The translations under genes and the position numbers were made by a program. A stretch of 45,137 bases of DNA from an uncultured Bacteroidota bacterium. Its GTDB lineage: Bacteria; Bacteroidota; Bacteroidia; Chitinophagales; LD1. Position 1 is the first letter of the stretch. Each line of letters starts with the position of its first letter. The stretch lies in NCBI GenBank assembly GCA_903861145.1, contig CAIOTH010000091.1, positions 1 to 45,137 of the forward strand, written 5' to 3'. The notes beneath the pieces are model-generated. The model was not told the DNA's origin and did no database searches. It saw nothing but the letters and a program-made list of their open reading frames with translations. Of this stretch, positions 1 through 45,137 are shown piece by piece.

Positions 1-37
1 AAAATAAAAAGCCCCAATAGTTGCCTATCGAGGCCTT
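1..37 (-). terminator. Rho-independent terminator downstream of the 40-aa microprotein gene
   Basis: Read on the minus strand, positions 37 to 9 fold into a long stem with one bulged G and a GCAA (GNRA) tetraloop. The U-rich tail is the A-run at 1-10. It lies 40 bases past the stop of the small gene at 79-201 and directly beyond a conserved hairpin (38-70), so the two hairpins probably end the same transcript. Confidence 0.65.
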
Positions 38-70
38 ACGCCCCATTGTGTCAGCAATGGGGGCGTGGGA
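38..70 (-). repeat. Conserved hairpin, copy 1 (shared core ATTGCTGACACAAT on the minus strand)
   Basis: The plus strand contains GCCCCATTG, then TGTCAG, then CAATGGGGGC, which is a strong inverted repeat. The 14-base core recurs exactly at 359-372 inside a second hairpin with the same outer bases (ACGCC on one side, GGGCG on the other). In both places a T-tailed terminator follows directly on the minus strand. It could be part of a small RNA, a structured 3' UTR or a dispersed repeat. I do not recognise the family. Confidence 0.5.
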
Positions 71-78
71 GAATAATT

Positions 79-201
79 TTATTTACGATTCTCTTTCTTT
101 TCGTGCCCATAGTCATCCAACTCTCCATCATAGCGCCTGAATGCTACCTGGTAGATTAGCAGAACAACTCCTACCCCTAAAAGTACCGGCACTATATCCA
201 T
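79..201 (-). CDS. Small single-pass membrane protein, 40 aa, unknown function
   Basis: An ATG at 201 opens a 40-codon frame ending in TAA at 79. The product starts MDIVPVLLGVGVVLLIYQ, which is one hydrophobic helix at about residues 3-21. A charged tail follows (FRRYDGELDDYGHEKKENRK), so the C-terminus is probably cytoplasmic. The gene is followed by a conserved hairpin and a good terminator, which supports it being a transcription unit. No family is recognised. The layout of one helix plus a charged tail resembles accessory subunits of membrane complexes, but nothing nearby names a partner. Confidence 0.5.
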   Translation of the reverse strand: MDIVPVLLGVGVVLLIYQVAFRRYDGELDDYGHEKKENRK

Positions 202-316
202 TGATTTGATATTTGCCTTATAAATTTAGGAGCATAGATTTTACTTTTTTATGATTTTTGTCAAGTCATAAAAAACAAAATATATGCTGTTTGGCGATGG
301 AAACATGCCGGCGGGA

Positions 317-350
317 AATAAAAAACCCAAACGCTTAACTGCTTGGGTTT
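317..350 (-). terminator. Rho-independent terminator downstream of the 30-aa frame
   Basis: AAACCCAA (323-330) pairs with TTGGGTTT (343-350) across a 12-base loop. On the minus strand the stem is followed by a T-rich run (A-run 317-326 on the plus strand). It directly follows the second copy of the conserved hairpin, the same arrangement as at 1-70. Confidence 0.65.
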
Positions 351-385
351 CGCGCCCGATTGTGTCAGCAATCATGAGGCGTGGA
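351..385 (-). repeat. Conserved hairpin, copy 2
   Basis: GCCCGATTG, TGTCAG and CAATCATGAGGC form a stem-loop with the same 14-base core as the hairpin at 38-70. The flanking stem bases differ partly but remain paired. This suggests the structure is kept while the sequence drifts. On the minus strand it lies between the 30-aa frame and the terminator at 317-350. Confidence 0.5.
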
Positions 386-405
386 AATTTTTTTGTAGCT
401 TTTGC

Positions 406-498
406 TCACATAAGCCACATAGCATAATACAAGGTGCTTACCAGAATTGCGGCAAAGATGATAATAGCCTTATAACAAGCATGCATGGGATAGCGCAT
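406..498 (-). CDS. Possible 30-aa hydrophobic microprotein
   Basis: An ATG at 498 opens a 30-codon frame ending in TGA at 406. The product starts MRYPMHACYK and continues into an uninterrupted hydrophobic helix (AIIIFAAILVSTLYYAMWLM). Its size and hydrophobicity resemble type I toxin peptides or small membrane subunits, but no sequence family is recognised. Support is indirect: it sits between the secreted-protein gene at 545-940 and a hairpin-plus-terminator unit, just as the 40-aa gene at 79-201 does. It could instead be a chance frame in a long 3' UTR. Confidence 0.3.
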   Translation of the reverse strand: MRYPMHACYKAIIIFAAILVSTLYYAMWLM

Positions 499-544
499 TC
501 CGTCAAATTTAATTTTGAAAATGAAATTTCAACCGGCTACGAAT

Positions 545-940
545 TTATTCCCCGCCCGATGTATCGTGAGCAACAACAGATTTACCGGGCATCGGTGTCG
601 GTTGAAGGTTGCCGGGCTGGGTTTTACTTATTTGCCACACGCAACTGCCGCTCATATCAATTTGCTTAACGCGGTAGTGGCTATAGCTTTTGTTGTAACT
701 GGTAAAATCGTAATTAATCGGGTGCAGGCTATAACCTTTTGCTTTCAGGGTGCCAATAATTTCGAAATGCAGGCTATCGTTACCTGCTTCAATTACGTAG
801 TTAAAAATATTGGCTTCCTTCAATACGGCAAAAGTTATTTTATCGCCCTGCCAGGTTTTTTCAACGGTTAGGTTTTGCGCCAAACAGCAGCGGCAAAGCA
901 GCACAAAAATAAGACCGGCAGCTATTGTTTTTATGCGCAT
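545..940 (-). CDS. Small secreted protein resembling the module that often precedes T9SS tails, 131 aa
   Basis: A signal peptide covers about residues 1-21 (MRIKTIAAGLIFVLLCRCCLAQ). The middle, from FNYVIEAGNDSLHFEIIGTL to SHYRVKQIDMSG, matches the beta-sandwich pattern common just before Bacteroidota T9SS sorting domains ('V.RS.DG..F..IG...A.G......Y.....YYRLKQVD..G'). Here the module stands alone and the protein ends about 35 residues later without a recognisable sorting domain. The product is probably periplasmic or secreted. An upstream promoter fits at 979-1009. The role is unknown; the resemblance is to a fold pattern, not to an enzyme. Confidence 0.75.
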   Translation of the reverse strand: MRIKTIAAGLIFVLLCRCCLAQNLTVEKTWQGDKITFAVLKEANIFNYVIEAGNDSLHFEIIGTLKAKGYSLHPINYDFTSYNKSYSHYRVKQIDMSGSCVWQISKTQPGNLQPTPMPGKSVVAHDTSGGE

Positions 941-978
941 ACAATTGCTTTTAGGGGGTTGGTTTATTTATATACACA

Positions 979-1009
979 CAAATGTATAACCATCCATTGC
1001 CCTTAGCAA
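979..1009 (-). promoter_or_regulatory. Bacteroidota-type promoter for the gene at 545-940
   Basis: On the minus strand TTG (1009-1007) is followed after 20 bases by TACATTTG (986-979). This fits the Bacteroidota pattern of TTG, about 20 bases, then TAnnTTTG. The start codon is at 940. Confidence 0.55.
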
Positions 1010-1044
1010 TACTTAAATTGAGTATTTTGAGGTAGTGCCCCGGG

Positions 1045-1842
1045 CTATATCAGGTTAATTAACCGGGCAAAGGCAACCACGCCGGTGGTATCGATGCAGT
1101 TTGTTTTTTTAATGAGGTTGCGCCGGTGCGTATCAACAGTATGCGGGCTGATAAAAAGCTTTTCGGCAATGGTTTTGGTATCATCGCCCTGGGCAAGCAG
1201 GGTAACTATTTTCTTCTCATGCTCCGAAAATGTTTTGGGTTCGGTTACGCATTTTAAATCCGGGTCATATCCATAAATAGTAATACCATTGGGGGCGGAA
1301 ATAACAAAATCTATTGAACCGGGCTTTTTAATATGGCCCACATAATGGCCAAAGCTTATAAAAAGAGCGGGTCGGCCGGCTTCATCGGTTTCCAATATCA
1401 TGGTGCGCTGTAAAACCTGCACGTATTCGTCGTTTCCGTTTCGATACAAAAAACTAAGGCAAAGTACTATGTTTTTACAATACTCGGGGTCGTTATTGGC
1501 GTAACAATCGGCTACTATGTGGTGAAACTTTAATAAACCATCCAGTTGAGCAGGATTAGCTCTCGAAAAACCAAACTCGAACCCGTTTTCGGCTGTATAA
1601 GAAGATGCTTCAAGGCCCGATAAGACCCTCAGCCGGTCGCTCATGTATAAATACTGGTTGTTGAACGGATTGAGCACAAATATTACCACATTATTTTGCT
1701 GCGAAACCTCGTCTAAAAAGCGGACCTTCTCTTTCCATGCCTCTTCTGCATCCGAACTAATATTGCTTTGTAAATTAAGGAGGTCCCACAAACGCGGTAT
1801 TTGCGGCAAATCCATGGCGCCCGTTGTTGGTGTGTTTTTCAT
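1045..1842 (-). CDS. LuxR-family transcriptional regulator with PAS-like sensor domain, 265 aa
   Basis: The last 60 or so residues are a LuxR-type helix-turn-helix (FSEHEKKIVTLLAQG, then KTIAEKLFISPHTVDTHR), which binds DNA. The first 190 residues resemble the PAS-like sensor half of Bacteroidota one-component LuxR regulators (NVVIFVLNPFNNQYLYMSDR, later a FISFGHYVGHIKK strand). No receiver domain is present, so an intracellular signal or partner is more likely than a two-component phosphorelay. The target is unknown. A 9-bp inverted repeat lies at 1904-1944 in the divergent gap and could be an autoregulatory site. Confidence 0.85.
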   Translation of the reverse strand: MKNTPTTGAMDLPQIPRLWDLLNLQSNISSDAEEAWKEKVRFLDEVSQQNNVVIFVLNPFNNQYLYMSDRLRVLSGLEASSYTAENGFEFGFSRANPAQLDGLLKFHHIVADCYANNDPEYCKNIVLCLSFLYRNGNDEYVQVLQRTMILETDEAGRPALFISFGHYVGHIKKPGSIDFVISAPNGITIYGYDPDLKCVTEPKTFSEHEKKIVTLLAQGDDTKTIAEKLFISPHTVDTHRRNLIKKTNCIDTTGVVAFARLINLI

Positions 1843-1903
1843 AGTAGATTATTGTAATGAAAAATCAGCTTCTAAAACCAAACGAGCACGTTATACCATG
1901 GTT

Positions 1904-1944
1904 ACTATCGCAGCGCATTGTTTAAAAGGTGTTTATGCGATAGT
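1904..1944. promoter_or_regulatory. 9-bp inverted repeat between divergent genes, candidate operator
   Basis: ACTATCGCA (1904-1912) and TGCGATAGT (1936-1944) are perfect inverted arms separated by 23 bases. The centres of the arms are 32 bases apart, about three helical turns. The site lies between the minus-strand LuxR gene (start 1842) and the plus-strand gene at 2111. It could be a dimer-of-dimers site for the adjacent regulator. The long spacer makes an RNA hairpin less likely. Confidence 0.35.
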
Positions 1945-2110
1945 TTGTGTAATTATATAAAATGTATGTCAGATATTAAAAACTGAATTGTTAAAACTAT
2001 AACGGCAGCATTGGGCTAGGGTAATGCTGAAATAAAAACGGAAAAATATAGTTTTACGTTATTATACTTTTATGATGGTAGAAATCGTTTATTGAACAAA
2101 ACAAATAACA

Positions 2111-3340
2111 GTGCCTCCCTATAAATTACTCATCTTATTACTTCTGATTTCCACCGGTGCCAACGCTCAAACCGGTGCCGAATACCTTGCACAAGCCAAT
2201 AAAGCCTACGACGCAAAGGAACCAGGTAAGGCCAAAGCCCTGTATTTAAAAGCCGCCGATTTAAACGAAACCGATGCGCACTTTGCCCTGTTTTACAAAT
2301 ATGTGTTGCCCGATAGCCAGCACCTGTATCACCTGCTTGAAGCAGCGCGTGCCGGTAAATCGGAAGCGGTGGGCTATATGTTTGAAGAGCTTGTTTTTAG
2401 GGCTAATAGCCTAACCAAAGCTAACCCCGCTTTGGCTATGGAGGTATACAAACAGGCGCTTAAAGTTGATGCTTCACTCAGTTATGATTTTAAAACCGAA
2501 GCAGGTTGTGTTCAAAAATGTTTAGAGGCCGGCCCGTTTGATGCGCAGGCGTTTTTCAAAAAGTACAACATTAAAGAGGAGTCGGTTAATGATTTTTATG
2601 GTGTTTGGGAACTGGCCGAAGAGGCATCGCACGGCGGGCGTTTTGGTAAGCCCCACCCAAAGCTGGTTTTTCAGTTAGTGTGCCGCGGTAGCTCGGTGCC
2701 CGCCGAGGGGGAATCGGCAATTAATGATACCTATCTTAGCTGGAAAAAAAATAAGGTACCGGCATTTAATATTTGCGATTATATAACCAGCGGCATGGGT
2801 ATGGGTTATTGTGCGCATCGGGAAGATGATATTGCTGAGGCCAATAGGCAAAAGCGGATAAAGGAACTAAAGCGGGAATTAAAAAATAGCGCAGGGCCAT
2901 TGCTCGATTCTGCTTATCAAAAAGCGGCTGCGTTTATCAGTTCTAAAGCAGGTATGGAAGAAGGGCAGGGCGGCACCGGTAGGTGGGCTTGGATTTTAGA
3001 GTCGGAAATAAGCCAGGAAGATAGTTTTGTTGATTTGATTGAGGTGGTGAATACCGGTAAACTGCCACCGTCTTTTCCCGGCAAAGCCGATGCCGATAAA
3101 AAGCTGAACGAAGTATACCGCACTGTTTTGAAAAAACTGAAAGAAAACCCGGTTACCGGTATGAATTCGGAAATAAGCGATGAAGGCGTGCGCGATACCC
3201 AGCGCTTATGGATGCCTTACCGCGATGCTACCGCTAAACTATTATCGGTTATTATGCCACACGTTGCGATTGAGCAATGGAAGAACTGGCTAACCAATGA
3301 GCGTATTGGGCAATTGGAGGGGATAGGAGAGGGGGATTGA
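2111..3340 (+). CDS. Secreted TPR / lysozyme-inhibitor LprI-like protein, 409 aa
   Basis: The start appears to be GTG at 2111, because the nearest upstream ATG frame is closed by a TGA. A signal peptide (LLILLLLISTGANAQ) is followed by TPR/SEL1-like helices (residues about 20-150; AEYLAQANKAYDAKEPGKAK is typical). The C-terminal half carries an LprI/DUF1311-like pattern: a Cys in ICDYITSGMGMGYCAHRE, then LNEVYRTVLKKL and RDTQRLWMPYRDA, matching 'LN..Y..L...L' and 'LR.AQ..W..YRD'. LprI-type domains are envelope proteins, some of which inhibit lysozyme. Inhibition itself is an inference. The gene stands alone with its own upstream region. Confidence 0.75.
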   Translation: MPPYKLLILLLLISTGANAQTGAEYLAQANKAYDAKEPGKAKALYLKAADLNETDAHFALFYKYVLPDSQHLYHLLEAARAGKSEAVGYMFEELVFRANSLTKANPALAMEVYKQALKVDASLSYDFKTEAGCVQKCLEAGPFDAQAFFKKYNIKEESVNDFYGVWELAEEASHGGRFGKPHPKLVFQLVCRGSSVPAEGESAINDTYLSWKKNKVPAFNICDYITSGMGMGYCAHREDDIAEANRQKRIKELKRELKNSAGPLLDSAYQKAAAFISSKAGMEEGQGGTGRWAWILESEISQEDSFVDLIEVVNTGKLPPSFPGKADADKKLNEVYRTVLKKLKENPVTGMNSEISDEGVRDTQRLWMPYRDATAKLLSVIMPHVAIEQWKNWLTNERIGQLEGIGEGD

Positions 3341-3375
3341 GGTAAATGTTGCAGTTTATAAGCTATATTTGACAT

Positions 3376-3555
3376 ATGCCCGGGAGAACTGTTCGTGATA
3401 TTATTTTTGGATTCTTTTTGATTGCGGTAGCCAGGGAATATGTTTCTATGGCTCACCAAATTGGATATAAAGACGCTTTTTTTAGCGTTGGAATATGGAT
3501 TTTGCTAGCCCTTGTTGTTTACCTTTACGTAACCAGGTTTAAGAAATCGGAGTGA
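3376..3555 (+). CDS. Small two-helix membrane protein, 59 aa, unknown function
   Basis: An ATG at 3376 opens a 59-codon frame. Two hydrophobic segments are visible (IIFGFFLIAVA, and VGIWILLALVVYLYV), separated by an amphipathic stretch with HQIGYKDAFF. The tail is basic (TRFKKSE). A TATATTTG box at 3364-3371 ends only four bases before the ATG, suggesting a leaderless or very short leader if it is used. No convincing TTG lies 19-21 bases upstream. The gene follows the LprI-like gene by 35 bases. No family is recognised. Confidence 0.5.
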   Translation: MPGRTVRDIIFGFFLIAVAREYVSMAHQIGYKDAFFSVGIWILLALVVYLYVTRFKKSE

Positions 3556-3585
3556 CCCGAAGTTAAATACATTGTCCCCTTGATA

Positions 3586-3609
3586 GTGGTTGGCGTCCCC
3601 GCCAACCAC
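3586..3609. repeat. REP-like palindrome, copy 1
   Basis: GTGGTTGGCG and CGCCAACCAC are perfect 10-bp inverted arms around TCCC. Near-identical copies occur at 8186-8209 and 8243-8265, also between genes. This fits a dispersed REP-like element. No transposase gene is in the window. Confidence 0.6.
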
Positions 3610-3696
3610 CTCAGGGTGCTTTCTCAAAAATTACCACCCCATTCTCTTTTCTAAATAATATTATCATATATCTTTACCAAAATACTATTGGCTGAT

Positions 3697-6387
3697 ATGA
3701 GGGGTGGGTTTAGTGCGGTGGTAAAAAGGCTGCTGGCCGTTTTTATAGGTTTATGGGTGTGCGCTTTGGCGGCATCTGCCTCGGGCATTAGCAAGGGCCC
3801 GGTGCCCGCCTGGGTGCAACCGGTGCATGCAGATTTAACGGCCACTGTGCCCGCAAGCCAAATTGAGTCGGGCTATTACTATATACTGTACGAACGGCAG
3901 ATGGACGTGCAAACCGCCACCGATTACATACACGTTCTCCGCAAAATAGTTAACCAGTCGGGTATTGAAAACTGCAGCCAGCTTGAGTTTGAATACGACA
4001 AGGCTTTCGAAAACGTAGTGATACACCACATTCATGTTATCCGCAATGGCCTGGTTATTAACCAGCTTGATGTTTCGAAGTTTAAGATAGTGCAAAAGGC
4101 CAAAGCGATGGACGTTTTGCAGTATAACGAAACCATGAGTGGCCTGTTGTTTTTAGAGGATATTAAAGTTGGCGACATATTGGATTATGACTATAGCACA
4201 TATACCACCAACCCGCTTTACACCTCAAAATTTACCACCGATTTAGATGAGCAGTATGGTGTGCCCATTAGCCTGGTTAGTTACCGCATAGTATGCCCCG
4301 AAAAGAGAAAACTATTTACGCGCCAGTTAAATAACGGCACCGCGCCGGAAGAGAAAACCGAGAACGGCCAACATATTTATACCTGGAACCTTAAAAATCT
4401 TGCCCCGCTTAAAAGCGAAGACCATTTACCAATAGGATATATGGAGGGACCGGTGAGCCTGGTTTCGGAATATGACGGTTGGAAAGATGTGCAGAAGTGG
4501 GGTAAAGATTTATACGCACCGGTTATGGTTAGCGGCAAACGCATACAGGCCCGCGCTGCCGAGCTTGCCAAAGGTTACACTACCGATGAAGATAAAATTG
4601 TGCGCGCCCTGCGTTTTGTGCAAGACCAAATACGCTACCTGGGTATTGAAACCGGTGTTAATACCCATAAGCCGCATTTGCCCGAGCAGGTTTTAACCCA
4701 GGGCTTTGGCGATTGTAAGGATAAGGCTGTGTTGCTTTGCATGCTTTTAAAAGAAATGGGTATTAAGGCAAGCCCGGTACTTATAAAAAGCAATGCGGCT
4801 GATAATTTGGACGAGCGCCTGCCCTCGCCGTTTAGGTTTAACCATGTTTGCGTAGCGGTTGATTACAAGGGCGGGTACCGGTACTTCGACCCCACTATTT
4901 CGTACCAGCGCGGGGTTTTTGACAGTACGTATTTTCCCAATTATAAGTTTGGGATAATACTGGATGATAAAAGCGAAGGCCTTACAAAGATCCCGTTTAA
5001 TAATATCTGCTTTCATCAAATGCTTGAAAGGTTTGAGGTTGGCGATACTGATGCTACTACTAAACTTATAGTAACCACTACCTACACCGGTGGGTCTGCC
5101 GATAAATTCAGAGAGAGCAGCGCATCGGGCAGCATGGCCACTATGCAAAGGGAATACCTGACATATTACCAGGGTTTGTATAAGGAAGTCGAAATTACCG
5201 ATAGCGTAAAAATTGCCGAAGATGACAGCGTTAGCAACAGAATTGTAACTACCGAGGCATACACCATCAACCACTTTTGGACGCACCACCCGGGGCAGGA
5301 GCATGAATGGATTATCCATTTCTATTCAGACGAGATAAAGAGTTACCTGCACATAGCCAAAAACCGCAAGCGCACCATGCCGCTTAGCGTAAACTACCCG
5401 CTTAACTACGAGCAGAAATTTGAAATTGTTATGCCAAGTGAGTGGCCGATGAGCGGCCAAACCGATGTGGTTGAAGATTCGGCCTTTCTGTTTACGTTTA
5501 TTAGTAGTTATCATGCCAGCAACTACACCATAACGCTCGATTACGCTATAAACACCAAAACCGGCACTTGTAATGCATCGTACAACAAGCATTATTTTGA
5601 TGATATTGATAAGCTAAGCGATCTTCTGGGCTACAGCGTTTACATTAACGCTACTGTTGACCCAACCAAACCGCACCCGGTTAGCATTTTTATGCTGATG
5701 CTGCTTTTAGTTGCCGGTGGCATAACCGGCTTTATTTGTTACCGCGTGTACAACACCTACGACGTAACCACCTTCTACACCGGCGACCCACCTGCTGATT
5801 TTGGCGGATGGCTGATATTGCCCCTAATAGGTACCGTTGTTAACCCGTTGCTGTTGGTTTACTTTATTTACCACTTTAAGTATTTAACCGATGATGTAAT
5901 TGAAATGATGTTTGATAAATCGGCCATTACATACAGCCCGGTGTTGGGTTATGCGCTTGTAGTGCAGTTGTTCATGTTTGCGGTACTGCTGGTAATGTCG
6001 GTATTGGTTTTTGTAACGGCGTTTAAAAAGCGCACCATATTCCCGTATGCATTTGCTGCCATGCATTTGGGCTGGCTGCTTAAAAACTTTGTTAACTGGG
6101 TAATGATGAACTCGGGCTTAATACACGGGCTAAAGTATAACACCACCGCCGATACTGAATTATGGCACACTGCCCTGTATTGCGCCATTTGGGTAACCTA
6201 CATGGTGCGTTCGGAAAGGGTAAAACTTACGTTTACCAATGTGCACCCTTCGCGCGTGGTACCGGTGGTAAACCCAGAGTTAATTGAGCCGCTGGTTATA
6301 GAACCTGAGCAAACAGAACCGGTTGATGAAACCTTAGATGATTGCCCTACTGAAGAAGTGAATGATAAGCCGGATGGGGTGGAGTAG
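3697..6387 (+). CDS. DUF3857 / transglutaminase-like / DUF2569 membrane protein, about 896 aa
   Basis: I place the start at the ATG at 3697; a TTG at 3688 is also in frame but less likely. A signal segment (LLAVFIGLWVCALAASA) precedes a DUF3857 N-terminal domain (residues about 30-260). A transglutaminase-like core follows, with the triad visible as Cys340 (GFGDCKDKA), His383 (FNHVC) and Asp398 (YFDPT). After a beta-rich region, the C-terminus has one helix near residue 670 and then a DUF2569-like four-helix block starting FGGWLILPLIGTVVNP, ending in an acidic tail. Other members of the DUF3857-transglutaminase group are envelope proteins of unknown substrate. The intact triad suggests catalysis. 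The added membrane domain would anchor the enzyme in the inner membrane, facing the periplasm. A REP-like palindrome lies upstream. Confidence 0.85.
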   Translation: MRGGFSAVVKRLLAVFIGLWVCALAASASGISKGPVPAWVQPVHADLTATVPASQIESGYYYILYERQMDVQTATDYIHVLRKIVNQSGIENCSQLEFEYDKAFENVVIHHIHVIRNGLVINQLDVSKFKIVQKAKAMDVLQYNETMSGLLFLEDIKVGDILDYDYSTYTTNPLYTSKFTTDLDEQYGVPISLVSYRIVCPEKRKLFTRQLNNGTAPEEKTENGQHIYTWNLKNLAPLKSEDHLPIGYMEGPVSLVSEYDGWKDVQKWGKDLYAPVMVSGKRIQARAAELAKGYTTDEDKIVRALRFVQDQIRYLGIETGVNTHKPHLPEQVLTQGFGDCKDKAVLLCMLLKEMGIKASPVLIKSNAADNLDERLPSPFRFNHVCVAVDYKGGYRYFDPTISYQRGVFDSTYFPNYKFGIILDDKSEGLTKIPFNNICFHQMLERFEVGDTDATTKLIVTTTYTGGSADKFRESSASGSMATMQREYLTYYQGLYKEVEITDSVKIAEDDSVSNRIVTTEAYTINHFWTHHPGQEHEWIIHFYSDEIKSYLHIAKNRKRTMPLSVNYPLNYEQKFEIVMPSEWPMSGQTDVVEDSAFLFTFISSYHASNYTITLDYAINTKTGTCNASYNKHYFDDIDKLSDLLGYSVYINATVDPTKPHPVSIFMLMLLLVAGGITGFICYRVYNTYDVTTFYTGDPPADFGGWLILPLIGTVVNPLLLVYFIYHFKYLTDDVIEMMFDKSAITYSPVLGYALVVQLFMFAVLLVMSVLVFVTAFKKRTIFPYAFAAMHLGWLLKNFVNWVMMNSGLIHGLKYNTTADTELWHTALYCAIWVTYMVRSERVKLTFTNVHPSRVVPVVNPELIEPLVIEPEQTEPVDETLDDCPTEEVNDKPDGVE

Positions 6388-6468
6388 GTTAGCCTGTTCC
6401 CGTTAAATAAAAGTTAAGCCTCCCTGCCTAAATTTGGGCTGCCAAACAAAAACCTTTATTTATACAGT

Positions 6469-8163
6469 ATGAACCACAAAATATTTGGCTTTATACTGCT
6501 TGCCTTCTTCGTGCAATTAACCAATGCCCAATCGCTGTTAGAGCAGCGCAAAACCTTTACGCGCGCCGATACACTTCGCGGCTCGCTGCGGCCCGAGCGC
6601 ACTTGCTTTGATGTAACGTTTTACGAACTAAGCGTAAAAGTTGACACCGGTGCCCAAACCATTGCAGGCAGCAACCGCATAGTATATAAAACCGTGACCG
6701 ATTTCACCAAACTGCAGATAGACCTGTATGCCAACATGCTTATCGATTCCATTATGGCCGAGGGCAAGGTGCTTAAATACAAGCGCGAGTTCAACGCTAT
6801 ATTTGTTGATATGCCCCGCACCATGAAGACCGGTGAGAAGGGCGAGCTAATTGCCTATTACCATGGCAAACCAACAGTGGCTAAACGTCCGCCGTGGGAT
6901 GGGGGCTTTACCTGGACAACCGATGACCAGGGCCGGTTCTGGCTTGGCGTAAGTTGCGAAGGCATGGGCGCCAGCCTGTGGTGGCCCTGTAAAGATTACC
7001 TGGGCGACGAGCCCGATAGCGTGCGCGTAATGTGCAACGTGCCCAAAGGGTTGAAGTGCGTTTTAAATGGCATATTAGAAGCCGAAATTCAGCACCCCGC
7101 CGATACCACCATCACCTATTCGTGGAAGGTAAATTACCCTATTAATAACTACGATATATCGCTCAACATTGGCAACTACGTGCACTTTAGCGATACCTAT
7201 GTTGCCGATGATAAAACCCACCTGGCGCTCGATTATTATGTGCTGGACTATAATCTTAAAAAAGCCAAAGAACAATTTTTACAAGTTAAGCCCATGCTTA
7301 AGTGTTACGAAAAATACCTGGGCAAATATCCCTTTTGGATGGATGGCTATGCACTGGTTGAAACACCTTACCTGGGTATGGAGCACCAGGAAGCCATTGC
7401 CTACGGTAACAAATACCAAAGCGGTTATGCCGGTTACGATTTTTCGCGCATCGGCCTCGATTTCGATTACATCATCATCCACGAATCGGCGCACGAGTGG
7501 TGGGGCAACTCGGTAAGTTGTAAAGACCTTGCCGATATGTGGATTCACGAATCGTTTGCCACCTACACCGAATCTATTTTTGTTGATTGCACCTACGGCC
7601 CCGATACTGCGCTGATGTATATTAACGCTAAAAAATCTACGGTCGGCAATAAGGCCCCCATTGTAGGCACCTACGGCGTTAACGAAGAGGGCGACGGCGA
7701 TATGTATAACAAAGGCATGCTGTTTTTACACACCCTGCGCCACGTAGTAAATAACGACCCCAAATGGTGGAGCATTATTAAAGGCATGTGCGATACCACC
7801 TTTAAAATGAAAACCATTGGTTACGATGATGTGCTGAAATACTTTAACGATAAAACCGGTATGAATTTAACCGCCGTGTTTGATCAATACCTTAAGCACG
7901 CCAAAATACCGCTACTGCAATACAACCTAAAAAAGGACAAAGGCAACACCTACATCTTTAGTTATAAATGGAAAACCGACAGCAAAGATTTCCTGATGCC
8001 CTTTACTGTCTCCACCGATAACCGCACCGACCACCACCTAAACGCCACCAACGACTGGAACAGCACCACCATCACCCTCGAAAAAGAAAACGACCTCCGC
8101 ATTCGAGATGACCTTGGGTATTTTAATACCACCCGGTATTTTAATATGGATAAGGCGAAGTAA
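6469..8163 (+). CDS. M1-family zinc aminopeptidase, secreted, 564 aa
   Basis: This is a gluzincin aminopeptidase that removes N-terminal residues from peptides. A signal peptide (FGFILLAFFVQLTNAQ) is followed by the beta-saddle N-terminal domain. The exopeptidase motif is GMEHQ with Glu305. Zinc ligands are His338 and His342 in HESAH with catalytic Glu339, and Glu361 in WIHESFATY. A likely transition-state Tyr413 sits in DMYNKGMLFLH. At 564 residues it lacks the long C-terminal ARM-like domain of PepN, as expected for the short Bacteroidota M1 type. It lies 81 bases after the transglutaminase-like gene on the same strand, so the two may be co-transcribed and act together on peptides in the periplasm. 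Confidence 0.93.
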   Translation: MNHKIFGFILLAFFVQLTNAQSLLEQRKTFTRADTLRGSLRPERTCFDVTFYELSVKVDTGAQTIAGSNRIVYKTVTDFTKLQIDLYANMLIDSIMAEGKVLKYKREFNAIFVDMPRTMKTGEKGELIAYYHGKPTVAKRPPWDGGFTWTTDDQGRFWLGVSCEGMGASLWWPCKDYLGDEPDSVRVMCNVPKGLKCVLNGILEAEIQHPADTTITYSWKVNYPINNYDISLNIGNYVHFSDTYVADDKTHLALDYYVLDYNLKKAKEQFLQVKPMLKCYEKYLGKYPFWMDGYALVETPYLGMEHQEAIAYGNKYQSGYAGYDFSRIGLDFDYIIIHESAHEWWGNSVSCKDLADMWIHESFATYTESIFVDCTYGPDTALMYINAKKSTVGNKAPIVGTYGVNEEGDGDMYNKGMLFLHTLRHVVNNDPKWWSIIKGMCDTTFKMKTIGYDDVLKYFNDKTGMNLTAVFDQYLKHAKIPLLQYNLKKDKGNTYIFSYKWKTDSKDFLMPFTVSTDNRTDHHLNATNDWNSTTITLEKENDLRIRDDLGYFNTTRYFNMDKAK

Positions 8164-8185
8164 CGCGAAAGCGTCATTCGCAGTT

Positions 8186-8265
8186 GTGGTTGGCGTCCTC
8201 GCCGACCACTGTATTTTGCGGATGTGTGAGATTAGCCGTTTTCGGTTGGCGGGGACGCCAACCAC
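8186..8265. repeat. Pair of inverted REP-like palindromes (copies 2 and 3)
   Basis: Copy 2 (8186-8209) has the GTGGTTGGCG arm with two substitutions in the other arm. Copy 3 (8243-8265) is a near-complete copy in opposite orientation (GGTTGGCG then CGCCAACCAC). They are 33 bases apart, so the whole 80-base unit can also fold as one long inverted repeat. This is the paired layout typical of BIME/REP elements between convergent genes. Confidence 0.6.
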
Positions 8266-8269
8266 TAGG

Positions 8270-8306
8270 GAAAAAGAAAACGCCGGGCTGATTACCGGCC
8301 CGGCGT
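8270..8306 (-). terminator. Rho-independent terminator of the gene at 8330-8632
   Basis: CGCCGGGC (8281-8288) pairs with GGCCCGGCG (8298-8306) across the loop TGATTACC. On the minus strand the stem is followed by a T-rich tail (the plus-strand gaaaaagaaaa run at 8270-8280). It lies 23 bases past the stop codon. Confidence 0.75.
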
Positions 8307-8329
8307 TATTGATATATAGCAAATGTGGT

Positions 8330-8632
8330 TTAGCAATAGTGGCCCGCAACCCAAACAAGCCTTCCGCACCGGTCGGTAATATAGTGGCCGGGTATGAATG
8401 CCCTTTCGTTGTGCCTTCCTTCAAAGCGATAAGCATGTTCGTCGCGGCGTTCAAAGTAACGGTCGTCGCCATCGCGGTGTTCAAACTGGCGGTCATTGTC
8501 GCGGTATTCACTGCGGCGGTCGCCGTCGCAGTCTACACGTTTAAAATCGTCTCGGTCCTTAGCCTGTGTGTTCTGCATTAAACCAAAACTGATTAACAGA
8601 ACGGCTGCTGATTTAAAAATGATTGTTTTCAT
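8330..8632 (-). CDS. Small highly charged secreted protein ending in a WVAGHY motif, 100 aa
   Basis: A signal peptide (IIFKSAAVLLISFGLMQNTQA) is followed by about 55 residues unusually rich in Asp, Arg, Glu and His (DRDDFKRVDCDGDRRSEYRD and similar). The end contains two related strands, IPGHYITDRCG and LVWVAGHYC, resembling the 'W.PGHW' repeats of YXWXXGXW-type envelope proteins. It is probably periplasmic. The substrate is unknown; metal binding by the Asp/His-rich region is a guess. It has its own terminator and runs convergently to the aminopeptidase gene. Confidence 0.75.
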   Translation of the reverse strand: MKTIIFKSAAVLLISFGLMQNTQAKDRDDFKRVDCDGDRRSEYRDNDRQFEHRDGDDRYFERRDEHAYRFEGRHNERAFIPGHYITDRCGRLVWVAGHYC

Positions 8633-8890
8633 ATAGCATGAATTTTATAATACTATGATTGCACAACAACCCGGTAGTTTAATGCGTCAAAATTCTTTAA
8701 CTGATTTTTGCAAATGCTGTTAAGGCCAGCCCATTTCAAACAACCGCCCACTGGTCCGGGTTTAGCCTCTACGCAACTTCTACTTAAAATGCAATAAACT
8801 TTCAGCTTCCCACATCTAAAGGTTTTGTCCCATTTAACCATTCTCCCCAAAGCTGCATATCCCTATATTAGCAAGATAAAAACCACCACC

Positions 8891-9499
8891 ATGCGCAAAC
8901 TAAAACTACAAATGCAAATAACCCTCGATGGTTTTGTAGCCGGCCCCGAAGGGCAGAACGACTGGGTGTTCGCATCCGGTGCGGATGCAGCCGGTAGGCT
9001 TAAAGTAATTGAACTGGCCGATAGCTGCGATACCCTTTTGCTGGGCCGCAAAATGGCCCCCGACTTTATTAAGCACTGGGAAAACGTGGTAGACAACCAG
9101 CCCGATAGCCCCGACCAACCTTTGGCGCAACGCATGGTAAACCTGCGCAAAATTGTTTTCAGCCGCACACAAACCACCATAAACGGCAGAAATGTAACAG
9201 TTGAAAACGGAGACCTGGTTACCGCAGTACAGGCACTTAAAAACGAACCGGGCAAGGATATAATGGTTTACGGCGGCGCCAACTTTGTAAGCTCGCTTAT
9301 TAGCCACAACCTTATTGACGAATATTATATGTTCGTTTGCCCAATAGCAATAGGCAAAGGGCTTTCAATTTTTAAGGACAAAAAAATGCTGAAATTAGAA
9401 AGCTCAACCCCATACAAAAACGGTAAAGTAATTAATAAATACCTACCGGTATTGGCGTTGCCGATGTTGGTGTTTTCATCCCGCATTTTTCCAGCGTAG
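8891..9499 (+). CDS. Dihydrofolate-reductase-family (RibD C-terminal-like) oxidoreductase, about 202 aa
   Basis: An ATG at 8891 is preferred over an in-frame upstream ATG (8825), because family homology begins at MRKLKLQMQITLDGFVAGP. This is the usual start of the DHFR/RibD-like family, which uses NADPH to reduce unknown substrates. Further matches are DTLLLGRKM, KIVFSRT, DIMVYGGANFVSSLISHNLI and DEYYMFVCPIAIGKGLSIF. The family normally ends near the strand NGKVINKYLP. Here 16 more residues follow (VLALPMLVFSSRIFPA), encoded partly by a palindromic repeat, so the native 3' end has probably been replaced. The enzyme core is complete. Confidence 0.88.
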   Translation: MRKLKLQMQITLDGFVAGPEGQNDWVFASGADAAGRLKVIELADSCDTLLLGRKMAPDFIKHWENVVDNQPDSPDQPLAQRMVNLRKIVFSRTQTTINGRNVTVENGDLVTAVQALKNEPGKDIMVYGGANFVSSLISHNLIDEYYMFVCPIAIGKGLSIFKDKKMLKLESSTPYKNGKVINKYLPVLALPMLVFSSRIFPA

Positions 9500-9536
9500 C
9501 GAAGAAAAATGCAGGCCTGTCCCCCGCCGGCGGGGG
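9483..9536. repeat. Composite palindromic repeat at the 3' end of the DHFR-like gene
   Basis: GCATTTTT (9483-9490) and AAAAATGC (9505-9512) are inverted arms. Directly after comes the perfect 16-bp palindrome CCCCCGCCGGCGGGGG (9521-9536). The first arm lies inside the last codons of the DHFR-like gene. The GC-rich palindrome differs in composition from its surroundings. It looks like a mobile or dispersed intergenic element. Confidence 0.45.
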
Positions 9537-9604
9537 TGTAGAGGGTGGAGAGCATCTTCCCGAATCGAAGATCAATAATGGCGCGGGGGCCTTTCCCACA
9601 ATTT

Positions 9605-9644
9605 CTTTGCGCGCTTTGCGGGCTGTTCCTTTGCGTTCTTTGCG
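9605..9644. repeat. Four phased copies of CTTTGCG
   Basis: CTTTGCG occurs at 9605, 9614, 9629 and 9638. This makes two pairs, each with 9-base spacing and 15 bases between the inner copies. On the minus strand it reads CGCAAAG, a short direct repeat I associate with intergenic DNA of this phylum. It lies between the convergent DHFR-like gene and the NTF2-like lipoprotein gene. Confidence 0.45.
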
Positions 9645-9675
9645 TGAAACGGCTGTTTTGTATTCCCGCTTTAAT

Positions 9676-10131
9676 TTACTGGCCCGGTGCTTTAGTGTTA
9701 TTAGGATAACTTATACCGGGGCCAAAGTAACACGCATTCTCCTTTATTTTGCCATCCTTAAATTTAAAATACTCCGTGTTACGAAACACCCTGCCATCGT
9801 TAGTCCAGCCGTTATAAATTACAAAGGCATCATCTCCATCAACAACAAGCTTCTCAATATCAAAGCGCTTAATGTTAACGGCATTTGGCCAGCACCTTTC
9901 CTTATAGGTCTTTAAATCAATATGGTCATCATTCGGGCTGTTGAAAACAAACCCCTCGCCTATAAGCGAGTTCAGCATGTTCCAGTCTTTTTTCTCGTAA
10001 GCGGCATAATAATCCTTAATCATTTTCTGGTTAGCCGTCCTGTTATCGGTGTTGTTACAGCCGCTGCCAAGCAATACCAGCGTAATAGCAAATACGCGTC
10101 CAACATCATTTTTTTTAAATTTATTTCTCAT
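9676..10131 (-). CDS. SnoaL/NTF2-like lipoprotein, 151 aa
   Basis: The N-terminus has a lipoprotein signal with lipobox LGSGC, so the protein is probably membrane-anchored in the envelope. The mature part matches the SnoaL/NTF2-like fold: KMIKDYYAAYEKKDWNMLNSLIGEGFVFNSP, then a strand pair DDAFVIYNGWTNDG and NTEYFKFKDGKIKENACYFG. Such domains are small cone-shaped barrels that bind or isomerise diverse ligands. No catalytic residues can be assigned here. It reads convergently towards the DHFR-like gene across a repeat-rich gap. Confidence 0.82.
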   Translation of the reverse strand: MRNKFKKNDVGRVFAITLVLLGSGCNNTDNRTANQKMIKDYYAAYEKKDWNMLNSLIGEGFVFNSPNDDHIDLKTYKERCWPNAVNIKRFDIEKLVVDGDDAFVIYNGWTNDGRVFRNTEYFKFKDGKIKENACYFGPGISYPNNTKAPGQ

Positions 10132-10232
10132 AAATGTATTTTTAATTTATCGCATATAGTAAACCTACAAAATGTATATCATATTCGCAACAATTTGCGG
10201 GGCCGGGGTGAGTTGGCTGTTTGCCTTTATCT

Positions 10233-10252
10233 CCCCTCATAAATCAGAGGGG
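10233..10252. repeat. Short intergenic hairpin CCCCTC / GAGGGG
   Basis: CCCCTC (10233-10238) and GAGGGG (10247-10252) pair across ATAAATCA. The region also holds the direct repeat GCTGTTTG on both sides. It lies in the 267-base gap between divergent lipoprotein genes and looks like a dispersed element. I see no gene in this gap. Confidence 0.35.
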
Positions 10253-10385
10253 CCGCCCTGGGGGTAGTTAGGCTGTTTGTATCACCAACAATGGCCAATA
10301 AAATGCTTCACACTTTGCATAAAATGTATTTAATTGCAGTAGGATATAGCACAAACACGCCCCTCGCCGGTATTTAATTTTATTA

Positions 10386-10393
10386 TAGCTTTG
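10386..10393 (+). promoter_or_regulatory. -7 box TAGCTTTG upstream of the DUF1566 lipoprotein
   Basis: TAGCTTTG fits TAnnTTTG and ends five bases before the ATG at 10399, which would give a nearly leaderless mRNA. No TTG is found at the expected distance upstream, so support is moderate. Confidence 0.35.
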
Positions 10394-10398
10394 AATAA

Positions 10399-10971
10399 AT
10401 GAAAACTAAAGCCCCACTACTTTTAGTTTTAACGTGTTTAGCACTGGTGTTTATTGCTGGTTGCAGCAAGCCCGGGGCAAACGGTATTGGCAGCAATTAC
10501 CAGGGCGGCATAATAGCCTATATACTTCAACCCGGCGATAACGGATACGACCCGCACGTGCAGCACGGGCTTATTGCAGCCCCAAGCGATCAGAATGGTT
10601 TACAGGGCATGGCATGGTCTACCGATACTAACACCAGGTTTGGTGCAACCAATACGGCCATGGGTGCCGGCCGGGCAAACACCGATTCGATACGTGCGCA
10701 TGAAGACACTACCGGTGGTTATGCGGCAAGTTTATGCACTAAACTTACCCTTGGCGGCTATACCGACTGGTACCTGCCCAGCGAAAAAGAGTTGCAGCAA
10801 TTATACCTTAATAGAGTGACTATTGGTGGTTTTAACCAGGGCCTTTATTGGAGCTCGACCGAGGCTGCCGATGTGCACAGCGCATGGGTGCTGTACTTTG
10901 TCGTTTCTAGTGTGCCTGCTACTGTGGCTAAGTCGCAGCGTAATAGTGTGCGGGCTGTGCGTAGTTTTTAA
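10399..10971 (+). CDS. DUF1566 (Lcl C-terminal-like) lipoprotein, 190 aa
   Basis: A lipoprotein signal ends at the lipobox IAGCS. The mature protein carries the DUF1566/Lcl pattern: GGIIAYIL near the start, then GLIAAPSDQNGLQGMAW, GGYTDWYLPSEKELQQLY, a YWSSTEA motif and the terminal SVRAVRSF. The fold is related to C-type-lectin/FGE-like domains, and such proteins are found on cell surfaces. A ligand or enzymatic role is not known. A terminator-like inverted repeat follows, so the gene is probably monocistronic. Confidence 0.85.
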   Translation: MKTKAPLLLVLTCLALVFIAGCSKPGANGIGSNYQGGIIAYILQPGDNGYDPHVQHGLIAAPSDQNGLQGMAWSTDTNTRFGATNTAMGAGRANTDSIRAHEDTTGGYAASLCTKLTLGGYTDWYLPSEKELQQLYLNRVTIGGFNQGLYWSSTEAADVHSAWVLYFVVSSVPATVAKSQRNSVRAVRSF

Positions 10972-10973
10972 GC

Positions 10974-11034
10974 ACCGGTTGATAGTTTTGGCCACCGGGC
11001 TTAACAGCTGGCGGTCAAAAACCGGTTTCTTTTT
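10974..11034 (+). terminator. Terminator-like inverted repeat after the DUF1566 gene
   Basis: ACCGGTT (10974-10980) and AACCGGT (11020-11026) are perfect outer arms. The inner part (GGCCACCGGGC and GCTGGCGGTC) can pair partly. A T-rich stretch (11026-11034) follows. It starts three bases past the stop codon. Confidence 0.5.
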
Positions 11035-11077
11035 AGTTAAAATTTAATCAGAGTTCTGTTCTCGCATTTATTATCAG

Positions 11078-11107
11078 TTATTTACGCTAAAAAATGCCGT
11101 AGTTTTG
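11078..11107 (+). promoter_or_regulatory. Promoter of the large T9SS protein gene
   Basis: TAGTTTTG (11100-11107) matches TAnnTTTG exactly. A TTA (11078-11080) lies 19 bases upstream in the place of the usual TTG. The coding start at 11119 is 12 bases downstream, so the leader is very short. Confidence 0.5.
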
Positions 11108-11118
11108 TGGCATAAGTG

Positions 11119-14100
11119 ATGTTTATGAGCAATCGGTTTTATGTTTTTATGCTGGCAATGTTGTTTGCAGAATTTGCGCATGGCCAGCAGTGGGGTTCTT
11201 CGCGTGTTATTCATAACCGCAGTATTTATTCGGTATTTATTCGCAACCCGCAAAACATTACTATAAGCGGGGGTAATGATTATAACGCTTCACTTGAATC
11301 CGTTTTTAATGCAACCGATTTTGGTTTAAACTGGAATGAAAGCACCGCCGATACTTTTGGCTTTTGTGTGCGCTCAATAGCTTTCGCCGACCCACAGCAC
11401 GGTTTTGGCTCGGGTTTTTTTGGCAACTATGTGCACACCACCGATGGCGGACTTACCTGGCCCCGCGATACGCTACCTGTCAACCGAAACTTTTTTAAAG
11501 CTGTTTATTCTTCTTCAACCAACGCATACCTGGCAGGAGGGGAGGAGCTGAATAGCAACGTTCAAACAATATTAAAAAGTACCGATGGTGCACATACCTG
11601 GGCTGTGGTGCGCGATACCGCCGGGCCCGTGCTAAGGTCAATTGCATTTATGGATACCCTGCGGGGATGCGCGGTTGGCGATACCGGTACTATATTGCGC
11701 ACCGCCGATGGTGGCCTTACCTGGCAGGCTGTTACATCGCCGGTGCAGTTAAACTTTAACAGCATAACATTTATAAATGCCGATACCGGTTACATTGTGG
11801 GCGGAAACCGGGCGCTCGATTCGAGCCGTGTGGTATTGCGTACTGCCAATGGTGGAATTAGCTGGGCGGTAATTCAAAACCTGCCGGGCGCCTGGTTAAC
11901 CGATGTTTGGTTTATGAATGCCGATACCGGTTACATTGTTGGTGATTTAGCCACATTTTTAGAGACTACCGATGGAGGCCAAACCTGGACCGCGCAAAGT
12001 GTTACCAATGCCACCGGTGCCGAGTATTTTACATCGGTAAGGTTTTATAATGCGGGTTTTGGTGTAATAGGTAGTTTGTTTGGACAGGTTTTTGTTTACG
12101 CCAACCCACCGGTGCCCCTTGTAAAAACCGGCAGCGCCGTTATTCAGTATCTCAACCAGCAGCAGGTTGTTAACGTGTCCGGTAGTACCAACACCCATGG
12201 GTCCCCTGCTAACATGTCGTTTATTGTCGGCCACGACTCACTATTAACAGGTGCTATCGAAACCTTATTTCCCATCGAGGTTACTTCAAATTCGTTTGTT
12301 TCTGAATTGTTCGATATTGGCGCTATGCACCCATCGCCCGGTACGCACTACTTTGCCTGCAAGGTAACCAACACCAGCGGTTCGTATTATGGCGATACAG
12401 TTAAGTTTATTGTACCAGCCGATACCGCCGTGCTTATAGCTACCGGTACTACCAACGGGGGCACAACGTCTATTACCCTTAACGGCCAGGTAGGCAATTT
12501 GCCTGTTGGGGCCAATGTATATTTTGAATATTCGTTTTTGGGCGAAACAAATGTGCACACCGTCGCCGCAACGCCGCCGGTAATTAATGATACCCTGGCG
12601 CATAATGTTGCAGCAAATGTTACCGGTATTATTCCCAATATGCAATATCAATTTAGGGTAAAAGCAATAGCCGATAGCGATATATTTTACAGCGGCTTGC
12701 TGGCGTTTAGCTTATCGGCACCCATTGCAATTGTAAATACCCAACCCGCTACCAATATCACATCAACGTCTGCTACATTGCAGGGTGTGGTAAGTGGCCT
12801 GCAACTGCCTGCAAGTGTTTGGTTTCAATATATACTAAGTGGCGATACTACCATGGTTGCTGCAGTGCCTCCAAACATTAACGATGTATTATCTCATAAT
12901 GTGCAGGCCCAGGTTACCGGGCTTTTAACCGATAGTGTATACCAATATCGGGTAATAGTTCTGCTTGATAGTGACTACACCTATTACGGCAACTTTCTTA
13001 CCTTTTTTGCAAGCCCTTTATCTAACGGCAATATTGTAGTATCAACTTCGGTACCGGTTAACGTAACAACAAGTTCGGCAACCTTGCAGGGGGCGGTAAG
13101 TAACCTGCCATTGCAGGCCACTGTTTGGTTTGAGTATGTGTTTAACGGGGTTACAACCACCGTGCCCGGTGTGCCGGCGGTTGTAAACGATACTCTTTCG
13201 CACAACGTTTCGGCGCAACTTAGCGGGCTTACACCTTATGCACAGTATGTGTACCGTATTAAAGTGTTATTGAATAATGGAGTTACCATTTACGGCGATT
13301 ACTTTACCTTTTACGCGTTTAGCGCGGGTAATATTATTTTAATTGCCGACTCCAGCAATAACGCAACGCTTGGCGGCGCCAATGTATTTGGCCATGTGGG
13401 CAATTTGCATTTTCCGGCCCACGTGTTTTTTAGTTACTGGACCGGTGCCTCACCGGTGGTTACCGTACCGGCTATGCCCGGCTATATCAACGATACTTTA
13501 ACTTATGCTGTTACAGCGCAATTAGGCGGCCTGGTGCCTTACAGCCGTTATTATTGCAATGTGGTTGTTACCGATAGCCCGTTTATATATCAAAGCTCAG
13601 ACACGCTTCAGTTTTTAACCGGTGTAAGGCGTGTAACAACCCTGCCTGCAACCAACGTTACCACCACCTCGGCTGTGCTTAACGGTGTGGGCGATTCGCT
13701 ACCCATCCCGGGTTCGGTTTATTTTCAGTATTGGGTAAGCGGTAGTGCAGCAACCATCATACCGGGTAATCCTGCAACAATACAAGATGCTTTGCCTCAT
13801 AATATTTCGGCACCGGTTACCGGTTTAGTGCCCGATAATATTTATCAATTCAGGTTAAAATTTGTTGATACCACCGGCGGAGTAAGTTACGGCGATACCC
13901 TTCAGGTTTATACCGGTGCTTCCGAAATACCCAACTGGGATTTTCAGCTTTGGAGTTATGATACCATACCCATGCCTTACGGATGGCTTATCACCACCGA
14001 CCATTTTAAACGCGTTACCGGGCATAGTGGCAATTACGGGATTGAGGTTTCAGGGCAAAACATTATCAGCCTTGGGCAGTTTGCCCCCAATGGTAATACG

Positions 14101-15237
14101 CTCGATTTTGTAAACGGCCGACCTTATAATTACAGGCCCGACTCTATCGTGGCCTGGGTTAAATATAACCTTGCACCCGGCGATTCGGGCGGGTTTATTT
14201 ACTCGTTACACAACCAGGGTAATGTTGTTGCGCAGCAATGGTGCTTTCTTGGCGGCAACACGGGTGGTGTGTATAAAAGGGTTGCGTTTAAAGTTGATTA
14301 CAGTTCGGGCCTTACGCCCGACTCGTTTATGATGGCCATTATTGTGCCCGGCAAATACGATAGCATAAGCTTTGATGATTTTGGATTTACCCCTGCGGCA
14401 GCGCCGCCAATATTTAATGGCAATTTCGAAACCTGGTTTAATTACCCCATACATAACCTTTTATACTGGGATTATTTGCGCTTTTTGGTATTCGACTCAG
14501 TACCCGGTTATTCGTTTGACGCTGTTAGCCAAACTTATTTTAACCCGCCGTACGATTATGCCGCGCAAATTCAAAATGTATTCCCTGCTTTGGGTGGCTC
14601 AATACCCGGTGCCATTGGCACCAGCGAGGGCTATTTAGGGCCACCGGGGCCTTCATTTGCTGTTAACGCCCGGCATGTAACGCTAAATGGCTTTTATAAA
14701 TATTACCCCGTAAACGGCGATACAGCGCTTTTTACTGTGGCAATGTATAAGGCCGGCCAGATATGCGGCGAGGGTGCTTTTTATGCCCCCGATTCGGTTA
14801 CTGAGTTTACGCCGTTTAGTATCCCTATTAATTACTACTTATCAACCGATATACCCGATAGCGGGTCGGTGGGCTTTAGTTGTTTTACCAATGGACTGCG
14901 CGGCCCTTCTAAACTGGTGCTTGACAAACTGCATTTTGACGGATTTATTGCCGGGCTTGATGAAACAAATGGTAACAATACCGTAATAGATAAAGGCGGC
15001 ATTAAGATTTATCCCAACCCCGCTACCTCTTTATTGCATGTTGAGCTAACCGGTTTTGACGAGGTGCCGATGACCTTCGAAATACACGACATCAGCGGCC
15101 GTTTACTTTCCACCAACCGTTGCGAACCGGGCACCCAAAACACAACCATCAACGTTGCGCAACTACCTGCCGGTATTTACCTGTTAACAGCAATTAACAG
15201 CGGGCAGGTTACTACTGCAAAGTTTGTAAAATATTAA
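11119..15237 (+). CDS. Large secreted T9SS protein: YCF48-like propeller, five fibronectin-like repeats, sorting domain; 1,372 aa
   Basis: Start choices are the ATG at 11119 or 11125. After a signal peptide (FYVFMLAMLFAEFAHGQQ), residues about 30-330 form YCF48/BNR-like repeats (STDGAHTW, RTADGGLTW, ETTDGGQTW, with 'NADTGYIVG' strands). Five tandem fibronectin-like repeats of about 98 residues follow (about 437-933); each has a 'T.ATL.G.V..LP..V.F.Y' start and an 'INDTL.HNV.A.V.GL.P...Y.FR' middle. Two carbohydrate-binding-like beta domains come next (about 935-1280). The last 80 residues are a type A T9SS sorting domain (IKIYPNPATSLLHVEL, DISGRLLS, LPAGIYLLT, KFVKY). The protein is therefore exported and attached to the cell surface or released. 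Adhesion or polymer binding is likely. No catalytic residues are seen. Confidence 0.88.
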   Translation: MFMSNRFYVFMLAMLFAEFAHGQQWGSSRVIHNRSIYSVFIRNPQNITISGGNDYNASLESVFNATDFGLNWNESTADTFGFCVRSIAFADPQHGFGSGFFGNYVHTTDGGLTWPRDTLPVNRNFFKAVYSSSTNAYLAGGEELNSNVQTILKSTDGAHTWAVVRDTAGPVLRSIAFMDTLRGCAVGDTGTILRTADGGLTWQAVTSPVQLNFNSITFINADTGYIVGGNRALDSSRVVLRTANGGISWAVIQNLPGAWLTDVWFMNADTGYIVGDLATFLETTDGGQTWTAQSVTNATGAEYFTSVRFYNAGFGVIGSLFGQVFVYANPPVPLVKTGSAVIQYLNQQQVVNVSGSTNTHGSPANMSFIVGHDSLLTGAIETLFPIEVTSNSFVSELFDIGAMHPSPGTHYFACKVTNTSGSYYGDTVKFIVPADTAVLIATGTTNGGTTSITLNGQVGNLPVGANVYFEYSFLGETNVHTVAATPPVINDTLAHNVAANVTGIIPNMQYQFRVKAIADSDIFYSGLLAFSLSAPIAIVNTQPATNITSTSATLQGVVSGLQLPASVWFQYILSGDTTMVAAVPPNINDVLSHNVQAQVTGLLTDSVYQYRVIVLLDSDYTYYGNFLTFFASPLSNGNIVVSTSVPVNVTTSSATLQGAVSNLPLQATVWFEYVFNGVTTTVPGVPAVVNDTLSHNVSAQLSGLTPYAQYVYRIKVLLNNGVTIYGDYFTFYAFSAGNIILIADSSNNATLGGANVFGHVGNLHFPAHVFFSYWTGASPVVTVPAMPGYINDTLTYAVTAQLGGLVPYSRYYCNVVVTDSPFIYQSSDTLQFLTGVRRVTTLPATNVTTTSAVLNGVGDSLPIPGSVYFQYWVSGSAATIIPGNPATIQDALPHNISAPVTGLVPDNIYQFRLKFVDTTGGVSYGDTLQVYTGASEIPNWDFQLWSYDTIPMPYGWLITTDHFKRVTGHSGNYGIEVSGQNIISLGQFAPNGNTLDFVNGRPYNYRPDSIVAWVKYNLAPGDSGGFIYSLHNQGNVVAQQWCFLGGNTGGVYKRVAFKVDYSSGLTPDSFMMAIIVPGKYDSISFDDFGFTPAAAPPIFNGNFETWFNYPIHNLLYWDYLRFLVFDSVPGYSFDAVSQTYFNPPYDYAAQIQNVFPALGGSIPGAIGTSEGYLGPPGPSFAVNARHVTLNGFYKYYPVNGDTALFTVAMYKAGQICGEGAFYAPDSVTEFTPFSIPINYYLSTDIPDSGSVGFSCFTNGLRGPSKLVLDKLHFDGFIAGLDETNGNNTVIDKGGIKIYPNPATSLLHVELTGFDEVPMTFEIHDISGRLLSTNRCEPGTQNTTINVAQLPAGIYLLTAINSGQVTTAKFVKY

Positions 15238-15435
15238 ATGACCGTTGTATTCCCTCTCTCTATTTCAAAGAGTGATGCCTGAACAGTGGGCGATTGAATA
15301 TCAGGCGCACCGGTTAACTCATTCAACCTGTTACCATAAATAATTTTGGAGTGTGCAGCAATTGCATCTGTAAATAATCTCCCTCATATATAATAAGGAA
15401 AAACAATTTGCGTTACAGGGGGTCATTAATACTTT

Positions 15436-15948
15436 ATGAAAGTATCGGCCACCTTAGTGTTGATGCTGCTGCTATTAGTGTGTAAAGCCCAAACTGCCGA
15501 TAGCACCGGTGTAAGGCTTGAACGCTACAAACAGCAATACAACCAAAATCTTTTTTCGTTAAACCAATATCAATGGCTAAAAGCGCAGCTGTTAGATATT
15601 CCGTTTAGCATCAACGCGTTCCCCGATAGCGTACGTGCGCAGGTTTTGCACAGGCGTTACCGCAGCCGTATTATTGGCGGTAGTTGTCTGGTGGGTATAG
15701 GTTTTACCACTGCCATGGTTGGGGCCATAGTAGCAGGGGTTGTTGTTCCTTATCAAAACGAACCCTTCAGGCCCCGCGAGTTGGCGCACCCGTTTGTTTA
15801 TACCAGTGTTATGGGCGGCTTTACCGCTATTATAGGTGCAGTGCTTTTAGGCTTTGGCGAACACGACCGAAGGCTTTATTATAACGATTATGTTGCCCTG
15901 CGCCTAACCGGTGGCAACAATAGCATAGGGTTGGCTTGTAACTTTTAA
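15436..15948 (+). CDS. Exported protein with SHOCT-like segment and two membrane helices, 170 aa
   Basis: The signal peptide ends at KAQ. Residues about 28-53 (VRLERYKQQYNQNLFSLNQY and QWLKAQLL) fit the SHOCT short-helix pattern 'L..Y...Y..GLI...EY...KA.LL'. SHOCT motifs usually sit at the C-terminus of cytoplasmic or membrane proteins, so a position right after a signal peptide is unusual. Two hydrophobic helices follow (IIGGSCLVGIGFTTAMVGAI and VMGGFTAIIGAVLLGFG). It is separated by 10 bases from the next gene, which begins with a similar segment. The two are probably one operon and may act together in the envelope. No enzyme motif is seen. Confidence 0.7.
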   Translation: MKVSATLVLMLLLLVCKAQTADSTGVRLERYKQQYNQNLFSLNQYQWLKAQLLDIPFSINAFPDSVRAQVLHRRYRSRIIGGSCLVGIGFTTAMVGAIVAGVVVPYQNEPFRPRELAHPFVYTSVMGGFTAIIGAVLLGFGEHDRRLYYNDYVALRLTGGNNSIGLACNF

Positions 15949-15958
15949 AACCGCAGTA

Positions 15959-16735
15959 ATGAAACAAATACTTTTTGCACTAAGCCTGCTGTTAACGCAA
16001 CAGCTATTTGCCCAAATGCCCGATAGCACCGCTATTAAACTGCGTCAATACCAGGATTACTACGACCGTGGCCTCATTAACAATAACGAGTACCAAATAA
16101 TGCGTGCAAAAACATTGCAGTTAAACAAACCCTCAAAACCGATACACTATGCTTGTTACGACAGCCTTAAACAATACAATCAAAAACTAACTTTTGAAGT
16201 GGGTATTGAACCGGTGGCGTTTTTTAGCGTACGGTATATCGAAAAATATCATGGTATAGATGGTAATGGCCAGGCGTATAGTGGCAGCCAGCTAGCCGGT
16301 GTAATTCCTTACGGCGGCATGGCGGTTGCCATAGGTGCGGCGTATAAAAAAAGGTACCACGCCCATATACTAATTAGCTACGAGGGCACACCCGGCGAAC
16401 AGATTTTTATGCTGGGTGCCGGCTTTAGCGGTAACCTGCTGCACGGCAAAGTATCGCCCTTTATACATGTAGAGGGCGGTTATGCCACCGGTAACAGTGC
16501 AGAGGCCGATTCGGAAAGCCCTTACAACGGGTGCTACACATCGGCTGGCGTTGGCCTTTACGTGCAGGTTTCAAAACTATGTGCCATCACCCTATCGCCC
16601 GACTACCGGTTTATTTACGGCCACACAAAACAAACATCCTTTTACGATAACGGCATTGCACTCAATACATCATGGCAAAAAGTAGACAGCTTTAACCACC
16701 AGTTGGGAATAAGGTTTGCAGCTATATTTTATTGA
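15959..16735 (+). CDS. Predicted outer-membrane beta-barrel protein with N-terminal SHOCT-like segment, 258 aa
   Basis: A signal peptide (ILFALSLLLTQQLFAQ) is followed by the SHOCT-like stretch IKLRQYQDYYDRGLINNNEY and IMRAKTLQ, closely matching the start of the mature upstream protein. The remainder (about 75-258) alternates hydrophobic and polar residues with glycine/aromatic turns and ends in the strand HQLGIRFAAIFY with a terminal aromatic, as outer-membrane barrels do. It follows the upstream gene by 10 bases. The shared segment suggests the pair contacts a common partner or each other. Pore, receptor or structural roles cannot be told apart. Confidence 0.72.
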   Translation: MKQILFALSLLLTQQLFAQMPDSTAIKLRQYQDYYDRGLINNNEYQIMRAKTLQLNKPSKPIHYACYDSLKQYNQKLTFEVGIEPVAFFSVRYIEKYHGIDGNGQAYSGSQLAGVIPYGGMAVAIGAAYKKRYHAHILISYEGTPGEQIFMLGAGFSGNLLHGKVSPFIHVEGGYATGNSAEADSESPYNGCYTSAGVGLYVQVSKLCAITLSPDYRFIYGHTKQTSFYDNGIALNTSWQKVDSFNHQLGIRFAAIFY

Positions 16736-16856
16736 ATGTACTAATGGTTAGCTGATGCCGTGGTAACGCCGGCGGCGGCAAAAAAAAATGTGATTATTTT
16801 CTATGGATTTTATATATCCGGTTATCTAATCTAAAGGAGATTGAAAACGAAATACT

Positions 16857-17372
16857 ATGAAAATAGCCATCCTAATAATTGCCTCGCTATCGCTGCTGAC
16901 CGGATGCCATGTGCAGAAATTCGAAAAAATTATTTTTCATACCACCCAATGTTTTGGAACCTGCCCCAGCTATCACCTCGAAATTGATAATGACAAGAAA
17001 ATTAGCCTTTACGCCGAAACTGTATTCAGTAAAGACCGGCATGCGTTATTTAGATTTGATACTACAAAAATGGGCTACTTTACCGGTAAGGTTGCCGACA
17101 CCTCATTTAAAAAACTGGTAAGAGAATTTAATGCTGTGGGTATTGGGTCTTTAAATTTTGACGGTGCCAATTGCTGCGATGGAAGCGAAATTACCATCAT
17201 TGCATACTATGATGGTAAGCGTAAATACTTAAAATCGATGTTTCCACCCGCAAAAGCCGGACCGCTGATAGATATTCTTTACGAAATATGCGGGAAAAGC
17301 AAATTACAGAGAACGGACAAAAAGTTCTACATAGAAGATACTTCCCAAAGTCAGTATTCGCCGGGCAGCTAA
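16857..17372 (+). CDS. DUF6438-like lipoprotein, 171 aa
   Basis: The lipobox is LLTGCH. The mature protein begins FEKIIFHTTQCFGTCPSYHL, which matches the DUF6438 signature 'CFGTCP.Y.L.I...G'. Later features of the same family are the strand AETVFSKDRHALFRFD, a FKKLVREFNAVGI helix and the DGAN-CCDGSE motif (residues about 102-111). The function of DUF6438 is unknown. The conserved cysteines suggest a disulfide-stabilised envelope protein. The 120-base gap before it contains a GC-rich inverted repeat near 16754-16773, which I could not classify. Confidence 0.8.
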   Translation: MKIAILIIASLSLLTGCHVQKFEKIIFHTTQCFGTCPSYHLEIDNDKKISLYAETVFSKDRHALFRFDTTKMGYFTGKVADTSFKKLVREFNAVGIGSLNFDGANCCDGSEITIIAYYDGKRKYLKSMFPPAKAGPLIDILYEICGKSKLQRTDKKFYIEDTSQSQYSPGS

Positions 17373-17511
17373 GCAGGTGTGTGCGTTGTTTATCCCGGTC
17401 AATCTAAACTATGGCATGTGCGCCGGTTACAATAGCATATTATTGCCCTCAAAATCAACCAAATAGCAATACCTGCAACAGATTACATTACTCTTATTTT
17501 TTTTTAATAAC

Positions 17512-17543
17512 TTGCACATAATTGCACTTTACACACAACTTTG
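17512..17543 (+). promoter_or_regulatory. Possible promoter for the S74 protein gene
   Basis: TTG (17512-17514) and CAACTTTG (17536-17543) are 21 bases apart. The second box differs from TAnnTTTG at its first base. The ATG is 53 bases further on. Confidence 0.3.
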
Positions 17544-17595
17544 CAATTAAACCTTAACACGTAACTAACTTTTTATAACCTTAAAATTAAGTTTT

Positions 17596-18954
17596 ATGAA
17601 AGCTAAATTATTTACAAGCCTGCTTGCACTTATGGCGCTGGTGTTAGCAACAAATGGCCAGGCGCCTCAGGGCATTAATTACCAGGCTGTAGCACGCAAC
17701 GCAGCAGGCACGCCACTTACCAACCACCATGTGGGTTTGCAGTTTTCGGTTTACGTGGGTGCGCCTACCGGCACCGCGGTTTATGTTGAATCTGATACCG
17801 CAACAACCAACGAGTTTGGCTTATTTACTACCGTAATAGGTGGTGGCACAGCTACAACCGGTACTTTTGTAAATATTAACTGGGGTAGTGGCGGCAATGT
17901 TTATTTAAATGTTGGTATTGACCCAACCGGGGGCACCAGTTATACAAGCATGGGCACCACGCAACTACAAAGCGTTCCTTATGCTTTAAATAGCTCGCAA
18001 TGGTCCAGCAACGGATTGGACATCGTCAATAATAATTCAAACGGGGCGGTAGATGTTGTTAGCTCCGATCAGGATATAATGAATCTAACCGGTTCGGCAA
18101 CCAACACCAGCCCGTACATTGCATTTAGTAATATAGGTGGCAGGTACCGGGGCTATGTGGGTATATGGAGCGATACCGCCGGCTTTGATGTAGGTACCGG
18201 CGGTGGCAATACTACCGGTAATTTTAACCTGGTTACCCAGGCCTCACCTAAGATGACTATTACACCCACAGGTTTAGTGGGCATAGGCACCACTGCACCC
18301 GGTGCGCAACTGGATGTGCAGGGAGATATTTCGATGGGCCTCAGCACCGGTAGTGCCGCTCGTTTAAGCTTGCGGAATTCAACCCTCAGTATTGGATTAA
18401 CAGCACTTAGCACAGGCCTTGTACTTGGTAACGGCGGCAACACAACCGACCCACTTATTTATTTTGAGGAATCGGATAACGCCATTATTCCTAATTATAA
18501 CAACGTTACCAGTTTAGGTAACTCCAGTTATAAATTTACATCGCTTTGGGCCACCAACGGTACTATACAAACCAGCGATGCCAGGTTGAAGACCAATATC
18601 CAAAACCTGAACATGGGCCTGAAAGAAGTGATGGCTTTAAGGCCGGTTAGCTACGATTGGCTAAACCCCGCACAAGGCGATGCAGGCAAAATAGGCTTTA
18701 TTGCACAGGAAGTAGAAAAGATTGTGCCGCAGGCCGTTGTGCATGAGCATGTAAGCGACAAACAAATTGAAGAAATTAAAGCCATGCACAGGGTTGTGCC
18801 CGAGGTAAGAGACCCATACGGTATGAACTACAGCGAAATGATACCGGTGCTTACCAAAGCCATACAAGAGCAGCAGGCTTTGATTGAACAACAAAACGCA
18901 CAAATTGCCAAACTGCAACAACAAGTTAATATGCTGATGGAGAAAGGCAAATAA
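17596..18954 (+). CDS. Secreted S74-type (tail-fibre chaperone) surface protein, 452 aa
   Basis: After the signal peptide comes the module APQGINYQAVARNAAG... (residues about 22-135), which is shared with the genes at 30205 and 34207 and ends in a SVPYAL motif. A repetitive beta region follows. The C-terminus is a peptidase S74 intramolecular chaperone domain: TSDARLK with the catalytic dyad Ser327 and Lys332, GLKEVMALRPVSYDW, KIGFIAQEVEKIVPQAV and NYSEMIPVLTKAIQEQQ, ending in a coiled coil (ALIEQQNAQIAKLQQQ). In phage tail spikes this domain trimerises the fibre and then cleaves itself off before the Ser. A trimeric surface fibre is therefore inferred. The domain is full length here. Confidence 0.85.
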   Translation: MKAKLFTSLLALMALVLATNGQAPQGINYQAVARNAAGTPLTNHHVGLQFSVYVGAPTGTAVYVESDTATTNEFGLFTTVIGGGTATTGTFVNINWGSGGNVYLNVGIDPTGGTSYTSMGTTQLQSVPYALNSSQWSSNGLDIVNNNSNGAVDVVSSDQDIMNLTGSATNTSPYIAFSNIGGRYRGYVGIWSDTAGFDVGTGGGNTTGNFNLVTQASPKMTITPTGLVGIGTTAPGAQLDVQGDISMGLSTGSAARLSLRNSTLSIGLTALSTGLVLGNGGNTTDPLIYFEESDNAIIPNYNNVTSLGNSSYKFTSLWATNGTIQTSDARLKTNIQNLNMGLKEVMALRPVSYDWLNPAQGDAGKIGFIAQEVEKIVPQAVVHEHVSDKQIEEIKAMHRVVPEVRDPYGMNYSEMIPVLTKAIQEQQALIEQQNAQIAKLQQQVNMLMEKGK

Positions 18955-18977
18955 GAAATTACTTAATATTTATTTGA

Positions 18978-19021
18978 GCAGGGCCTCCTCATTCCGGGTT
19001 TATGGAAAGGGGAGGCCCTGC
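18978..19021 (+). terminator. Strong 11-bp stem after the S74 gene
   Basis: GCAGGGCCTCC (18978-18988) and GGAGGCCCTGC (19011-19021) are perfectly complementary around a 22-base loop. No T-run follows, so it may be a transcript-end hairpin that is not a classic intrinsic terminator, or a palindromic repeat. Confidence 0.45.
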
Positions 19022-19146
19022 TGTCGTTCAAGCGTGCCGGCACGGAAAATCTGAGGAAAGGGAAACCGGCCCCAACGATAGCAAATATTCTCATTTACAT
19101 ATAGCGACATATCATACCATTTTTCTTATACATTTGTTGCAAGCCG

Positions 19147-19450
19147 ATGAGGACACTCGCACTTATTCTACTATTCTGGTTTACTACTTTTTTTTGCAAA
19201 GCCGCCCCGGGTTTTACCATTGATATTTCCAAGCCCGATTACGGCCTGCTGGTTAATCGTACACATACCGAAAGAACGGTTGCGCTTTTCGATTATTACG
19301 GTAAATTTCTGCGAGACCATCAAACGTTTCAACTTAACTGCTGCCGATAACTTTACCATCAACATTTCTGACTTAAGCAGCAGCGTTTATTTTGTATCGC
19401 ATAAAATGGATGCTGAAACGTTTACGCAAAAGGTGGTAGTAATAAAATAG
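19147..19450 (+). pseudogene. Frameshifted mini gene: signal peptide plus T9SS-tail-like domain
   Basis: Frame 1 starts at ATG 19147 with a signal peptide (MRTLALILLFWFTTFFCKA) and continues with the first half of a T9SS type A-like domain (DISKPDYGLLVNRT, VALFDYYGKFLR), then meets a stop at 19350. The next frame supplies the second half: FNLTAADNFTINISDLSSSV, YFVSH and the terminal QKVVVIK. The two halves join by a one-base shift near 19305-19320. The repaired product would be about 100 residues, a sorting-domain-like fold with no cargo. Either a real inactivating indel, a programmed shift or an assembly error is possible. A TACATTTG box lies at 19129-19136. Confidence 0.6.
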
Positions 19451-19478
19451 AGTAAGGCAATTAGTATTTTTTGCCTAA

Positions 19479-19506
19479 CCGGCTCTCATTTATCTATGAG
19501 GGCTGG
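19479..19506 (+). terminator. Hairpin after the frameshifted mini gene
   Basis: CCGGCTCTCAT (19479-19489) and ATGAGGGCTGG (19496-19506) form an 11-bp stem with two G-U pairs. A preceding weak stem (AGGCA / TGCCT, 19455-19476) is also present. There is no T-run, so support is moderate. Confidence 0.4.
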
Positions 19507-19614
19507 TTGGCGTTTAGGGCTGTACAGGTTTTTGAAGCATTGCTGAATGATAACTTTAAATAAATCCACAAATCGTCGTAATTCATACCATTTATTTTAA
19601 CTATCTTCGACTAC

Positions 19615-20166
19615 ATGAAGTGGCTGTTTTTTCTCTTTTCCTTTATGCTTCAAACGCAAAGTTTCTGCCAGCAATTTAGCCGGCAGCAGTTACGCAGTTT
19701 GATAGTACAGGCTATGGAACGCAGAGGCACTTTAGACTCGCTTACGCAGCAATTAGCATCGATTGAGAAGAAAACGCCGGCAGAAGAAAGCTACTTTGGC
19801 ATGTGCAATGCCATGTACTGCCAATACGATGATAGTTACATGGCCAAGTTGAAACACGTTATGAAATCGCGCAGCCACCTTAACAGCGCGGTTGAAAGAG
19901 ATGCAAAAGACCCGGAATTGCGCTTTATGCGGCTTATGCTGGAGCACTTTCTACCCGGCTTTTTAGGCCTCAACAAACATATTACAGACGACCTGAAAGT
20001 AATATTTGCCAATCCGGATTTTGTTAACAACGACCCCGCACTGAAAAAGAAAGTACTTGAGTTTTTGTTATGGTGCAAGCGCTGCACCCCCGAACAGGAA
20101 AAACTTCTTCAAACCCAATTAGATGAACTGAATAAAAACGCCGCGCCTTCGGCGGTAAAAGGATAG
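19615..20166 (+). CDS. Secreted helical protein of unknown function, 183 aa
   Basis: A signal peptide (WLFFLFSFMLQTQSFCQQ) precedes a mainly helical protein. Recognisable features are ESYFGMCNAMYCQYDDSYM, with two nearby cysteines, and DPELRFMRLMLEHFLPGFLG, followed by the motif LNKHITDDLKVIF. This layout ('E.RFLR......P.FLG....I..D') recalls a conserved hypothetical family of Bacteroidota, but I cannot name it. The protein is probably periplasmic. A TATCTTCG box at 19602-19609, one base off the usual promoter box, ends five bases before the ATG. No operon partner is evident. Confidence 0.7.
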   Translation: MKWLFFLFSFMLQTQSFCQQFSRQQLRSLIVQAMERRGTLDSLTQQLASIEKKTPAEESYFGMCNAMYCQYDDSYMAKLKHVMKSRSHLNSAVERDAKDPELRFMRLMLEHFLPGFLGLNKHITDDLKVIFANPDFVNNDPALKKKVLEFLLWCKRCTPEQEKLLQTQLDELNKNAAPSAVKG

Positions 20167-20282
20167 TGCGTTTGGCAATATGGGGCATACTCACAACCAC
20201 GGGGTCAGTAGGCACTCAAATTATTATTGGTTATTTCCAAAAGTGAAAATTTTTGAAGCAGACGCTCAATGGCATTAGCAGT

Positions 20283-20738
20283 TTAGTCAGATAAATTTGT
20301 TCGCTGCGAAAGCTCGTATGCCCACTTCAGTTGTTCCGGCTCATCCTCATTAAATTTATTCAATAATGCCCAGCAAGGGCCCAAAGAGGTGAGGTCCATC
20401 CGCGCATCCAATGTTTCACCGGCCTGAAATGGAGTGGGGTTGTTGATATTGTTCCTCCGAAAATCGCACCTGAAGGCGAATGTGAATCTGCCGCATTGAA
20501 AAGCGAATATCTGCCCCGTTTCAGGATTTACTAAAATGTTATGTATACCGCCTAATATCCATTTGCAGCCTACCGGCAAATCGGCAGCATATTCTTCAAA
20601 AAACACAACACCTCCTTCATCAAACCCCGATATATCTTCGCCACTGCTCAGCTTGCTTTCTTGTTCAGCATCCAGCTTCATAAAAGCAAATGCCGGTTGG
20701 TTGTTGGGGTGGGCTAATATTTTTTGTAGAAGCGACAT
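20283..20738 (-). CDS. Cytoplasmic hypothetical protein, 151 aa
   Basis: No signal peptide or membrane helix is visible. The protein is acidic and mixed alpha/beta, with GGVVFFEEYAADLPVGCKWI and ILVNPETGQIFAFQCG as the most regular strands. The hydrophobic/acidic pattern and the 'NPETGQIF' strand loosely resemble SMI1/KNR4-type or immunity-like proteins, but I do not recognise a family. It is separated by 63 bases from the secreted protein gene upstream on the same strand (20802-21515), so co-transcription is possible. Confidence 0.65.
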   Translation of the reverse strand: MSLLQKILAHPNNQPAFAFMKLDAEQESKLSSGEDISGFDEGGVVFFEEYAADLPVGCKWILGGIHNILVNPETGQIFAFQCGRFTFAFRCDFRRNNINNPTPFQAGETLDARMDLTSLGPCWALLNKFNEDEPEQLKWAYELSQRTNLSD

Positions 20739-20801
20739 AGCGCGAAAGGTAGGAACTATTTTAATTTGAAACGGAGTGCTGTATGTGTCCTGAGCAAATG
20801 T

Positions 20802-21515
20802 TTAGTGAGCATTCTTCGGGGCAGTATCATATTTGCTTTTCACACATTTATTATACTGCCTTACAATGTCGGGCATATCCTCGTAATAAAACTCTTTATT
20901 AGCGATTTTCGCCACCAGTGCCGGGCAATCGGCAAAAATTTCTTCGCACTGCTTGCGGAAGGCCACCACGTAAGCATGAACCAACGGCGAACCCGAACCG
21001 ATGATAGGATATAACTCGTTATTGTAAGCCACATAATAAAACAGCACCATTTTACCCGAGGAACCCATGGCTACCAGCCTCTCGAACGAGTATAATTGGC
21101 ATTTACCCTCCTCAACCACATGCACCAAACAAAAAATTTTGGAGCGGATTGTGTACTGGTCTTTCAATTGTAACGAAAGGTATTTCTTCCATCCTTCGGG
21201 TGCATCGTAATCGTATAATTGCTTAATGGCAAAAGGAAAAAAATTACACTCCGAATCGTTGGGAAAGGAAAAGAAGATGACATTATCCATTAGCGGGCTA
21301 AAAACCTTTTCCATACTCTCTTTAGGCATCCCCGGTTTCATTCTTCCAAAGATGGTATCCGATTTATCCGTTATTATAAAACACCTGTCCCAGGTTTTAT
21401 GCTCAGCGGCAATTTTCGCCAGCCTTTTTTCCCGCATAGTCATTTTTGTTGGCGGCGTTTGTGCGTTTGCATTTAAAAGCGGCAACAACATCAGCAATAC
21501 AATCAAATAGTTCAT
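20802..21515 (-). CDS. Secreted protein of unknown function, 237 aa
   Basis: The signal peptide is MNYLIVLLMLLPLLNANAQ. The mature protein has an early strand CFIITDKSDTIFGRMK, typical of Bacteroidota proteins that begin 'G.I.T..GDTL.G.I'. It ends in a helical part, CEEIFADCPALVAKIANKEF and DIVRQYNKCVKS, matching a frequent C-terminal pattern 'FADCP.L...I.NKE.....I..IV..YN'. No enzyme motif is seen. It is probably periplasmic or attached to the outer membrane. It diverges from htpG across a 287-base gap. Confidence 0.75.
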   Translation of the reverse strand: MNYLIVLLMLLPLLNANAQTPPTKMTMREKRLAKIAAEHKTWDRCFIITDKSDTIFGRMKPGMPKESMEKVFSPLMDNVIFFSFPNDSECNFFPFAIKQLYDYDAPEGWKKYLSLQLKDQYTIRSKIFCLVHVVEEGKCQLYSFERLVAMGSSGKMVLFYYVAYNNELYPIIGSGSPLVHAYVVAFRKQCEEIFADCPALVAKIANKEFYYEDMPDIVRQYNKCVKSKYDTAPKNAH

Positions 21516-21609
21516 CTTCTGTTGGCTTGAAAGTTTTTAGGCTGCCCGGATTAATTATTGGTGTTAAGGCTTATACCACAATAATAAATATAATTAATGT
21601 AAGCTGAGA

Positions 21610-21631
21610 GCCTGCCCGTGTTATCGCAGGC
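21610..21631 (+). terminator. Hairpin with T-rich tail in the htpG upstream gap
   Basis: GCCTGC (21610-21615) and GCAGGC (21626-21631) pair across CCGTGTTATC, followed by ACAAGTTTTTCTTT. No plus-strand gene lies just upstream, so its role is unclear. It may be a short untranslated transcript end or a chance structure. Confidence 0.25.
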
Positions 21632-21719
21632 ACAAGTTTTTCTTTCGACTGCTTTGGTTGTCATTCACTGAAGTAGAAATGAGTAAGTTTACGCCCGCGC
21701 CAGCCAAGGGCACTGCAAT

Positions 21720-21748
21720 ACTGACAAGCATTTTGCAAAAATGTCAGT
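21720..21748. promoter_or_regulatory. Palindrome ACTGACA / TGTCAGT upstream of htpG
   Basis: ACTGACA (21720-21726) and TGTCAGT (21742-21748) are perfect inverted arms around 15 bases that themselves include TTTTGCAAAA. The right arm ends 10 bases before a sigma-54-like promoter. It is not a CIRCE element. It could bind an activator or repressor of the heat-shock gene. Confidence 0.5.
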
Positions 21749-21758
21749 TACAGGGCCG

Positions 21759-21774
21759 TGGCATAAGTATTGTT
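21759..21774 (+). promoter_or_regulatory. Sigma-54-like promoter for htpG
   Basis: TGGCATAAGTATTGTT resembles the -24/-12 consensus TGGCACG-N4-TTGC. The GG (21760-21761) is followed after exactly 10 bases by GT (21772-21773) in place of GC. Predicted initiation near 21784 gives a leader of about 19 bases. Confidence 0.5.
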
Positions 21775-21802
21775 AAAACCATAATTCAAAATATAATAGC
21801 AC

Positions 21803-23662
21803 ATGGAAAAAGGTAATATCTCAGTTTCAACCGAAAACATTTTCCCCATTATTAAAAAGTTCTTATACAGCGAGCATGATATTTTTATGCGCGAACTGGT
21901 AAGTAATGCTGTTGATGCAACCACCAAACTGCGCAAGCTGGCGCAAATGGGCGAAGTCCCCGGCGAGCAGGGCGAATTATATGTGGAAGTAATTTTAGAT
22001 AAAGAGGCCAAAACTCTTACCATTCGCGACCGCGGTATTGGTATGACCGCCGATGAAATAAAGAAGTATATTAACACCATTGCCCTTTCGAGTGCCGAGG
22101 AGTTTATTAAAAAATTTGAGGGTACCGATAAGGCCGGCATTATCGGGCATTTTGGCCTGGGTTTTTATTCGGCATTTATGGTGGCCGACCAGGTTGAGAT
22201 TTTTACAAAAAGCTACAAACCCGAACCCGCTGTGCACTGGACCTGCACCGGCACTACCGAATTTGAACTGCACCCATTTGATAAAGCCGACCGTGGTACT
22301 GATGTGGTGCTGCACATTAACGACGAGTCGAAAGAATACCTGGAGGAGAACAAAATCAAGGAAATACTTGAGAAGTATTGCAAGTTTATACCAATCAATA
22401 TCCGCTTTGGTACCGAGGAGGTTGAACTGGAAGAAAAAGACGCTGACGGAAAGCCACTTAAGCAAACCGTGCCGCATATTATCAATAATACAACACCCGC
22501 CTACATTAAAGCACCTGCCGAACTGAAGGACGAGGACTACACTAAATTTTATAATGAACTGTATCCCTTCAGCGAGGCCCCCCTGTTTTGGATTCACGTT
22601 AATACCGATTTCCCATTCAACCTTAAAGGGATATTATACTTCCCCAAATACAAGCCAAACACCGAGCTTAACCGAAATAAAATACACTTGTATTGCAACC
22701 AGGTTTTTGTTACCGATTCGGTAGAGCAAATAGTGCCCGAATTTTTGACCCTGCTGCAAGGTGTTATTGATTCGCCCGATATTCCTTTAAATGTATCGCG
22801 CAGTTACCTGCAGGGCGACCCGAACGTTAAAAAGATATCGCAGCACATAGTAAAAAAAGTGGCCGATAAGCTGCTTGAAATTTTTAATACCGACCGCCCT
22901 TCGTTCGAGCAAAAATTGGAGAGCCTGGGGATGTTTGTAAAATATGGTATGCTAAGCGATGATAAGTTTTACAACACTGCACAAAAGTTTTGCCTGTTTA
23001 AAAACACCGAGGATAAAAGCTACACTTTTGACGAGTTGAAAGAGCACACCCAATCTCTTCAAAAAGATAAACACGGAAAACTGGTGCAACTATACACTAC
23101 CAACCCCGAAACACAACACACCTATATACACAATGCGCAAAGCTATGGGTACGAAGTATTGCAAATGGATGCTTATATCGACCAGCACTTTATTCAGTTT
23201 TTAGAAAGCAAGCATAGTGATGTAACCTTTAAGCGGGTTGATGCCGATACCTTGAATAAGCTGATTGAAAAGGAAGACGAAGCCGCATCGTTGCTAAGCA
23301 AAGAAGAAGAGGAAACATTAAAATCGCTGTTTACCGGTGTGGTTGATAATACGCATGCGCAGGTTGAGTTAAAGCCACTATCGCCGGGCGAAGTGCCTGT
23401 GCAAATTACCAAAAGCGAATTTATGCGCCGGATGAGCGACATGAGCCGCATGGGTGGCAACCAGTACGCATTTTTGGGCGATATGCCCGAGCAGATGAAT
23501 GTTGTAATAAACACCAATCACCCATCGGTAAAAAAGCTATTGGCTGAAAACAACACCGGTCATGCACGCCAGTTGTACGATTTGGCTCTATTGGCACAGG
23601 GCATGCTAAAAGGCAAAGCCCTTACCGAATTTATACATCGCAGTGTTGGCGAATTGAGCTAA
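21803..23662 (+). CDS. htpG: Molecular chaperone HtpG (Hsp90), 619 aa
   Basis: HtpG is the bacterial Hsp90, an ATP-driven cytoplasmic dimer that remodels client proteins. The N-terminal GHKL ATPase has all motifs: FLRELVSNA-type helix (IFMRELVSNAVDAT, Glu and Asn), DRGIGM, and GIIGHFGLGFYSAFMVAD. The middle domain includes the catalytic-loop region NVSRSYLQGD. The C-terminal dimerisation region ends FIHRSVGELS. The length matches the family (about 610-630). Bacteroidota versions carry an acidic stretch like EEVELEEKDADGK before the middle domain, as here. Regulation probably involves the sigma-54-like promoter and palindrome just upstream. Confidence 0.97.
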   Translation: MEKGNISVSTENIFPIIKKFLYSEHDIFMRELVSNAVDATTKLRKLAQMGEVPGEQGELYVEVILDKEAKTLTIRDRGIGMTADEIKKYINTIALSSAEEFIKKFEGTDKAGIIGHFGLGFYSAFMVADQVEIFTKSYKPEPAVHWTCTGTTEFELHPFDKADRGTDVVLHINDESKEYLEENKIKEILEKYCKFIPINIRFGTEEVELEEKDADGKPLKQTVPHIINNTTPAYIKAPAELKDEDYTKFYNELYPFSEAPLFWIHVNTDFPFNLKGILYFPKYKPNTELNRNKIHLYCNQVFVTDSVEQIVPEFLTLLQGVIDSPDIPLNVSRSYLQGDPNVKKISQHIVKKVADKLLEIFNTDRPSFEQKLESLGMFVKYGMLSDDKFYNTAQKFCLFKNTEDKSYTFDELKEHTQSLQKDKHGKLVQLYTTNPETQHTYIHNAQSYGYEVLQMDAYIDQHFIQFLESKHSDVTFKRVDADTLNKLIEKEDEAASLLSKEEEETLKSLFTGVVDNTHAQVELKPLSPGEVPVQITKSEFMRRMSDMSRMGGNQYAFLGDMPEQMNVVINTNHPSVKKLLAENNTGHARQLYDLALLAQGMLKGKALTEFIHRSVGELS

Positions 23663-23677
23663 TTGGCCTTTGTCAAT

Positions 23678-24517
23678 TTATTGACTTACCTCATTGGTAT
23701 TCACCTGTATGTTGCCCGAATTTGTGGGGCGGGTAACGGTGCTCTTTTCAAGCGTTACAGCCGTTTGAGCTAGCAACCTGCCATTAATAGATGCGCCGGT
23801 TAATAAATTAATACCGGTTTTGCCCAAAATAATGCCCTCAAAATGGCTGGTGGTGCCTAAGGTAACCGCACCGGCCGCCTGCCAAAAAATATTTTTGGCC
23901 TGTGCGCCACCGGTTAAAGTAATCCTTACTGCCGAACTTGCGTTAAGCGTGCCCGCCACCTGGAAAATCCAAACATCGTTCGGTCCACCGGCAATGGTAA
24001 CATCGGCTGGTATAATAAGTGCACTTGTCCATTTATACAAACCGGGGGTAAGCGTTCTGCCTCCAATATTGCCGGCACCCAAATTCAAATAATCGGGGTT
24101 GCTACGGCCTGCCACGTTGGTATATGCGGTTTGCATATCGCCGATGGCCGTGCCTAAGCGGCTGGCATTAATAACCCTGCACGGCAGTGGGCCTGCGGCA
24201 TCAACGCTATAAATTGTTCCAACTACTTCGGCGCAGGCTAAATGAATAGCGGCACCGGTTATAGGGCTGGTGCCAATATCGCCGGTAATGTCAGATTTGT
24301 AAACATCGGTAATGCCCGATTTTGACAGAATAGCAAAATTACCCGCCATGCCCAGGTTTACCACCGGCTGGTGAACCGTCAACAACCTTTCGGAATTTAA
24401 CAACGCACTTGAATTAGATGCCTGTGTATTTGGCCCCTTTACAATTTCCTTTTGGCAACTTACCATGGCTATGGCTAATAGTATGGCTGCAACCGGTAGT
24501 ATAATTTTGGTTTTCAT
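23678..24517 (-). CDS. Ice-binding-like (DUF3494) lipoprotein, 279 aa
   Basis: A lipobox (MVSCQ) marks a lipoprotein. Residues about 52-265 are a DUF3494 ice-binding domain: LGMAGNFAILSKSGI, SDITGDIGTSPITG, NLGAGNIGGRTLTPGLYKW, DVWIFQVAGTLN, LTGGAQAKNIFWQAAGAVTL, HFEGIILGKTGI and NGRLLAQTAVTLE all match the family. Known members form a beta-solenoid that binds ice and inhibits recrystallisation or structures surrounding ice. Membrane anchoring would place this one on the cell envelope rather than secreting it freely. Ice binding needs a flat Thr-rich face, which I could not judge, so adhesion is an alternative. The gene converges on htpG with only 15 bases between the stops. Confidence 0.9.
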   Translation of the reverse strand: MKTKIILPVAAILLAIAMVSCQKEIVKGPNTQASNSSALLNSERLLTVHQPVVNLGMAGNFAILSKSGITDVYKSDITGDIGTSPITGAAIHLACAEVVGTIYSVDAAGPLPCRVINASRLGTAIGDMQTAYTNVAGRSNPDYLNLGAGNIGGRTLTPGLYKWTSALIIPADVTIAGGPNDVWIFQVAGTLNASSAVRITLTGGAQAKNIFWQAAGAVTLGTTSHFEGIILGKTGINLLTGASINGRLLAQTAVTLEKSTVTRPTNSGNIQVNTNEVSQ

Positions 24518-24642
24518 CGTTTCTCTCTTTTAGCTGCAAACAAATTTGGCAGCCATGCAAAGATGCGACCACATATACCGCCAAGCGTTGCACAATTGCG
24601 GTTAATAGTTACATCATTTACGGTTTTATGATCTAACCGGCT

Positions 24643-24691
24643 TTGCGGAGTGGAGACCCGGCGTAAGTCTTTGCTCACGCCGAGTCCGCAA
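24643..24691. repeat. Nested palindromic repeat
   Basis: Outer arms TTGCGGA (24643-24649) and TCCGCAA (24685-24691) enclose inner arms CGGCGT (24659-24664) and ACGCCG (24677-24682). It lies between the ice-binding gene and the membrane-protein gene, on the 5' side of the first and the 3' side of the second. It looks like another dispersed palindromic family, distinct from the GTGGTTGGCG one. Confidence 0.5.
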
Positions 24692-24730
24692 CGTTAGGAA
24701 GATAGGCTCCCTGAGAAAGAAGTTAACTCT

Positions 24731-25432
24731 TCACTTATCTTTCTTCTTCCTTCTTCTTGCAATTAGCGCAAGTATAGAAGATACGCCCATTATTGGATAT
24801 GCCAATAAATATAACGGTGGCAAGTGATGCCATTTGATATATCCGGCAATACCGGCATAAATCATAAAACCGGTGGTTAATATAATGAACCCCAAAAACC
24901 ATACGGAGTCCACAAAAAAACTTTTCCGATGGGCTTGTAAATCGCCGGCATCAATCAGTTTCAGTAATTTGCTATCGAGGTCTTCGGCAAATTTTGTAAG
25001 AGTCGCTACCGGGGTAAAATTGCCATTTGCTCTAATCTCTATTTTTTCGCCATCATTCAATTCAATTTTAATCAAGGTTTGTTGATAATAGCTAATCTTA
25101 TAATCTTTAATTTCAGAAAAATTTATTGTCAGTTCATCATCCCCCTTTATCACCAATTTATCATCAAATAATTCTAGGTCTTTTTGGTCACTCAAAATAC
25201 TTTTTTTGAGCATTGGCACGATGAAACATCCTATAATAAAAATCAATAGGACTATCAATCCTGTTGCCCTGACACCGGGGTAATAAAAGCCGAGGCCAAA
25301 TACCAAAATAAATACAGGAACAAATATCATGACTAGTACCGAAAGTCGTTTCTGATTGGTAACCTGAACTGAATACACTTTTGGTGTTGTGGATTCTTTA
25401 CTTATAATGTAATTCGTGTTAGTGTCTATCAT
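24731..25432 (-). CDS. Membrane protein with PH-like domain, 233 aa, unknown function
   Basis: Four hydrophobic helices are visible: LSVLVMIFVPVFILVFGLGF, ATGLIVLLIFIIGCFIVPML, VWFLGFIILTTGFMIYAGIA and LYLLAYPIMGVSSILALIA. Between helices 2 and 3 is a soluble beta-rich part (ELFDDKLVIKGDDELTINFS and KIELNDGEKIEIRA), resembling bacterial PH domains that follow two N-terminal helices. It ends in a helix likely to pack on the membrane and a basic tail (ARRRKKKDK). The sequence is more AT-rich than its neighbours. It diverges from the P450 gene. Confidence 0.7.
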   Translation of the reverse strand: MIDTNTNYIISKESTTPKVYSVQVTNQKRLSVLVMIFVPVFILVFGLGFYYPGVRATGLIVLLIFIIGCFIVPMLKKSILSDQKDLELFDDKLVIKGDDELTINFSEIKDYKISYYQQTLIKIELNDGEKIEIRANGNFTPVATLTKFAEDLDSKLLKLIDAGDLQAHRKSFFVDSVWFLGFIILTTGFMIYAGIAGYIKWHHLPPLYLLAYPIMGVSSILALIARRRKKKDK

Positions 25433-25578
25433 TTCTGAGGTATCATTTTCACCTTAAATATAAAAATATGTTCGGGTTTAGTCTATCGTCAACTACTCTC
25501 GCGACCAATCTCCCCATTTGTATTTACATTCGCACACCAAGGCACAATATTTACAAACCCTATCCGTCTCACATCAAT

Positions 25579-26928
25579 ATGGAAACAGCAACTGCGACAC
25601 AACTTCCGCCGGGCCCAAAGGGCAACCTGGTATTCAGGCCACCGGTCGATTTACGCAACAAAACGCACCTGTTTATACAGTGGATGGCCGATAACTACGG
25701 CGATATAAGCCGCGCAAAGGCGGGCCCGTTTAGTTTTGTGTTTCTCTCAAAACCCGAGGCGATAGAGCACATGTTTCTTACCCGCGATGTTTATGTAAAA
25801 ATGAACGAGGGCAGCCAGCTTAAATATTTATTGGGCAACGGCTTGCTTACCAGCGAAGGCGAGTTTTGGTTGAAGCAGCGCCGGTTAATGCAGCCCCTGT
25901 TTCATAAGCAGCGCCTGCACGGCTTTGTGCAAAAAATTGCTGATGCCACCAATACCATGATGCACGATTGGGAAGAGCGCAACATGAGCGTGCCCGATTT
26001 TTACCGCGAAATGAACCAGCTAACACTGGACATTGTAGGCCGCACCCTGCTAAGCACCGACCTAAAGGGCGACTTTGCCAAAGTAAACCGCGCCATGACG
26101 GCTGTGCTTGAAAGCGTAAACAAAAAACGCGGACGCATATTTCGCATACCGGCGTGGGTGCCGCTTCCTTCGCAAATAAGGCTGGCGCGCAGCCGTAAGG
26201 TGTTGGAAGAAACCATTGCCGAAATTATTACCAACCGCCGTAACGACACCCGCCATTTTGATGACTTGCTCTCGATGTTGCTGGAGGTTGAAGATGCCGA
26301 CACGGCAGAGCGCATGAGCGATAAACAACTGCGCGATGAGGTACTCACCATTTTTATTGCGGGACACGAAACTACGGCCAACGCTTTGGCATTTACTTTC
26401 TACCTGTTAGCCAAACACCCCGATGTAAAAAAGCGCATGCAGCAGGAAGTAGCGCAGGTTTTAAACGGCGCCGAATTAACCTACGAGCTTTTAAACAAGC
26501 TGGAGTATACCACCATGGTTATTAAAGAATCGATGCGCCTTTACCCTCCCGCCTGGGTTACCGTGCGCGAAGCGGCAAAGGATGATGTAATTGACGGCTT
26601 TCAGATTAAGCAACTCGATAAAGTGGTTGTATCGCCATACGCCATGCAGCGCAGTAAAAAATACTGGCACCAGCCCGATACCTTCGACCCTGAGCGGTTT
26701 AATGCCGAGAATATTAAAAGCATACCGAAGTTTGCGTATTTCCCGTTTGGCGGAGGTGCCAGGCTGTGCATAGGCAACAACTTTGCCATGATGGAAATGC
26801 AAATTGTAATGGCCCTGATGTGCAACAAATTCGACTTTACACTACCTGTGGATTTTGAAGTAGAAACCCAACCCTTTATAACCTTAAGGCCTAAGGACGG
26901 AGTGCCTTTGAGGTTTGTGCGGAGGTAG
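25579..26928 (+). CDS. Cytochrome P450, 449 aa
   Basis: This is a heme monooxygenase with all class motifs: I-helix AGHETT (residues 261-266), K-helix ExxR (Glu317-Arg320, KESMRLYPP), and heme-binding loop FPFGGGARLCIGNNFAM with proximal Cys397. I chose the ATG at 25579, since the 37 residues before it in the longer frame are not P450-like and the resulting 449 aa is the usual length. No membrane anchor or fused reductase is present, so it is a soluble enzyme needing separate electron donors, none of which are nearby. It resembles fatty-acid/xenobiotic-type bacterial P450s. The substrate is unknown. Confidence 0.95.
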   Translation: METATATQLPPGPKGNLVFRPPVDLRNKTHLFIQWMADNYGDISRAKAGPFSFVFLSKPEAIEHMFLTRDVYVKMNEGSQLKYLLGNGLLTSEGEFWLKQRRLMQPLFHKQRLHGFVQKIADATNTMMHDWEERNMSVPDFYREMNQLTLDIVGRTLLSTDLKGDFAKVNRAMTAVLESVNKKRGRIFRIPAWVPLPSQIRLARSRKVLEETIAEIITNRRNDTRHFDDLLSMLLEVEDADTAERMSDKQLRDEVLTIFIAGHETTANALAFTFYLLAKHPDVKKRMQQEVAQVLNGAELTYELLNKLEYTTMVIKESMRLYPPAWVTVREAAKDDVIDGFQIKQLDKVVVSPYAMQRSKKYWHQPDTFDPERFNAENIKSIPKFAYFPFGGGARLCIGNNFAMMEMQIVMALMCNKFDFTLPVDFEVETQPFITLRPKDGVPLRFVRR

Positions 26929-26998
26929 GGCATTAGTTTGTATGGTGGTTGATACAGCCGCAACAGCGCATGAAAAAGGCTAATCGACTTTTTTTAAA

Positions 26999-27006
26999 TA
27001 TCTTTG
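26999..27006 (+). promoter_or_regulatory. -7 box TATCTTTG upstream of the MNT/HEPN pair
   Basis: TATCTTTG fits TAnnTTTG and ends eight bases before the chosen ATG at 27015. No upstream TTG at the expected spacing was seen. Confidence 0.35.
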
Positions 27007-27014
27007 TAGTTGTA

Positions 27015-27314
27015 ATGCTAACCAAAACCGAAATATTACTTTTCCTTAGTAAGAATAAGGCCTATTTGCACAAGCAATTTTGTGTTGAGAAAATAGGTTT
27101 ATTTGGTTCGTTTGCGCGTGATGAGGCAAACGAAAAAAGTGATATTGATTTTTTGGTTGAGATTGATGCTCCTTTAGAAGTTTATAAAGAAACCAAAGAA
27201 GCTCTACATAATTATCTAAAAAGTGCCTTTGGCCGAGAAGTTGATCTGGCTAATCCCAAATCTTTAAAGCCGCATTATAAAGAAAGGATTTTAAAACAAG
27301 CTCTTTATGCCTGA
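27015..27314 (+). CDS. MNT-type nucleotidyltransferase antitoxin (MntA-like), 99 aa
   Basis: The ATG at 27015 is chosen over an in-frame upstream ATG at 26949, because the family begins a few residues before GLFGSFARDEANEKSDIDFL. The minimal nucleotidyltransferase motif is intact: GSFAR (residues 31-35), Asp43 and Asp45 (DID), and a third acidic residue in REVDL (Asp77). In studied pairs such proteins add AMP units to the tyrosine of the HEPN partner and so neutralise it. The gene overlaps the HEPN gene by eight bases, supporting translational coupling. The sequence is more AT-rich than its surroundings, consistent with horizontal acquisition. Confidence 0.9.
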   Translation: MLTKTEILLFLSKNKAYLHKQFCVEKIGLFGSFARDEANEKSDIDFLVEIDAPLEVYKETKEALHNYLKSAFGREVDLANPKSLKPHYKERILKQALYA

Positions 27315-27651
27315 AGAGCGGGACAAAGCAAATATAGAGGAAGTGTTTTATGCCATTGGGCATATTGAAAAATACCTGGCAAATATTTTATCGATTGAAG
27401 ACTTGCTTGATAATACGATGGCTTATGACGCTGTAATGATGAACTTTATTTTGATTGGTGAGGCATGCAAGCGTTTAAGCGATAAATTTAAAAGTGAAAA
27501 TGCTCAAATTGATTGGGGAGGAATAAACAGCTATAGGAATTTTATTGCTCATGAGTACTTTGGTGTGGATGAAAAAATAGTTTGGCGAACAATCATGATC
27601 GAATTGCCGAAATTGAAAAAGGCCCTTCAGGACATTATAAACGGAGGTTAA
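27307..27651 (+). CDS. HEPN-domain RNase toxin (HepT/DUF86-like), 114 aa
   Basis: HEPN proteins of this type are RNases. The active motif RX4HXY is present as Arg77, His82 and Tyr84 (YRNFIAHEYF), the tyrosine being the residue that MNT partners modify. The N-terminal helices (IEEVFYAIGHIEKYLANIL) and the IGEACKRLS helix match the DUF86 group. The length is typical (about 110-115). It overlaps the antitoxin gene by eight bases in ATG...TGA order and makes a complete type VII toxin-antitoxin pair. Confidence 0.9.
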   Translation: MPEERDKANIEEVFYAIGHIEKYLANILSIEDLLDNTMAYDAVMMNFILIGEACKRLSDKFKSENAQIDWGGINSYRNFIAHEYFGVDEKIVWRTIMIELPKLKKALQDIINGG

Positions 27652-27800
27652 TTGCACACTGCGGGTGTTTGCGCTAATTGCCTTCCAATCGAATTACATA
27701 TATGTATTACGGAACCAAGAAAGAAAAACCTGCTATGAAATATCTTCGCCGCTGTCGATGTTATCACCAACATCCTTTTAATGTCCCTCTATCGCAATTT

Positions 27801-27827
27801 GTTGCCGGTGATAACGCCGGCAGCAAC
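27801..27827. repeat. Intergenic hairpin GTTGCCGG / CCGGCAGCAAC
   Basis: GTTGCCGG (27801-27808) and CCGGCAGCAAC (27817-27827) pair with one bulged base around TGATAACG. It lies between the convergent HEPN gene and the tandem SRPBCC gene. The rest of this 210-base gap holds nothing I can identify. Confidence 0.4.
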
Positions 27828-27861
27828 GGAGGCAGTAAGACCAAGGACGGCATAATTACAG

Positions 27862-28869
27862 CTACTTCTTCGCCTTACTACTTTTCTCTTTAGGTGTTGG
27901 CTGTCCTTTACCGGTGGTTATTAATTGCAGTAGGCTTTGTTGAATGTATTCGCCCCAGGCATTAGCGCAACCGCCGAAGCATTCTAGTTTTGGTATAAGG
28001 CCAATGTGCTTAAACGCTACCTGTGTTTTTTTGCCTTTGCTGCTTATTTCGAAACTTAGCTTGGTGCCGGTCCATTCGGTTTTGTTGCCTTTTAGCCAGT
28101 GCTTGTAGCAATCGGTTACCAGCCAAACAACTTTGGTATCGGACACAAACTCTACCACCTGCATGGTCATAAATGTTTCACCAAAGGTTACGGTAAATTC
28201 ATCTTTCAGCTTAAGGTTTTTACCCTTGGTATTTTCTGTCCACCAACCGGTAACATTGTTAATGGCTTTAAATGCTTGCTTAGGTGTTTGGTCTATTAAA
28301 ATGGCGGTGGTGTAATCGTTACTTTTTTTGTTACCGGGTTTGGGTTTTTCAACTACTGCACCGGGTTCGGTATCCAGCTTCCATTTTTCTACAAGCTTTG
28401 CATCAAAGCCGCTTTTTAGCTTGGCATTGGGTTGGCCTTTACCGGTGGTTACAAGCTGCTTTAAGCTTTCGGTTATATAAAAGGTCCATGCTTCGCGGCA
28501 TATATCGTAACATTCATATTGAGGCACCAGGCCGTGGTGGGTAAACTTTATTTCGGTTTTGCCACCTTTTTCTGCAATGTCAAATACCAGTTTTGTTCCC
28601 TTCCATTCGCTCTTATCTTTCGTAAATTTAAAGTAGTTGTCCAATACCAGCCAAACCACTTTTTTGTTGGGCACCAATTCAACCAGTTTCATTTTGCTTA
28701 AATGAACATCTTTATAATGGTAGAAAAACTCATCGTTCAGTTTTTCAGTATCCCCTTCAATTTCTTCCGACCACCACCTGCTGATATTAATAATGGCCTT
28801 GAAAGCTTGCGGAGGGGTTTTATCTACAACTATTGTGGCCGTATAACTTTGCGCTGTTTTTGTTTTCAT
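27862..28869 (-). CDS. Tandem SRPBCC (AHSA1-like) protein, two domains with C-x3-C motif, 335 aa
   Basis: Two homologous SRPBCC domains occupy residues about 8-150 and 185-325. Each starts 'Y.TAI..D.TP..AFKAI.N...WW', has a 'LV..VPNKKVVWLV' or 'VV..VSDTKVVWLV' strand, a 'W.GTKL.F.I...G.KT...F.H.GL' block and ends at 'TTGKGQP'. SRPBCC proteins bind hydrophobic ligands in a deep cavity. This subfamily has a conserved cysteine pair in each domain (ECYDICREAW and ECFGGCANAW), shared with 36444-36878 and 36888-37337. The linker and tail are lysine-rich. It is divergent from a GlxA-type regulator. No membrane or signal segment is seen. Confidence 0.85.
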   Translation of the reverse strand: MKTKTAQSYTATIVVDKTPPQAFKAIINISRWWSEEIEGDTEKLNDEFFYHYKDVHLSKMKLVELVPNKKVVWLVLDNYFKFTKDKSEWKGTKLVFDIAEKGGKTEIKFTHHGLVPQYECYDICREAWTFYITESLKQLVTTGKGQPNAKLKSGFDAKLVEKWKLDTEPGAVVEKPKPGNKKSNDYTTAILIDQTPKQAFKAINNVTGWWTENTKGKNLKLKDEFTVTFGETFMTMQVVEFVSDTKVVWLVTDCYKHWLKGNKTEWTGTKLSFEISSKGKKTQVAFKHIGLIPKLECFGGCANAWGEYIQQSLLQLITTGKGQPTPKEKSSKAKK

Positions 28870-28889
28870 GGTTTTGAAATTTTGTAATG

Positions 28890-28897
28890 CAAAGATA
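28890..28897 (-). promoter_or_regulatory. -7 box TATCTTTG for the tandem SRPBCC gene
   Basis: On the minus strand TATCTTTG lies 20 bases before the ATG at 28869. No TTG at the standard spacing was seen. Confidence 0.35.
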
Positions 28898-28945
28898 TTG
28901 TCTGAATACCAACTTTAAGGGGTGCAAAATAGACTATTTGACGGG

Positions 28946-28976
28946 TTGATTTAGACATACATAATTATTACCTTTG
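28946..28976 (+). promoter_or_regulatory. Promoter of the GlxA-type regulator gene, probably leaderless
   Basis: TTG (28946-28948) is followed after 20 bases by TACCTTTG (28969-28976), a full match to the Bacteroidota pattern. The ATG at 28981 lies only four bases beyond the box, so the mRNA probably starts at or next to the initiation codon. Confidence 0.55.
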
Positions 28977-28980
28977 TTGC

Positions 28981-29964
28981 ATGAAACATTTAACCATTGT
29001 AGTACCCGAGGGCGAAAACAATTTAAGCAGCATTGTAGGCGCCTACAAAATATTTACGCGCGCCAACGAGTATTGGAAGAAAAACGGGCGCAGGCAATTG
29101 TTTGATATACAGTTAGCAGGCATTTCGAAAAAGGTTGATTTTTATGAAGGCTTATTTACAGTAAAGCCGCACACCCACATTGAGGATATAGCAAAAACAA
29201 ACCTCATCATCATTCCATCGCTGAACCACAATTATGAGAAAGCGGTAAAAGAAAACCAGGTGCTAATTGATTGGATTGCCCAACAATATAAAAACGGGGC
29301 CGAAATAGCCAGTATTTGCACCGGTGCATTTTTGCTTGCCTCAGCGGGCCTGCTGAATGGGAAGAGTTGCTCAACACATTGGTCGGCAGCCGAACATTTC
29401 AGGGTAATGTTTCCTCAAGTGAATTTGCAGGCCGACCAGTTAATTACCGATGAAAACGGTATTTACACCAATGGCGGGGCGTATTCGTTTTTAAACCTGG
29501 TTATTTATTTGGTTGAGAAATATTACGACCGGCAAACGGCCATTTTTTGCGCCAAGGTTTTTCAAATTGATATTGACCGCAAAAGCCAATCGGCGTTTAC
29601 AATATTTACCGGGCAAAAATTGCATGGCGATGAAATGGTAAAAAAAGTGCAGGCGTTTATTGAAGGCAACCCACACCAAAAAATTTCGGTGGAAGATTTG
29701 TCGGCTAAATTTTCAATTGGCCGCCGCACGTTTGACCGCAGGTTTATTAAAGCCACCGGCAACACGCCGCTTGAATATTCGCAACGGGTTAAAATCGAAT
29801 CTGCCAAAAAGGCCCTTGAAAGCACCCGCAAAACGGTTAACGAAGTGATGTATGAAGTAGGATATTCGGATGTAAAAGCGTTTCGCGAAGTGTTTAGAAA
29901 AATTACGGGTATGTCGCCGTTAGAGTACAAAGGCCGGTATAACAAAGAATCGGTTTTGATTTAG
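28981..29964 (+). CDS. GlxA-family AraC transcriptional regulator with DJ-1/PfpI-like domain, 327 aa
   Basis: Residues about 1-195 form a DJ-1/PfpI-like domain: VVPEGENNLSSIVGAYKIF, LIIIPSLNHN, and a nucleophile-elbow-like ASICTGAFLLASAGLL with STHWSAAEHF after it. Residues about 220-320 form a two-helix-turn-helix AraC/XylS DNA-binding domain (SVEDLSAKFSIGRRTFDRRF and VNEVMYEVGYSDVKAFREVF, ending MSPLEYKGRY). In GlxA-type proteins the first domain senses a ligand and is usually not enzymatic. The divergent tandem SRPBCC gene is the most likely target. The promoter suggests a leaderless mRNA. Confidence 0.92.
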   Translation: MKHLTIVVPEGENNLSSIVGAYKIFTRANEYWKKNGRRQLFDIQLAGISKKVDFYEGLFTVKPHTHIEDIAKTNLIIIPSLNHNYEKAVKENQVLIDWIAQQYKNGAEIASICTGAFLLASAGLLNGKSCSTHWSAAEHFRVMFPQVNLQADQLITDENGIYTNGGAYSFLNLVIYLVEKYYDRQTAIFCAKVFQIDIDRKSQSAFTIFTGQKLHGDEMVKKVQAFIEGNPHQKISVEDLSAKFSIGRRTFDRRFIKATGNTPLEYSQRVKIESAKKALESTRKTVNEVMYEVGYSDVKAFREVFRKITGMSPLEYKGRYNKESVLI

Positions 29965-30204
29965 TTAAGCCCCACTGTGGGCTCCGGATTACCACAAGCA
30001 TCGAAAATAGAAATTAACAAGCATTTGTTATATATTGCAACAGGCTTAGCTGCTCCAAAACTTGTAACACCCTGAGGGGCAATAAGTCAGATTTTTATAT
30101 ACTTTTGATTCCCACAGACGTAGTCGCATTTTTAATGCAATTAAACTGCCCCCAAACTACCTCCCGTTTTTTAGAATTTAATATTTTTTTATAATCTGAT
30201 TTTT

Positions 30205-33200
30205 ATGGTGATAAGCAAGAGATTAACCGGCATTTTATTTATGCTGAACGTATGTTGCGGTTTAGTGATGGCCCAGGCCCCTCAACAAATAAATTACCAG
30301 GCAATTGTGCGCAATGCCGCGGGTAACCCTTTAGCCAATGGCAGCAACGTGAGCATTCGCTTTCAAATACATGATCAAACTCCCACAGGTACTGTGGTTT
30401 TTCAGGAAAGGGGCATCGTTATTACCAACCAGTTAGGCCTGGTAAACTATGCAATCGGTTCGTCAAGCAACCTTGCATCGGTGGACTGGAGTAACGGGCC
30501 TAAATACCTGGAGGTAGATATAGACCCCACGGGCGGAAATAGTTTTACCGAAATGGGCACGTCGCAACTGCTCAGTGTTCCTTATGCTTTGTTTGCGGGC
30601 AACAGTGCCGCGGGGACGCCGGGCCCCACAGGTATTACGGGTAACAATGGCTTAACCGGAGCTACCGGAGTTACTGGAACCGCCGGTACCAACGGAACAA
30701 CAGGAGCAACCGGTGCTACAGGAGCTTCCGGAATCAACGGTGCTAACGGCAACGCAGGAGCAGCCGGGATTACCGGGGCTACAGGCTTTACCGGAAATGC
30801 GGGTACCAATGGTGTAACAGGCGCCACCGGACCATCCGGAAGTAATGGCAACAATGGCGTTACTGGGACAACCGGTGCTACAGGTGTACCGGGTAATAAT
30901 GGCGCCACAGGCGCTACCGGTACCGGGTTACAAGGCGTACCGGGAGTTACAGGCCTCACAGGTGCCACAGGAACAGGAGCCCAGGGTGTTACAGGTGCCA
31001 CAGGTGCAGGGGGCGGAGCAACAGGCCCAACAGGTGTAACCGGCCCTTCGGGAAGTAATGGAACTAATGGCGTTACGGGGGCAACAGGTGCTACCGGCGC
31101 AACGGGTATTACAGGAACATCGGGAACCAACGGTTCTAACGGAACTACTGGAGTAACCGGGTTTACGGGCGCCACAGGCCCAACAGGTGCTTCGGGAAGT
31201 AATGGAATTAATGGCGTTACGGGAGCAACAGGTGCTACCGGCACAACGGGTATTACCGGAACATCAGGAACCAACGGTTCTAATGGAACTACCGGGGTAA
31301 CCGGGCTTACCGGCGCAACAGGCAATAACGGGAACGATGGAGCAACCGGTGCAACCGGTGCAGGGGGCGGTGCCACAGGCCCAACAGGTGTAACCGGCGC
31401 TTCGGGAAGTAATGGAACTAATGGCGTTACGGGAGCAACAGGTTCTACCGGCGCAACGGGTATTACAGGAACATCGGGAACCAACGGTTCTAACGGAACT
31501 ACTGGAGTAACCGGGTTTACGGGCGCCACAGGCCCAACAGGTGCTTCGGGAAGTAATGGAACTAATGGCGTTACGGGAGCAACAGGTGCTACCGGAGCAA
31601 CGGGTATCACCGGAACATCAGGAACCAATGGTTCTAATGGAACTACCGGGGTAACCGGGCTTACCGGCTCAACGGGCAATAACGGGAACGATGGAGCAAC
31701 CGGTGCCACAGGTGCAGGGGGCGGTGCCACAGGCCCAACAGGTATAACCGGCGCTTCGGGAAGTAATGGAACGAACGGCGTTACGGGAGCAACAGGTGCT
31801 ACCGGCGCAACGGGTATTACCGGAACATCAGGAACCAATGGTTCTAACGGAACTACTGGCGTAACCGGGTTTACCGGGCCAACGGGTGCAACCGGCGATA
31901 CCGGCAATAATGGCGCCACAGGCATAACCGGTGCTACCGGTGCAGGACTTCAAGGTGCAACAGGTGTTACCGGCGCTTCGGGAAGTAATGGAACGAATGG
32001 CGTTACTGGTGCAACAGGTGCTACCGGCGCAACGGGTGTTACAGGAACATCAGGAACCAATGGTTCTAATGGAACTACCGGGGTAACCGGGCTTACCGGC
32101 GCAACAGGCAATAACGGAAACGATGGAGCAACCGGTGCAGGGGGCGGTGCCACCGGCCCAACAGGTGTAACCGGCGCTTCGGGAAGTAATGGAACGAATG
32201 GCGCTACGGGAGCAACAGGTGCTACCGGCGCAACGGGTATTACCGGAACGTCAGGAACCAATGGTTCTAATGGAACCACAGGTGTAACCGGGCTTACAGG
32301 ACCAACGGGTGCAAGCGGCGATACAGGCAACAATGGCGCCACAGGCACAACCGGCGCTACCGGCGCGGGACTTCAAGGAGCAACCGGGCTAACAGGTGTA
32401 ACCGGTGCTTCGGGAAGTAATGGAACTAATGGCGTTACGGGAGCAACAGGTGCTGCCGGCGCAACGGGTATTACCGGTACTGGGTTACAAGGCACAACAG
32501 GGGTTACAGGCCTCACGGGTTCTGCCGGTGCAACAGGTAATACCGGCAACGATGGTGCTACTGGTGCCACCGGTTCAACGGGAGCCGGAATTCAGGGAGC
32601 TACGGGGGCTACAGGTACAGGTGGTGGGGCAACAGGCCCTACAGGTCCAACCGGAGCAACCGGATTACTGTCAAATGGTAGTTCAGCCGGTAACACCCCG
32701 TATTGGAACGGAAGCAACTGGATAGTTAACAATAGTAATATTTACAATAATGGCGCTAATGTTGGCATTGGCACTACATCCCCGGGTGCTACACTGGGGA
32801 TTAACGGTTCGTTAGCCACCACGCCGGCAGGCACTATCGCTGTAACAAACGGTGCCCTGCTTGCCTCGTCGGCCACTATCTCGGCCACCAGTTATATCTT
32901 AATTTCTTCAACCATTCCGGCAGCAGCGAATGCGGTTTTTTACCTGCCTGCAGGCACTGCCGGGCAGCGTTTAATCATTCAGCTGGCTAATACAATTAAT
33001 CAGGCGCGGTTGCCCAGCGATTCGGTTATTGCAGGTGCCGTACCGTGCCGGTTAAACAATGGCTTAAATATGAATTTCATAACCAATAACGCCAATATAT
33101 CTTTGATTTACGACGCCATAAATACGCAATGGGTTGAAACGGGCCGCACTCTGGCAAGCCCTATACTGGTGGTTTCGCATGGCTCGGTTAATTACACCTC

Positions 33201-33990
33201 GGCGTCTAACAACACATTTACTGTACCGGTTGGTATAAGCACCATTACTATTGATATGGCGGGTGCCGGTGGCGGACAAAGCTACGCTTTGGCGATAGGC
33301 GGAACGGGTGGTAGCGGGGCGCGCATCAGGGCTACTTTAGCAGTTAACGGGGGCGATGTTTTATACCTTAACGTAGGCGGCGTGGGTGCAACACCTGTAA
33401 ACAGCCTTAGTACAGCCGCCGGTGGCACCGGTGGTATAGCAGGCGATGCAAGCGGTGGTATAGGTTGGGGAAGTGCGCGCACAGATTATTCTACCACTCC
33501 GGGCTTTGGGGCAGGTGGCGGCGGCGGCGGTGCAAGCGATATACGCGTGAATAGTACCGCCCTGGGCAATACCGTTTTAATGGCCGGCGGCGGTGGTGGT
33601 TCGGGAGCAACTGCGGGCGCACAGGTTAATGGCGGCAATGGCGGACAGCCAGGCACCAATGGCGGTAATTCAAATTCGTCTTCCGAATCAGGGTTAAAGG
33701 GAACCGCAACTTTAGGCGGTGCTGCAACCTTGTACGACCAATGCCCTAAAGGCGAACCGACCAGCGGAGCAGGAACCCTTGCCCGTGGCGGAAATGGCAG
33801 CGAAGCAACCGACGCAGCTTGTAGCTACGAAGGTGGCGGCGGCGGCGGTGGCGGCTACTACGGCGGTAGCGGCGGCAGTGGCGGCGGCGGCGGCGGCGGA
33901 TATAGCTATACCGGTGGTTCAGGAGTTTCGGGAATAACCGTAACCGCAGGTTACCAGGCAGGCGACGGGTATATTAAAATTACCTATTAA
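30205..33990 (+). CDS. Collagen-like secreted protein with higher-order repeats and glycine-rich tail, 1,261 aa
   Basis: After a signal peptide comes the shared module [16 protein letters not shown]... (residues about 25-135). Then about 680 residues of Gly-X-Y triplets follow, dominated by GAT, GVT, GIT, GTT, GTN and GSN, a low-proline, Thr-rich bacterial collagen style. A beta region (residues about 820-1010) and a glycine-rich C-terminal domain ([20 protein letters not shown] to DGYIKITY) complete it; the latter resembles glycine-rich domains of surface proteins. A trimeric fibre on the cell surface is inferred. No S74 or T9SS tail is present. The collagen part contains 354-bp repeat units with one extra Gly each. 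The same region is open on the opposite strand only because of its repetitive composition. Confidence 0.87.
31021..31728 (+). repeat. Two tandem 354-bp higher-order repeat units in the collagen-like gene
   Basis: The same boundary string (acaggcccaacaggt) begins at 31021 and 31375, exactly 354 bases apart, and a close variant (acaggcccaacaggta) at 31729. Each unit encodes 118 residues: 39 Gly-X-Y triplets plus one extra Gly in the GAGGGAT segment. Within a unit the block [16 protein letters not shown] occurs twice, followed alternately by FTG and LTG. This block occurs seven times in the protein. Later copies are rearranged. Confidence 0.75.
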
Positions 33991-34022
33991 CAATCGCAAT
34001 AACACTTCAATAATAAATATCG

Positions 34023-34059
34023 CATAATCGGGTGTAGCCGCAGGCTGCGCCCGATTATG
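34023..34059. terminator. Long palindrome between the collagen-like gene and the YadA-repeat gene
   Basis: CATAATCGGG (34023-34032) and CCCGATTATG (34050-34059) are perfect arms around a 17-base loop that can extend the stem (CCGCAGG inside). It lies between two convergent genes and could end both transcripts. No T-run follows on either strand. Confidence 0.4.
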
Positions 34060-34206
34060 CCTATAGCCCCAAATGGCCCTTGTTTGTAACGAAGGGCAAA
34101 CCGGCTAATGTATTTATAGTGCGTCTTAAATGCAGCTGTTGTCCCCGCTGATTGAAGTTGAGGCGCTGAGCCACTTCAACCTAAAATCTTATCTGTTTGT
34201 AGCTTA

Positions 34207-35427
34207 TTAAATCCGGCGCAGGCGTGTGATAAAATCAAGCCCTTTTACATCGTCCTGAATATCGCGTTTGACCCGTGCATCAGAGTAGGTACTCCATGTT
34301 ACATTCCCTCCGTTCCATACGGTACCTGTACCCCCTATAAATGCCTGGTTAGATGCGCCATTTAAATAAGTATCGTTACCAATACTGATAGTATGATCGA
34401 AATTGTCGGTAGTGCCCGCCGCATAACCAATGGCAATATTGTAGCATCCTGTTGCATTATTATAAAGAGTGCCATTGCCCAAAGCGGTATTTTCATTGCC
34501 GCCGGTATTTGACTGAGCTGCATTGATACCAATGGCGGTGTTCCCATTGCCGTTGGTATTTTTCAATGCATTCATGCCTACGGCGGTATTAAAATCGCCA
34601 TTACCAGCACCTAATGCAGATACCCCTACGGCGGTGTTTTGAAAACCTACACTTAGACTGCTAAGCGCAGCCGTGCCTATGGCTGTGTTGTTATCGCCCG
34701 CACTGCCTTGCAGCGCATTGACGCCCATGGCAGTATTATAGCTGCCAGACACGTTGGAGGCTAGAGCAAACAGGCCCATGGCAGTATTATTTCCCCCGGT
34801 TTCGTTGCTGCTTAATGCCCGGTACCCGAAGGCGCTATTATATGTACCCGATACATTTGTCTCAAGGCCTTGATAGCCAAAAGAAGTAGTGTATAATAAA
34901 CCCGGGGGCTCAATTCTTCCCGCAGGCCAACCCCATACTTTAAAATTTAGAGGTTTTATATCGGTGGTGCCAATAAAATTAAGACTATCGACTGTTGCGG
35001 TGTTACCGGTTAAACTCCAGGCACTGGCAGCGCTTCCCGCATTTAATGCGTAAGGTACACTCAACAGCTGGGTGGTGCCCATGTCAACAAAATTTGTTCC
35101 CCCTGCAACATCTACCGAAACCTGTAAAAACTTGTTTCCCGAGCTCCAGATTACGACAGCCAGGCTGCTGTCGGTGCCAATTTGAGCGGTGGCCAGGCCA
35201 AATTGGTTGGTGGTGGCGGTATCGGTTTCGGTAAACACCGAAGTACCGGTTGCGGTGCCATCGTGGATTTGGAACTGAAAGTTAACCAGGGTGCCTGCAA
35301 CCGGTTGCCCCTGCGTATTACGCACTACAGCCTGGTAGTTCATTAATTGAGGGGCCTGCGCTTTTATTGTGGTGTATTGACAGATTGCTATTAAAATAAC
35401 GCCAATAAATGTATATGTGTGTTTCAT
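34207..35427 (-). CDS. Surface protein with shared N-terminal module, YadA-like repeats and truncated S74 domain, 406 aa
   Basis: The signal peptide (FIGVILIAICQYTTIKAQ) and the APQLMNYQAVVRNTQG module (residues about 25-135) match the genes at 17596 and 30205. Residues about 195-345 contain nine YadA-head-like repeats of the form 'NTA.G..AL' (NSAFGYRAL, NTAMGLFAL, NTAMGVNAL, NTAIGTAAL and so on), which build a trimeric beta-roll. The C-terminus begins an S74 chaperone domain with the dyad Ser382 and Lys387 (YSDARVKRDIQDDVKGLDFI), but stops 20 residues later at LRRI. Full-length S74 domains need about 100 more residues, so folding assistance is probably lost. The sequence after the stop has no clear continuation. 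Confidence 0.82.
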   Translation of the reverse strand: MKHTYTFIGVILIAICQYTTIKAQAPQLMNYQAVVRNTQGQPVAGTLVNFQFQIHDGTATGTSVFTETDTATTNQFGLATAQIGTDSSLAVVIWSSGNKFLQVSVDVAGGTNFVDMGTTQLLSVPYALNAGSAASAWSLTGNTATVDSLNFIGTTDIKPLNFKVWGWPAGRIEPPGLLYTTSFGYQGLETNVSGTYNSAFGYRALSSNETGGNNTAMGLFALASNVSGSYNTAMGVNALQGSAGDNNTAIGTAALSSLSVGFQNTAVGVSALGAGNGDFNTAVGMNALKNTNGNGNTAIGINAAQSNTGGNENTALGNGTLYNNATGCYNIAIGYAAGTTDNFDHTISIGNDTYLNGASNQAFIGGTGTVWNGGNVTWSTYSDARVKRDIQDDVKGLDFITRLRRI

Positions 35428-35617
35428 GGTGTATGTTTTACCCTGATTGAATGGAGAACAAAATACAACAGAATTTCAAATACAAAAGATTTATTTATGT
35501 GTGGCTTGTTGCACGGCTTCCGCTTCGACCGCCGCCGCGGTTTAGCGCTGCACAACCCCGCGTGCGAAGCAGGAGGCTTATTAAATCGATTATTTTTTTT
35601 TAAATCTGCCTGAAAAT

Positions 35618-35666
35618 TTGTTTAGTAACTTTTAAGTTACGTATATTTGCGTAACCTAAAAGTTAC
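35618..35666 (+). promoter_or_regulatory. Promoter bracketed by two palindromic operators for the SRPBCC/ArsR operon
   Basis: TTG (35618-35620) and TATATTTG (35642-35649) are 21 bases apart. A palindrome GTAACTT-TT-AAGTTAC (35625-35640) fills the space between them. A second, GTAAC-CTAAAA-GTTAC (35651-35666), starts two bases after the second box. Bound protein at either would block RNA polymerase. The ArsR-type regulator encoded second in the operon is the obvious candidate for autorepression. Confidence 0.65.
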
Positions 35667-35671
35667 CTATT

Positions 35672-36094
35672 ATGCAAAAGGAAATTAAACACACCTGGCA
35701 CTTTAACCAGTCGCCGCAAGTGGTTTGGGAATATTTAACCAAACCCGAACTGCTGGAACAATGGCTGATGAAATCGGATTTTCAGCCTATAGTGGGGCAC
35801 AAATTTAAATTCATCGGTAATTGCAATGATGACGGCAAAGCCGCCGCGCTGTGCGAAGTAATGGAGATAAAACCCTATACCCGGGTTTCGTATTCATGGC
35901 AAACCAATTCACTAACCGATAATAAGCCATTCAACTCGAAGGTGGTGTGGACACTTATTCCCAACGATAAGGGAACGGAATTGCGATTAGTGCATGATGG
36001 GTTTACAATGCTGGAGGACGTTGTTGCACACAATGATGGCTGGACCCGAATTGGAAACAAAATGGTTGAGTTTTTAAATGTGGTAAAAATATGA
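35672..36094 (+). CDS. SRPBCC (AHSA1-like) protein, 140 aa, first gene of the operon
   Basis: The protein is an AHSA1-type SRPBCC domain: IKHTWHFNQSPQVVWEYLTK, PELLEQWLMKSDFQPIVGHK, then VSYSWQ strands and ELRLVHDGF near the end, closing with the helix DGWTRIGNKMVEFLNVV. Such small domains bind ligands and often accompany ArsR regulators. It lacks the C-x3-C motif of the other SRPBCC genes here, so it is a different subfamily. Its stop overlaps the start of the ArsR gene by four bases (ATGA), which indicates translational coupling. Confidence 0.9.
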   Translation: MQKEIKHTWHFNQSPQVVWEYLTKPELLEQWLMKSDFQPIVGHKFKFIGNCNDDGKAAALCEVMEIKPYTRVSYSWQTNSLTDNKPFNSKVVWTLIPNDKGTELRLVHDGFTMLEDVVAHNDGWTRIGNKMVEFLNVVKI

Positions 36095-36417
36095 CCGCAC
36101 AAACGCCGGATGCCTTCCAGGTAATTGCCGACCCGAGCCGCAGGCAAATGATGCAACTACTTTCTAAGGACAGTATGACCATAAATGCCTTGGCTGAAAA
36201 TTTTGATATGAGCCGGCCCGCAGTTTCGAAGCACATAAAAATAATGTACAACGCGGGCTTTATTTCTATAACAGATATTGGCCGCGAACGTTATTGCACC
36301 TTGAAACAAGAAGGCTTTAACGAGTTGCAGGATTTTATTGACTACTTCGATAAATTCTGGATAGGTAAACTCAAAAAGTTAGAAACGCTTTTAAACAACA
36401 AATCGAAAGAGAAGTAA
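36091..36417 (+). CDS. ArsR-family winged-helix transcriptional repressor, 108 aa
   Basis: The winged helix-turn-helix is clear: FQVIADPSRRQMMQLLSKDS, then MTINALAENFDMSRPAVSKH and KIMYNAGFISITDIGRERYC. It ends in a dimerisation helix (FIDYFDKFWIGKLKKLETLL). No metal-binding cysteine pair is in the usual alpha-3 position, so it belongs to the group of ArsR regulators paired with SRPBCC proteins rather than to metal sensors. It probably represses its own operon through the palindromes at 35625-35666. Confidence 0.93.
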   Translation: MTAQTPDAFQVIADPSRRQMMQLLSKDSMTINALAENFDMSRPAVSKHIKIMYNAGFISITDIGRERYCTLKQEGFNELQDFIDYFDKFWIGKLKKLETLLNNKSKEK

Positions 36418-36443
36418 GTAACAACAATTTAAAGCACCGCAAA

Positions 36444-36878
36444 ATGCAAAACAATAATTACACCGCAATCATCGAGGTGGCGAAATCGCCGGAGTATGTT
36501 TTCAATTGCATCACTGATGTATCAAAATGGTGGAGCAAAGATTTTGAAGGCAGCAGCGCAGAGCTGAATGATGAATTTGTTATTAATCACCCCGATAAGC
36601 ATTATTCAAAACAGAAACTGGTTGAGGTTATACCTAACAAGAAAATTGTTTGGCTTGTGACTGATAGTAAACTGAGTTGGCTTGAAAAAGATAAGCAGGA
36701 GTGGACCAACACAAAAATGATTTTTGAGATAAGCACCCGGGGCGATAAAACCGTGCTGCACTTTACGCACGAGGGGCTTGTAACCCAAAAAGAATGTTAT
36801 GTAAACTGCGAGCGTGGATGGAATATGGTTATTAAGGATTGGCTTTTCAATTTTATAACTATTGGTAAATCGATTTAA
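36444..36878 (+). CDS. SRPBCC protein with C-x3-C motif, 144 aa
   Basis: The protein matches a single domain of the tandem protein at 27862-28869: NYTAIIEVAKSPEYVFNCIT, WWSKDFEG, VEVIPNKKIVWLVTDSK, WTNTKMIFEISTRGDK and FTHEGLVTQKECYVNCERGW. The cysteine pair (C-Y-V-N-C) is in the same place as in the tandem protein. It follows the ArsR gene by 26 bases and is probably part of the same operon. The ligand is unknown. Redox or metal binding by the cysteines is only a possibility. Confidence 0.87.
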   Translation: MQNNNYTAIIEVAKSPEYVFNCITDVSKWWSKDFEGSSAELNDEFVINHPDKHYSKQKLVEVIPNKKIVWLVTDSKLSWLEKDKQEWTNTKMIFEISTRGDKTVLHFTHEGLVTQKECYVNCERGWNMVIKDWLFNFITIGKSI

Positions 36879-36887
36879 AACTTTTGA

Positions 36888-37337
36888 ATGATGGAAACAA
36901 GGAACGATTTCAATTGCAGTATATCTGCAACGATCAACGCCGGTGAGGCGATTAAAAGAATTAGCAATATACCCGACTGGTGGGGAGTAACCTTTAGCGG
37001 AAGTTCTGAAAAACAGAATGATACGTTTGTAATAAAGATGGGGGGTGATTCCTTCTTTAATTTTACTGTGGCTGAGATAATTCCCAACAAAAAAATTGTT
37101 TGGCTTGTTACCGATTGCAATATGCCCTGGTATGCAGATAAAAAGGAATGGACCAATACAAAATTAATTTTTGAACTAACCGAGAACCTCGGCATAACAA
37201 ACCTGAGTTTTACGCATGAGGGGCTTACACCTGATGTTGCGTGTTACAAGGATTGTAAACCGGGATGGACGCATTGGATCACAAGAAGTTTATTCTCGTA
37301 TTTCACCACAGGGGTAGGTGATTTTAAGCAGCGTTAA
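36888..37337 (+). CDS. SRPBCC protein with C-x3-C motif, second copy, 149 aa
   Basis: The last gene of the operon, nine bases after the previous one. It repeats the fold: FNCSISATINAGEAIKRISN, PDWWGVTFSG, VAEIIPNKKIVWLVTDCN, WTNTKLIFELTENLG, FTHEGLTPDVACYKDCKPGW. Two ATG codons (36888 and 36891) are adjacent; either may be used. With the previous gene it makes a split counterpart of the fused two-domain protein at 27862-28869, suggesting the two subunits or domains pair. Confidence 0.86.
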   Translation: MMETRNDFNCSISATINAGEAIKRISNIPDWWGVTFSGSSEKQNDTFVIKMGGDSFFNFTVAEIIPNKKIVWLVTDCNMPWYADKKEWTNTKLIFELTENLGITNLSFTHEGLTPDVACYKDCKPGWTHWITRSLFSYFTTGVGDFKQR

Positions 37338-37381
37338 TCTGTTTTACAATTCCATCACTCTGTTTGGGCAGCTTTTGGATG

Positions 37382-40300
37382 CTATGGCAATGGAAGGGAA
37401 AAATAAAAAGTAGCGCCCTCATTTACTTTGCCCTCAGCCCAAACCCGGCCGTTATGCTTTTCAATAATCGTTTTAATCATGGCCAAGCCTATTCCCGTGC
37501 CTTCAAAATCGCTTACTGAATGCAGGCGTTGAAAGGTGCTGAATAACCGGCTATAATTGGCCATATCAAATCCGGCCCCGTTATCGGTTACATGAAAGAT
37601 TAATTCTGTATTGGTTTTCTCAAAACCCACCTTCACAACGGGGTTCTCTTTTTTTGATGAGTATTTTACTGCATTCGAAATAAGGTTTACAACAACCTGT
37701 CTTATCATCGCCTTATCTGCTTGTACATTTGGCAGAGGCTGTAATTCGAGGATGGCATGGTGGGGCGATTCCTGTAGGGTGTTGTTCCAAACATGGGCGA
37801 AAAGCGCAGTCATGTCTACCTCGGTAAGGTACAACGTTTCTTTCCCCCATTTTGCAAATGATAGCAGGTCGTCGATAATGGCGTTCATGCGCATGCCGCT
37901 TGCTTCAATAAAGGTGAACAACTCCTTCATGTCTGCTTTCATCTCTTGCCCGTACTCCTTTTTTATAAGTTTTGAAAAACCTACAATTGACCTAACCGGT
38001 GAGCGCAAATCATGCGATACTGAATAGGAAAAGGCTTCCAGAGATTTGTTAGCTGCTAATAGTTCATCGGTGCGAATGGTTACACGCTCTTCCAGTTCAT
38101 TATTAATATTAATTATAGCATTGTGAGCATGTTTGAGCGCAGTAATATTTATGTGCATTACTACCGCACCGGCATTTTTTGCTTTGGATAGGGGACGCAC
38201 CTGCACATTAAACCATCTTTTTTCTTTAGGCGAGTGGCATGGATATTCCATCTCAAACCGGTTACCTCCGCCTTCCAAAACATGCATTATTCCGATATGC
38301 ATTTCCAGGCCGTACTCTTTATCGGCCCCTGTGGCTTTGGCGCACACTTCCAGATAATTATGCCCAACGCAATAATTGGGGCAATGCAGATTATTAGCAT
38401 CAGCAAACTTTTTCCACGATTCGTTCACGGCCAGAATGGTTCCATTACCATCCAGCAAGGCAATGCTAGACGGTAGGGCGTTAAGGATGCTGGATTGTTG
38501 ATAGTAAGCTACCTTAATAACTTCGTTTAGTTCTGCTACTTTATATTCGGCTTTTTTCCTTTCGCTGACATTGCGAAAAATGGCTATTAGTCTTCCGTCG
38601 TCAACCCTGCCAGCGCTTATTTCAACATTAACGGAAGTTTCATCTTTTCTTTTCATACGTCTTTCGTACACAATCGCCTTTCCATTTGCCACTTCATCTA
38701 TACGTGGAGAAGGGTCCTCAGCAAAAACCAATTCGTTCATTTTCATTTTCAAAAGTTCGGCCTTGGGGTAACCGAATAGCGTTTCTGTGCTTTTATTGAC
38801 CTCTAAAAGAGAGCCATCAAAATTAATAACAACAATAGCGTCTGAAGCCTGCTCAATAAGCGAACGGTATTTCATTTCACTTTCTTTGATTTTCTCTTCC
38901 GCTTCCTTCTGCGTGGTTATATCCTGCAATATTCCATACAGCCGTAAGGGGTTCCGGTTTTTATCAAACTCAAATTTCCATTCTATATGTCCATATCTCA
39001 TGGCTCCGTCCTTTCGCATAAAACGAAAGTTGGAGGAAGCATCGGTTAAAGTCCCAAAAGCTTCTGCTATTTGTTTTTGAGCAAAATCCAAATCATTGGG
39101 GTGTATGAAGGAAAGCATCGCTTCGGTTGACGGTTGTACCTGGCCCTTATTGATTCCAAAAATTTTGTAAAACTCATCAGACCAGGTGTGAACGCCGGTA
39201 AGCATGTCTATTTCCCAATTGCTAATGTGCGCTATGGCTTGCGCCTCTTTTAACCTGGCCTCGCTTAGTAAAATTTCTTTCTCCGCTTTTTTTCTTTCCG
39301 AAATATCACGAAAATTTGTTACCAATGCATGCACCCCCGGTTCATCAAGCAGGTTAGTTAGGGTACCTTCGCACCATATCCATGTTCCGTTTTTATGCCG
39401 GCGCCGCTGCTGAAAAGTAAACGACTTACCAGGGAGTTGTAATAACTTATCTCTCCTTTCCAGGTAATCATTTAAGTCCTCGGGGTGAATGAGGTGATAC
39501 GGGTACAACAACGAAAATTCTTCCATCGTGTATCCAAGGCCTTTATGAATAGAGGGGCTGCTGTACAATACTTTTCCCTCATTGTTACTCAGGCTTTTCA
39601 TATCTGCGCCATTTTCTATCAGCGCGCGAAAATGCCTTTCGCTGTTAACCAGTTTCTCTTCGGCATTTTTCTTTTCAGTTATCACATCAAAAACTGCAGT
39701 AAAATATCCTTTTTCAGTGCTGTAGACGGATACATCTAACCACATTTTAAGTGATTTCATATACACTTCAGATCTTTCTGCCTTACCGGTAAGCGCTACT
39801 CTGCCATAAGTCTCTAGTAATTCAGGATTAGCGTCTTTGAAGCCGGGGATTACTTCACTAACTTTTTTGCCGGCCACATTTTTTAACCCGGTGAGTTTTT
39901 CAAAAGCGTTATTAACATTCAAATACATAAAATCTTGTGCCACACCGTTTTCATAAATCATTTTGCAATAGGCAAAGCCTTCCAGCATATTATCAAAAAG
40001 CGAATGATAAAGCACTTCGCTGGCTTTGATTTCTTTTTCCACTGCCTTATGCTGTTTATCCTTTCCAAAAAGGTCGAGTGCAAAAGAAATATCGCCACTT
40101 ACTTCCACCAGTAACTTAATTTCTTCTTTTCCAACAAAATCTGCTTCGGTAGAATATAGATTGAGGGTGCCAATGATGATACCCGATTTTTTTATTGGTA
40201 GCACCATATAGGAACGGATACCATGCCGCAGAGCAAACGGCCTCAGTTTTTTTACTTCTAGGTCATTCTCAATATCGTTACAAATGTAGTATGTACCATT

Positions 40301-40708
40301 GCTCAGCACATAATCCTGCGAGCCCTTACATTGATAGGATGCATCAATAAAAAGTCGAAATTCTTCTTCCGGTAAACCACAATGTTCAACAAGAACAATT
40401 TTTTCGCGGGTATCGTCAAATAGCCCTATCCAGGCCATTTTGAACTGGCCGAATTCGAGCGCCATGCTACACGCATTGCGGAAGAGTGTTGCCTCGTCTT
40501 TTACCCGTACTATTTTTTGATTTACCTGGCTTATAAAAGCATATAGGTGGCTCGCCTTTTTAATTTTTTCTTCGGCTTTTTGCAGCTCTTTATAAGCGGT
40601 TATTAATTCCGCGCCCTGCCCATCAACGTTTCTCTTTCGAAGGATGTATTGCTGATTAGCAGTATTTAATTTTGTTGTTGGCTTAACGTTTGGGGGGGAG
40701 TTTTCCAT
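37382..40708 (-). CDS. GAF and multi-PAS sensor histidine kinase, about 1,108 aa
   Basis: I prefer the ATG at 40708 (MENSPP); an in-frame TTG lies 39 bases earlier. After a coiled coil comes a GAF domain (residues about 65-220; LYAFISQVNQKIVR, MVLPIKKSGIIIGTLNLYS). Five PAS domains follow, joined by 'ISERKKAE'-type linkers (for example HFRALIENGADM, YRSLIEQASDAIVVINFDG, and a last one with NALPSSIALLDGNG). The HisKA domain has His899 in VSHDLRSPVRSIVGFS. The ATPase has the N box (VVVNLISNAVKYSS), DNGAGFD and GTGIGLAM. There is no transmembrane helix and no receiver domain, so it senses cytoplasmic signals and needs a separate response regulator, none of which is adjacent. It converges on the SRPBCC operon. 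Confidence 0.92.
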   Translation of the reverse strand: MENSPPNVKPTTKLNTANQQYILRKRNVDGQGAELITAYKELQKAEEKIKKASHLYAFISQVNQKIVRVKDEATLFRNACSMALEFGQFKMAWIGLFDDTREKIVLVEHCGLPEEEFRLFIDASYQCKGSQDYVLSNGTYYICNDIENDLEVKKLRPFALRHGIRSYMVLPIKKSGIIIGTLNLYSTEADFVGKEEIKLLVEVSGDISFALDLFGKDKQHKAVEKEIKASEVLYHSLFDNMLEGFAYCKMIYENGVAQDFMYLNVNNAFEKLTGLKNVAGKKVSEVIPGFKDANPELLETYGRVALTGKAERSEVYMKSLKMWLDVSVYSTEKGYFTAVFDVITEKKNAEEKLVNSERHFRALIENGADMKSLSNNEGKVLYSSPSIHKGLGYTMEEFSLLYPYHLIHPEDLNDYLERRDKLLQLPGKSFTFQQRRRHKNGTWIWCEGTLTNLLDEPGVHALVTNFRDISERKKAEKEILLSEARLKEAQAIAHISNWEIDMLTGVHTWSDEFYKIFGINKGQVQPSTEAMLSFIHPNDLDFAQKQIAEAFGTLTDASSNFRFMRKDGAMRYGHIEWKFEFDKNRNPLRLYGILQDITTQKEAEEKIKESEMKYRSLIEQASDAIVVINFDGSLLEVNKSTETLFGYPKAELLKMKMNELVFAEDPSPRIDEVANGKAIVYERRMKRKDETSVNVEISAGRVDDGRLIAIFRNVSERKKAEYKVAELNEVIKVAYYQQSSILNALPSSIALLDGNGTILAVNESWKKFADANNLHCPNYCVGHNYLEVCAKATGADKEYGLEMHIGIMHVLEGGGNRFEMEYPCHSPKEKRWFNVQVRPLSKAKNAGAVVMHINITALKHAHNAIININNELEERVTIRTDELLAANKSLEAFSYSVSHDLRSPVRSIVGFSKLIKKEYGQEMKADMKELFTFIEASGMRMNAIIDDLLSFAKWGKETLYLTEVDMTALFAHVWNNTLQESPHHAILELQPLPNVQADKAMIRQVVVNLISNAVKYSSKKENPVVKVGFEKTNTELIFHVTDNGAGFDMANYSRLFSTFQRLHSVSDFEGTGIGLAMIKTIIEKHNGRVWAEGKVNEGATFYFSLPLP

Positions 40709-40815
40709 AGCTACTTGTTTTTTTTCATACTTATCATGATGTGACAAATCCTGCTTCAGCGCAAATCATGTGTAAAAAGGTACTGCTATAAAAATAGGAT
40801 TAAGTATGTGCGAAC

Positions 40816-40848
40816 TTTTACATAATTACTGATGAATTTTACATAATT
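40816..40848. repeat. Two 12-bp direct repeats, 21 bp apart, upstream of the kinase gene
   Basis: TTTTACATAATT occurs at 40816-40827 and 40837-40848. The 21-base period puts both on the same face of the helix, as for a regulator that binds cooperatively. The site is about 110 bases upstream of the kinase start and past the end of the Tat phosphoesterase gene. Confidence 0.45.
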
Positions 40849-40942
40849 CACACATCATAACTATATAGTGAAAGCTATTTGTTTTAAGAGCCAATGTTTG
40901 GATGACCGGTAGGAAAGACTGTAAGTAGAAGGCAAAGGCAGC

Positions 40943-42691
40943 TTACCTGAATTGGTAATGGACCCCTTCAACCTGCGTAAGTAATGTGGAGGGGGCATCG
41001 GTGGCGGTAGCGCGGCCCTCAATTTTTGGTGATACCGGTGAATGAGAGGCCAGGTATTCCTCCATAACATCATGCAATTTATAGCCGAGTTTATGCGTGT
41101 TTGATACTCCTTTAATCCGGCATAAAACATTTTCGGGGTCACCTTCTCGCTCGCAGGCAACTATGGTGTATGTTTTGGTAGGGTCGACCGGTTCGTTGTT
41201 TATCAGCAGTTTATTTAATCTCTCGCCGGGCTCGGCAGCAATGGTAAAATTTACAGTCATACCTTTAAACCTTATCAACCAGCCGCCGAAACGTTTAGTA
41301 GGGTCTTTGGCAAATACATTTTCTATTTCTTTCTCCAGCCAATCGCTTAGTTGTTTACCGGTTACGGTGGCCATTTTTACATCTGAGTTTACCGGTAGCA
41401 TGCTCCTTAAATATTCTACCGTAATATTGGCTATACCGGTTTTGGCATCGGGTACCAATGGCGGGCAAAACCTAAAGCCATTTGATAAAGCAATATCGGG
41501 CTTAGCCTTCCACATCACGGCATCTGTTATCAAATTATCCATGGGGGTTTCAATTACATAATAACGGAGTAGGGGAGTAGTGGTTTTGCCAATAACCCTT
41601 TTTATTTCTTTGTTATAGGGTTCGAATGTTTTTTCCAGTTTTTGAAGCATTTCTTCATCGGCTTTGTATTTTTCAGGATCAACATCCATTAGCTCGTAAG
41701 CCTCATCTTTTATTTTACCGTCTTCAACAATAATATCAAGTTTGCCAACGAATGATGCAAATGAACCCGACTCGGTTACGCGGCTGTATTTACCCTTTAA
41801 AGGCTGCCGGATGCGTTCGTGTGTATCGGCACCAAAAATATAATCAACACCTTGCGCAAAAGTTTGGTTAGCCAGGTTAAGCTGTTGTGCAAGGCCCATG
41901 TGGGTTAACGCAATAACGAGGTCGCACTTTTCGCGCTCGCGCAATATTTTAATGTATTCGGCAATGTCTTTTTCGGGCTCGGTAAAATGAAGGCCGTAAC
42001 TATAAGCGGGCGATTGCCTGATGGGTGTTAGTGGGTCGGTATATCCTAAAAAACCGATTTTTATTCCCCCTAAATAAAATGTTTGATAAGGCGGAAATAG
42101 CAGGTCGCCGGTGTCTTCATGAAACATATTTCCGCAAACTTTTGGCGCATGATATGCGCCCATATTTTTTATCAGCATTTTTTTACCGTATGCAACTTCC
42201 CAGTTTCCGGGCAATACCAGGTCGTAATTAATGTTGTTCATTAAGGGTATTATAGCCTGCCCTTCGGATAAAGCGGCAACAGCGCTACCCACAAAGCAAT
42301 CGCCGCCATCTATTAGTAGTGTATTGGGGTTTTCTTTGCGTAGTTGGTTAATCATTGTTTTAAGATGAGCAAAGCCTCCACGTTTTTTGAACACAGCTTT
42401 GCCATCTTCCCAAAAAAAATCATCATGCACAGTTAACTGCCCGTGTATATCGGCAGTATGTAGTAGGGTAATGCGTTGGGCCTTTCCGGTTTTTAGGCTT
42501 TGGCTCCGCGCCATTTCTGCAGCTTTGCCCTGCCCTTCAAGGCCGTACATGGTTGCGGGCAATAAGCCAAAACCCGCGGTTGCAATCCCCAGCGTTTTTA
42601 TAAAATCCCTTCGCGATTGACCGGTGGTATTAACCAGGTTTTCGCAATAGTGGCATTGGCAGGTTGCTGTATGTTTCTTTCCTGATGTCAT
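40943..42691 (-). CDS. Tat-exported SoxB / 5'-nucleotidase-like metallophosphoesterase, 582 aa
   Basis: A Tat signal (SRRDFIKTLGIATAGFGLLP) directs folded export to the periplasm. Before it is an unusual cluster C-Q-C-H-Y-C (residues 11-16). The dimetal metallophosphatase core has LLHTADIHGQL, IDGGDCFVGSA, LPGNWEVAYG, ALTHMGLAQQ and GADTHERI. The usual 'GNHE' motif is GNWE here, a change I associate with SoxB-type thiosulfate enzymes rather than nucleotidases. A 5'-nucleotidase C-terminal domain follows (TPMDNLITDAVMWKA to KLGYKLHDVMEEYL). SoxB releases sulfate in the Sox pathway. No other sox gene is in the window, so the activity could differ. It lies 53 bases after norB and is probably in its operon. 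Confidence 0.87.
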   Translation of the reverse strand: MTSGKKHTATCQCHYCENLVNTTGQSRRDFIKTLGIATAGFGLLPATMYGLEGQGKAAEMARSQSLKTGKAQRITLLHTADIHGQLTVHDDFFWEDGKAVFKKRGGFAHLKTMINQLRKENPNTLLIDGGDCFVGSAVAALSEGQAIIPLMNNINYDLVLPGNWEVAYGKKMLIKNMGAYHAPKVCGNMFHEDTGDLLFPPYQTFYLGGIKIGFLGYTDPLTPIRQSPAYSYGLHFTEPEKDIAEYIKILREREKCDLVIALTHMGLAQQLNLANQTFAQGVDYIFGADTHERIRQPLKGKYSRVTESGSFASFVGKLDIIVEDGKIKDEAYELMDVDPEKYKADEEMLQKLEKTFEPYNKEIKRVIGKTTTPLLRYYVIETPMDNLITDAVMWKAKPDIALSNGFRFCPPLVPDAKTGIANITVEYLRSMLPVNSDVKMATVTGKQLSDWLEKEIENVFAKDPTKRFGGWLIRFKGMTVNFTIAAEPGERLNKLLINNEPVDPTKTYTIVACEREGDPENVLCRIKGVSNTHKLGYKLHDVMEEYLASHSPVSPKIEGRATATDAPSTLLTQVEGVHYQFR

Positions 42692-42744
42692 TTTATCTTC
42701 TTCTGTTTATTCTGCCGCCTTCCATCCTATGATGAACAAATCAT

Positions 42745-44090
42745 TTATTGCCTAAGGTATTTACTAATCCTTTTAACCGAAGGAGTAACAACTAACAAGG
42801 CGCCCGTAAATATTCCAAACCCTGCTATGGTAAATAGGGTAAGAAACGGAGAAATGTGTTGCATTATCTCCTGAAAACTGAGTTTATCTTCAATAATCAA
42901 CAGGCCTTTTTCGGCACCGGCAAATAACAGCGCTATGAAAAAGATAACCAGCGAAAAATTGAGTATCCAAAAGCCACCGGTAATAGCTTTTTTCTCACCT
43001 ATAGTATACTCGTGTTTTGCAATATCCTCAATTAAAAAAATGCACGATGCCAGCAAAATCATGGTGTTAATACCAATCATGCTGCCCATGGCATGGGCCA
43101 CAGTAATATGCGTGCCATGTGTAAAAATGTTTATTGCCGGCACCGAAATTGCAAGTGCCAGGGTAAGATTGGCGAAAATCCAAAAGTCGGAGGCAACAAT
43201 AAATTTGTAGGGTAATAAATGAAAATCCTTTTGGGCTTCGGTTAAAGAGCTTTTCCAGTTGCCTATTATTTTGGCAAGAATGATTAACTCGGTCATACTT
43301 ATAAAATAAGCAAAGTACCGGATGAACGAATGTGCAGGAACAATATAAATGTGGTGCGCCCAGCCAAATAGAAGATTGGTTAAGCCCAAAAAATACATGG
43401 CAAACGAAAGCTTAGACCGGGCAACACTTTCATCGCCCTTAATGCGTTCCATTAAAAAAATTGCAGTGCCGTAAACAAGCATATTCCACGAGCCAACCAG
43501 GGCGCCGTATGCTTTCCATTGCACGGTAATATCGCGCACTATATTATTTCTGAAATAAGGGAAGAGCCATAAATACGATTCGCAAAATGTAAATAGAAAA
43601 AACAGTATACCGGTTCCCCACATCCATAAATAAACGGGCCATTCTCCCGCTTTTTTTGCTACCGTTTTAAAATAGTTAAACCCGAAGAGAAGCCATGAAA
43701 TAACAATAGGCACAGCTAAAATTGGCGGATACTCCCAGTACTTGCGGCCTCCAAATTTGCCGGCGATGTAACAGCATAAAATGGCAATGCCTGTAACTAA
43801 AAATATCCAAAAATGCAGGCGGGGTAATTTGTTTGAGAATAGAGGGAGTTTGCAGTAGCGTGGCAAATAATAGTATATGCCGCCAATGGCGCTCAAAAAT
43901 ATCCAGGCAATAACCATTGAAACGTGCAGCGGGCGGCTTTTAAAAAACGGAAATGCACTCATAAAACCGGGAATGATAAATTGCAGTGCGCTTAGGCTGC
44001 CAAAAAATAAGCCACCTAACAGGCTTAAAAACGCCAGTAGAATAAATACAATGCCAATCTCTTTTTTTCAGTTTTGAGCAACAGTGCCAT
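42745..44090 (-). CDS. norB: Nitric oxide reductase subunit B-like heme-copper protein, frameshifted at its start
   Basis: NorB is the membrane catalytic subunit that reduces NO to N2O with electrons from NorC. The part from ATG 43962 (405 aa) shows RPLHVSMVIAWIF, QWKAYGALVGSWNMLVYG, GWAHHIYIVPAH (active-site His pair) and THITVAHAMGSMIGIN (heme-ligand His residues). It lacks the usual first helix. Immediately upstream, in the same frame, clear NorB sequence continues back (GIVFILLAFLSLLGGLFFGS, then LSALQFIIPGF) to the NorC stop codon with no start codon. Adding one A to the seven-A run at 44062-44068 joins this frame to ATG 44090 (MALLLKTEKKEIG), giving 448 aa. The ATG would overlap norC by 23 bases. 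A sequencing error, a real mutation or ribosomal slippage are all possible. Confidence 0.85.
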
Positions 44091-44484
44091 TGTAATTAAT
44101 TTTGAACCTTTTTACGGGCGAAACACCGGTTTTGTCGACATAAGTTAGATATGCTACCAGTTCCTCTATTTCATTGTCGCTTAAGTGGAAATCGGGCATG
44201 CGCTGGGTGCCGGATTTAAGAAAAGCTTTAGCATACCCGGGGCCTTTTCCTTTGCCCGAAATAACGTTGGTAATGTCGGGGCCCATGTAGCCGCCTAAAC
44301 CGTATAGTTGATGACAGGCCACGCAATTATATTTTTGAAAAAGCAGTTTGCCATTTTTTGATTGTTCGGTAATCATGTTTTCGCCCGCGTCATTAGCGGT
44401 ACCGGTGGTGTATACAAACGATGTGTAAATGATGAATGAAAGAAATAAGGTTGCCATTATGGCTTTTTTTGTAATAGAACTCAT
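44068..44484 (-). CDS. norC: Nitric oxide reductase cytochrome c subunit (NorC-like), 138 aa
   Basis: One N-terminal membrane anchor (AIMATLFLSFIIYTSFVY) precedes a class I cytochrome c domain with NCVACHQLYGLGGYMGPDIT (heme Cys54, Cys57, His58) and the distal ligand Met96 in GTQRMPDF. These are the NorC hallmarks. It passes electrons to NorB in the periplasm. The ATG at 44484 is chosen because the longer alternative would start with TTG inside the probable promoter box. It is the first gene of the norC-norB-phosphoesterase operon and overlaps the repaired norB start. Confidence 0.93.
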   Translation of the reverse strand: MSSITKKAIMATLFLSFIIYTSFVYTTGTANDAGENMITEQSKNGKLLFQKYNCVACHQLYGLGGYMGPDITNVISGKGKGPGYAKAFLKSGTQRMPDFHLSDNEIEELVAYLTYVDKTGVSPVKRFKINYNGTVAQN

Positions 44485-44508
44485 GACGGAGTTTTGTGAA
44501 ATCCAACT

Positions 44509-44553
44509 CAAACATATAAAGTCTATGGTTTTAGTAGGGTTGATTTTCGTCAG
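44509..44553 (-). promoter_or_regulatory. norC promoter with FNR/CRP-type site at about -41.5
   Basis: On the minus strand TATGTTTG (44516-44509) fits the Bacteroidota -7 box. CTGAC-GAAA-ATCAA (44553-44540) matches the FNR/DNR consensus TTGAT-N4-ATCAA at eight of ten bases. Its centre is about 41-42 bases before the predicted transcription start, the classic class II activator position. No good TTG box is present, as expected for an activator-dependent promoter. Confidence 0.55.
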
Positions 44554-44647
44554 GTAGTTAAATGACGCTTTATAGTGCGGTGTTTACTATGACATTAGGT
44601 TCTGTTCGTGCGGTGCCCTAGGAGGGGAGAACAACTCATTCTATGCG

Positions 44648-45137
44648 TTATTCATAAAGGTATGGCTCGTTGGCTATGGCTAACTGCCGGATGTTTTCCG
44701 CAACTCTTTTCATGTAAATCCTCCAAAAGGTTTTTGTAAACAGCCAGTTTAGGGGGTATAGCAAAGCAATGGCGGAGTGCATGGTATAGGTGTAGGTAAT
44801 AAGAATTTTGCCCGGTTCAATTTCGGTGGTGGCCCACTCGCCTACAAATTTTGAAAACCCGAACATGGCAAACTTAAAATCGCTGACCTCAATTTTCCAA
44901 TACTTGTTTTGAATGCGTTCTATCACCTTGTCAACAAAAGCCCAGCCTCCTTTTTGTGTTAGCGACTTAGCAACAAATATTTTTTTGCCATAACCGGGTT
45001 TGCCCCAATGCTGGTCATCGGTGCTGTGCGTTACCCGTGGCATAATGCCGGCAAAACCGGTGTGCACTTTTGAAACATCGCAAAGCATGGGTGTTTTAAA
45101 TGCTCTTTCCAACGAGCAATTGTAGATGGTTGTTATT
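44648..45137 (-). CDS. SRPBCC / polyketide-cyclase-like protein, N-terminus beyond the window
   Basis: The frame is open to the window edge; the residues before the only internal start candidate (ITTIYNCSLERAFKTPMLCD) already match the start of the SRPBCC fold ('I.....I..P...VF....D'), so the true start lies past 45137. Later parts include WKIEVSDFKFAMFGFSKFVG, EWATTEIEPGKILITYTYTM and a final helix KTFWRIYMKRVAENIRQLA. This resembles SRPBCC proteins without the C-x3-C motif. The ligand is unknown. It lies upstream of norC on the same strand with a 136-base gap holding the norC promoter. Confidence 0.8.
   Translation of the reverse strand, partial: ITTIYNCSLERAFKTPMLCDVSKVHTGFAGIMPRVTHSTDDQHWGKPGYGKKIFVAKSLTQKGGWAFVDKVIERIQNKYWKIEVSDFKFAMFGFSKFVGEWATTEIEPGKILITYTYTMHSAIALLYPLNWLFTKTFWRIYMKRVAENIRQLAIANEPYLYE

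Follow-up and report, generated by a model that had tools for sequence, protein, structure and literature searches.

The window analysed here, a stretch of 45,137 nucleotides, encodes four domains of a distinct subfamily with the AHSA1/START fold. Small and without a name, this subfamily is a branch of a widespread ligand-binding fold and is marked by two nearly invariant cysteines. Judging from gene order and DNA sites, its members probably act as regulated effectors and not as sensors. Proteins of the SRPBCC/AHSA1 kind abound, and for most of them no function is known. This branch of them has a strict, testable His-Cys-Cys signature and recurring partners, including one that lacks the trio.

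Two-Cys START domains in the window

As listed in Table 1, two of the domains are fused in a 335-aa protein, whose N-half belongs to clade C and whose C-half belongs to clade D, and the other two are encoded by the genes 36444-36878 and 36888-37337. Each of the three genes has an open frame across the coordinates given, and the genome coordinates of the motifs were derived by arithmetic from residue numbers. Residue numbering throughout is that of the protein starting at 36444 (the 36444 protein). His109, Gly111, Leu112, Cys118, Cys122 and Trp126 are invariant in an alignment of the four domains, in which the other three share 37-46% identity with the 36444 domain. The initial annotation was right about this shared cysteine motif but not about its spacing, since five residues, not four, separate GL from the first cysteine. 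When the 36444 protein was compared with the whole 4.70-Mb assembly (E<=1), these four domains alone were returned, which together with the identities indicates homology and not chance.

The AHSA1 (PF08327) scores of the three proteins all exceed the cut-off of 22.1 bits, and AHSA1 was their only Pfam match at E<=1. There are 10 AHSA1 matches in the genome, three of which are the two-Cys family; none of the other seven proteins produced a separate row in the comparison with the family profile (E<=1e-3). The cysteine pair had also been described as absent from other SRPBCC proteins, and this holds for both of those recognised in the window. The 35672-36094 protein (AHSA1, 77 bits) reads HDGF...HNDGW at the motif region, with no Cys pair, and the 44648-45112 protein, whose Polyketide_cyc2 score of 22.3 bits lies below the 27.4 cut-off, is also without the Cys motif.

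Table 1. Coordinates, strands and supporting evidence of the features in the window.
Feature	Position	Strand	Basis
Fused two-domain SRPBCC/AHSA1 protein, 335 aa	27862..28869	-	ORF; AHSA1 29.5 bits
F.H.GL.{5}C.{3}C.{3}W, fused protein C-half (Cys297, Cys301, Trp305)	27955..28014	-	
F.H.GL.{5}C.{3}C.{3}W, fused protein N-half (Cys120, Cys124, Trp128)	28486..28545	-	
TATCTTTG, matching Bacteroidota -7 promoter element (presumed), ahead of fused gene	28890..28897	-	sequence
Predicted 37-bp direct-repeat operator TGTCYAAATCAACCC-N7-AGTCYATTTTRCACC	28921..28957	-	conserved in relatives
GlxA-type regulator, DJ-1/PfpI domain and AraC HTH, divergent from fused gene	28981..29964	+	PF01965 46.0 bits, HTH_18 72.9 bits
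Palindrome GTAACTTTTAAGTTAC, probable ArsR operator 1	35625..35640	+	
TATATTTG, presumed promoter element, between the two palindromes	35642..35649	+	sequence
Palindrome GTAACCTAAAAGTTAC, probable ArsR operator 2	35651..35666	+	
Ordinary AHSA1 protein lacking the Cys pair, first operon gene	35672..36094	+	ORF, Pfam
ArsR-family regulator	36091..36417	+	NF033788 66.3 bits, cut-off 55
Clade A two-Cys START domain protein, 144 aa	36444..36878	+	AHSA1 35.2 bits
F.H.GL.{5}C.{3}C.{3}W, 36444 protein (Phe107-Trp126)	36762..36821	+	
Clade B two-Cys START domain protein, 149 aa	36888..37337	+	AHSA1 29.2 bits
F.H.GL.{5}C.{3}C.{3}W, 36888 protein (Phe108-Trp127)	37209..37268	+	alignment

Conservation of the cysteine pair

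The genome-collection loci are the best 80 of 307, of which one (L022) was excluded since a stop interrupts its frame, leaving 79; three low-scoring places (G182, G412 and the second of G145) were left out. Cys118 and Cys122, together with Trp126, are present in 160 of the 184 collected domains (at least 120 residues each and including the four window domains, with shorter pieces dropped and identical domains counted once), and three of the 79 loci are without any counted domain carrying both cysteines. In an evenly drawn Bacteroidota survey, both cysteines were found in 42/42 domains scoring above 60 bits and in 1/32 at or below, where the split was placed after the gap between 55 and 65 bits had been seen and the profile, built from four Cys-Cys domains, slightly favours Cys. 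Both also occur in four of six plasmid relatives from other phyla. The collection, the survey and the plasmid relatives thus bear out the proposal that these domains form a genuine subfamily in which the Cys pair is conserved, and the family-wide comparison suggested in the initial annotation revealed conserved rather than variable cysteines.

Pairing and fusion of domains

At least two family domains occur at 60 of the 79 genome-collection loci, 24 of them fused and 36 split, and the numbers of single loci are upper bounds because identical domains were counted once (L044 lost its second domain in this way). The contrast noted between the fused and the split locus of the window recurs among relatives, in which A=B fusions, B=A fusions and split A-B genes all occur, the same two partners being fused or split according to the genome. 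In 15/16 cases class E domains, which are without the His-Cys-Cys trio, immediately neighbour an A domain or are fused with one; this class is defined by having neither Cys, so that its Tyr109 (16/16) is its sole independent feature. The counts 192/197 and 190/197 exclude class E, and become 192/213 and 190/213 with it.

In the evenly drawn survey two family domains were found at only 4 of 38 loci, with a sister-type partner at two more. The paired-domain character claimed earlier is common near the window's type but does not extend to the family at large, and pairing as a family-wide rule was dropped. This rarity lowered our confidence in the best explanation given below. A model of the fused 335-aa protein places START domains at residues 7-142 and 186-319, and an interface argument from it was rejected, the packing of the domains being too uncertain (pTM 0.51).

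Fold and possible role of the His-Cys-Cys trio

The model of the 36444 protein (pLDDT 95.3, pTM 0.89) has a helix-grip fold. It matches the AHSA1-like structure 2m89 ('Aha1 dimer from Colwellia psychrerythraea', a dimer by its title) with a Z of 16.0 and an rmsd of 2.3 over 131 residues, and other AHSA1 and PYL structures with Z of about 13-15. 2m89 retains the two-Cys family's His, second Cys and Trp but has Phe at the first-Cys column and NW instead of GL after the His. DynU16, a START-fold protein of the dynemicin locus, gave Z 15.4 at 12% identity, residues 10-142 of its 269-residue chain being matched. The PYR/PYL abscisic acid receptors share the fold (Z about 13) at about 10% identity and have, as deduced from alignment ranges, Phe at the position matched to Cys122. 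The start of their C-terminal helix lines the ligand pocket, and PYR1 Phe159 is a pocket residue (PMC9750858; for Phe159, see also PMC4333806). If the last helix aligns without gaps (model 2-141 on PYR1 28-178, 8ey0), Cys122 would fall at Phe159. The PYL matches, like those to onion LFS, were taken as evidence of fold only. On an ideal helix Cys122 lies 42 degrees from the conserved face, and Cys118 is marginal since it is 82 degrees off; the hydrophobic moment of the C-terminal helix was not significant (p 0.28).

We favour, tentatively and with slightly less than even confidence, a START pocket with the His-Cys-Cys cluster in contact with the ligand. Sister proteins, most of which keep His109 and Cys, Ser or Thr at 122, count in favour of this reading as well. 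Each domain would have a helix-grip pocket, and His109 on the last strand, with Cys118 and Cys122 at the start of the C-terminal helix, would line its mouth and contact the ligand, in all likelihood a small molecule, which the thiols would bind or process chemically. At the window loci and in many closer relatives the effectors would work as paired domains, encoded separately or by a single fused gene, and probably as heterodimers, while elsewhere one domain may suffice. Their production would be timed by dedicated regulators at their own operators, of the GlxA type, of the ArsR family or, elsewhere, of a third AraC type. If real, a dithiol pocket would bring thiol chemistry into a fold whose known ligands are mainly hydrophobic.

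Exactly one Cys has been lost, with Trp126 kept, in 8 of the 184 domains, which makes it less likely that every member needs both cysteines for a chelate or a disulfide. These losses count against a site for Zn, Cu(I) or some other soft metal, formed by His109 and the two cysteines and perhaps also by Glu117, as do six C-clade domains that have Gln at 109 and retain both cysteines, the single Cys (in RYCTL) of the neighbouring ArsR, and the neighbour clusters of at least three loci (one example each, some Pfam-scanned), among which no metal transporter or enzyme was recognised. We regard such a site as unlikely, even though two cysteines spaced i,i+4 where a helix begins, beside a conserved His, make a plausible three-ligand arrangement, Glu117 is kept in 184/197 domains, and CxxxC copper proteins such as Sco exist. 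To the same degree unlikely is a structural role, in which both cysteines sit packed beneath Trp126 and owe their conservation to fold or packing alone. The single-Cys members do retain the surrounding consensus, and sister proteins in the survey usually keep His109 and Cys, Ser or Thr at 122, like a small packing residue, and not Cys118. Yet the pair persists at a mean column identity of about 41%, in an alignment whose rows were selected for both cysteines and which thus shows their invariance by selection, and also in other phyla, which exceeds the usual demand of packing.

A more specific extension of the pocket reading is detoxification: the START dithiol pocket would capture a soft compound that reacts with thiols (an electrophile or a metalloid) or pass it to a thiol transferase, the DJ-1-domain AraC regulator would sense the same compound via its own Cys and switch on the pocket protein, and DinB-type (thiol-transferase-like) proteins, SnoaL proteins and a GST fusion would serve the same process. 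The fusion, a two-Cys START domain behind glutathione S-transferase in Leisingera, hints at thiol chemistry and slightly raised this proposal, which we still consider rather unlikely; in the plasmid search with the whole protein, coverage above 80% was seen in that one record only. Improbable is a redox switch, in which a reversible Cys118-Cys122 disulfide opens and closes the pocket. CxxxC pairs at the end of a helix can show redox activity, as in Sco, and a Cys is also present in the DJ-1-type domain of the regulator (ICTGAF); but a disulfide with i,i+4 spacing puts strain on a regular helix, the cysteines are lost one at a time, and no redox partner was recognised in the same set of neighbour clusters.

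Predicted regulatory sites at the two loci

On the GlxA side, the regulator scores 163.4 against the FtrA equivalog cut-off of 425 and so falls below it. TATCTTTG fits TAnnTTTG, which we take to be the Bacteroidota -7 consensus. The predicted 37-bp operator appeared in 0 of 100 shuffles and is a single site in the genome at <=3 mismatches, and 35 of 39 operator sites in related loci stand beside a divergent GlxA gene. At <=8 mismatches the operator was not found at 26 of 68 clade C/D loci, a scan that includes the 24 intergenic regions from which the consensus was derived; wider tests of the operator likewise take in the window's own genome. In a few genomes DinB-type and SnoaL genes lie under the same operator.

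On the ArsR side, the end of the AHSA1 gene overlaps the ArsR start, and the double palindrome ahead of the AHSA1 gene occurs once in the genome at <=3 mismatches; TATATTTG was assigned on a consensus that we presume to apply. Gene order and promoter palindromes are the same as in AHSA1-ArsR operons elsewhere: among the fetched loci the palindrome is present in 15/16 AHSA1-ArsR pairs (reversed control, 1/16). Unlike ordinary operons of this kind, the window locus continues with the two two-Cys START genes in the same direction. The direct-repeat operator of the GlxA-side gene and this operon with twin palindromes are new predictions.

The adjacency to a regulator at each locus, pointed out in the initial annotation, is thus backed by gene order and operator-like sites, and in other genomes two-Cys loci are linked to a third regulator, of AraC type. 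The sensor role proposed there fared less well: each locus has its own conserved operator-like site, present once in the genome and belonging to a separate regulator, so the two-Cys proteins look like regulated outputs. That they act as sensors by protein contact with the neighbouring regulator is, for all their linkage to three regulator types, very improbable, as the GlxA regulator itself includes a DJ-1 domain and the operator ahead of the START gene makes that gene the likely target. The predicted operators name the regulators and offer a direct route to the inducer, and through it perhaps to the ligand.

Neighbouring genes

A function as Hsp90 activator was rejected. The window has htpG (21803-23662) 4 kb off, but the linkage is not conserved: no htpG homologue (E<=1e-10) was found among the genes called in loci L001-L104, and no Aha1_N domain in the three START proteins (Pfam, E<=1). 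The two-Cys subfamily was not found as a topic in the titles or abstract openings of the literature searched. A conserved enzyme partner was likewise discarded, as no neighbour cluster besides the regulators and AHSA1 exceeds six loci. Pfam matches among cluster examples were RibD_C, SnoaL_5, DinB_2, YCII and 3-dmu-9_3-mt, and one 146-aa cluster, without a Pfam match, appears VOC-like by eye.

Two-cysteine START domains and cysteine conservation

The three START genes of the initial annotation are present where it placed them, and each matches AHSA1. The motif attributed to their four domains is real, but its spacing was one residue short; the true form is F.H.GL.{5}C.{3}C.{3}W. As also claimed, the cysteine pair is absent from the two other SRPBCC-type proteins recognised in the window. 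A whole-assembly search with the 36444 protein (E<=1) returned these four domains only.

Scanning the genome collection with two patterns, neither of which involves the cysteines, yielded 307 relatives. Record titles name Bacteroidota for 78 of the 80 kept (best 80 of 307), and locus L018 is a gammaproteobacterial MAG (L numbers are fetched loci of relatives). Among near genomes, 12 of 60 matched, including the window's own. Pooling the best 80 of 307 with the near genomes gave 184 domains, of which 160 carry Cys-Cys-Trp, eight have lost exactly one cysteine (4 Cys-Val, 3 Ser-Cys, 1 Cys-Ser) and 16 have neither, or a gap. An obligatory two-cysteine metal chelate or disulfide is spoken against by these single losses, and conservation for mere packing by the near-invariance of the pair across phyla.

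In an even Bacteroidota survey, 59 of 395 genomes had a match at E<=1e-5, own genome counted. His-Cys-Cys (His109, Cys118 and Cys122 of the 36444 protein) occurs in all 42 fetched domains scoring >60 bits and in 1 of 32 at <=60 bits, 2 of the 32 not covering the motif. Most of the low-scoring domains are of the His-Phe-Cys or His-His-Ser/Thr kind, and 2m89, the nearest protein with a solved structure, belongs with the former. From this we infer that His109 with a small polar residue at 122 appears to be the ancestral state, and that Cys118 marks the subfamily. Searching plasmids turned up six records, from Alphaproteobacteria and Actinomycetota: the proteins of Rhizobium, Embleya, Tsukamurella and Leisingera bear the full motif, and those of Nitratireductor and Streptomyces are of the sister type (related domains mostly without Cys118). 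The conservation noted initially was borne out in most pooled domains, all high-scoring survey domains and four of the six plasmid relatives.

The two-cysteine START group is real and well conserved, and it lacks a curated NCBIfam name, no family scoring above its own cut-off for the three proteins; it is a new variant within a known fold family. L030, L042 and L044 have no counted domain with both cysteines. An in-frame stop interrupts START copies in L102 and L022, which are either decaying copies or assembly errors.

Features of the window and of related loci
Feature	Position	Detail
Predicted GlxA operator	28921-28957	sole occurrence in window's genome
ArsR-locus palindromes		two x GTAAC-N6-GTTAC, flanking TAnnTTTG element on both sides; 0.05 expected
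Last strand, 36444 model	residues 102-110	holds His109
C-terminal helix, 36444 model	residues 119-140	Cys118 immediately ahead of helix start
GST-START fusion	45337-46500 of record	L199, Leisingera sp. S132 plasmid
Second GlxA operator copy	L047:1941-1977	3 mismatches
SnoaL-cluster gene	L047:2119-2496	126 aa
Interrupted START copy	G013:C70:75895-76317	L102
Two-Cys/sister-type fusion	L116:1486-2418	single gene
htpG	21803-23662	Hsp90, PF00183
Probable cytochrome P450	25468-26928	
Nucleotidyltransferase, then HepT-like	26949-27651	PF01909, PF01934
Collagen-like protein	30205-33990	1261 aa
G+C-rich stretch	35490-35590	intergenic

Pairs, fusions and clades

In a FastTree phylogeny built from 251 domains, with sister-type rows as the root, the window's domains fall into four clades: A (36444; 61 rows including class E, a sister class with neither cysteine by definition; support 0.98), B (36888; 16 rows, 1.0), C (27862 N-half; 97 rows, 0.82) and D (27862 C-half; 6 rows, 0.99). 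Support for several of the deeper branches is weak. L005 and L036 have the split A-B pair fused into a single frame, and in L041 the order is reversed; C and D make up one fusion in L085 and L087 and are separate, in the order D-C, in L088. Among 79 genome-collection loci (from the best 80 of 307), a pair is fused in 24, a set is split in 36, and the other 19 have a single counted domain. The suggested pairing recurs (60 of 79 loci) but is not a general rule: two domains >60 bits occur in 4 of 38 survey loci having one, with a sister-type second domain in 2 more.

All 16 class E cases have Tyr109. Of these, 15 adjoin an A domain or are fused to one, and the sixteenth (L044) stands beside a second family domain. 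The arrangement resembles an active domain with a trio-less partner, in one clade and perhaps from one event. Survey frames L105, L106 and L132 fuse a two-cysteine domain to an ordinary AHSA1 domain as second half, mirroring the AHSA1 gene that heads the window operon. In L116, a two-cysteine domain is fused to a sister-type domain (Glu118, Cys122).

Linked regulators and predicted operators

Gene calls covered L001-L104. In loci with a recognised regulator, this was for clades C/D a divergent GlxA/AraC gene (32/36) or an ArsR/AHSA1 gene (4/36), and for clades A/B ArsR/AHSA1 (18/31) or a same-direction AraC gene (13/31), one example of which has an AraC HTH and a sub-threshold DUF6597 match. 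A further 31 C/D loci (20 without gene calls) and 12 A/B loci (2 without) showed no recognisable regulator.

In 24 GlxA-START intergenic regions, the commonest spaced 5+5-mers occurred in 15, the maximum in shuffled sequence being 3. These make up the candidate GlxA operator, TGTCYAAATCAACCC-N7-AGTCYATTTTRCACC, a pair of direct repeats with a 22-bp period, from which L049, L100 and L101 depart. At <=8 mismatches it occurs in 42/68 C/D, 1/42 A/B and 0/35 sister loci. At this tolerance it has 56 matches in 1.18 Mb, duplicate and own-genome loci included, versus none for reversed sequence. After removal of 28 own or duplicate locus ids, 39 sites (<=5 mismatches) remain; 35 adjoin a divergent GlxA gene, and at 31 the first gene downstream is a two-cysteine START gene. 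The 395 genomes hold 7 occurrences at <=3 mismatches (control 0), six preceding a family gene, own site included, and the seventh (genome G283) between GlxA and DinB genes. In the 60 near genomes it occurs four times, own site included, always at the START-GlxA module.

The ArsR-locus double palindrome occurs once in the window's genome, and a comparable site in 15 of 16 AHSA1-ArsR pairs of fetched loci (reversed control 1/16). We take both sites as footprints, that is, predicted operators. The initial annotation had suggested a paired-domain sensor or carrier; where the predicted operator lies, together with the domains that the regulators themselves carry, speaks against a sensor role.

Structure and proposed role

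The single-domain 36444 model is of high confidence (pLDDT 95.3, pTM 0.89) and has the START/helix-grip fold. Conserved helix positions of the family cluster on one face (permutation p 0.0135 for the conservation moment); Trp126 lies in the middle of this face, and Cys122 and Cys118 are 42 and 82 degrees off. In the PYR1/PYL10 aligned ranges, Cys122 falls on PYR1 Phe159, provided the last helix is ungapped; PMC9750858 gives Phe159 as a pocket residue. Because of this match and the conserved face, the modelled His-Cys-Cys cluster is placed, indirectly, at the pocket.

We tentatively propose, at slightly less than even odds, that the START protein would act as an effector whose His-Cys-Cys cluster touches the ligand, its domains working paired in the window's genome. 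For regulation, the group offers a clean handle.

A DinB gene comes first behind the GlxA operator, with the START gene next, in L051 and L066 (Pfam) and in L056 (assigned by clustering with the L051/L066 genes); in G283 the DinB gene stands alone behind it. In L047, a second operator copy precedes the SnoaL-cluster gene. Leisingera has a glutathione S-transferase (GST_N and GST_C within residues 3-210 of the fused stretch) that continues into a two-cysteine START domain (53 bits, HDGLRPSLLCYGICEAGW). These associations may be hints; each is small in number and none names a compound. The fusion gene adjoins the BhcR regulator and bhcABC genes of the beta-hydroxyaspartate cycle.

Other features of the window

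About 4 kb separate htpG and the fused AHSA1-type gene; no htpG linkage to START genes was seen in L001-L104. Another neighbour is, we presume from its heme-binding motif, a cytochrome P450. An MNT-HepT type toxin-antitoxin pair adjoins the fused gene. By eye, a repeat-like stretch lies ahead of the ArsR operon, and between the two START loci is a protein with long G-x-T collagen-like repeats.
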